DNA of 35,063 nucleotides from Candidatus Methanoperedens sp. (GTDB lineage Archaea > Halobacteriota > Methanosarcinia > Methanosarcinales > Methanoperedenaceae), in NCBI GenBank assembly GCA_026552975.1, contig JAPMTR010000089.1, positions 1-35,063 on the forward strand, written 5' to 3'. The position numbers and the translations under genes are program-made. This document shows positions 1 to 35,063 of the stretch, in pieces; positions within the stretch are counted from its first letter, which is position 1; every line of letters begins with the position of its first letter. The notes under the pieces are model-generated. The model made no database searches and had not been told where the DNA came from. It saw only the letters and a program-made list of their open reading frames with translations.

Positions 1-561
1 GGACATTGGTGTAGAGCCATTAAACGCTGTTGCATTGAATACCTGAATTCCAGCAACACTCAGAATAGCCGAGGACGGAGAGATGACGATCGAGGTCAAT
101 ACTGGTGTAACTGCTGGTGCTTCCACAGTTATATTTAGATCCGTGAAGTTGGTACCTTTGGGTACTCCCCCTCCAAAACTTGCAAATACCCTGACTTGAT
201 ATAATCCTGGTGATGCAGGTGCTGTTAAAACAGATGAACTGAAGTTGCTTGTAGCTGTCCCTGAAATTGGAACACGAGGAGTTGGATTAAATAGTAAATT
301 ATTCAAAACAGAAGCATTTGGCCAGTTTACCTCAATTGTGCCTGGTGTAGAAACACCACTATATGTATATGTTACGCCTACCGTAAAATCCTGACTGGGA
401 TTTACTGTAAGTGTTGACGTTGGATTTGTCCTTACTACAATTGATGTGGATATTGGATGGCAGTTGTCACATGCTAGTGTTTGCCCAGAATTAGCTCCTG
501 CTATCGATATTCCCAAAATTAACAGTGTTAACACTGCTATTGCTAAATTGAAACTTTTCAT
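1..561 (-). CDS. Exported one-heme, Ig-like repeat protein (partial, runs off the left edge)
   Basis: The minus frame is open from an ATG at 561 to the window edge, giving the first 187 residues. A signal peptide (residues 1-23, hydrophobic core 6-22) is followed by one c-type heme site, CDNCH at 31-35. Residues 40-148 look like a beta-rich, Thr/Ser/Asn-rich extracellular domain. From about 155 a second domain begins with the pattern ISPSSAILSV...NATAFN, which resembles bacterial Ig-like (Big_2) repeats. A strong ribosome site, AGGAGG, lies 7 bases before the ATG. The protein is therefore likely exported, attached to the cell surface, and possibly involved in extracellular electron transfer or S-layer structure; this role is inference. 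The C terminus, and whether more hemes or a sorting tail follow, cannot be seen here. Confidence 0.75.
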   Translation of the reverse strand, partial: MKSFNLAIAVLTLLILGISIAGANSGQTLACDNCHPISTSIVVRTNPTSTLTVNPSQDFTVGVTYTYSGVSTPGTIEVNWPNASVLNNLLFNPTPRVPISGTATSNFSSSVLTAPASPGLYQVRVFASFGGGVPKGTNFTDLNITVEAPAVTPVLTSIVISPSSAILSVAGIQVFNATAFNGSTPMS

Positions 562-826
562 ATATTTTCCTCCTAAATATTTGATATGAAACCCCGCAAT
601 GATTTGCTCTATTCTCCCAAATTTTTCAATGGTTGTTACTCCATTGAATAACTTTTCAGTTCCAAGCCCACCATTAGACGAACTCTTTCACACACAATTA
701 TTAATTTTAATTACGTCATTTGCTGGATATAAATATTCCGGCTTATCAAAATATTTTGAAATTCTACAATTTTTCAATCGTTATCCAGGCGTTACTATTA
801 AGTTCTTTTGAATAAATAACAATAAT

Positions 827-991
827 ATGCAAAAATGGAAATGTACGCTATGTGACTATGTATACGACCCTGCTGCCGGAGACCCTGACGGAGGAATAGA
901 ACCAGGAACAGCTTTTGAAGATATTCCAGACGGTTGGGTATGTCCGTGGTGCGGAGCGGCAAAAGTATCATTTAAGAAAATTACAGAATAA
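827..991 (+). CDS. Rubredoxin
   Basis: This 54-residue protein is a complete rubredoxin, a soluble one-iron electron carrier. It has the two iron-binding pairs CTLC (6-9) and CPWC (39-42), the Tyr and Trp pattern of the family ([17 protein letters not shown]) and the usual length of about 54 residues. The start is the ATG at 827. No Shine-Dalgarno sequence precedes it (AATAAATAACAATAAT), so the message is probably leaderless. The stop overlaps the 3' end of the convergent M50 peptidase gene by 11 bases. In anaerobic archaea rubredoxins usually serve oxygen or peroxide detoxification (rubrerythrin, flavodiiron proteins, superoxide reductase). No such partner is in this window, so its partner is unknown. 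Confidence 0.95.
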
Positions 992-1586
992 AGAACAAAA
1001 TTATCGAAGGTATCCCTACAATACACCATAATACAGGGTTATATCTCCATACTTTCGCACCATCAAGCGGTCCAAACGGTATCATATTGAAACCGGCAAG
1101 GAATACGTTTATGAATGCTGCCCTCCAGAGCACTTTTACAATAAATTGATCCGCGATAATTAATGAAATTATTATAAATATAATTGCGAGTATTAAATTT
1201 ACAACCGCACCAGATACAGAAATATATGCAAACTCTTTTTCATTTTGACGGGTGTTGGAGTAATAATCCTGGGCCTGTGAATAAGGGATTCTTTTACCGC
1301 GTATCATTACAGCGCCAGGAGCCGCAAAAATAAAACTCCCGTTCGTGAAGATCGACAATCCAACAGCAAGAAGAAGTCCCATGGGACTTGCTTCGTAATC
1401 CGCGACAAAACCATATCTTTGGGCTGTAAACTTATGAGCCATCTCATGAAGGAGGAAGCCTGTGCCCACACCAATGGCAGCTATAGCCAGTTCTTGTGAG
1501 CTTGTGCTGGGGTAAGAAAATGCGATCGTGAGAACGAGCAAAGATGCCACAAGATGCGTAATCTCACGAATGCTGTTTCTATTCAT
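981..1586 (-). CDS. Membrane metalloprotease, M50 (site-2 protease) type
   Basis: A 201-residue integral membrane protein with about five or six hydrophobic segments. It carries the M50 zinc signature HEMAH (His47, Glu48, His51) in the second helix, and a late motif [10 protein letters not shown] (167-176) whose Asp175 fits the third zinc ligand of site-2 proteases. This family cleaves substrates inside the membrane. The short form without PDZ or CBS domains is common in archaea, and its substrates are generally unknown. The ATG at 1584-1586 starts directly before the first hydrophobic region. The gene stands alone between a lipoprotein gene upstream on the same strand and a convergent rubredoxin. 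Confidence 0.85.
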
Positions 1587-1609
1587 ACCCAGGTTAAATT
1601 TAGGATTTA

Positions 1610-2140
1610 TTATTTTTGGATGTCATATCGTGCAACCCAATCCATCCAACCATTTTCATAAGTTACCGAAGCATATTCCTCAAATAACCTTATCCAGTAG
1701 GGATCAAAATCATTGAATTTGATACCACTATTTGCTTTTGGCGGAGAGATTTTAATTGTATTATTCTTATTATCTATAGTGTATGTGGCCCTGGATGGAA
1801 TTGGATCATCTTTTGTTATTTCTAACTCATTGTTTTCCCTGAAATAATATGTCCATCCTTTTTTGAAATGTATGATTATCTTAAAAGGCGGTAATGGAAT
1901 AAGATTTTCAGGGCTTTGTTTCATTATACCATTATAACTATTCGTTTTATCAAGTTCATCGACTTTTTTCTCCAGCTCATTGATGCGGGATTCAAGTGAA
2001 CTTGATGTTTTGTCTTTATTAGCTGAATCAGCAGAAGACGTTTGTTCTTTTTCTTGAACACAACCACTCATAAAGATAATCCCGATCAACAACGATCCAA
2101 TTATTAAAAACTTTTGTACACTGTTCATAATTTTTACCAT
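1610..2140 (-). CDS. Predicted lipoprotein with coiled coil
   Basis: A 176-residue protein of unknown function. A hydrophobic signal (residues 9-23) ends in a lipobox-like MSGC with Cys27 as the likely lipidated residue, followed by a Gln/Glu/Ser/Thr-rich linker. Residues about 47-66 (SLESRINELEKKVDELDK) have a clear heptad pattern and should form a short coiled coil. The remainder is a small Lys/Asp-rich, beta-type domain ending in WMDWVARYDIQK. A second ATG at 2128 (Met5) would shorten the signal and suits it as well; no strong ribosome site separates the two. It probably sits on the outer face of the membrane. No family was recognised. Confidence 0.8.
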   Translation of the reverse strand: MVKIMNSVQKFLIIGSLLIGIIFMSGCVQEKEQTSSADSANKDKTSSSLESRINELEKKVDELDKTNSYNGIMKQSPENLIPLPPFKIIIHFKKGWTYYFRENNELEITKDDPIPSRATYTIDNKNNTIKISPPKANSGIKFNDFDPYWIRLFEEYASVTYENGWMDWVARYDIQK

Positions 2141-2165
2141 TTTAATTATTTTAATATTCGTATGA

Positions 2166-3161
2166 TTATTTTATCTTAGCCTTCCATCCTTTTGGATATG
2201 TCCCTTCTTCCAGTAACACTCTATCAGTACTCACCACAATTCCCGTGGCAGCCCTTAATATGTCTGCAGACTTCATCTGCGCATATCCGAAGGATACTCC
2301 CTCGCCTTTTAAGGTATAAACTGCAACAATATCCCCTATATTAATATCCGATTCAAGGGAAAGCACACCAGGGGCAGCTAACCCTGCGCCATGGCAAATT
2401 GCATCCACCGCATTATCCCGGATTACTATTTTGGGAAGATGTGAAAGCCCGAATTCCATTGGACTGATCACTTTTCTTAAAGGGGCTTCATTACCGTTCT
2501 CTTTCCATTCGACATAAGCATCCTGAAGATCCTGCAGGGTTATCAATTTTTCATCTTCACGAAAGGGCCCTGATTTCGTCCGCCGCAACTCCTGCATATG
2601 CGCTCCAGTCCCCATCGCTGTTCCCATATCATGGCATAATTTTCGGATGTAGGTCCCAGCCTCACAACCCACCCTGAAAAGAACATTATTATCCTCGATC
2701 TCAAGAAGTTCATTGTAATAGATCGTCCTTACCCTTGTTTCACGCCTGACCGCAGATTTAATAGAAGGTTTCTGGAAAATATCACCAATGAAATCCTTTA
2801 TTACAGCTTTAATAGTGCTCTCAGGCATCGTTTTATGAAGTTTCATAAGGCAAACATATTCTTTTCCCGCGGTTAGAAGACCATCGACAGCTTTTGTCGA
2901 GTTCTCAAGCATGATCGGGAGAAGTCCTGTCACATTTGGGTCGAGAGTGCCGCTGTGGCCTGCTTTTTTTAAATTCAGGATCTTTTTAACCCATGAAGTG
3001 ACCTCGTGACTTGTTGGACCTGCTGGTTTATCAAGATCGATAGCACCTTTTAGTATATATTCATCGATCGGGCGATCCTGTGGTTTTTTACCATACTTAT
3101 CGTCAGTCTGGTCTTCAGATTTTACAAGCGTCTCCCTTTTTCTTTCTGATGGCAATATCAT
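2166..3161 (-). CDS. cbf5: tRNA/rRNA pseudouridine synthase Cbf5 (TruB family) with PUA domain
   Basis: This 331-residue protein is archaeal Cbf5, the catalytic subunit of H/ACA ribonucleoproteins, which also makes pseudouridine 55 in tRNA. The N terminus has the archaeal tail leading to GAIDLDKPAGPTSHEV. The catalytic Asp74 lies in HSGTLDP, and the substrate-contact segments around VGCEAGTYIRKLCHDMG are present. A PUA RNA-binding domain occupies about 244-318. Its start is one base beyond the stop of cmk, so the two genes are almost certainly co-transcribed. The order adk, DUF106, cmk, cbf5 matches the archaeal arrangement downstream of the spc ribosomal operon, but the L34e and L14e ribosomal genes found there in some lineages are absent. 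Confidence 0.96.
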   Translation of the reverse strand: MILPSERKRETLVKSEDQTDDKYGKKPQDRPIDEYILKGAIDLDKPAGPTSHEVTSWVKKILNLKKAGHSGTLDPNVTGLLPIMLENSTKAVDGLLTAGKEYVCLMKLHKTMPESTIKAVIKDFIGDIFQKPSIKSAVRRETRVRTIYYNELLEIEDNNVLFRVGCEAGTYIRKLCHDMGTAMGTGAHMQELRRTKSGPFREDEKLITLQDLQDAYVEWKENGNEAPLRKVISPMEFGLSHLPKIVIRDNAVDAICHGAGLAAPGVLSLESDINIGDIVAVYTLKGEGVSFGYAQMKSADILRAATGIVVSTDRVLLEEGTYPKGWKAKIK

Positions 3162-3162
3162 A

Positions 3163-3678
3163 TCAAGATCTCACGGCTTTTTGCACTATTTCGCTTATTT
3201 CTTCTGGGTTCCATTTACTTGAATCAATTATCAGGTCATATACAGACAGGTCTTTAATATCAAGATCATAATATTTTAAATATCGCTCTCTTTCGCATTC
3301 CTCCCTCTCAAATGTCTCCTCCTTTGCCAGGGTTTCAGGTTTATTTTCCCTTTTCGAAATGCGCTGTGCCCTTACCTCAAGAGGGGCCTTGAGCCAGACA
3401 CGTATATCTGCATCAACAAGAAATCCAGAAAGCCTGCCCTCAATAAGAATATTATCTTTCTCCATGGCGATCTTTTTTTGCATATCATCTATTTCCCTGT
3501 CGATCTTTTCATTGCATTTTGCGATCTGACCGAATTCCTCAAGCGACATGCACCTATCACGGGCACATTTTCGAAAAATATCACCCATCGACACCAGTTC
3601 AAGACCAAGTTTGACAGACAATATCTTTGAAAGTGTGCTCTTTCCGCTTCCAGGGGGTCCGCTTATTGTGAGTATCAA
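3163..3678 (-). CDS. cmk: Cytidylate kinase (archaeal type)
   Basis: A 171-residue nucleoside monophosphate kinase that phosphorylates CMP/dCMP with ATP. The P-loop GPPGSGKST is at 7-15. The sequence continues with the archaeal CMK features SMGDIFRKCA, EGRLSGFL and a lid region rich in Arg, Lys and Glu (RISKREN). It starts with TTG at 3678, directly after the TAA of the DUF106 gene. That start gives MILTISGPPG, where CMK proteins normally begin, and GGCGG lies upstream as a weak ribosome site. It lies between the DUF106 gene and cbf5 with gaps of 0 and 1 base, so it belongs to one tight operon. Confidence 0.93.
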   Translation of the reverse strand: MILTISGPPGSGKSTLSKILSVKLGLELVSMGDIFRKCARDRCMSLEEFGQIAKCNEKIDREIDDMQKKIAMEKDNILIEGRLSGFLVDADIRVWLKAPLEVRAQRISKRENKPETLAKEETFEREECERERYLKYYDLDIKDLSVYDLIIDSSKWNPEEISEIVQKAVRS

Positions 3679-4281
3679 TTACATTCCGCCTACGTTCAAT
3701 GCCTTCCTTGTCATCTGGCTGACAGGGATGGAACACAGGAAATACCAGAACAGCCAGTACTGGAACTGCCAGAAAACCTTATCATTTAAGTTCTGCTCTC
3801 CCCAGAAAGGAAAAATCATTGTAGCATCCGGGTTCTGGCTTATAAGAAGATATACCCAGTAGAAAAGGGGTATTGAGATAATACTTATGTATAGCATGGG
3901 TTTGAATTGCTGTTTGAACATTTCCATCTGGTCGCCCATCATTTCCTGGTACTGTCCTTCCAGTTTTTTAATTTTTGCTGCGTTGTTTGATAATTGCGCC
4001 TGCCTCATTTCCTTTTGAATGGACTTTGATTTCTCCTGCACTCGTTTCATCAATGTCCAGTCCATCGTATATTTCTGTATAAGAGAAGCATAAAGACCTG
4101 TGAATGCGGCCAGTACGAAAATGATCATATGTAATGGAAGCCCCCCAAGGAGAGGTTTCAGGAGCGTGTCCATCAATTCGCCTATGATGTCCCTCATATT
4201 CGGGAACATGATGATCCCGAACATTAAAAAAATGCCAAGGAACATTACGAGTTTATTTATTGTTTTATTGATCATATTCAT
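3679..4281 (-). CDS. DUF106 / EMC3-TMCO1 family membrane insertase-like protein
   Basis: A 200-residue membrane protein with an N-terminal hydrophobic helix (about 10-28), a second at about 50-66, a long charged coiled-coil hairpin (about 75-130, rich in Lys, Gln and Met) and further hydrophobic segments (130-150 and 172-190). This layout and the position between adk and cmk are diagnostic of archaeal DUF106, the Oxa1/YidC/EMC3/Get1 superfamily member thought to insert membrane proteins. The insertase role is known from relatives and inferred here. The start overlaps the 3' end of adk by 17 bases, which implies translational coupling; Met3 is an alternative start. Confidence 0.9.
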   Translation of the reverse strand: MNMINKTINKLVMFLGIFLMFGIIMFPNMRDIIGELMDTLLKPLLGGLPLHMIIFVLAAFTGLYASLIQKYTMDWTLMKRVQEKSKSIQKEMRQAQLSNNAAKIKKLEGQYQEMMGDQMEMFKQQFKPMLYISIISIPLFYWVYLLISQNPDATMIFPFWGEQNLNDKVFWQFQYWLFWYFLCSIPVSQMTRKALNVGGM

Positions 4282-4915
4282 CCAATACTTTCTTTATATC
4301 CTCAAATATCTGAGGGATCTCTTTGCTTCCATCTATAGTCCTGAGGATTTTTTTACTATCGTAATAATTAATTAAAGGTTGTGTCTGTTTCTTATAAACA
4401 TTCAGCCTGTTCCTGATAGCTTCGGATCTGTCATCATCTCGCTGGTATAATTTTCCATTACAGGTATTGCATATATCTTCTTTTTCAGGAGGATTGAACA
4501 TAACATGATAACTTGTGCCGCATTTACACATTCTTCGTCCTGAAAGACGTTTTATGAGTTCTTCATCATCAACTGAAATATTAACAACAGCATCAACTAT
4601 CTCACCTGATTCTGTTAATATCATCTGCAATGCGTCAGCCTGCGGGATAGTTCTTGGATAACCATCAAGCATAAATCCTTTTTCACAATCTTTTTTTGAT
4701 AACCGGTCTTTGATGATCGTTATCAAAAGTTCGTCCGGGACGAGCTCGCCCCTTGACATATAGGATTTTGCTTTTAATCCGAGGCTTGTATTATTGTTAA
4801 TATTCTCTCGTAAAATATCCCCGGTGGAAATATGGGGAAGTTTGTAAAATTCCTGTATTTGTTTGGCTTGCGTCCCTTTTCCTGCTCCGGGAGGCCCAAG
4901 TAGTATAATATTCAT
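4265..4915 (-). CDS. adk: Adenylate kinase (zinc-lid, long form)
   Basis: A 216-residue adenylate kinase interconverting ATP + AMP and 2 ADP. The P-loop GPPGAGKGTQ is at 7-16, the AMP site includes STGDILR and DGYPRT, and the lid arginines are in LSGRR. The lid has four cysteines, Cys130, Cys132, Cys149 and Cys152, spaced to bind a structural zinc. This is the long, bacterial-like form rather than the short archaeal AdkA trimer. Unlike the common archaeal order, secY is not immediately upstream; a small membrane protein and the aks-like cluster are there instead, so a rearrangement has occurred in this lineage. Confidence 0.95.
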   Translation of the reverse strand: MNIILLGPPGAGKGTQAKQIQEFYKLPHISTGDILRENINNNTSLGLKAKSYMSRGELVPDELLITIIKDRLSKKDCEKGFMLDGYPRTIPQADALQMILTESGEIVDAVVNISVDDEELIKRLSGRRMCKCGTSYHVMFNPPEKEDICNTCNGKLYQRDDDRSEAIRNRLNVYKKQTQPLINYYDSKKILRTIDGSKEIPQIFEDIKKVLDEYDQ

Positions 4916-4987
4916 CCTGATCGAATCACGTAATGGTCAATTCAATATTAAAGCTTTTCAAAATTCATCGGAAAAAGTAAAAATGAC

Positions 4988-4996
4988 AAAAAAAAA
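4988..4996 (-). terminator. T9 tract directly after the small membrane protein gene
   Basis: On the minus strand the TAA stop at 4997-4999 is followed by nine T residues, and more T-rich sequence continues to about 4970. Archaeal RNA polymerase terminates at such U-tracts without needing a hairpin. It would separate the upstream membrane-protein/aks-like transcript from adk. Confidence 0.5.
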
Positions 4997-5266
4997 TTAT
5001 TCCATCAAATTCTTGCCTTTTGTAAAACCCAATATTGAAGCACACAGTGATATCAACACTATTATGCCGACAGATAAGTAAATAGTGGTCACGCGGTCTA
5101 TATTCTTCAGTACTATGCTGTACAACAGGTCTGCCGTCCAGATACCTATTATCATGCCCATGAATCCGAATACAATTGCATAAACCGCATTTTTCAGGAT
5201 ATCTGATAAATTCATGAAGTTCATTAAGACAGCGAACAATAAAAGCTTATCTACCGGACTCAACAC
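4997..5266 (-). CDS. Small membrane protein of unknown function
   Basis: An 89-residue protein with two clear hydrophobic helices (about 28-50 and 60-80) and a possible third at the N terminus, ending in FTKGKNLME. No family was recognised. The longest frame starts with GTG at 5266. ATG codons at 5224 (Met15) and 5215 (Met18) are alternatives and would remove the amphipathic N-terminal piece; none has a convincing ribosome site. It lies 32 bases downstream of the dehydrogenase gene on the same strand and may be the last gene of that transcript, which would end at the T-tract below it. Confidence 0.6.
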   Translation of the reverse strand: MLSPVDKLLLFAVLMNFMNLSDILKNAVYAIVFGFMGMIIGIWTADLLYSIVLKNIDRVTTIYLSVGIIVLISLCASILGFTKGKNLME

Positions 5267-5298
5267 TAGGTTAAAATTCCCGTCATTGCCAACACACC

Positions 5299-6279
5299 TT
5301 ATATCAATTTTGTGATCGCAATTGAAACATTATGAGTGGAATAAGAGCCACCAAGATCCGGCGTAACTATCCCCGCCTCTAGAACTCTGTTTACCGCTCT
5401 ATCTACCGCTTTTGCCTCGCCCTGAAATCCAGCCCATTCAAGCAACATCTTGACGCTCAAAATGGCTGCAATAGGATTGGCGATCCCTTTTCCAGCAATG
5501 TCCGGAGCGCTTCCATGAATTGGTTCAAAGAACGCATATTTATCGCCTATGTTGGCGCTTGGGCAAAGGCCCAGACCGCCCACAATGGCCGCAGCTTCAT
5601 CGCTCAGGATATCCCCGAACAGGTTCGTGGAAACTATCACATCATATTTAGAAGGATGAAGGATAAGATCATAAGCCATTGCGTCCACAAGCATTTCATG
5701 GTATGCGACTCCATTCTTTTTTGCTACCCCTATGCAAACATCCCTGAAAAATGAATCTGATTTTAATACGTTGGCCTTATGCACGATCGTAATTTTGTTC
5801 TTTCTCTGCTTTGCGATCCTGCATGCCTGCTCTGCTATTCTCTCGCTTCCTTTTCGTGTAATTATTCGTGTGGTATAGGCTGCATTCTCATGAAGTTCTT
5901 CCACACCTGAGTACATGCCTTCAGTATTTTCTCTCACAATTACAAAATCAAAATCCCCCGCGCATGGCAGACGCACATTCTTGAGCGGTTTGAAAGGACG
6001 GATATTCGCATACATGTCAAGTTCTTTTCGAATTCGAAGAAGAACGCTCTTATAATTGGGGTCAGGAGGTGTCGTGATCGCACCGAACAGAACACAATCA
6101 CATTCCTTCAAGAGTCGAATATCATCATCAGTTATAGCGCTTCCTGTTCTCTCCCATTTTCCAAATCCGATCTCAAAAGGAACTTTTTCAATATCAAGAC
6201 CAAAAGCGTCAAGAACTGACAGAGCTGCAGTCATTACTTCCTGACCGATACCGTCTCCCGGAACAATTGCTATTTTCAT
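5299..6279 (-). CDS. Homoisocitrate / 3-isopropylmalate dehydrogenase
   Basis: A 326-residue NAD-dependent beta-decarboxylating dehydrogenase. It has [11 protein letters not shown] at the N terminus, the substrate arginines in [12 protein letters not shown] and [11 protein letters not shown], the metal-binding aspartates in [12 protein letters not shown], and the NAD-binding loop [18 protein letters not shown]. Enzymes of this family act in leucine synthesis (LeuB) or in the 2-oxoacid chain elongation towards coenzyme B (AksF). Sequence alone does not settle which. The small isomerase subunit 860 bases upstream carries a homoaconitase-type specificity loop, which favours AksF. Its ATG lies two bases after the stop of the unknown gene upstream, indicating one operon. 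Confidence 0.9.
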
Positions 6280-6280
6280 A

Positions 6281-7141
6281 TTAATTCGGTTTGATATTAT
6301 CCTGTATCCCTTTTAATACTTTAACAAGCATCCTTATCGCATCCACGATGTCATACTCAGACGCACCCCAGTGAACCACGGCCCCATCTATTCCGTTCAG
6401 GTTTATCATACCTGATTTTTTACTCTGGCAGCACCTGGTGATAAATGGTTTCGTGGGTAAATATAGTTCAGTCTTAAGAGGGCACATATTGATGTGTTTA
6501 TAAGTTAGATCAGGGAAACGAAGCTCAAATATCTGTTTTGAGATATCGCATCCGACAAGTGTTGAATTATCCTCGATATCCGTATCTGTATCGAGATGCT
6601 TTCCTTTAAGTTCGGAAGCATAACATGGAAAGACCATTTTTTCCCCTTCGAACTGGCGAAGGTCTATTAGTTTGGTTGTGAACCTGACATTTAATTCTCC
6701 GAGTATCCCGCTTTTTACAAGTCTCTCGATGGCAAAAGCAAGCCATGGAGGTTCAGGCGGCGCAATATCGATAATTTCTACTTCCATTACTTCATGAAGG
6801 CTTGGATGCTGGATAAAAGTAGTATGCCGATCCAATCCTTCAAAAATGACCGTATTTACAATGCCGTTACATAACGGAATTGCAGATTCTATAAGTCTTG
6901 TCCTGTCATGTGAATCTATTTTTTCATCAAATTGGATTATCTCTTTTCCTTTAGCGATAAGAACGAGTGAAACAAGTGTTCGTAATAGTCCTTCACCTTC
7001 GCTTTTTACTCCATATATTTGAAAACCAGAAGGTAGTTTCGCTATCAGATAATCTGTTGTAAAATAGATAGGGCCACCGATTCTTCCTGCCGGGTCAGTC
7101 CTTGTCATGCCCACGCTTTTATAATCTGCCGGGAATATCAA
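6281..7141 (-). CDS. Unknown protein in the aks/leu-like cluster
   Basis: A 286-residue soluble protein with no motif I can assign with certainty; a related family of uncharacterised proteins may exist in methanogens (from memory, unverified). It contains [19 protein letters not shown] near the N terminus, a central [14 protein letters not shown] segment and a late Cys-rich stretch ([12 protein letters not shown] and [10 protein letters not shown]), then [17 protein letters not shown]. Cys180 to Cys245 or so could bind a metal, but the spacing is not a standard cluster motif. The start is TTG at 7141, overlapping the TGA stop of the isomerase gene by three bases; an ATG at 7108 (Met12) is an alternative. 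The overlap, and a one-base gap to the dehydrogenase, tie it to that pathway as an enzyme, scaffold or regulator. Confidence 0.85.
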
Positions 7142-7632
7142 ATGCTCACCTTTTTTCTGTGTTCTACCAGCCCGCCGTCAGCCAGTATCTCTCGCAGGAA
7201 ACCAGGCATCTTTGAGGCAGAGACTGTTTTATTTCCAGTTCTTACAATACCTTTCTCAAGGTCGATCTCAATTATGTCGCCTTCCCTGCAATCGATGGTC
7301 GCTTCAATGATAGGCAGGCCCACATTGATCGCATTCCTGAAAAATATCCTGGCAAAGGATTCGGCCACGATACAGGCGACACCTGCATGTTTTAAGGCAA
7401 GGGGCGCCTGCTCCCTTGAGGAGCCGCACCCGAAATTCCCTCCCGCAACGATGATATCACCTTTATTTACTTTCTGTGAAAATAATGGATCTATTCCTTC
7501 CATGACATGAGATGCAAAAACGTTCATGTCAGTTGTTCGAAGGTATTTTCCCGGGATGATCACATCTGTATCGACATTGTTGCCGAATTTCCAGGCTTTT
7601 CCTGAAATAAAGTTGATGTTATCTTTACTCAT
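7138..7632 (-). CDS. Homoaconitase small subunit (AksE-type; LeuD family)
   Basis: A 164-residue swivel-domain subunit of the isopropylmalate isomerase/homoaconitase family, with [17 protein letters not shown] at the N terminus and the family signature [14 protein letters not shown]. The specificity loop reads YLRT (Tyr30, Leu31, Arg32, Thr33). In the M. jannaschii subunit MJ1271, Arg26 and Thr27 of the equivalent loop define homoaconitase, while the isopropylmalate isomerase subunit MJ1277 has Val and Tyr there. By that established criterion this is a homoaconitase subunit for coenzyme B 2-oxoacid elongation, rather than LeuD. The large [4Fe-4S] subunit is not in the window. It is translationally coupled to the following gene. 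Confidence 0.85.
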
Positions 7633-7666
7633 TTGTCGGTTTTGTTATTGTTCCGGGCGAACATAA

Positions 7667-8350
7667 TCATTTTGGTGCTTCAAAAAGTTTTTCCAGTGAA
7701 TCCACCATCTGCTCGACCCTCTGGATCGGAATACCAACGATCAATTCATTTTCATCTATCTTTGCGTGTTTTCTGCTTCCCGAACAACCAAGGGATACCT
7801 GGACTGAATTTGTGTTTATCGTATTTGCCACAATATCACCGCACAGGCTCTGTTTTCCTGCAAATCCTGTCTGGATACGTCCACCTGCAGTGTAAAGATC
7901 GGCCTGGACCATTTGCATTGCCTGTTTTGGCGTACACAATACAACTACCAGGTCTGGTGAAAAATTTGCAGATCCAAGCGGTGAATAAATTGCATATTTT
8001 GAATGTTTTTCGATCCTGGGAACAAATTCCATTGTATTCCTTGAAGCATCAGTTGAGGCAAAAGCTCCAAGTTTATAATAATAATCCCCATTTGCCACAT
8101 TTTCAGGTATTTCTGCAAGTCCTATGACAGCTGCTCCCCCTTTGCATTTATGATCATCGAGGGTAGAGTAGAACTGTTCTGCGCTTTGACGAACATGCTG
8201 GACCATTTCACAATGCCTTGCTGGTGCTCCCTTTTCAAGTCCCGGAGGAATTTCATCCTTCAAAGCGATGGCAACAGGTGACCCCTTCAAACCAAGTATT
8301 TTTACCATTCTTTCAGCAAAATTCGTATATTTTTTTTCTGTTGTTTCCAT
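7667..8350 (-). CDS. DUF169 family protein
   Basis: A 227-residue protein of the uncharacterised DUF169 group. Recognisable parts are LKGSPVAIAL near the N terminus, an early His-Cys pair (His46-Cys47), CKGGAAVIGL (Cys69), SPDLVVVLCTPKQAMQM (Cys139), a late SLCGDIVANT (Cys170) and SLGCSGSRKHA (Cys189). Five cysteines, several in conserved positions, suggest metal or cluster binding, but no function is established. The ATG at 8350 is preceded by a good ribosome site, GAGGTGA. The gene is a single transcription unit downstream of the aks-like promoter region on the same strand. Confidence 0.85.
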   Translation of the reverse strand: METTEKKYTNFAERMVKILGLKGSPVAIALKDEIPPGLEKGAPARHCEMVQHVRQSAEQFYSTLDDHKCKGGAAVIGLAEIPENVANGDYYYKLGAFASTDASRNTMEFVPRIEKHSKYAIYSPLGSANFSPDLVVVLCTPKQAMQMVQADLYTAGGRIQTGFAGKQSLCGDIVANTINTNSVQVSLGCSGSRKHAKIDENELIVGIPIQRVEQMVDSLEKLFEAPK

Positions 8351-8441
8351 TATGTTTCACCTCGTATTATTTTGCACAGTTTTGTACACACCATGATAAA
8401 CCATAATGTTGTATTTGTTTATAAGATTTTTGTTTTGTTAT

Positions 8442-9422
8442 TCAAATATCTATGTGCGGATTCAGGTCACAACCCATGCACGGCAAACACATCGTCTTTG
8501 CAAGCCCTGCATTAAGCCCATATTTATCAAGTATCCGCCGAGCCATTTTAGTGAGTTTGAGCAGCCGGTCTGCTGTTGGTCTCTCAGCTTCAATTTCACC
8601 AAAGCGAAGAGGATGCACACCCACGGCGCGAAGATTCGGGATTATGCCCATTTTCGCAAGTTCCTCGTAATACTTTTCAATAGTCTCATCTGTTTCCCCG
8701 AGTCCCACTATGAAGTTCGTAAAAACATGGTTCTTCCCGAATACTTTGACTGCATCCTTCAAACACTCAAGTGTAAAATCAAGAGGAGGTTTCTTGCAGT
8801 ATTTATCATAAAGATCCCTGTCCATCGTTTCCACATTATATTTTACTTCACTCGCCCCCGCTTCTTTCAGTATATTTGAAGAGTCTTTCGTGGGATATAC
8901 GGAAACACCTATCGGCACATTATATTTCTTAAGTTTCCTGACAAGATCTGCAGCCCTCTCAACTTCTTTTTCTGGTGAAACTTCAACCCCTGAAGTTATT
9001 GAGATCCCCTTCATCTTCCCAAGATCAAATGCCTCTTTTACAAGCGCCAGCAATTCCTCTGATGATTTGACTTTTCCATTCAATTTAGGGACCGGACAGA
9101 ATTTGCAGTCATAAATGCAGCGCTCACTCATTGTTATATATGCCTGTTCAGGGCAATGGATGAGTTCCTCTTCGATCGTTCCCCTCACGAACTCTTTACC
9201 CCCTTTTAAGATAACTATCTCGTCTTTATCCATTATCGCACGAAGCGGTGAACCATTATCAACTACCAGTCGCACACGGCGTCCCCCGGAACTAAAGAAA
9301 AAAGCCTTCCCTCCTGCCCCGGGGCCTGCAGTTGGAACAGTAAGCCTTCTCAGAAGTGTTGTATCAATATCTATCGCACCAATGGAGATGAGTTCTGCCT
9401 TGATCTGAGCATTCATTTTCAT
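8442..9422 (-). CDS. Radical SAM enzyme, BioB/PylB-like, with C-terminal Cys triad
   Basis: A 326-residue radical SAM enzyme. The SAM-binding [4Fe-4S] motif is CIYDCKFC (Cys102, Cys106, Cys109), followed by a TIM-barrel-type sequence with ITSGVEVSP (a GGE-like segment), EVKYNVETMDRDLYDKYC and FIVGLGETDETIEKY. The N-terminal 100 residues are an extra domain with a Gly-rich loop (PTAGPGAGGKAFFF). The C terminus ends in CLPCMGC (Cys312, Cys315, Cys318), which could hold a second iron-sulfur cluster. The overall pattern resembles biotin synthase and PylB relatives of methanogens, but the substrate is unknown. The ATG at 9422 has no clear ribosome site. No neighbouring gene points to a pathway. 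Confidence 0.9.
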   Translation of the reverse strand: MKMNAQIKAELISIGAIDIDTTLLRRLTVPTAGPGAGGKAFFFSSGGRRVRLVVDNGSPLRAIMDKDEIVILKGGKEFVRGTIEEELIHCPEQAYITMSERCIYDCKFCPVPKLNGKVKSSEELLALVKEAFDLGKMKGISITSGVEVSPEKEVERAADLVRKLKKYNVPIGVSVYPTKDSSNILKEAGASEVKYNVETMDRDLYDKYCKKPPLDFTLECLKDAVKVFGKNHVFTNFIVGLGETDETIEKYYEELAKMGIIPNLRAVGVHPLRFGEIEAERPTADRLLKLTKMARRILDKYGLNAGLAKTMCLPCMGCDLNPHIDI

Positions 9423-9518
9423 AATTTGTATTAGAATCTATTTTTAAAAGATAAATTCTTTCATCAAATATTCAAAATTGTGTCTCTTTTTTCCCATATG
9501 ATCATTTCTTTAGATGTC

Positions 9519-10172
9519 CTATATTCTTTCAAATGCCCATTTCAAGAGTTCATCCATAATCTCCGGGTTGAACATATTTGTTCCATGCATATCGCCTTTT
9601 AATATCTTCAATTTAGTTTCACCCGGAAAGATCCCTGCTAATTTCCTGCTGCTGTCAGCAGATTTTGTATCCCCTTCACTTGCTAAAATAAACACATGCC
9701 CCTTGAACTTTGGAGCAAATTCATCTGCCATTATGCCCCTGTAATTCAGACCCGGCGACAAAAGCATTATAAGACGCACATCTTTATCGATCGTAGCATG
9801 CCAGAGTGCAAGATTTGCCCCGATACTTGCACCTGCAATGGCGATCCTTGACATATCAAGATCAGTTTGACCTGCGAGGAATTCTTTGGCAGAAGCAATA
9901 TCATTCATGGAATTCCTGTGCTCCTCATCCATGAATTCTTTGTAATCCAATCGAATACCATTTTGATCTGTGCTTTCACCATGCCCCCTCAGATCAATAG
10001 CAAGAGCAGCACACCCATTTTTTTGAATGATCTCTGCAAATTCGTTCCAGCTTTCTTTGGTCGAAGGCATCATATGTAACAGAATAAAAACTGGGGCATG
10101 TTTCTTCAGGGGTTTGAAATAGTTGCCTTTGATCGTTACTCCATCCCTGGTCTTAAACGAGATCTTTTCCAT
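9519..10172 (-). CDS. Alpha/beta hydrolase (dienelactone-hydrolase/esterase-like)
   Basis: A 217-residue cytoplasmic alpha/beta hydrolase. The nucleophile elbow is GASIG with Ser116, the acid is probably Asp168 (SEGDTK) and the catalytic His196 lies in GDMHGTN. An oxyanion segment, LLHMMPSTKESW, follows strand 3, and DLRGHGES is the usual Gly-rich turn. The length and lack of a large lid fit small esterases or acyl-peptide-like hydrolases; the substrate is unknown. It begins two bases after the stop of the KaiC-like gene, so the two are co-transcribed. Confidence 0.88.
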   Translation of the reverse strand: MEKISFKTRDGVTIKGNYFKPLKKHAPVFILLHMMPSTKESWNEFAEIIQKNGCAALAIDLRGHGESTDQNGIRLDYKEFMDEEHRNSMNDIASAKEFLAGQTDLDMSRIAIAGASIGANLALWHATIDKDVRLIMLLSPGLNYRGIMADEFAPKFKGHVFILASEGDTKSADSSRKLAGIFPGETKLKILKGDMHGTNMFNPEIMDELLKWAFERI

Positions 10173-10174
10173 AA

Positions 10175-11653
10175 TTACAGTTTTTCCTTTTTTTCCAAAA
10201 ATTCACCAGATATCTTTCGGGCGATACCGCTCAAAACGCTTTCATACCCTTTCATCGAACTTTTCACCACAATTCCTTTTTCTGTGATCTCAAATTCCCG
10301 GATCTCAGTGTCGTGTTTAATACCCCGTGATTTCATAATACTTATGAAACCTTTCATATTCCCTTCGATCTCTACATGTTTAAGAAGGATTATATTATCC
10401 ACAACATTGGATAATGTTTCATGGGTCAACTTGACCCCGCCGAAGAGTTCTGAAATTTCACTGGTGATCAATGTGGTCACTCCCATCGAGGAAAACAGAT
10501 CAAGAAGCACAGCCATATAATTCTTGCGCTCTATGCTATTTGGAAGAGATGTCTCCAGGTTTTCAATTCCATCAAATAAAAGTCGTTTCACTGAATTATC
10601 CTTTATTTTTTTTCGGATCAACCAGGCTTCTTCATCAGGATGATATGAAACAGGCGATACATAATGAACTTCAAGCATCTTCTTTTGCAAAAAAGGTTCA
10701 AGATCCATTCCAAAAGCTCTGGCATTTCGCACCAGTTTTGAAGGTCGTTCTTCAAGTGAAATTATTAAGGATTTCTCGCCATTATGCAATCCTTCACAAA
10801 TAAAATGAAGAGCGAATGTTGTCTTGCCTGTCCCGGTTGTTCCCGATATCAACATAATATCCTCTTCGTGGATACCTCCTTTTAACATAGCATCAAGACC
10901 GGATATACCTGTACTTACCTTTATTTTTGAAGCCGGCTTTTCCCCCCACACCTGAGGTAAACTCTTTGGAAAAACAATTATACCTGTATCCCTGATATCA
11001 AAAGAATGGTTTCCCGGCATGTATTTTTGTCCCCTCATTTTAAGGATACGTAAATTCCGTTCATATCTCATTCCAACGATTTCATCAGAAAGATAGATCA
11101 TTCCGTCGGCAAGATATCCAAGAGGATTTTGTTGAATGTCCTCCAGAGTAAATTCCCCGGTGATCAAGATAAGGGTATTCCAGCTTTTCATCGAGGTAAA
11201 TAGATCAAAATAGAAACGACGCCTTTCATCATCTGTCAGAGGTCTTTTCTCATACGATCTGAGAATATCCCCAAGCACCGTCAATGGATCTATCACTATC
11301 CTGTCGGGTTTTAGAATTGATATTTTTTTATGAATGAATTCAATAACAGCCTGATCCCCCTGTTTTAAGAGGGAATCTCCTATACTTATAATATTCATTT
11401 TTTTGGTTTCATATAATGTCCGGTCAAAGAAAGAAAACCGGGACATATAGTTATTGATCATGGCAGGAGACTCTGATAAAGTTGAAATGAAAAGACATGT
11501 CTCCCCGGCTTTTGCTGCATTAAAGAGAGATTGAGCAACAAATGTAGTCTTTCCACTGCCGGCAATACCAGCCACTAGTATCACAGAAGGCTTATAAAAT
11601 CCCCCTTCAAGGATATCATCAAGATTTAATATATGGGAAGATACTGTTATCAT
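10175..11653 (-). CDS. Double-domain KaiC-like RecA ATPase
   Basis: A 492-residue protein with two KaiC/RecA ATPase domains. The first has the P-loop GIAGSGKT (29-36) and Walker-B-like DRIVIDPLTVLGD; the second begins near residue 245 with STGISGLDAMLKGGI, a P-loop GTTGTGKTTFALHF and EERPSKLVRNARAFGMDL. Such double proteins are common in archaea, where they are mostly uncharacterised and linked to signalling or motility in some cases. The cyanobacterial Ser-Thr phosphosite pair of KaiC was not seen at the end of the second domain. The ATG at 11653 has a strong ribosome site (GGAGGGTAAT). No KaiA or KaiB gene is nearby, so a circadian function is not implied. Confidence 0.92.
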   Translation of the reverse strand: MITVSSHILNLDDILEGGFYKPSVILVAGIAGSGKTTFVAQSLFNAAKAGETCLFISTLSESPAMINNYMSRFSFFDRTLYETKKMNIISIGDSLLKQGDQAVIEFIHKKISILKPDRIVIDPLTVLGDILRSYEKRPLTDDERRRFYFDLFTSMKSWNTLILITGEFTLEDIQQNPLGYLADGMIYLSDEIVGMRYERNLRILKMRGQKYMPGNHSFDIRDTGIIVFPKSLPQVWGEKPASKIKVSTGISGLDAMLKGGIHEEDIMLISGTTGTGKTTFALHFICEGLHNGEKSLIISLEERPSKLVRNARAFGMDLEPFLQKKMLEVHYVSPVSYHPDEEAWLIRKKIKDNSVKRLLFDGIENLETSLPNSIERKNYMAVLLDLFSSMGVTTLITSEISELFGGVKLTHETLSNVVDNIILLKHVEIEGNMKGFISIMKSRGIKHDTEIREFEITEKGIVVKSSMKGYESVLSGIARKISGEFLEKKEKL

Positions 11654-11724
11654 ATTACCCTCCAGTAATATTAGATTACATTAATTTCTATATAACATTT
11701 GGGGCAATATTATGATGAACTGAT

Positions 11725-12489
11725 TTATACTTGTTTTTTTAAATAATTTAAACTCGCTGTGCCTTCTTCTATAGTTCGAGCTTCAATGACGAACCTGCCT
11801 TTATATCCCTTAAATTTTGGAATGACCTCTTTCCAGTTAATAGTCCCCTTCCCGAGCTGCAAGTGTTCATCACTTTTTCCTTTATTGTCATGAAGATGAA
11901 CATGGATCACATGTTCGATCTCTTTTATGAAATCAAGAACAAGTCCATTTGTATTTGCATGCCCTATATCAAAAGTCATACCTGCATTATTTTTACCAAG
12001 GGAATCTATCATACCAAGGAGCTCTTCTGGCCGTTTACCGAAAATTTGTTGCATATCAGGCATGTTCTCAACTCCGATCTTAATGCCCAGATCATCAGCA
12101 AAATCACATATCTCTTTTAATCCCTCGACACTTTGCTGCCATGCCTTGTCGGGAAGCTGCATACCAAGGGGAGAGAGATGACCGGGATGAACAACGGCAA
12201 GTTCAATGAAATCGGATGATCTTTCGATGCATTTCTTCATCTGCCTGATGCTTTCCCTCCATATAGGGAGGTTCAGGCTTCCCAGGTTAAGGTCTGAGAA
12301 TGGAAGATGAAGCGTCAGGGCAAGATCGGTCGTCTTTATGATGTTTTTAATTTCGAAGAGCGTTGCGTCGTTTAATTGCTGCTTTCCTTCGCTTACCACT
12401 TCCCAGCCTGTAAAACCAAGGTCTTCAAGATCATAAACCCATTCGAACGGGTTATTTACAAGAGCAAGGGATGAGAAACTTACGTCCAT
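11725..12489 (-). CDS. Sugar-phosphate isomerase/epimerase-like TIM barrel (AP2 endonuclease superfamily)
   Basis: A protein of about 254 residues with the xylose-isomerase-like TIM-barrel pattern: GWEVVSEG near the first strand, LTLHLPFSD, LAVVHPGHLSP, IGVENMPD, MTFDIGHANTNG, HVHLHDNKGKSDEHL and GKGTINWKEV. The His, Glu and Asp in these segments would bind divalent metal. The family includes AP endonuclease IV and many sugar epimerases; the specific substrate is unknown. The ATG at 12489 is preferred because it starts with MDVSFSSLAL, as family members do; a TTG at 12510 would add seven residues. It is divergent from the lipoprotein gene upstream. Confidence 0.85.
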   Translation of the reverse strand: MDVSFSSLALVNNPFEWVYDLEDLGFTGWEVVSEGKQQLNDATLFEIKNIIKTTDLALTLHLPFSDLNLGSLNLPIWRESIRQMKKCIERSSDFIELAVVHPGHLSPLGMQLPDKAWQQSVEGLKEICDFADDLGIKIGVENMPDMQQIFGKRPEELLGMIDSLGKNNAGMTFDIGHANTNGLVLDFIKEIEHVIHVHLHDNKGKSDEHLQLGKGTINWKEVIPKFKGYKGRFVIEARTIEEGTASLNYLKKQV

Positions 12490-12582
12490 AAAAGGCTTTT
12501 TCGCTTTCAAGATATAAAGATTGTTTGGAAAATATGTAAAAGGATTTTATATGAATTTTTCTTGACACCTTTTGACCGTTAC

Positions 12583-12623
12583 ATTTTTTAATATAAATGA
12601 ATATAAGTGGCCAAAGAGAAAGT
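12583..12623 (+). promoter_or_regulatory. Archaeal TATA-type promoter before the lipoprotein gene
   Basis: The sequence TTTTTTAATATAAATG at 12583-12598 looks like an archaeal TATA element. Transcription would begin about 25 bases further, close to 12620, leaving almost no leader. That places the start of translation at the ATG at 12624 rather than the ATG at 12597, which lies inside the promoter. Confidence 0.45.
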
Positions 12624-13130
12624 ATGTATAAAAAAATTATAATATTATCTATATTTATCATTACATCTATTCTTATTTCAGGATGTATTGATACGAACAA
12701 TGGATCAAGAGGGAATGAGACGATCAAATCTGATATGATCCCGACAATAAACCTGCCTGCAGGGTTCACATACCTGGATGCACATGAAACACAAGTGGAT
12801 ATAGGCAACACCTCACAAAAAGCAATTGAAGGGATCTATAGAAGCAAAACTGAAGATGATGAAATTTATATCCAGATATTTGATATTGAAAATCCACAGA
12901 CTCTAATTGACGAGTATAAATCACAGTACAAGGATGCTAATTATGATCCATTCACCGAGATCACAATTAACGGTCATAAAGCTACACAGGTGAAATATTA
13001 CATAACAAGAAATGGAAAGCAATTATCAAAATATAATATTATCTGGACAACGACGAATTCAATGATAAAAGTTGGCGGATCAGAGGACTCACAGAAAGTA
13101 ATTGAGCTTGCCGCAGCGACCAATAGCTAA
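12624..13130 (+). CDS. Predicted lipoprotein
   Basis: A 168-residue lipoprotein. The signal is YKKIIILSIFIITSILISGC with Cys21 of the mature-start numbering as the lipidated residue in an ISGC lipobox, followed by an Asn/Gly/Arg-rich linker. The rest is a compact alpha/beta domain with GFTYLDAHETQVDIGN, a central charged section and INGHKATQVKYYI, which recalls small archaeal lipoproteins of unknown role (DUF-type stress proteins). The start is the ATG at 12624; the longer frame from 12597 would put nine charged residues before the signal and begins in the TATA box. It converges on queE with a four-base overlap at the 3' ends. Confidence 0.8.
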   Translation: MYKKIIILSIFIITSILISGCIDTNNGSRGNETIKSDMIPTINLPAGFTYLDAHETQVDIGNTSQKAIEGIYRSKTEDDEIYIQIFDIENPQTLIDEYKSQYKDANYDPFTEITINGHKATQVKYYITRNGKQLSKYNIIWTTTNSMIKVGGSEDSQKVIELAAATNS

Positions 13131-13855
13131 AGCAGGTTCATCATCTTGTGCGTTTGCGGGATCGCACGCACGTCTTTTAATTTTTCTCCCGCAAAATCCA
13201 TCAATTCAAATAATAAAGATGATGGGACTTTTTTATCAGATGTTACTGGCTGGAGGATAAATGGAATGTCTTTATCAATTGATCTGACGCCTTCTACAGC
13301 AAGGGATAATGATTCTTTTGTTGTCTGTGGGAGTATTATCACTTTCACAAAGGTATCAGCAGTCTTGTTCAGGATACTGATGGTTTCAAGCTCTTTTTCC
13401 AGCAGCTCTGGATAATTCTGGGTACATCTGTGTTCTGGCAATTTAATATCACAGGAGGCTATTGAAATAATATTTTTAATTTCCCTGGCCTTTTCAGGAA
13501 ATCCCGCATTTGTCTCAAGATATAGTGGATATTCCAGATCAAGAGATTTTATAAAATCGGAATTTAGCAACGGTTCCCCGCCCGTGAGGCTTATATGTTT
13601 TGTTGAGGGGGTCCATAATTTGACAATGTTTGCCACAACATCATCCCGGTTCAATGGAGTTTTAGTGGAGAAAAAGTTCCCGCTTCCGGGTTCAGTCTCG
13701 ATCCTGCATGAACCTGAAACATTGCGTGTTTGTGGTGTATCGCAATAATCACACTGAAGCTGGCATTCTTCAAATCGGACAAATACCTGCCGTGTGCCTG
13801 CATAAGGACCTTCGCCCTGTATGGAATTAAATATCTCGTTTATATATGCAGGCAT
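13127..13855 (-). CDS. queE: 7-carboxy-7-deazaguanine synthase (radical SAM)
   Basis: A 242-residue QueE, which converts 6-carboxytetrahydropterin to 7-carboxy-7-deazaguanine on the way to preQ0 and, in archaea, to archaeosine in the D-loop of tRNA. The N terminus has the family substrate-binding motif FNSIQGEGPYAGTRQVFVR, and the radical SAM cluster motif is CQLQCDYC (Cys31, Cys35, Cys38) followed by DT. The SAM-contact LTGGEPLL lies near residue 92. An extra segment of about 25 residues (RIETEPGSGNFFSTKT) between the cluster loop and the next strand is typical of longer archaeal forms. The ATG at 13855 starts MPAYINEIFN. Other queuosine/archaeosine genes are not in this window. Confidence 0.95.
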   Translation of the reverse strand: MPAYINEIFNSIQGEGPYAGTRQVFVRFEECQLQCDYCDTPQTRNVSGSCRIETEPGSGNFFSTKTPLNRDDVVANIVKLWTPSTKHISLTGGEPLLNSDFIKSLDLEYPLYLETNAGFPEKAREIKNIISIASCDIKLPEHRCTQNYPELLEKELETISILNKTADTFVKVIILPQTTKESLSLAVEGVRSIDKDIPFILQPVTSDKKVPSSLLFELMDFAGEKLKDVRAIPQTHKMMNLL

Positions 13856-13877
13856 CCAGACCAGCAGTTAAGAAAAA

Positions 13878-14969
13878 TTACCTGACAAAATCAATTCCGT
13901 ATTTTGCCGTTGCTATATTTCCGGAGGTATTCTTGCCAAGGATCTGGGGTGATTTTACACCTGTGACCACAACCATTGTTCGCACCATATTTTCAAGATC
14001 CGGATCAACCATAGCGCCCCATATCAAGCGCGCCTTCGGGTCTATGCGTGTGTATAATTCATTTACAACGCTTTCAGCTTCTGCTATAGTCATATCTGGA
14101 CCGCCAACCACATTTACAAGAGCGCCTGTTGCTCCTGAGACATCAACATCAAGAAGAGGACTGCGAAGTGCTTTCTGGACAGACTCAATAGCTTTGTTCT
14201 CTCCTTCAGCTTCTCCAAGACCGATCATGGCAACGCCACTCTTTTGCATGATAACCCGCACATCAGCAAAATCAAGGTTCACAAGTCCGGGCTTTGTTAT
14301 TAATTCGGTTATTCCCTTGACAGATCTCATCAAAACCTCATCACATACCTTAAAAGCTGTCTGCAAAGGAAGGTGAGGAACTACTTCAAGTAATTTATCA
14401 TTGGGTACTACGATAACTGTATCAACTGCATCGCGCAGGCGTTCAAGTCCTGCTTCTGCATTATCCATTCGGATATGGCCTTCGACCGAGAAGGGAAGGG
14501 TCACGACCGCTATTGTCAATGCTCCTGCATCGCGGGCGACCTCTGCCACAACCGGTGCAGAACCTGTCCCTGTCCCTCCGCCCAATCCGCATGTTATGAA
14601 AACAAGATCGGCATTTCCTACTGCTTTTTCAATTGCAGATTTTGATTCCTGGGCCGCGTCCTGTCCGATCTGGGGAAGGCTTCCTGCGCCAAGACCTTTG
14701 GTCCTGCTTCTTCCGATAAGGATCTTCTTACTTACTTTAATATTATAGAGATGTTGGGCATCTGTATTTATTGCATAAAGCTCAGCCCCTATTATTCCCT
14801 CTTCATGGATCCTCTGAATAGTGTTCGAACCTGATCCACCGCATCCTATGACCACAATATTTGTCTTTAATTCCCTTAATATTTCCTCAAGTTCTTTGTC
14901 CGTATCTCCAATAACTGGCATTGGAGATTCACCCGCTCTTGAAATTGCCTCTTTGATTATTGATTCCAT
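13878..14969 (-). CDS. ftsZ: Cell division protein FtsZ
   Basis: A 363-residue tubulin-family GTPase that forms the archaeal division ring. The nucleotide motifs are GCGGSGSNT (42-50), the tubulin signature GGGTGTGS (130-137) and PFSVEGHIR. The T7 loop NLDFADV (231-237) has the catalytic Asp233 and Asp236, so the enzyme should be active. The N-terminal extension of about 35 residues before the first strand and the short C-terminal tail fit archaeal FtsZ1-type proteins. A TGGAGAAA ribosome site precedes the ATG. Downstream on the same strand lies queE; upstream lie dtdA and a PRC-barrel gene. Confidence 0.97.
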
Positions 14970-15052
14970 GCTTTTTCTCCATCGTTCATTTTATAAATGA
15001 CTCCATTAATTGTTTCATATAGCATCTCTGGATTTATAGTTTTTCCGTTTAT

Positions 15053-15895
15053 TTATGTTATATTCTTTTCTTTAAGATCGCTTTCTTTCTTTATTTCATA
15101 TCCTGTGCTCTCTATCAATCCAATAAGATTATCCCTCTGTGATCCTTTCATCGATTTCCTGTCCAGGTAGACAAAATCTGCACCTGATCTTTCAAATGCC
15201 TGGTGTATCATGGATATATCAATATCATCCAGTGCATGCGTGGGAAAAATATGACCAAACGTAACATCAGTGGAGAGGATCAAAGAAGTTTGCCTCGGGG
15301 CATAATGAGTGCCCCCGAAACCCACTGCAACAGGTGATCCGTCGTCCTTTAAGTGAAGAATAGCATTTGCCACGATATGTCCGGCGGCTTCATCAAGCCA
15401 TTGCGCTTCATTGCTTCCGATCTCGATAAAGACCGATGGAACATCTATGTCCGATGGACCATGATGTGTGCATTCAAGTGTTATTTCATATTCATTGTTA
15501 CCTAAAAGTGTTTTCAAAGAACGAAGGAGCGACCTTACAGCATTCGGGGCTGCCCTTGAAAGCTTTTTTGGAGTACCCCCGAATCTGGCCTCATTAACAT
15601 TTCCGGTGGAATGGACCGTTAGTATTGCGCGCATATCCTTACTCCTGTGTTTGGAAGCAAATATGATAAGAGATGCAGGATATCCAAGATCAGATATCTT
15701 CTTATCCAATCCATCCTGATTTATAAGTGGCCCAGTTATTTCTAGAATTCGGAAATTATTATACTCAAAGACTGCCAGTTCTTGCTCTGTGACTTGTGCA
15801 GTCCATTTTCTAAGGGACAGAAGAGAATTCTTTATATTCTGACTTGCTATGTCCTGGACTGAACAAACAATAGTAAGCTTTGTTTCACCTTTCAA
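15053..15895 (-). CDS. dtdA: D-aminoacyl-tRNA deacylase (DTD2/GEK1 family)
   Basis: A 280-residue DtdA, the archaeal and plant enzyme that removes D-amino acids (and aldehyde adducts) from tRNA. The family is recognised by ASKHRSKD, VHSTGNVNEARFGG, the core ECTHHGPSDIDVPSVFIEIG, and GFGGTHYAPRQT with GHIFPTHAL near the C terminus; the His residues of these segments bind zinc and substrate. The start is a TTG at 15895 with AGGGTAA about eight bases before it; no ATG fits the expected N terminus (LTIVCSVQDIASQNI). It is in the same orientation as ftsZ, with an 83-base gap. Confidence 0.95.
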   Translation of the reverse strand: MKGETKLTIVCSVQDIASQNIKNSLLSLRKWTAQVTEQELAVFEYNNFRILEITGPLINQDGLDKKISDLGYPASLIIFASKHRSKDMRAILTVHSTGNVNEARFGGTPKKLSRAAPNAVRSLLRSLKTLLGNNEYEITLECTHHGPSDIDVPSVFIEIGSNEAQWLDEAAGHIVANAILHLKDDGSPVAVGFGGTHYAPRQTSLILSTDVTFGHIFPTHALDDIDISMIHQAFERSGADFVYLDRKSMKGSQRDNLIGLIESTGYEIKKESDLKEKNIT

Positions 15896-15933
15896 AACAT
15901 TACCCTGTGAAAAATAGATGAAAGGATAAAAAA

Positions 15934-16197
15934 TTAATCAAAGTCACTGCCAGTGACCATTTTCTTATCCACTATGGCATAATCCTTGGCTGCCCTGACA
16001 GCTTCAAATGGTATTAAGACATAACTATTTTGTTTTTTATATTTTGATGTGTCAACATTGTTCGATGGTTTAACGACCAGATATAACAGGGCTCCGCCCT
16101 GCATATCCATAACAACATCCGCCGCAAATCCCAGCTCTGATCCGTCAGTGAGCATCACTCTTTTATTAGCTAAATTTTTTGCTAGTATTTTTGCCAT
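15934..16197 (-). CDS. PRC-barrel domain protein
   Basis: An 87-residue protein made of a single PRC-barrel: LANKRVMLTDGSELGFAADV forms the first strands, ALLYLVVKPSN the middle, and SYVLIPFEAVRAAKDYAIV the last. Short archaeal PRC-barrel proteins were known mainly from ribosome processing (RimM relatives) until CdpB1 and CdpB2 of Haloferax, PRC-barrel proteins that act with SepF and FtsZ in cell division. The position two genes from ftsZ makes a CdpB-like role possible here; that is inference. The ATG at 16197 is preceded by GGGATTACT. The gene lies 38 bases from dtdA and is probably co-transcribed with it. Confidence 0.88.
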   Translation of the reverse strand: MAKILAKNLANKRVMLTDGSELGFAADVVMDMQGGALLYLVVKPSNNVDTSKYKKQNSYVLIPFEAVRAAKDYAIVDKKMVTGSDFD

Positions 16198-16257
16198 AGT
16201 AATCCCTTTATTTGCCCTATTTTTCTCCTTATGATGGGCTCATCTAATATGCTTTTT

Positions 16258-18489
16258 TCACCTGTAACCTATATAAGACTTCTGTTCCTGTTTTGTCCCG
16301 CCTTTGAATTGCTCCTGTAGTTTTTGATAGTATTCAACCATATCATCTGCAAGAGCGGGTCTTACTTTCTTAAGTGCTTCATTGAAATGCCTCATTTCAA
16401 CAATGTCAGTTTCAAAATTTTCCCGCAGAGCCAGCATTACCGCTTCCCTGCACAGAGATTCGATATCTGAACCAACATAATTATCAGTGAGGTCTGCCAA
16501 TTCATCTATATCTACATCTTCTGATAGATGTTTCTCTTTCAAGTTTTTAAGATGGATATTGAATATGCTCATCCGTCCGGCTTTTCCTGGCGGCCCTACG
16601 AAAACAAGCCTGTCAAACCTGCCAGAACGGATCAGGGCAGGGTCTATTATCTCAGGCCTGTTCGTTGCAGCGATGACAACTACACTTTTCAGGACTTCTA
16701 TTCCATCAAGCTCGGTCAGCAATTGGTTTATAACTCTCTCCGAGGTCTTTGAACCAAACTCTGTACCGCGGATGGGGGCGATAGCATCAAGTTCATCCAG
16801 GAAAATTATTGATGGTGATACCTGGCGTGCTTTCTTAAAGATCTCACGTATAGCCTTTTCGGATTCTCCTACCCATTTGGAAAGTAACTGCGGACCCCTG
16901 ATGCTTATAAAATTAGCAGAGCTTTCATTGGCTACAGCCTTTGCAAGTAATGTTTTTCCAGTGCCTGGAGGACCATAAAGAAGTATTCCCCTTGGTGGGC
17001 GAATGCTCATTTTTTCAAATTTATCCGGGAATTTAAGGGGCCATTCAACTGCCTCTATGATCTCCTGTCTTGCCTCATCAAGCCCACCTACATCGTCCCA
17101 TTTGACTTTTGGTGTTTCGATCATGACTTCCCGCATAGCAGAAGGCTCAACTTCTTTTAGAGCGTCTTCAAAATCATTCACGGTTACCTGCATACTTTCA
17201 AGCATTTCCCGCGGGACGACTTCATCAAGTTTTATCATCGGGAGGAATCTTCGAAGCGCTTTCATCGCCGCTTCCTTTGCCAGGGCGGAAATATCAGCCC
17301 CAACGAAACCGTGCGTCCTTTCAGATATATACTCGATGTTCACGTCTTTTGACAGCGGCATTCCCCTTGTATGGATCTGGAATATTTCTATCCTGTCCTT
17401 CCTGTCTGGAACTCCGATCTCGATCTCCCTGTCAAACCTTCCTGGTCTTCTAAGGGCTGGATCAATGGCATCAATCCGGTTAGTTGCTCCGATCACTACC
17501 ACCTGCCCTCTTTCTTCCAGGCCGTCCATCATAGTAAGTAACTGTGCAACAACACGCCTTTCAACTTCACCGGTTACTTCTTCTCTTTTCGGGGCGATGG
17601 AATCAAGTTCATCTATGAAAATAATTGAGGGGGCAGCCTTGTTTGCCTGTTCAAATATTTCGCGAAGCCGCTGCTCGCTTTCCCCATAATATTTGCTCAT
17701 GATCTCAGGGCCTGCTATTGAGAAGAAATTTGCTCCTGATTCATTTGCTACTGCCTTTGCAATGAGGGTTTTTCCTGTCCCTGGAGGGCCATGCATCAAA
17801 ACACCCTTGGGCGGCTCTATTCCCAATCTTTCAAATAGTTCAGGATGTTTCATGGGAAGTTCGATCATTTCACGCAGACGCTGGATCTCATCTCCCAGAC
17901 CGCCAATATTCTCGTATGTGATGCCCGTACCTGTAACTTCAAGGACAACAGGTTTCTCCCTGAGTTTTATTTCAGTCTTATCGGTTATTAAAATAATCCC
18001 TTCGGGTTCAGCTTCAATTGCAATGAGAGGGATCTCCTGTCCTGTTACAAACCTTCCCAGGAATGGATGTGACATCGTGCTCATCACTGGTATTATATCC
18101 CCCTTGTTGATGGGGCGTTTCATGATCTGGCGTTTTATTATGTCTTCAGCTTCCCCGCCAAATTTTATGGGCGTTCCTTCGGAGGGAGCAAGCACTACTT
18201 TTTCTGCAGGATTTACATTGGCTTTTCGTATCCTGATAACATCTCCAATGCTTACGCCGGCGTTTTGCCTGATAAAACCGTCTATCCGGATTATATTTTC
18301 TTCCCAGTCATTCCTATCCGCACGCCACACTTTTGCGGCAGTGATCTTTTTCCCTTCTATCTCTATGATATCCCCTGGTATTAACTGCAAAAGCATCAGG
18401 GTATGCGGATCAAGCCTTGCGATCCCTCTTCCTGAATCATTCGGATAGGCTTTTGCCACTGTGAGCTGTTTTCCTTCATTTTCATTCAT
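16258..18489 (-). CDS. CDC48/VAT AAA+ ATPase
   Basis: A 743-residue double-ring AAA+ unfoldase of the CDC48/p97/VAT family, which unfolds proteins for the proteasome or remodels complexes. The N domain (double-psi barrel plus beta clam) covers about 1-180. The D1 ring has P-loop GPPGTGKT at 234-241, Walker B FIDELD at 291-296 and arginine fingers in RRPGRFDRE. The D2 ring has a P-loop at 506-513, Walker B FLDELD at 563-568 and SGRFDR. The pore loops are KYYGE in D1 and KWVGE in D2. The C terminus ends in Gly-Tyr-Arg, which only loosely resembles the HbYX motif that docks on proteasomes. The ATG has GAGGGGAT upstream and a TATA-like stretch near 18520-18533. Confidence 0.97.
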
Positions 18490-18535
18490 TTATATCCCCT
18501 CAGATATAGTTGTTTGTTAATATTATTATATAATA
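18490..18535 (-). promoter_or_regulatory. Promoter and ribosome site of the CDC48 gene
   Basis: Reading the minus strand, a TATA-like TTATATAATAATATT lies at about 18520-18533, roughly 25-30 bases before the ribosome site GAGGGGAT at 18496-18503, which precedes the ATG at 18489. This is an archaeal promoter by its spacing, though no BRE element is clearly defined. Confidence 0.45.
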
Positions 18536-18596
18536 ACAGGTTATCTAATTGTATCACATAGATAAAAATATATGCCATATATTTCCAATAAAAATT

Positions 18597-18630
18597 AAAA
18601 AAAAAGAGTTTGTTCCGTTAAAAGGAACAA
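18597..18630 (-). terminator. Hairpin plus T9 terminator of the NrfD/cytochrome operon
   Basis: On the minus strand, just after the stop of the NrfD-like gene, TTGTTCC (18624-18630 complement) pairs with GGAACAA (18610-18616 complement) around a seven-base loop, and nine T residues follow at 18605-18597 after a short CTC. The combination of a seven-base-pair stem and a T-tract is a good transcription terminator and closes the operon before the cdc48 promoter. Confidence 0.65.
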
Positions 18631-18636
18631 TACTAA

Positions 18637-19794
18637 TTATTCCATATCCTTCCATGGCGGCAGGATAGCTGTTACAACCCGCAATATGATCAACGGAATG
18701 ATACAAATTATTATTGCTGGCAGTACACCTTCCTGGCTGAAGAATACAGGAACATACGTGAGCGTTCCTACAAGGCTCTTGGAAATTTCCTGGCCGCCAA
18801 TTACCACGTTCCATCTCATTGCAAATACTCCAATAATAATGAGAACGGATGAAATCGAGATCATTCCTAATTTCAGGTTTTCCCGCTTTTTCATCAGACT
18901 TACAAGGAGCAGGAGTATAAATGGGATAAATATGCCAAGTGTCAATTGAATTCCCCAGAAGGTAAATCCTATTTTATCTGAAAGAAGCCTATTAATAATG
19001 TCAATATCTTCCCTTGATGCATATTTCATGCTTATTATCTCAAGTAATTCAAGGGTAACATCAAGTATCAGGAAGATCCAGAGATAATGTGCCAGGGACT
19101 GGACACATTTATGGTCTATCGCATGTTTCCTGAACTTCATTGCAATTATATATAATAAGATCAGCAATGCGATCCCGGATACTATTGCCGACATAAGGAA
19201 TATGATAGGCATAAGGGGAGTGGACCACCATGGATTTGCCTTGATGCCACCAAAAATAAAGCCCACATAACCATGCAGGAATGCCGCTGATGGAATACCT
19301 ATTATTGCAAGTTTCTTTGCGAATTTTTCATCGTCATGTAATGCTTTTTCAGAAATATCAAATGAAAACAATGCAAGGCATGAATATAATAATTCTTTCC
19401 AGCCATGGGAACTTAGGGCCATTTTCACAATATCTTCCCTGAATGAAAGCCATATCTCCAGAACCACGATGATCAGATAGAATGAAAAGATATAACCAAA
19501 ACCAGACATTGCAGACGTAAGATGGGGAGTGAACATGATCTCGATGCCCCGTTCAGGACGTCCAAGATGTACAAGTAAAGGCATCATTGCGACAAGCAAG
19601 AATGACAATGCTGTAAGAAGAGCAAATCGTGCAACAGGCTTGATCTCATTTTTCCCAAAAACATGGTATAATGACGAAGCAATGAAAGCACCAGCAACAA
19701 GACCGGTGATATACGGATACAGAACTATCAATATGCTCCACTGTATTTCAGATTCATTGGGGTAAACATAACCCCATATCAAATTCTCTAACAT
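18637..19794 (-). CDS. NrfD/PsrC-type membrane quinol-interacting subunit
   Basis: A 385-residue membrane protein with about nine to ten transmembrane helices, in the pattern of NrfD/PsrC/DsrP subunits: an N-terminal LIWGYVYPNESEIQWSILIVLYPYITGLVAG, LVHLGRPERG after the third helix, AAFLHGYVGFIFGG, and WNVVIGGQEISKS before the last helices. These proteins bind menaquinone or methanophenazine and pass electrons to a partner iron-sulfur protein; in archaea the quinone species is not known from sequence. Its start shares one base with the stop of the ferredoxin gene (TAATG), so the two are translated together. It is the last gene of the operon, followed by a terminator. Confidence 0.92.
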   Translation of the reverse strand: MLENLIWGYVYPNESEIQWSILIVLYPYITGLVAGAFIASSLYHVFGKNEIKPVARFALLTALSFLLVAMMPLLVHLGRPERGIEIMFTPHLTSAMSGFGYIFSFYLIIVVLEIWLSFREDIVKMALSSHGWKELLYSCLALFSFDISEKALHDDEKFAKKLAIIGIPSAAFLHGYVGFIFGGIKANPWWSTPLMPIIFLMSAIVSGIALLILLYIIAMKFRKHAIDHKCVQSLAHYLWIFLILDVTLELLEIISMKYASREDIDIINRLLSDKIGFTFWGIQLTLGIFIPFILLLLVSLMKKRENLKLGMISISSVLIIIGVFAMRWNVVIGGQEISKSLVGTLTYVPVFFSQEGVLPAIIICIIPLIILRVVTAILPPWKDME

Positions 19795-20585
19795 TATTTC
19801 ACTTCCCGGTCTAAACCTATGTAGTACACTTTGGGCTTTGTACCAAGATCGGGTTTAAGAAGGTTGATCCTTTCCACATCGATTATTTTTTTGACTTCAC
19901 TATTTTCATCGTTCAGATCGCCGAATTTTCGCGCACCTGTGGGGCATGCCTGAACGCATGCAGGTAAAAGTCCCTTTGTGATCCTGTGATAACACCATGT
20001 GCATTTATCAGCAGTTCCCTTTTCAATATTGAAGTACCTGGCCCCATAAGGACAGCCCTGTATGCAATATCTGCATCCTATACAATATTCGTAATCGACC
20101 AGGACTACACCATCTTTGGTCTCATATGTTGCTCCAACAGGACAAACCTGCACACAGGGAGCATTATCACAATGATTGCAGATTTTGGGGACATAAAAGG
20201 CTTTCTTTAACTCTTCAGCTGGTATGTTATCCACGAATCCGTCTATTCCTCCATTGGGGGAATCGATAACTACCTCTTCTTCCCTTGTCTGGGAATTGGT
20301 TTTCTTTACACGATATCGTTCTATCCAAGTCCTGTAAACTTCTTCATCAAATGGTACTTCATTCTCATGTTTACAGGCGTTGGCACATCTGCCGCATCCG
20401 ATACATTTTCTTGTATCTACAACATAACCCCAGAAGTGCTTCTCCCAATCATATCCACCTTGATCAATAGTACTTTCAGCTGCGATACTGCTACTTACCA
20501 TTGAACTTATAACAGTCGACCCCGCAGCAGCCCCAATTATTACTTTGCATCCGATCTTGGTAAAATCTCGTCTTGTTATTTCCAT
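19794..20585 (-). CDS. Tat-exported ferredoxin subunit with four [4Fe-4S] clusters (NrfC/PsrB-like)
   Basis: A 263-residue iron-sulfur protein. The N terminus has a twin-arginine motif TRRDFTK (4-10) and hydrophobic stretch, so it is exported folded by the Tat system. Sixteen cysteines make four clusters: 61, 64, 67, 71; 136, 139, 144, 148; 168, 171, 174, 178; and 195, 198, 210, 214, in the order typical of NrfC, PsrB, DmsB and DsrO proteins. It would carry electrons between the NrfD-like subunit and the heme proteins. A very strong ribosome site, AAGGAGGAGG, precedes the ATG. It lies 14 bases downstream of the tetraheme cytochrome gene. No molybdopterin catalytic subunit is present. Confidence 0.95.
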   Translation of the reverse strand: MEITRRDFTKIGCKVIIGAAAGSTVISSMVSSSIAAESTIDQGGYDWEKHFWGYVVDTRKCIGCGRCANACKHENEVPFDEEVYRTWIERYRVKKTNSQTREEEVVIDSPNGGIDGFVDNIPAEELKKAFYVPKICNHCDNAPCVQVCPVGATYETKDGVVLVDYEYCIGCRYCIQGCPYGARYFNIEKGTADKCTWCYHRITKGLLPACVQACPTGARKFGDLNDENSEVKKIIDVERINLLKPDLGTKPKVYYIGLDREVK

Positions 20586-20599
20586 ATTTTTCCTCCTCC

Positions 20600-21049
20600 T
20601 TATACGAACCAGGGCTTATGCGGATTATGGCAATATACACATCTCAGTTCCTTGCCATGTGTGTCTGGATCGATCTGAGGGAAGTTATCTGGTCTTGCAA
20701 CTCGCTTAAAGTGGCACCCACCGCAATATTCGCGTGAGTCATCTGCAGGTGTTAATGTTTCCCTCGCATTAAGGGTGTGTTTTCCAGCCGGACCATGACA
20801 CGTTTCACAGTTCACTGTCTTGTGCCTGTCTTTAACCCATACATCGTAAATAATTTTATGGCAATTCTCCTCTCCGCAACTTATTGAACCTGCATAATTT
20901 ATTGGAAGGTTTCTCATCTCACCCACCGAATCACCTCTATACCATCCATATTGTCCAAAAGAGTCAGGAACTAAAATTGACCTCACGATAATAAAAATAA
21001 ATATTACAAGAGCTAATAATGTAAAAGCTCTTTTTAGATGTGGCTGCAT
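20600..21049 (-). CDS. Membrane-anchored tetraheme cytochrome c
   Basis: A 149-residue cytochrome with an N-terminal membrane anchor (residues 9-27). It has three standard heme sites, CETCH (81-85), CGGCH (109-113) and CVYCH (137-141), and a fourth with four residues between the cysteines, CGEENCH (58-64). CX4CH is a real heme site in Desulfovibrio cytochrome c3, so four hemes are expected. Extra histidines (for example His76, His91, His130, His144) can be distal ligands. The ribosome site is AAAGGTGA. It stands between the hexaheme cytochrome and the ferredoxin and likely connects them electrically on the outer face of the membrane. Confidence 0.93.
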   Translation of the reverse strand: MQPHLKRAFTLLALVIFIFIIVRSILVPDSFGQYGWYRGDSVGEMRNLPINYAGSISCGEENCHKIIYDVWVKDRHKTVNCETCHGPAGKHTLNARETLTPADDSREYCGGCHFKRVARPDNFPQIDPDTHGKELRCVYCHNPHKPWFV

Positions 21050-21099
21050 TACTTTTTCACCTTTCCTTAGATGGGTATCTTGTCATTCGTTTTTTACCC

Positions 21100-22059
21100 T
21101 TATTTCTTTCTCACAACATAGAACACAGCCATCAGGGAAACAAATCCGACCAGACCTTCAAATCCTGGAACCTCAGGTGTGGTAGTCTTTGACGGTGTTG
21201 TGGTAGTGGGGTTCACAATATCTTCAGCTTTTTTTATTTCCTTATTTGCTAAATCTATTGTAACCTCAAAATGAGTCATGTTGAACTCATGCCACATCGG
21301 GGCGAGACTTCCAAGAGTATTAAGAGCATTTTCTGTGTATTTCTTTGCCTGAGTAACATCTGTCCCATTCTTTTCTGCCCAGAATATATCCTGACGTGCC
21401 ATATCAATGTTGAACTGCAATTTATTTACTTTTCTTATCATATCTTCCGCTGTGAGAGGGATATCAATAGGAGCTACTTTTTTGTAAACGGAATGACAGT
21501 TCCCGCATGAAACCCTGAAATCCTCAGGATTTGGTTTCGTGAAAGTATGAGGATGATGGCATGTTGTGCATGTTGGGGCAAGCTGTAATGATTCGAGTTT
21601 CTGGTAATGTATGCTATTCTTAAAATTGTCCAGTTCTTTTTGATGGCATTTTCCACATGTCTCAGGGACATTTGTATAATAAACAGGACTTAGCGGATCG
21701 GTATTGCTCTTAAAATCAACATGCGCTTTTTCTTTTGTCGTCTGCGTTACATCTCCCCCATGACATGCTTCGCAGGTTACGCCTTTCAAGGCATGGACGG
21801 ATTCTGACCACTGCTGGTAATTTGCTGTTGCAAGCTGTCTTACTTTGTCTTCGTGGCATTCAAGAGAACACATTGCATTCCTTTCCAGGTGCTGGATCCT
21901 TATTTGATTGAAACGCTTTTGTTCCTCGATAAAAGGAGTCAATGTCTTATGACAATTAACACATGAGTTTTCAATAGCTGTTCCTTCAGGGATAAACATT
22001 AGAATCCCTGCTAAAACTATGACCACAATTAATAATCTACCAAATAATACAGATCGCAT
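21100..22059 (-). CDS. Hexaheme cytochrome c with PGF-CTERM-like tail
   Basis: A cytochrome of about 319 residues (numbering below from the ATG at 22059). An N-terminal signal peptide (about 8-23) is followed by five CX2CH sites, at 33, 96, 135, 164 and 185, and one with three residues between the cysteines, CSLECH at 64-69, giving up to six hemes. After the heme region comes a helical section (about 205-280), then a Thr/Pro-rich linker and EVPGFEGLVGFVSLMAVFYVVRKK-type ending: PGF at 298-300, a membrane helix and basic C terminus. This is the archaeosortase A sorting signal, so the protein should be cleaved and lipid-anchored on the outside. A GTG at 22068 is an alternative but lies too close to the ribosome site GGAAGGTG. 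It is first in the operon. Confidence 0.92.
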   Translation of the reverse strand: MRSVLFGRLLIVVIVLAGILMFIPEGTAIENSCVNCHKTLTPFIEEQKRFNQIRIQHLERNAMCSLECHEDKVRQLATANYQQWSESVHALKGVTCEACHGGDVTQTTKEKAHVDFKSNTDPLSPVYYTNVPETCGKCHQKELDNFKNSIHYQKLESLQLAPTCTTCHHPHTFTKPNPEDFRVSCGNCHSVYKKVAPIDIPLTAEDMIRKVNKLQFNIDMARQDIFWAEKNGTDVTQAKKYTENALNTLGSLAPMWHEFNMTHFEVTIDLANKEIKKAEDIVNPTTTTPSKTTTPEVPGFEGLVGFVSLMAVFYVVRKK

Positions 22060-22074
22060 TTTATTCACACCTTC

Positions 22075-22115
22075 CGTTTTATAAATATACTTTTTAAAAT
22101 GTATAGATTTAAACT
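22075..22115 (-). promoter_or_regulatory. Candidate promoter of the cytochrome operon
   Basis: The minus strand has two TATA-like stretches upstream of the hexaheme cytochrome gene, TATATTTATAAAA at about 22077-22090 and TTTAAATCTATAC at about 22100-22113. The second would give a short leader containing the ribosome site GGAAGGTG at 22067-22074; the first would make the message leaderless. The 187-base intergenic region is shared with the divergent larB gene. Confidence 0.35.
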
Positions 22116-22246
22116 AACATTTTTTTAACTTAACCAGTTATTTTCTATATTTATAACTTTTGGTGGATCATAGTTTTAAAATATGATGTCTTTCTTTCAT
22201 GGAATTCAATCGATAAGAATAAAGTCAATGCCAGCCTAATCCTGTT

Positions 22247-23038
22247 ATGGAAATATCTGAGATATTGATGAAATTTAAAAATGATGAAATTAGTATTAAA
22301 GATGCGCAATTACAGCTTCGCCTGAATAACTATGAATCAGTATCAGATATTGCAAAAGTTGATATCCATCGCATGAAAAGAGTGGGTATCCCCGAAGCGA
22401 TTATCGCAGATTGTAAGACCTGTGACGAAGTTGCATCCATAGCCCGTGTACACCTGGAAAATGAAAGACATGTGATTATTACACGAGTCCATGAAGAGAA
22501 TTATGCTTCGCTAAGATCGCTGGCAGAAGAAACGAAGTCTAAGATCAGGTGGGAAAAACGAGCAAGAATGATCATAATTGGAGAAAACACAACAAATTCT
22601 GGTGGAAAGATTGGAGTGATCTCAGCAGGAACTGCTGATATACCTGTAGCCGAAGAAGCAAAAGTCATAGGTCAAGAGATGGGTTGTTCTGTTTCTGTAA
22701 TATATGATGTTGGGGTTGCAGGTATCCACAGGCTGTTCCCTGAATTAACAAAACTTGTAAAAGCCGGAGTGGATGCTATTGTGGTCGTTGCTGGCCGTGA
22801 AGGAACGCTTCCTACGATAGTATCCGGCTTAGTAGATGTGCCAGTCATTGGGGTGCCCGTATCTACAGGATATGGTGCAGGAGGGAATGGAAAAGCAGCT
22901 CTTTTATCTATGTTACAATCATGTTCCGTTTTAACTGTTGTAAATATTGATGCAGGTTTCATTGCAGGGGCTTTTGCTGCAAGGATAGCAAATCTTGCAG
23001 CGAAGAATCGAACAAAAGAAGAAGGGATCCAGGATTAA
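22247..23038 (+). CDS. larB: LarB-like nickel pincer cofactor synthase
   Basis: A 263-residue protein of the LarB/PurE-related family. LarB makes pyridinium-3,5-biscarboxylic acid mononucleotide from nicotinate adenine dinucleotide, the first step of the nickel pincer cofactor of lactate racemase-like enzymes. Diagnostic segments are the PurE-like ISAGTADIPVAEEA and VIYDVGVAGIHRLFPEL, and the Gly-rich late region GVPVSTGYGAGGNGK. The N-terminal 100 residues are the LarB-specific helical part. No larC, larE or larA is in the window; archaea with larB alone are known to scatter these genes. The ATG at 22247 has no clear ribosome site; a TATA-like TTTTAAAATATG lies at about 22174-22185. Confidence 0.92.
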   Translation: MEISEILMKFKNDEISIKDAQLQLRLNNYESVSDIAKVDIHRMKRVGIPEAIIADCKTCDEVASIARVHLENERHVIITRVHEENYASLRSLAEETKSKIRWEKRARMIIIGENTTNSGGKIGVISAGTADIPVAEEAKVIGQEMGCSVSVIYDVGVAGIHRLFPELTKLVKAGVDAIVVVAGREGTLPTIVSGLVDVPVIGVPVSTGYGAGGNGKAALLSMLQSCSVLTVVNIDAGFIAGAFAARIANLAAKNRTKEEGIQD

Positions 23039-23079
23039 CTTTGTAACATATTCTAAATATACATTAATTAACGAAGATT

Positions 23080-23165
23080 ATTTATATGGTAAAAATGAAT
23101 ATAGTTATTGTGTGTTGGATTAATTTTTATTATAAGATGAGAAATTAATTAAGAGGTAATTATAT
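23080..23165 (+). promoter_or_regulatory. Promoter and ribosome site of the DUF1699 gene
   Basis: The sequence ATTTATAT at 23080-23087 is a TATA-like element in an AT-rich region between larB and the DUF1699 gene. AGAGGTAATT at 23151-23160 is a reasonable ribosome site before the ATG at 23166. The distance implies a leader of about 55 bases. Confidence 0.4.
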
Positions 23166-23579
23166 ATGAAAATTAGAATTGTAAGTTCCAAAGAAGAGAT
23201 CAATTATCTTAACCAGAATGAAAAGATAATCCATCTTGCTTTCAGACCATCTAATAAAGACATTTTTGCATTAGTACAGACTTGTTCGAATGTTAAAGCG
23301 ATACATATCCCGAGTTCTTATATAAAGACGATCTCAAATTCTACAAAAATGTTCCTTCAAATGCAGGATGTAGCCTTGCTCGAGGGAGATGTCTGGGGAC
23401 ACAGGAAAGACATAAATGAATATTCTGAAATAGATCCAGCGGTTTTTGACAGGATGGAAGAGCTCAAATCAGACGGATTATCAGAGTCTGCTGTTCTTGA
23501 CAGGCTTGTCAGGGAAACACGTCTGAGCAAAGATTTATTAAAATTCCTTTCTAAAGAGAAATCATCAAAAAAGAAATAA
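23166..23579 (+). CDS. DUF1699 family protein
   Basis: A 137-residue soluble protein that matches the archaeal DUF1699 family seen mainly in Methanosarcinales: MKIRIVSSKEEI at the start, HLAFRPSNKDIFALVQTC, a central MFLQMQDVALLEGDVWGHRKDINEY, and a C-terminal helix with DRMEELKSDGLSESA resembling a helix-turn-helix-like region. The function is unknown. The gene is monocistronic, with a leader of its own, and converges on the tatA pair. Confidence 0.85.
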   Translation: MKIRIVSSKEEINYLNQNEKIIHLAFRPSNKDIFALVQTCSNVKAIHIPSSYIKTISNSTKMFLQMQDVALLEGDVWGHRKDINEYSEIDPAVFDRMEELKSDGLSESAVLDRLVRETRLSKDLLKFLSKEKSSKKK

Positions 23580-23588
23580 CCTGTTTTC

Positions 23589-23885
23589 TTATTTCTTAGT
23601 CTTATTCTGGATCTCATCTAGCAATTGCTCATCGCTTTTGCCTTCTGTAACAATTCCAAGATCCTGTGCCATCTTTCTTATCTTCGAAGATGATGTATTT
23701 TCAGCTGGTTTTCCCTCTTTAATGGGTTTCCCTATATCCCTTATTTCCGCATCAATATCATTCTTTGCTTTTTTGAATTCGCCTGTGGCTTTACCAAGTG
23801 ACTTTGCAAGCTCAGGGATCTTGCTCGCACCAAAAAGCAGTATGACAACGATAACAATCATTATTATTTCGGGAGTACCAATCAT
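23589..23885 (-). CDS. tatA: TatA-like twin-arginine translocase subunit (copy 1)
   Basis: A 98-residue TatA/TatB-type protein. The N-terminal membrane helix [31 protein letters not shown] contains the FG-x-x-K-I-P-E hinge and is followed by the amphipathic helix [14 protein letters not shown] and a charged tail. TatA proteins polymerise to form the export channel for folded twin-arginine proteins. The ribosome site AGAGGTG precedes the ATG. It follows a second, similar gene with a two-base gap, the pair probably arising by tandem duplication. TatC is not in the window. Confidence 0.93.
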
Positions 23886-23887
23886 AA

Positions 23888-24199
23888 CTACACCTCTTTC
23901 TTAAAATCAACGTCTTTTCTTAATCTTATTTTTACTCTTATCTCTTCTACAAGTTGTTCAATATTCTTGTTATTCACATCAATTCCCATTTCTACCGCCA
24001 TATCCCGGATCTTAATATCTTTCTGATTCAAAGGTTCGTTCAGTCTTTTGACTTCACGTTCTGTTTCTGTTTGAGCTTTCTTGAATTCTCCGGCTGCTTT
24101 TCCCAGTGATCTTGCTATTTCCGGGATCTTATCAGGCCCGAAAAAAAACATAGCGACTACTAATATCAATATTAATTCTGGAAATCCAATTAATCCCAT
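23888..24199 (-). CDS. TatA-like twin-arginine translocase subunit (copy 2)
   Basis: A 103-residue paralogue of the neighbouring Tat[43 protein letters not shown] has the same membrane helix, FGPDKIPE hinge and amphipathic helix. The tail differs more and is longer in basic residues. The Pro after FG (FGPDKIPE rather than FGASKIPE) is common in TatB as well as TatA, so this copy might play a TatB-like role, although archaea generally use TatA only. It is upstream of copy 1 in the same transcript, 1.9 kb from the Tat-dependent ferredoxin gene. Confidence 0.88.
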
Positions 24200-24261
24200 A
24201 TATGCATAATGTTATTATTTTAGAACTTAAATCTTTGCTTTAAAAAAATCATGATTTAAAT

Positions 24262-24522
24262 CTATTCTACCGCCCTTATATTCCTGTTCATATCGATCTT
24301 TCTTAATTTTGCGCCAGCGATCTGTCCTGCTATATCTGATAAAACAAGCAACGGAATTACTGTATAGTTCATACCGGATAAAATCCTCATCAGAAATACA
24401 AATGGAACAGGGATGTGTATTGCCATGATCCATTTTCTGGAAAATTTTCGTGCATTACCTCGAATATATCCAAATGGTAAGTTGAGTAAAAATACAAATA
24501 ACATTATTTCATTTATTGTCAT
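24262..24522 (-). CDS. Small membrane protein of unknown function
   Basis: An 86-residue protein with three short hydrophobic segments (about 5-19, 33-48 and 53-68) and a basic C-terminal tail (KLRKIDMNRNIRAVE). No family was recognised, although its composition and hydrophobicity suggest a real membrane protein. The ATG at 24522 has a good ribosome site, GGAAGGAA. It lies upstream of the tatA pair on the same strand, 62 bases away, and may be co-transcribed with them; a role in protein export is possible but unsupported. Confidence 0.7.
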   Translation of the reverse strand: MTINEIMLFVFLLNLPFGYIRGNARKFSRKWIMAIHIPVPFVFLMRILSGMNYTVIPLLVLSDIAGQIAGAKLRKIDMNRNIRAVE

Positions 24523-24613
24523 TTTTTTCCTTCCTATCCTGATCCTTATTATACTTATCCGACCAATTATCTGTTATTATTTGCTAATGTAGTTTGCGGT
24601 CATTATAACATTA

Positions 24614-26053
24614 TCATTTTCTCTGGTCCCTTATCGAGCAACTTACAAAAGAATTAGCAAAACCAGTATAAGAAGCCCCGTGCAAATGGGCATAAGATGC
24701 CATGGTATTTTTGACCAGCATACCATCCAGATCGCCTTTTATTCCCTCGCCTCGTTCAAGCCTAATGGCAAAACGAGTATCTGCAGGAATGTCTATTATT
24801 TCTGAATGATGGAATTCATGTCCGATAAATGAAGTTCCTGCGTTTCCGATAACATTATCTTCAATAAATCTGCCAATATTATAGCTGACCACCCTTTTAT
24901 GTCCCATTAAAGTTTTTCCAGGAAGGGCGCCGACCATCTTGAATGTCCCGCCTTTCATTTGTGCCATATTATAATTTCCGCTTCCGGCAACATGTGTTGT
25001 AATCCCCTGTGTTAGATACATCAGTCCGCCGCACTCTGCATAAATCGGAAGACCTTCAGATGATGCCTGTTTTATTGCTTCACGCATGGAGGAATTATCC
25101 TCAAGTTCCTCCGGGAATAATTCCGGGTAACCTCCACCTATGTATAATCCATCCACAACAGGAAGAGTCCTATCATTCACAGGACTAAAATAAACAAGTT
25201 CCGCACCTGCAAGTTCAAGAAGTTCCAGATTGTCGTGGTAATAAAAATTAAAAGCCTCATCAAGGGCAACACCTATCTTAATTTTACCCTCTTGATGTTT
25301 GGGTTTAAAGATATTCTCCTGTGGTTTTTCAAATGGAGGAGCCGAATTGGCAATAGAAATAAACCTGTCAATGTCAATACCTTCTTTGATGATCTCTTTT
25401 ATCCTGCCAAGATTCACATCAAAATCTGCCACCCTTCGCCTCCCTTCAAGAGCAGGGATCAGACCAAGGTGTCTCATCGAAATCTTCATTGAATCATTGC
25501 GCGGGATCACCCCTATCACAGGTGTATTGGTATAAGTTTCAATAGCGGTTTTTGCTTTTTCAGCATGTCGTTTGCCACCTATGTTATTCAGGATAACTCC
25601 CACTACGTTCACTTCAGGATCAAACGATTTGTACCCAGAAACTAGAGCTGCAGTACTTCGGGTTATACTTCTTGCATTTATTGCCAGAATAACGGGGCAT
25701 TGCAAGATCTTGGCGATCTGGGCAGTGCTTCCGATATCACTTGTTGCTTCAAGCCCTTCAAAAAGCCCTCTTACACCTTCAATGACCGCAATATCAGCGC
25801 CATTTGATCCGTGTGAAAAAACCTCACATACAGCATCTTTTGACATCAGATAACCATCCAGGTTCCTTGAATATCTGCCCGTTACTTCAGTATGATAGCT
25901 GGGATCTATGAAATCAAGACCAACTTTATAGGGCTGGACAGTATAACCCATATCACGCAGCACTGACATTATGCCTATTGAGATGGTTGTTTTGCCAGCG
26001 GATGAGCGGTCACCGGCTATGAGGATGCGGGGCATTGCAAGCTTATCTGCCAT
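24614..26053 (-). CDS. cfbB: Ni-sirohydrochlorin a,c-diamide synthase (CfbB; CobB/CbiA family)
   Basis: A 479-residue ATP- and glutamine-dependent amidase. The N-terminal half is a P-loop domain (GDRSSAGKTT near residues 14-23) and the C-terminal half a class-I-like glutamine amidotransferase with YAECGGLMYL, the Cys being the nucleophile, and a late His in the GHEFHHSEI segment. The CobB/CbiA family makes the a,c-diamide of cobyrinate or of nickel-sirohydrochlorin. Position directly after cfbD and cfbC identifies it as CfbB, the F430 enzyme. A cobalamin role as well cannot be excluded. The ATG at 26053 follows AGAGGAAT; Met7 is an alternative. Confidence 0.92.
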   Translation of the reverse strand: MADKLAMPRILIAGDRSSAGKTTISIGIMSVLRDMGYTVQPYKVGLDFIDPSYHTEVTGRYSRNLDGYLMSKDAVCEVFSHGSNGADIAVIEGVRGLFEGLEATSDIGSTAQIAKILQCPVILAINARSITRSTAALVSGYKSFDPEVNVVGVILNNIGGKRHAEKAKTAIETYTNTPVIGVIPRNDSMKISMRHLGLIPALEGRRRVADFDVNLGRIKEIIKEGIDIDRFISIANSAPPFEKPQENIFKPKHQEGKIKIGVALDEAFNFYYHDNLELLELAGAELVYFSPVNDRTLPVVDGLYIGGGYPELFPEELEDNSSMREAIKQASSEGLPIYAECGGLMYLTQGITTHVAGSGNYNMAQMKGGTFKMVGALPGKTLMGHKRVVSYNIGRFIEDNVIGNAGTSFIGHEFHHSEIIDIPADTRFAIRLERGEGIKGDLDGMLVKNTMASYAHLHGASYTGFANSFVSCSIRDQRK

Positions 26054-26122
26054 ATTCCTCTACATTCTTTGATGTTGATTTTGTGCGAGAATCAGTTCGT
26101 ATGAGTTCGTTGTTAAAATTGT

Positions 26123-26152
26123 ATCTGCGTTCATCTGTGTTTATCTGCGGTT
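26123..26152. repeat. Three 10-base tandem units, ATCTG(C/T)GNNN
   Basis: Between cfbB and cfbC, three direct units of ten bases stand in a row: ATCTGCGTTC, ATCTGTGTTT and ATCTGCGGTT. On the other strand they read as CGCAGAT-type units. They resemble, in base order, the CGGAT units of the hairpin at 30451-30541. Short intergenic repeats of this kind occur in many prokaryotes. The function is unknown. Confidence 0.55.
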
Positions 26153-26178
26153 CCATTAATTACATTACTCCAATAATC

Positions 26179-26970
26179 CTATATCCGGGTCAATTCCCTT
26201 AACCTCTTATCATCAAGCGGCTCAGGGATCTTCCCATCTCTTTTTCCCATAATACTTCTGGCAAGTTTCCTGTAAACTCCCGCAATTTCAGAATCAGGAG
26301 CTTTCTCAATAACTGAAAAACCATCCCTTTCACATTTCTGGACAAGGACATCTTTGGGAATAAAAGCGAGAAGCTGGCTTCCGATCTCTTTTGCAAATTC
26401 ACTTACGATCATTTCCTCATTGGAGGCATCGCGTGAGTTACATATCACACCATTTAAGGCTACGTCAAGTCGTGAAAGCCCTTTACAGATATTGTTCGCA
26501 GCATAAAGTGGCATATATTCGCCTGATGTGAGAACATATGTCTCATTCACAAGTCCTTTCTTAACAGGTGCGACAAATCCTCCGCACACGATATCGCCTG
26601 GCACATCATAAATAACAAGATCAGTGTCCTCAATTGCACTTGAGAGCTTTTTAAGGAGGCCTATAGCGACGATTATCCCCCTTCCTGCACACCCTATACC
26701 TGGCTCAGGCCCTCCGATCTCAACACATTTTACACCTTTATAACCAATGAATACGATATCCTGTTCCTTAATATCTATGTCCTCCCTCAATAAGTCCATG
26801 ATCGTCGGGATGCGTCTCCCCTGGAGAAGTGTAATAGATGAATCACTTTTAGGGTCACATCCGATTATCGTAACGCGATGTCCTTCATCAGCGCAGGCGG
26901 CGGCCACATTGGATGCTGTGCTTGATTTTCCAATCCCGCCCTTTCCATAAATTGCGATCTGTTTAGGCAT
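26179..26970 (-). CDS. cfbC: Ni-sirohydrochlorin a,c-diamide reductive cyclase, Fe-protein subunit (CfbC; NifH-like)
   Basis: A 263-residue NifH-like ATPase. The P-loop GKGGIGKSS is at 9-17, the switch region is GCDPKSD, and the two cysteines holding the intersubunit [4Fe-4S] cluster are Cys94 (GIGCAGRG) and Cys129 (DIVCGGF). In nitrogenase-like F430 synthesis it feeds electrons, with ATP, to CfbD, which reduces and cyclises the macrocycle. The ATG at 26970 is chosen because it gives [16 protein letters not shown] as in NifH relatives and overlaps the end of cfbD by eight bases; a longer frame to 27015 would add 15 unrelated residues. Translational coupling with cfbD is likely. Confidence 0.95.
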
Positions 26971-28084
26971 CTTTAGCCAGCTCCCGAAGTGTCGCTCCGA
27001 ATTCAGATTCAACAATATGATTTACCCCCAGAGTCTTGGGGTGAAGGTCGATCTCAACCACAACATAAGTGTGTCCCATCTCCTTTAAAGGCACGACCTG
27101 GCGAGGACCATTGGTTATTGAGAATAGTTCCATATTATTTATATTGTCCATTGGAAGTGCATGGGGAACGCCTGATATGACCGCAAAATCGTAATCGCTG
27201 TACTTTTCACCTATGATCTGGCTGGCAGTATTTCCGGCTACAGGATACTCATCCAGGCCTCCGATAATATGATGGAACTCAAATCCTTTCTTGTTCAGGT
27301 CATCTTTGATCTCCCGTGCATTTCGCCTGTTCTTGGGAAGTCCGACATTTTCATCAAGATTTACCATATTGATAATATTTGAGCCGGATCCGAGCTTTTG
27401 TGCAACTTCTGCTACAGCCAGATTTATATCTGCGAACATAAAAGCGGTTTCCTTTTTGGCATTGAGTATATTGATCCCTTTTTTCCCCTGTTTTATCAAT
27501 TCGAGCAATCTTCCCGCAACTTTATATTTAAGATCCCCGCGGTTGGGTTCAAGATATTCTTTACTGGCGGAGCCGTGTCGCTTTTCAACCATTGTGGCTT
27601 CCTTGAGCAGGGCTTTTTGCCTCTCGAATTCTGCTTCGCTTATGATCCCTGAGGCAAGAGCTGATTCAAGCGCTATAATTACGCCCTGTGTATTATTCCT
27701 GTAACCTGCGTGAACTTCGACTTCGATCACAGGCACATCCGGTTGAACTTCATTAACCGCTTCATGAAGTTCCTCTCCAATTATCATGCTTGCGCATGTG
27801 CCTACAATGCCTATGCGTTTTGGATTGAAGCGCTCTATGACTTTTTCAAGGACCTCAACAAGTGCATCTTTTCCGCCAAAAACAAATCCTGTTTCATCAA
27901 GCGAGGTAGTGACAACTCTCATTCCGTCCTCCTCAAGAAGACGGGCATGCTTGAAGCTGCATCCAGGAGGACCGTGCAGTATTACAACGTCAACCTCCAG
28001 ATCTCTAAGTGTGTACAATGCTGCGACGATCGAGCTGGGTCGCGGGTGCATAATAAGTCGTTCTTTTTCTTTTTTTACGGGCAT
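26963..28084 (-). CDS. cfbD: Ni-sirohydrochlorin a,c-diamide reductive cyclase, catalytic subunit (CfbD; NifD-like)
   Basis: A 373-residue nitrogenase-like protein. It starts [19 protein letters not shown] and has the cluster-related Cys42 ([11 protein letters not shown]) and Cys96 ([10 protein letters not shown]). Three NifD-type Rossmann repeats follow, with [11 protein letters not shown] in the middle and HPKTLGVNH near the end. CfbCD performs the six-electron reduction and ring closure of nickel-sirohydrochlorin diamide to seco-F430. The two cysteines of a homodimer would bind its cluster. The ATG at 28084 has GGAGAAAAAGG upstream. The order is cfbD, cfbC, cfbB; cfbA and cfbE are not in the window. 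Confidence 0.95.
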
Positions 28085-28186
28085 CCTTTTTCTCCGGGTC
28101 TATTGTAATTAATAATTACCATTTGATATGGGGACAAAATTATCTTACACATTAAAAATCTTATCTATGGAATCCCGGATATGACC

Positions 28187-28630
28187 TTATTTCTCTTCAG
28201 GTATCCCGCAAACTTTGCATGCACCTTTATCCGAAAGACCAAGATTTTCAGAATCCATCGCACGTGTTCCCTCAGCCAGTACAGCTGCATTAGATAGTGT
28301 GCCAGCGATCAGGATCGCATCAAATATCTCTTCTTTTGTCACTCCCAGGCGCTGTGCCACTCTGATATGCATTTTCAGGCAATGGTCGCACCGAAGCGCC
28401 GCCGATACCCCGATGGATATCAGTTCGATGGTTTTTGCATCCATCCGTTTGAACTCACGGACGATTGAATTATCATAAAGGATCTTGGTGACCAAAAGCT
28501 CGGGGGATTTCTTCATAAAATTGAGAATATAAGGCACTTCACCATATGCTTTTTCAACTTCCTTCAGCAACTCTTCAGCAGCCTGTTCAGGTTTCTTTTT
28601 CAGGATTTTCTCGATCTTCTTAAGTTCCAT
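28187..28630 (-). CDS. AhpD-like carboxymuconolactone decarboxylase family protein
   Basis: A 147-residue all-helical protein of the CMD/AhpD family. The redox pair CDHC (81-84) with His88 is the alkylhydroperoxidase-type active site, so a peroxidase or disulfide role is likely; true decarboxylase members lack the cysteines. A second pair CKVC (138-141) near the C terminus could bind metal or add a redox site and is unusual for the family. The ATG at 28630 is preferred over a TTG at 28657, which would add nine residues. It lies 102 bases downstream of the cfbD promoter region, in the same orientation as the rlmE gene. Confidence 0.88.
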   Translation of the reverse strand: MELKKIEKILKKKPEQAAEELLKEVEKAYGEVPYILNFMKKSPELLVTKILYDNSIVREFKRMDAKTIELISIGVSAALRCDHCLKMHIRVAQRLGVTKEEIFDAILIAGTLSNAAVLAEGTRAMDSENLGLSDKGACKVCGIPEEK

Positions 28631-28723
28631 ATAATTCCAGCAGCGATTAAATTCCAATGACTAATAAACATTTGTATATTACCTTGTAAATCGTGTAGAA
28701 TTTTTTATCCGCAGATAAAAAAT

Positions 28724-29488
28724 TCAAAGGATACGATCACCAAAGGCGAAATTTGGTTTTATGAACCTGATGCGAATTTTAAGTTTCTCCCCTTTTTGCG
28801 CATCCTTCACGAACACAACGAAATCGTTAACCCTGGCTATACCGTCCCCGCTTGCGCCTATATCATCTATCGTCACTTCATATTCCGCATCCATCTTGAC
28901 CGCGTCGGTCAATAATTCTTTCCCGATAACATATATCTCGGCGCTTGCAGCCCTGGATGCTTCAGGTGAAAAAGCTTGCACAGTTACAAAACATCCGCGA
29001 ACTTTATTAAGATAATCAGGGAACATATCTCCCTGGAAGACCTTAACCGCAAAACTTCCCCCATTCTTGAGGAGCTTTCTTGCGCATTCAAAGGCCGATG
29101 TCGCAAGGTCAATAGATCTGGCATGGTCATAGCTCCAGCTTCCGGACATATTCGGAGCTGCGTCACATAGAACGACATCAGCCCCTTCCTTCTTGATCTT
29201 GCCCCTGATCTTTTCAATAATCCGGTCAATGCGTATATCCCCTTTTATTAAATCCACGCCTTCGATCTCCTCGATAGGCAATATATCCACACCAACTACT
29301 TTTCCGCCTGATAGTTCTTTTGCGACCTGCAGCCATCCTCCCGGCGCCGCACCAAGATCAATAATAGTATCCCCTTTTTCTATGAGTTTGAATTTGTCAT
29401 TTATCTGTTTGAGCTTATAGGCAGCACGGGATCGGTATCCGTCTACTTTAGCTTTCCTGTAATAAGAATCCCTTCTGTCTCGTGCCAT
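28724..29488 (-). CDS. rlmE: 23S rRNA uridine-2'-O-methyltransferase RlmE with TRAM domain
   Basis: A 254-residue RrmJ/RlmE methyltransferase, which methylates U2552-equivalent in 23S rRNA. The N-terminal SRAAYKLKQINDKF with the catalytic Lys, motif I DLGAAPGGW, motif D LCDAAPNMSG, motif K VKVFQGD and a late Glu fit the K-D-K-E catalytic set. Residues about 195-254 (EYEVTIDDIGASGDGIARVNDFVVFV...) form a TRAM RNA-binding domain, a fusion found in archaeal homologues. The ATG is the last codon-adjacent start after the upstream methyltransferase stop, with a zero-base gap, so the two are co-transcribed. Confidence 0.95.
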   Translation of the reverse strand: MARDRRDSYYRKAKVDGYRSRAAYKLKQINDKFKLIEKGDTIIDLGAAPGGWLQVAKELSGGKVVGVDILPIEEIEGVDLIKGDIRIDRIIEKIRGKIKKEGADVVLCDAAPNMSGSWSYDHARSIDLATSAFECARKLLKNGGSFAVKVFQGDMFPDYLNKVRGCFVTVQAFSPEASRAASAEIYVIGKELLTDAVKMDAEYEVTIDDIGASGDGIARVNDFVVFVKDAQKGEKLKIRIRFIKPNFAFGDRIL

Positions 29489-30418
29489 TTATTTATTTCC
29501 TGAATATATCCACTGGTCGTAAATGCCTTTGCCATCCATATTATCAATTGATCTTCCCCGAATACCATTTCTTTCAAGGGCGTTTTGAAGTATTTCTATC
29601 TCTTCTTTTTTATTTACGGTCAAAAGGATCATACCGCCGGGTTTTAAGACCCTGACAGCTTCTGCCATCATATTTTCCCATAGATTTTTATTAAATGAAT
29701 AGATAGTACCAAGCATAAAACCAACAATCGTGTCAAAAGAATCTGGCTCAAAAAACTCTGATATCCTTGTCGCATCAAGAACTATCGTCCTTTTAGGGTC
29801 AAGAACATTATGCTCAAGTCCCTGGCATATCTGGCATTTATCATTATCAACCGCAAGCGGATCGTATCCTGCTTTACGAAGCGGCAGCGTGGACATACCA
29901 TTTCCGCAACATATCTCAAGGATATCCCCTTTGAGTTCATATTTGTCAAGGATATCTTTTAGCCTGGCGTTCCTGCTCTCGATATATACCATATTATAAG
30001 GTTCCTTGGTTATGTGGCAGTTCTCGCATAATTGCCTGTTAACAAGGGAAACTGAATAATATTCAATGATCGTTTTGTTAAATTCAGCAGAATTAACTGA
30101 AAAGAATTTATCGAACTTCAAGTCTCCCGCGATCTGCGAAAATATCCTGCTGCTTTGATTCGGGATCGGCCTTGATGAGATAAGGTTCGTGAATATCGCA
30201 TGAAATGCTTCTTCTTCATCTGATTCAGGACTGAAAAGAATTATGCCGATAATATTGCCTTTTTCATCCTTTATCCCTGAAACCTCAGCTTCAGGATCAT
30301 CCCTAATATTTTCCAGATATTGCAGTGTTAATGCATTGTTTTTCAGTGAAGAGTAACTTTCTTCTATGAAATAGATATTATCTGTTGTTTCCAAACCTAA
30401 GATATCATGAATAAGCAT
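29489..30418 (-). CDS. Class I SAM-dependent methyltransferase of unknown target
   Basis: A 309-residue protein. The C-terminal half is a Rossmann methyltransferase with motif I LEICCGNGMSTLPLR, motif II AVDNDK, DATRISEFFEPDSFD and VRVLKPGGMILLTVNK. The N-terminal 110 residues contain no known domain. A cysteine-rich stretch links the halves (LCENCHITKEPYN), and CQICQG occurs shortly after motif II; these could bind zinc. The start is the ATG at 30418; a TTG at 30427 would add three residues. The target, protein, RNA or small molecule, is not known. It is adjacent to rlmE and may be translated together with it. Confidence 0.85.
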   Translation of the reverse strand: MLIHDILGLETTDNIYFIEESYSSLKNNALTLQYLENIRDDPEAEVSGIKDEKGNIIGIILFSPESDEEEAFHAIFTNLISSRPIPNQSSRIFSQIAGDLKFDKFFSVNSAEFNKTIIEYYSVSLVNRQLCENCHITKEPYNMVYIESRNARLKDILDKYELKGDILEICCGNGMSTLPLRKAGYDPLAVDNDKCQICQGLEHNVLDPKRTIVLDATRISEFFEPDSFDTIVGFMLGTIYSFNKNLWENMMAEAVRVLKPGGMILLTVNKKEEIEILQNALERNGIRGRSIDNMDGKGIYDQWIYSGNK

Positions 30419-30450
30419 ATTTATCAATTATTGAAAAAGAAGGAACCTGT

Positions 30451-30541
30451 GATAGAATGCGGATTGCGCGGATGACGCGGATACACACGGATTAGCAATA
30501 TCCGTGTAAATCCGCGCGATCCGCGTCATCCGTGTCCTATC
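30451..30541. repeat. Imperfect hairpin of CGGAT units
   Basis: Two arms of 42 bases (30451-30492 and 30500-30541) are inverted copies, pairing at about 33 of 42 positions, with a seven-base loop TAGCAAT. Each arm holds four CGGAT units at 9, 9 and 10 base intervals, so the element is both a tandem and an inverted repeat. The mismatches fall between the units, not in them. It occupies the gap between the methyltransferase and DUF2150 genes. Possible roles are transcription end, recombination site or a mobile miniature element; none is shown. Confidence 0.8.
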
Positions 30542-30546
30542 AAAAA

Positions 30547-31146
30547 TTAGCGTCCCTCGTCTGGTTCATCATCGCGGTAACTGGTATCGCCTATCATGGC
30601 AGCTCTTATTGAATCTATACCATCGAGCCATTCACCGACAAGTCCTTCGGGAACATCCTCAAGGTCTTTGTCTTTTATTTTTCCGCCAGCTAAGATGTTT
30701 GCGCCTATCTCGGCTATATTTCCCAAAACAGCCCCCATATTTTCTTCTTTTTCAGCTTCTATTGCTTTTTTAATAAGGGGTTTAAGGGATTTTGTTTTCT
30801 CAAACGCTTTCTCTACGTAACATTCACATGATGCAAAAACCCCCATCAAAGATATTTGTGTAGACTCGATCATCATATCAATATCCTCTGAAATAGGCTC
30901 GATCTGCTTTAAGACAATTTCCTTGACTTCAGAGATCTGTTCAATAGCACCTTCTTTTGATAATAAATTCTTATCATGTTTTGCGATAATTTTCAGGCAT
31001 GCAAGGACTATGTCATCTTCCATATTGACAAAAATAGCTCCTTTTTGCTGGTCATCGATCTTAAATCCGCTTTCTTTGACCTGGTTTATCCAGTTATGCC
31101 ATCTTTCTTCGGTATAGAAGGGAATTACAATTTTGTGTTCCTGCAT
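30547..31146 (-). CDS. DUF2150-like archaeal protein
   Basis: A 199-residue acidic, mainly helical soluble protein that resembles the archaeal DUF2150 group (from family memory): it begins FYTEERWHNWINQVKESGF, continues with NMEDDIVLACLKIIAKHDK and STQISLMGVFASCECYVEKAFE, and ends in a short Asp/Glu tail. Function unknown. The ribosome site AAGGAGATAT precedes the ATG. It starts nine bases after the receiver gene, so it is probably the last gene of the PhnD-kinase-receiver operon. Confidence 0.8.
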   Translation of the reverse strand: MQEHKIVIPFYTEERWHNWINQVKESGFKIDDQQKGAIFVNMEDDIVLACLKIIAKHDKNLLSKEGAIEQISEVKEIVLKQIEPISEDIDMMIESTQISLMGVFASCECYVEKAFEKTKSLKPLIKKAIEAEKEENMGAVLGNIAEIGANILAGGKIKDKDLEDVPEGLVGEWLDGIDSIRAAMIGDTSYRDDEPDEGR

Positions 31147-31155
31147 GATATCTCC

Positions 31156-31575
31156 TTAGTATTGAATCGTATTATTAATGTTTGGTTGTTCCTGTATTGA
31201 TGATGTCAATTTCCTGACTTTTAAGATCAATTCGTTTTTTCCAAATGGTTTCGTGATATAATCATTGGCTTTTAGAACATGAAGTCCCAGCATCTTATCG
31301 ATATTTTGCGCTTTAGCTGTTAAAATAGCAACAGGGATATTCACATTTTTTTCCTTGATCTTCCTGAATACATCCCATCCATCCATATCCGGCATCATTA
31401 TATCAAGAAGAATAAGGTCAAATTTTTCAGAATCCATCTTTGCAATGGCTTCTCTCCCATTTTTTACAAGGATCGTTTGAAACCCCGCACCTTCAAGTAC
31501 CAGTTTGACAAGTTCCAGATTATCCGGTTCATCATCCACTACAAGTACCTTTTTTGGTGTATTATCAATATTCAC
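31156..31575 (-). CDS. Stand-alone response-regulator receiver protein
   Basis: A 139-residue CheY-like receiver. The acid pocket is Asp14-Asp15, the phosphoacceptor is Asp58 in LLDIMMPDMDGWD, the conserved Thr/Ala of switch is in AILTAKAQ, and the Lys is in ITKPFGKNEL. There is no DNA-binding or output domain, as is common in archaea, so it must act by protein binding. The ATG overlaps the stop of the kinase gene by four bases (ATGA), and the two form a cognate pair. A downstream DUF2150 gene is a candidate output partner. Confidence 0.94.
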   Translation of the reverse strand: MNIDNTPKKVLVVDDEPDNLELVKLVLEGAGFQTILVKNGREAIAKMDSEKFDLILLDIMMPDMDGWDVFRKIKEKNVNIPVAILTAKAQNIDKMLGLHVLKANDYITKPFGKNELILKVRKLTSSIQEQPNINNTIQY

Positions 31576-34238
31576 GATCTCACCATTTTTGGCAATAAAA
31601 TATGAAAGGTGCTACCACTATTTTTACTTTCCGCCCATATACTGCCACCATGAGATTCAATGATATTCTTTGATATCCAAAGACCCAATCCTGTCCCTCC
31701 ATACCTTCGCGAGTTAGATGAATCTACCTGATAGAACCGGTCAAATATCTTCTCCAACTTATCGTCTGGAATTCCGATCCCGGTATCGCTGATCTGAACA
31801 TGGACCTGTTCCTTGTCTATTTCTCCCCGGATGTTGATCTGTCCTGAAATTGTAAACTTAATGGCATTATCTATAAGATTTGAAAAAACGTGGGTCAGCC
31901 GTTCAATATCACCATCAATGGCCAGGGTATCAGGTATATTTACATCTATTTGTATATTTTTAGCTGCTGCCATAGTTCTCATATCTTCGACCACTGCTGA
32001 TATGATCTCATTGACAACACACTTTTCTATAGACAATTTAAAATTATTTGATTCTATGATCTGTGAATCAAGAAGTCCCCGAATTAATCTTGATAATCTT
32101 TTTGAATTGCGAAAGACAACTTCTGTCATATGCCTTTGTTTTTCATTTAAATTCTCATCAAGCATCAGCTCGGTGTATCCGATCACGGATGTTAGCGGGG
32201 TTCGAAGCTCATGGGATATGTTTGCAAGGAAATTGTCTTTGATCTTATAAAGTTCTGTGAGTTTGGAGTAGGTCAATTTCAGCTCTTCATAAGAATCCTT
32301 AAGTTCTTCTTCCAGTTTTTTCTTTTCTGATATATCTTTGATGACTGTAATTATCTTTTCAACATTTCCATTTTTATCCTTTATTGGGATCTTACTTGTA
32401 CTTGTAAAAATTGTGTCCCCATAAAATTGGGTTTTTTCTTCACTCAGGAATATTTCTCCCGTTCTAATAACATGCCTGTATTCCATTTCCACATTCGAAT
32501 CCTTAAAAAGAGGATACACATTTAAAAGATCAGTATTAATTATTTTATCTTTGTTGATCTTTCCTTTCAATAGTTTTATTAATTCATCATTTACTGCGAG
32601 TATCCTCAGATCAGTATCGACAACATGTATAGCCAGGTTTACATTATTCAGTATGTCATCATTGAAATCCTTGAGATATTTTATGTTTTCAAAAAAAGTA
32701 ATGTTCTCTATAGATATTCCGATCTGATTTCCGATAGCAGAGAAAAATTCTTTATCCCGGGCTGAAAAGAAATGGTTGTTCCTGCTGCATACACAGATCA
32801 ATCCCAGAACCCTGTCCTTGGATTTCAGGGGAATTATAGCAAATGAAACAACTTTATCATTAGATATTCCTTCATTTTTCAAACCTTCCACGATCACCAC
32901 ATCAGTGATATTCTGAAATCCGGGTTGATCGCACATTTCTTCCGGTCCAATATGTACTCTGGGAAGGAATCTTTTTGTTTCTTCATCAAATAGATATGCA
33001 TTTGCGCTTTCCATCCCCGTTAGTTCCTGAATTGTTTGAAGAGATCGGTTCAATATTTTATCAAGATCAAAAGTTCCCCCTATGATATTTGATATTTCGT
33101 TAAGCGCTGCAAGTTCACGGTTTCTCTGGAGAATTTGATCTTCTATTAATTTATTTTGTGTAACATCCCGTATTACCATTATTATATTTTGAATCCCTTT
33201 ATTATAAACGAAATGTGAAGCATTTATTTCCAGGGTTTTCTTATCCAGGCCTGATCCAACTTCATGTAAGAACCGTATAGGTTTCTTTGACACTATTAAC
33301 GGATTTAATGGACATTTTTCTAAATCATCTTGCGTAGGTGGAACCCCAAAGATCATTTCATGGCAAGTTTTTCCTAAAATATATTTTCCACCTATTTCGG
33401 ACATATTCTGAAAATATCGGTTCATTTTAATGATCTTACGATCACTGTTTACAACTATTATACCATCTTCTATGCTATTGAACAATGTCTCTAGATATCT
33501 TTCAGCATCCTGTGTTTTTTCCTTCGAGGATAAAAGTTCGTTGATCTTTTGATCAAGACTGGAAGCCATGTCATTAAGATTATTTGCAAGTTCACTAAAT
33601 TCGTCTCTGGAATTTACATCTATTTTCTGGTCAAGAATTCCATTGTTTATTCTTTTTGCCCCCTCATTAAGTTTTAATATAGGCTCAGTCAATCGTTTTG
33701 AGATAAAATATGCAAAAATTCCCCCAAGTATCATCGCGCTTATTGCCAGGTACAGGAGTTTGGTGGATGCATCCAGTATTTGAGCTCTTACTTTATTTTC
33801 GGATAAACCAATATGAACATAACCAACATTTTCAAAAAATGGCGCATCAAATTCATGAATGATTCCCCGGTCTGTGGATTTTATTTCTTCATTATTTGCA
33901 TTTTTCGGTTTAGTATAGTTAAGAAGCGCTTTTGGAAAACCTTTCTCAAATGAATGAACGATCACCTCACCCTGAAGATCGGTCACAAAAATATATTCTA
34001 TTTCTGGATAGTTTCTCTTATGATTATCAAATGTCTTCAAGACCTCGACCAGATCATCAATAAGAATATCATTTGCGACTTCAGAAGCAAGGTTCTTTGC
34101 CAGAAGGAACCCTTCATTCCTGAATTCCCCCTCAATTATTCCGGTCTGTATGTCCTGTATCACAAAATATGAGCCTGATACGATCAAAAAAATAATAGTA
34201 AGCATGGATAAACTGATCCGAAAACGAAGACTGCTCAT
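31572..34238 (-). CDS. Membrane histidine kinase with Cache-like sensor, HAMP, PAS, GAF and PAS domains
   Basis: An 888-residue kinase. A first membrane helix (about 9-28) and a second (about 158-178) enclose a sensor domain that resembles a single Cache module (PEIEYIFVTDLQGEVIVHS). Then come HAMP (about 179-235), PAS 1 (about 250-370, with Cys residues in KTCHEMIFG and EKCPLNPL), GAF (about 395-540), PAS 2 (about 545-650), HisKA with phosphoacceptor His676 (NISHELRTPLTS) and HATPase with NLIDNAIKF, DTGIGIPDD and GGTGLGLW. All active-site motifs are intact. The start overlaps the stop of the binding-protein gene by four bases, and its end overlaps the receiver gene, so the three form one signalling unit. 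Confidence 0.95.
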   Translation of the reverse strand: MSSLRFRISLSMLTIIFLIVSGSYFVIQDIQTGIIEGEFRNEGFLLAKNLASEVANDILIDDLVEVLKTFDNHKRNYPEIEYIFVTDLQGEVIVHSFEKGFPKALLNYTKPKNANNEEIKSTDRGIIHEFDAPFFENVGYVHIGLSENKVRAQILDASTKLLYLAISAMILGGIFAYFISKRLTEPILKLNEGAKRINNGILDQKIDVNSRDEFSELANNLNDMASSLDQKINELLSSKEKTQDAERYLETLFNSIEDGIIVVNSDRKIIKMNRYFQNMSEIGGKYILGKTCHEMIFGVPPTQDDLEKCPLNPLIVSKKPIRFLHEVGSGLDKKTLEINASHFVYNKGIQNIIMVIRDVTQNKLIEDQILQRNRELAALNEISNIIGGTFDLDKILNRSLQTIQELTGMESANAYLFDEETKRFLPRVHIGPEEMCDQPGFQNITDVVIVEGLKNEGISNDKVVSFAIIPLKSKDRVLGLICVCSRNNHFFSARDKEFFSAIGNQIGISIENITFFENIKYLKDFNDDILNNVNLAIHVVDTDLRILAVNDELIKLLKGKINKDKIINTDLLNVYPLFKDSNVEMEYRHVIRTGEIFLSEEKTQFYGDTIFTSTSKIPIKDKNGNVEKIITVIKDISEKKKLEEELKDSYEELKLTYSKLTELYKIKDNFLANISHELRTPLTSVIGYTELMLDENLNEKQRHMTEVVFRNSKRLSRLIRGLLDSQIIESNNFKLSIEKCVVNEIISAVVEDMRTMAAAKNIQIDVNIPDTLAIDGDIERLTHVFSNLIDNAIKFTISGQINIRGEIDKEQVHVQISDTGIGIPDDKLEKIFDRFYQVDSSNSRRYGGTGLGLWISKNIIESHGGSIWAESKNSGSTFHILLPKMVRS

Positions 34239-34963
34239 GATACTTGCCCCCTCATTTCCCGGATCGAATCATACGCGCTATCATTTGGTTGCAGGAACCT
34301 GTCAATTTTCACATTCTCCAGGATCTTCTTTCCCTCTTCATCCCTGTTCATTGACAGAAAAATAGTCCTCAGTTTTTCCTCAAGGAGTGGATCGATATCC
34401 TTAGAAACTACGATCGGAGGAATTCCAAAAGGCGGTGAGATCTCTATGATCCTTGTTCTTGCGATCATTTCAGGATGGGTCTCTTTCATATAATCATAAA
34501 CGAGACTGTCAACAGCAGCACCTTCAGCCAGATATTTTGAGACTGCGATAATAGAATTATCATGACTATAGGTATAAAACCAGTTATTTTTCCCCTTTAC
34601 ATCCTTTCCAAAAAATGAGTCCAGTGTCTCATTCATGAGGTAAAGCCTGTATGCTGGATAAAGTTTTCCTGAATTTGAAAGCGGATCTGATAAGGCGAAT
34701 TTTTTCCCGCGAAGTTCAGAAAGGCCAGAATAATTGCTTTCATTCTGGACTATAATATATGAATTATAACTGGTTTTATTATCCACTACTGGAACGACGA
34801 GAAGCTTCATCCCGAATTCTGAGTTACCTTCAATATATGCCCCACCGCAAACAAAAGCAAAATCTATTTCATTTTCCTTAATGAGGTCATTTATTTCCTG
34901 GTAATTCCTTCTCTGGATGATCTTCACAGAAACGCCAGTTTTTTGTGAAATATACTTGATCAT
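34235..34963 (-). CDS. PhnD-like periplasmic-type phosphonate/phosphate-binding protein, N terminus lost or elsewhere
   Basis: A 242-residue PhnD-family solute-binding protein: YNSYIIVQNES, LRGKKFALSDPLSNSGKLYPAYRL and SHDNSIIAVSKYLAEGAAVDSLVYDY are typical of the second lobe and hinge. As called, it lacks a signal peptide and the first strand. Upstream, the same frame reads KTFLEKYLLGYQYYQD before the ATG, which looks like PhnD sequence, but a TAA at 35012-35014 interrupts it. No start codon lies between. The protein may therefore be a pseudogene-like remnant, or contain a sequencing error. It is coupled to the kinase by a four-base overlap and may serve as its ligand-binding partner. Confidence 0.7.
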   Translation of the reverse strand: MIKYISQKTGVSVKIIQRRNYQEINDLIKENEIDFAFVCGGAYIEGNSEFGMKLLVVPVVDNKTSYNSYIIVQNESNYSGLSELRGKKFALSDPLSNSGKLYPAYRLYLMNETLDSFFGKDVKGKNNWFYTYSHDNSIIAVSKYLAEGAAVDSLVYDYMKETHPEMIARTRIIEISPPFGIPPIVVSKDIDPLLEEKLRTIFLSMNRDEEGKKILENVKIDRFLQPNDSAYDSIREMRGQVS

Positions 34964-35063
34964 ATCCTGATAATATTGATAACCAAGTAGATATTTTTCT
35001 AAGAAAGTTTTTTACAGGATAAGCCCCAATTCAAGTCTTTCGTCATGCTGTCTCAATTAAAAT

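Follow-up and report, generated by a model that had tools for sequence, protein, structure and literature searches.

What does an NrfD-type membrane subunit do when the genes beside it encode a ferredoxin and two multiheme cytochromes, and no catalytic subunit? The question is raised by four ORFs of Candidatus Methanoperedens sp. (assembly GCA_026552975.1) on a 35,063-nucleotide stretch of contig JAPMTR010000089.1, which was analysed as a whole and is referred to here as the window. All four lie on the minus strand in the order hexaheme cytochrome, tetraheme cytochrome, ferredoxin, NrfD (18637-22059), with intergenic spacings of 50 nt and 14 nt followed by a 1-nt overlap. The hexaheme cytochrome c (21100-22059, 319 aa, identified by Pfam and its orthologues) starts with ATG; an alternative GTG start would extend the gene to 21100-22068. 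Next to it is a membrane-anchored tetraheme cytochrome c of 149 aa (20600-21049), assigned from motifs, hydropathy and homologues, with a single hydrophobic segment at residues 3-33. A stem-loop with a T run at 18610-18630 of the same strand is probably the terminator of the operon; the region contains 6 terminator-like sites, compared to a mean of 2.6 (sd 1.8) in shuffled sequence. A sequence-only reading of this DNA had described the four products as one operon with a terminator, and its ORF coordinates, strand and spacing agree with those given here, the terminator being graded as probable.

The ferredoxin (19794-20585, minus strand, 263 aa) is a four-cluster [4Fe-4S] protein of the NrfC/PsrB/DsrO type, with 16 Cys in four motifs and one additional Cys in the leader (Pfam Fer4_11, 2.2e-29). 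Its nearest PDB entry is 2vpw_B, named NrfC protein, and a Tat-like twin-arginine leader (RRDF) is visible at its N-terminus, in keeping with the export proposed earlier. The last gene (18637-19794, minus strand, 385 aa) encodes an NrfD/PsrC-type integral membrane subunit, likewise recognised in the sequence-only reading, that scores 165.5 bits against PF03916 (cut-off 25.8, 3e-48). Hydropathy and 73 positions that do not vary among 18 sequences, chosen from several phyla, are consistent with this assignment and with a putative menaquinol site. No PDB entry was matched by the 18-sequence profile at E 0.1 or by the single sequence at E 1, and these searches thus gave no template for the quinone site.

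The hexaheme protein has an N-terminal signal or anchor and a PGF-CTERM-like sorting tail (21103-21171, minus strand), which had been proposed to anchor this cytochrome. The tail is present, and the genome contains three archaeosortase (TIGR04125) matches over the cut-off, one of them with an in-frame TGA, but the motif itself scores just below the cut-off of PF18204 (18.0 of 18.8 bits) and below that of TIGR04126 (13.1 of 24.5). Within the hexaheme family, 7 of 37 members have a PGF-CTERM match at E 0.01.

The arrangement is conserved. The tetraheme, ferredoxin and NrfD genes are adjacent in all 24 named Methanoperedens loci; 22 of these have the hexaheme gene upstream, and the contigs of the other two begin at the tetraheme gene. 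In 18 of the 24, a second hexaheme gene (hexaheme2) and a 13-heme gene follow NrfD, a pair that the window species and its closest relative do not have beside NrfD. Among 45 further loci from Archaeoglobi and bacteria, ferredoxin is followed by NrfD in every case (once, in L069, with NrfD in two frames), and a tetraheme homologue with 4 to 8 heme motifs precedes the ferredoxin in 44. A catalytic gene beside the operon in relatives would have spoken against the earlier claim that the operon has none. On the contigs examined, none of the 23 operon-bearing Methanoperedens genomes, some of which have the operon at a contig end, has a molybdopterin gene (PF00384) less than 10 kb away from it, whereas such a gene lies within 10 kb of 10 of the 33 other NrfD genes in the same genome set (G000-G023), with one more at 11.5 kb. 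For the 45 further loci the scan for catalytic neighbours covered 18 neighbour ORFs from 14 loci; in the bacterial locus L069 a molybdopterin enzyme, accompanied by a ferredoxin of its own, is encoded further downstream.

We consider it very likely that the operon encodes an electron-exporting menaquinol:cytochrome c oxidoreductase. The genes with their order and conservation, the missing molybdopterin neighbour on the contigs examined and the conserved Cys and His pattern are observed; from them we infer subunit contacts, direction of electron flow, heme occupancy and acceptor as follows. The NrfD subunit would oxidise menaquinol in the membrane and pass electrons to the four-cluster ferredoxin, which would be exported and face the outside. 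The tetraheme cytochrome, anchored in the membrane, would receive them next and hand them to the hexaheme cytochrome, which its C-terminal tail would hold outside; larger cytochromes would then carry them to an external acceptor, for example Fe(III), Mn(IV) or a reductase in the pseudoperiplasm. Each of the ten heme sites, the CX3CH and CX4CH sites among them, would carry bis-His heme c. In print, Fpo and HdrDE are reported to reduce the menaquinone as methanogenesis runs in reverse, and two PF02621 menaquinone-pathway proteins are encoded in the window's genome. The operon is a likely point at which electrons from methane leave the cell in freshwater methane-oxidising archaea.

The acceptor bears on the strongest alternative, that the module mainly feeds a pseudoperiplasmic reductase encoded elsewhere (nitrate, nitrite or other) and not an extracellular mineral or partner, which we regard as unlikely. 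Matching MPEBLZ genes are reported to be abundantly expressed during nitrate-dependent methane oxidation, and Arshad 2015 suggests pseudoperiplasmic transfer to nitrate reductase (PMC4683180). By contrast, in the data of Zhang 2023 it is Group 1 that is highest with soluble iron, while Group 5 is highest with nitrate and Group 3 on the electrode (PMC10542353); the window operon probably corresponds to Group 1, the link being the gene-number spacing (02260, 02261, 02264, 02265). The gene content of the window's genome (93.6% complete) also argues against this alternative: two of its frames, of 1172 and 433 aa, match PF00384, and it has no full-length NrfA but four partial PF02335 matches, one of which is the hexaheme gene and the best of which lies in a frame of 977 aa and covers profile positions 247-386 of 438.

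Complexes of the NrfD type can work in both directions, and menaquinone is what Qrc reduces. On these grounds the module could run backwards, from outside cytochromes to menaquinone, but we think this improbable: methane oxidation yields reduced menaquinone, for which an outlet is required, and the likeness to Qrc is far below the cut-offs (QrcD 21.4 of 570, QrcC 126.6 of 400). The published expression data, moreover, fit respiration (PMC7082337, PMC10542353). A menaquinol-oxidising module that supplies extracellular acceptors is the reading favoured by the neighbourhood comparison and already in print (PMC7327174, PMC7082337, PMC10542353); the sequence-only reading had suggested that the operon may be a quinol:cytochrome module of this kind. 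The four-gene system is real, conserved and previously described; what is added here concerns the spacing of its heme motifs, namely a 2-4-6 series in the tetraheme protein, and two hexaheme paralogues from which a CX3CH site and a conserved His are missing.

The six motifs of the hexaheme protein are, in order, CVNCH, CSLECH, CEACH, CGKCH, CTTCH and CGNCH, the second being the single CX3CH site noted earlier (21853-21870, minus strand). This spacing (2,3,2,2,2,2) is found in all 29 distinct orthologues, and the CX3CH site is retained in these 29 and, among 29 distinct paralogues, in 27, which argues against chance. The site, earlier called rarer than CX4CH, is common within this family, where 56 of the 58 distinct sequences have it. 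Both exceptions are paralogues from the window's own genome, in which CX3CH is deleted together with the conserved His60. In an alignment of 50 sequences chosen from the 58, twelve His columns fit six bis-His hemes; nine are occupied in 50 of 50 sequences and the others in 49, 49 and 48, with gaps only in the two deletion paralogues. These paralogues show that natural loss of heme 2 can occur. A search of the PDB with the hexaheme profile gave no convincing relative, the best match (E 0.038) being a designed protein. The hexaheme protein also passes the cut-off of PF02335, the NrfA family (26.7 bits, cut-off 24.1), over 69 of 438 profile positions; an NrfA-like identity was rejected, and the match probably reflects a shared multiheme pattern, since twelve His are conserved and there appears to be no obvious open heme site.

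The tetraheme protein contains CGEENCH, CETCH, CGGCH and CVYCH, the first being the one CX4CH site of the earlier description (20858-20878, minus strand); the residues named there for the odd sites of the two proteins, Cys64-Cys68 and Cys58-Cys63, are correct if the numbering of the hexaheme protein begins at the 22059 ATG. Tetraheme homologues occur in both archaea and bacteria, and 45 were chosen for alignment from 80 distinct matches. At the heme 1 position, 24 have CX4CH, 19 have CXXCH and two (L040 and L042) have CX6CH, while the Cys, Cys and His of the site are invariant. Eight His columns fit four bis-His hemes, seven of them at 45 of 45 and one at 43 of 45. The chances seem to us evenly balanced that the heme 1 loop was lengthened stepwise while the site remained a working c-heme, from CX2CH in bacteria and Archaeoglobi to CX4CH in Methanoperedens and CX6CH in two species. 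A literature search for a CX6CH c-heme spacing found no printed report, and if the CX6CH site is heme-bound, the maturation of cytochrome c in archaea would tolerate a spacing of that kind. The presence of CXXCH, CX4CH and CX6CH at one position provides a ready test of such tolerance.

Both odd sites of the operon, CX3CH and CX4CH, probably bind heme, judging from homology, with CXXCH in homologues at the CX4CH position, and from MmcA of Methanosarcina acetivorans, in which heme has been shown on both a CXXXCH and a CXXXXCH motif (PMC11024163). That the sites are empty and the proteins pentaheme and triheme is very improbable given these observations, the invariant heme 1 residues and the joint loss of His60 with CX3CH, even though CXXCH-only counts give 5 and 3 (PMC4683180, Table 2), Leu 2020 writes 3- and 6-heme (PMC7082337), and the two deletion paralogues have no CX3CH site at all. 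The count matters for models of the electron route, as counting CXXCH alone gives 8 hemes and not 10.

The closest known systems are the orthologous loci of the same genus described by Leu 2020, where an NrfD-like protein, a 4Fe-4S ferredoxin and multiheme cytochromes are interpreted as menaquinone:cytochrome c oxidoreductases (PMC7327174). By motif count the small cytochrome of the window has 4 heme sites, not 3, and the window species has no hexaheme2 and 13-heme genes next to NrfD. The same authors place NrfD subunits with Dehalococcoidales RBG-16-60-22, as group 1 (PMC7327174). In a quick NrfD tree, the window falls within 29 Methanoperedenaceae rows (support 100), nearest to Archaeoglobi, Pseudomonadota and others (support 87, with open forks); Chloroflexota rows including RBG_16_60_22 form a separate group, and this group number is thus not confirmed for the window protein. 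Arshad 2015 lists MPEBLZ_03194, 03195, 04299 and 04300 as ANME2D_00599, 00600, 00603 and 00604 (PMC4683180, Table 2). MPEBLZ_03194 and 03195, expressed and neighbours by number, have 5 CxxCH plus CxxxCH and 3 CxxCH plus CxxxxCH, and are matched to the window cytochromes by motif pattern and gene numbers. NrfD is absent from the main text of that paper and from those of PMC9012536, PMC7829351 and PMC8280799; passages of these three and of PMC9084895 contributed nothing about the operon.

More distant modules, in Archaeoglobi, Chloroflexota, Bacillota and others (L057-L101), have the gene order of the window, and the 14 NrfD proteins aligned are 48-59% identical to that of the window. Unlike the window, they have CXXCH at heme 1 in the aligned rows, and their partner cytochromes vary: a related hexaheme gene is 3 kb away in L068, and L063, L087, L093 and L098 have weak hexaheme-like matches. 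NrfABCD shares an NrfC-like ferredoxin and an NrfD-like subunit, but membership was rejected, as a full-length NrfA is missing and the NrfD equivalog score is 73.5 of 347.6. DsrMKJOP has an exported ferredoxin, an NrfD-like subunit and a small membrane cytochrome in common with the window, although DsrJ has 3 hemes and the window protein 4. The ferredoxin passes the NCBIfam DsrO equivalog cut-off (202.7 of 200) and would be labelled DsrO by it; membership was nevertheless rejected with DsrP at 54.1 of 350, and a Pfam scan found neither DsrM nor DsrK in the operon or among the ten other window ORFs. Qrc was rejected on the scores given above, and polysulfide reductase and other CISM enzymes because no molybdopterin catalytic subunit lies beside the operon within 10 kb on the contigs examined. 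MmcA, from an archaeon of the same order, is a multiheme cytochrome with one CXXXCH and one CXXXXCH, as are found across the window pair, but it differs in being heptaheme and in belonging to an Rnf operon (PMC11024163).

The operon occupies 22059-18637 on the minus strand and consists of four genes: that of a hexaheme cytochrome comes first, followed by those of a tetraheme cytochrome, a ferredoxin and NrfD. The genes are spaced by 50 nt, 14 nt and then a 1-nt overlap, and NrfD is followed at 18610-18630 by a stem-loop and T tail. The four protein kinds named in the sequence-only reading were confirmed by Pfam and NCBIfam, and its claim of one non-standard heme site in each cytochrome was borne out: the hexaheme protein contains five CXXCH motifs and one CX3CH (heme 2), and CX4CH (heme 1) is one of the four motifs of the tetraheme protein, the other three being CXXCH. 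The genome (2.57 Mb, 121 contigs, 93.6% complete) has Candidatus Methanoperedens as its closest named relatives, and its sole PF03916 (NrfD) match is the NrfD of this operon. Two adjoining TatA/B/E genes (Pfam; 23592-24199, minus strand) are found about 1.5 kb from the operon with its Tat-like exported ferredoxin. CbiA/GATase and nitrogenase-component-1-like genes (Pfam) occupy 24617-28084 on the same strand, and we assume that they are perhaps involved in coenzyme F430 biosynthesis.

The gene order also held in relatives, with the tetraheme, ferredoxin and NrfD genes side by side in all 24 named Methanoperedens loci (L022-L045). In 22 of these the hexaheme gene precedes them; the contigs of L022 and L030 start at the tetraheme gene. 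In 18 of the 24 loci, NrfD is followed by two further cytochrome genes, a second hexaheme and a 13-heme one. This pair has no place after NrfD in L022, L028, L031, L032, L033 and L042; it is found at other locations in the window's genome (L103) and in its nearest relative, G018 (L171). A 743-aa ORF, judged by eye to resemble a CDC48 ATPase, comes after NrfD in the window and in G018 (the contig of L022). Outside the genus, ferredoxin is followed by NrfD in 45/45 loci (L057-L101), with NrfD broken into two frames in L069. In 44 of these, an ORF homologous to the tetraheme gene and encoding 4 to 8 heme motifs lies upstream; in the remaining locus, L066, an ORF with 5 heme motifs sits at the end of the contig. 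NrfD identity is 48-59% in 14 sequences from outside the genus, and 73 positions are invariant in an alignment of 18.

No catalytic gene had been seen beside the operon, and the same was found in relatives: PF00384 (molybdopterin catalytic subunit) was present within 10 kb on the same contig in none of the 23 Methanoperedens genomes with the operon's tetraheme gene, the test reaching only as far as each contig, with some operons at contig ends. PF00384 occurs on the operon's contig in two of the 23, at 37 and 181 kb. Among other NrfD genes of the same genomes, 10/33 have PF00384 within 10 kb and another has it at 11.5 kb; thus, the neighbour test is able to detect one. Matches to PF02335 (NrfA) in the window's genome are partial, none being full-length. 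In the distant relative Candidatus Desantisbacteria (L069:4081-7460), a molybdopterin enzyme and a second ferredoxin lie downstream of the two-frame NrfD; a scan of 18 neighbour ORFs at 14 of the 45 loci outside the genus gave no other molybdopterin match.

The CX3CH site is kept in 29/29 distinct hexaheme orthologues and 27/29 paralogues. Alignment of 50 rows gave 12 His columns, fitting six bis-His hemes; nine are complete and three are filled in 49, 49 and 48 rows, the gaps falling solely in the two rows without CX3CH. Both of these paralogues are from the window's genome, on separate contigs (L103:5846-6721, contig C60; L102:7575-8462, contig C50), and both lack His60. In the L103 paralogue the beginning of heme site 1 is fused directly to the end of heme site 2. 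G018 has CX3CH intact in its three matching genes. This pattern points to heme 2 as a genuine site that has a ligand of its own and can be lost. In the excerpted account of MmcA from Methanosarcina acetivorans, heme mass was detected on all seven motif peptides, including CXXXCH and CXXXXCH (PMC11024163).

For the tetraheme protein, 45 homologues were picked from 80 distinct hits. Both Cys and the His of heme site 1 are invariant, and the spacing is CX4CH in 24, CXXCH in 19 and CX6CH in two. Of the CXXCH rows, 18 are bacterial or Archaeoglobi proteins; the other is a second copy that a Methanoperedens genome carries (L136). The CX6CH site, which equals CX4CH plus two codons, occurs in two distinct proteins, L168 (identical to that of L040) and L134 (identical to that of L042); heme 1 reads CSGINNECH at L040:6533-6988 and CSGIGNECH at L042:6533-6988. 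Of eight His columns, fitting four bis-His hemes, seven are 45/45 and one is 43/45. No cytochrome papers were found among the matches listed in a literature search on the spellings CX5CH and CX6CH. In genome G004 the heme 1 motif of a second tetraheme gene (L174:7443-7889, contig C79) is CXXCH; no ferredoxin-sized ORF is among those listed beside this gene, and its contig has no NrfD match.

Similar ferredoxins occur in other settings. At L048:6493-7810 a Rieske protein gene is immediately 5' of a ferredoxin 69% like that of the window, with no NrfD or cytochrome match beside it, and several of L046-L055 have ORFs sized like this Rieske gene ahead of similar ferredoxins. At L055:6471-9013 the gene after the ferredoxin encodes a YHS-domain protein of the F420 hydrogenase/dehydrogenase beta (FrhB) type. 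L052, on a contig that bears the label Ruminiclostridium, has a Methanoperedens-like ferredoxin split over two ORFs; the contig may have been misbinned.

Beyond the gene anatomy we infer that the operon most likely provides a route from menaquinol to an outside acceptor. NrfD would oxidise menaquinol, and electrons would pass through the exported ferredoxin to the tetraheme and then the hexaheme cytochrome, from which further cytochromes would carry them to the acceptor outside. Two PF02621 (menaquinone pathway) proteins are encoded in the window's genome, which also gives five matches to PF01578 (cytochrome c assembly). Archaeosortase is matched three times there, once by a gene with an in-frame TGA (L183; contig C104, 15197-15976).

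The operon is a real, conserved respiratory module that is already in print. This analysis adds that no molybdopterin gene neighbours it as far as the examined contigs reach, that ten hemes are predicted, both odd sites being supported, that heme 1 spacing forms a CX2/CX4/CX6 series, and that heme 2 is deleted in two paralogues. In the available excerpts, Arshad 2015 (PMC4683180) describes MPEBLZ_03194, with five CxxCH motifs plus one CxxxCH, and MPEBLZ_03195, with three CxxCH plus one CxxxxCH, as homologues of ANME2D_00599 and 00600, respectively. ANME2D_00603 and 00604 (the latter corresponding to 04300, with 12 CxxCH plus one CxxxCH) fit the second hexaheme and 13-heme proteins. Passages from Leu 2020 treat clusters of NrfD, ferredoxin and 3- and 6-heme cytochromes as menaquinone:cytochrome c oxidoreductases (PMC7082337, PMC7327174). 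The NrfD groups are numbered 4 and 5 in one sentence of PMC7327174 and 1 and 2 in another, and our quick NrfD tree lacks the Dehalococcoidales neighbourhood that this text assigns to group 1. NrfD-ferredoxin-cytochrome clusters of this kind are also reported, in an excerpt, from subsurface Methanoperedens (PMC9123182). According to portions of Zhang 2023 (PMC10542353), Group 5 cytochromes peak with nitrate, Group 3 on an electrode, and Group 1 (02260, 02261, 02264, 02265) with soluble iron; the spacing of Group 1 appears to match this operon, in which case ferredoxin and NrfD would be 02262 and 02263.
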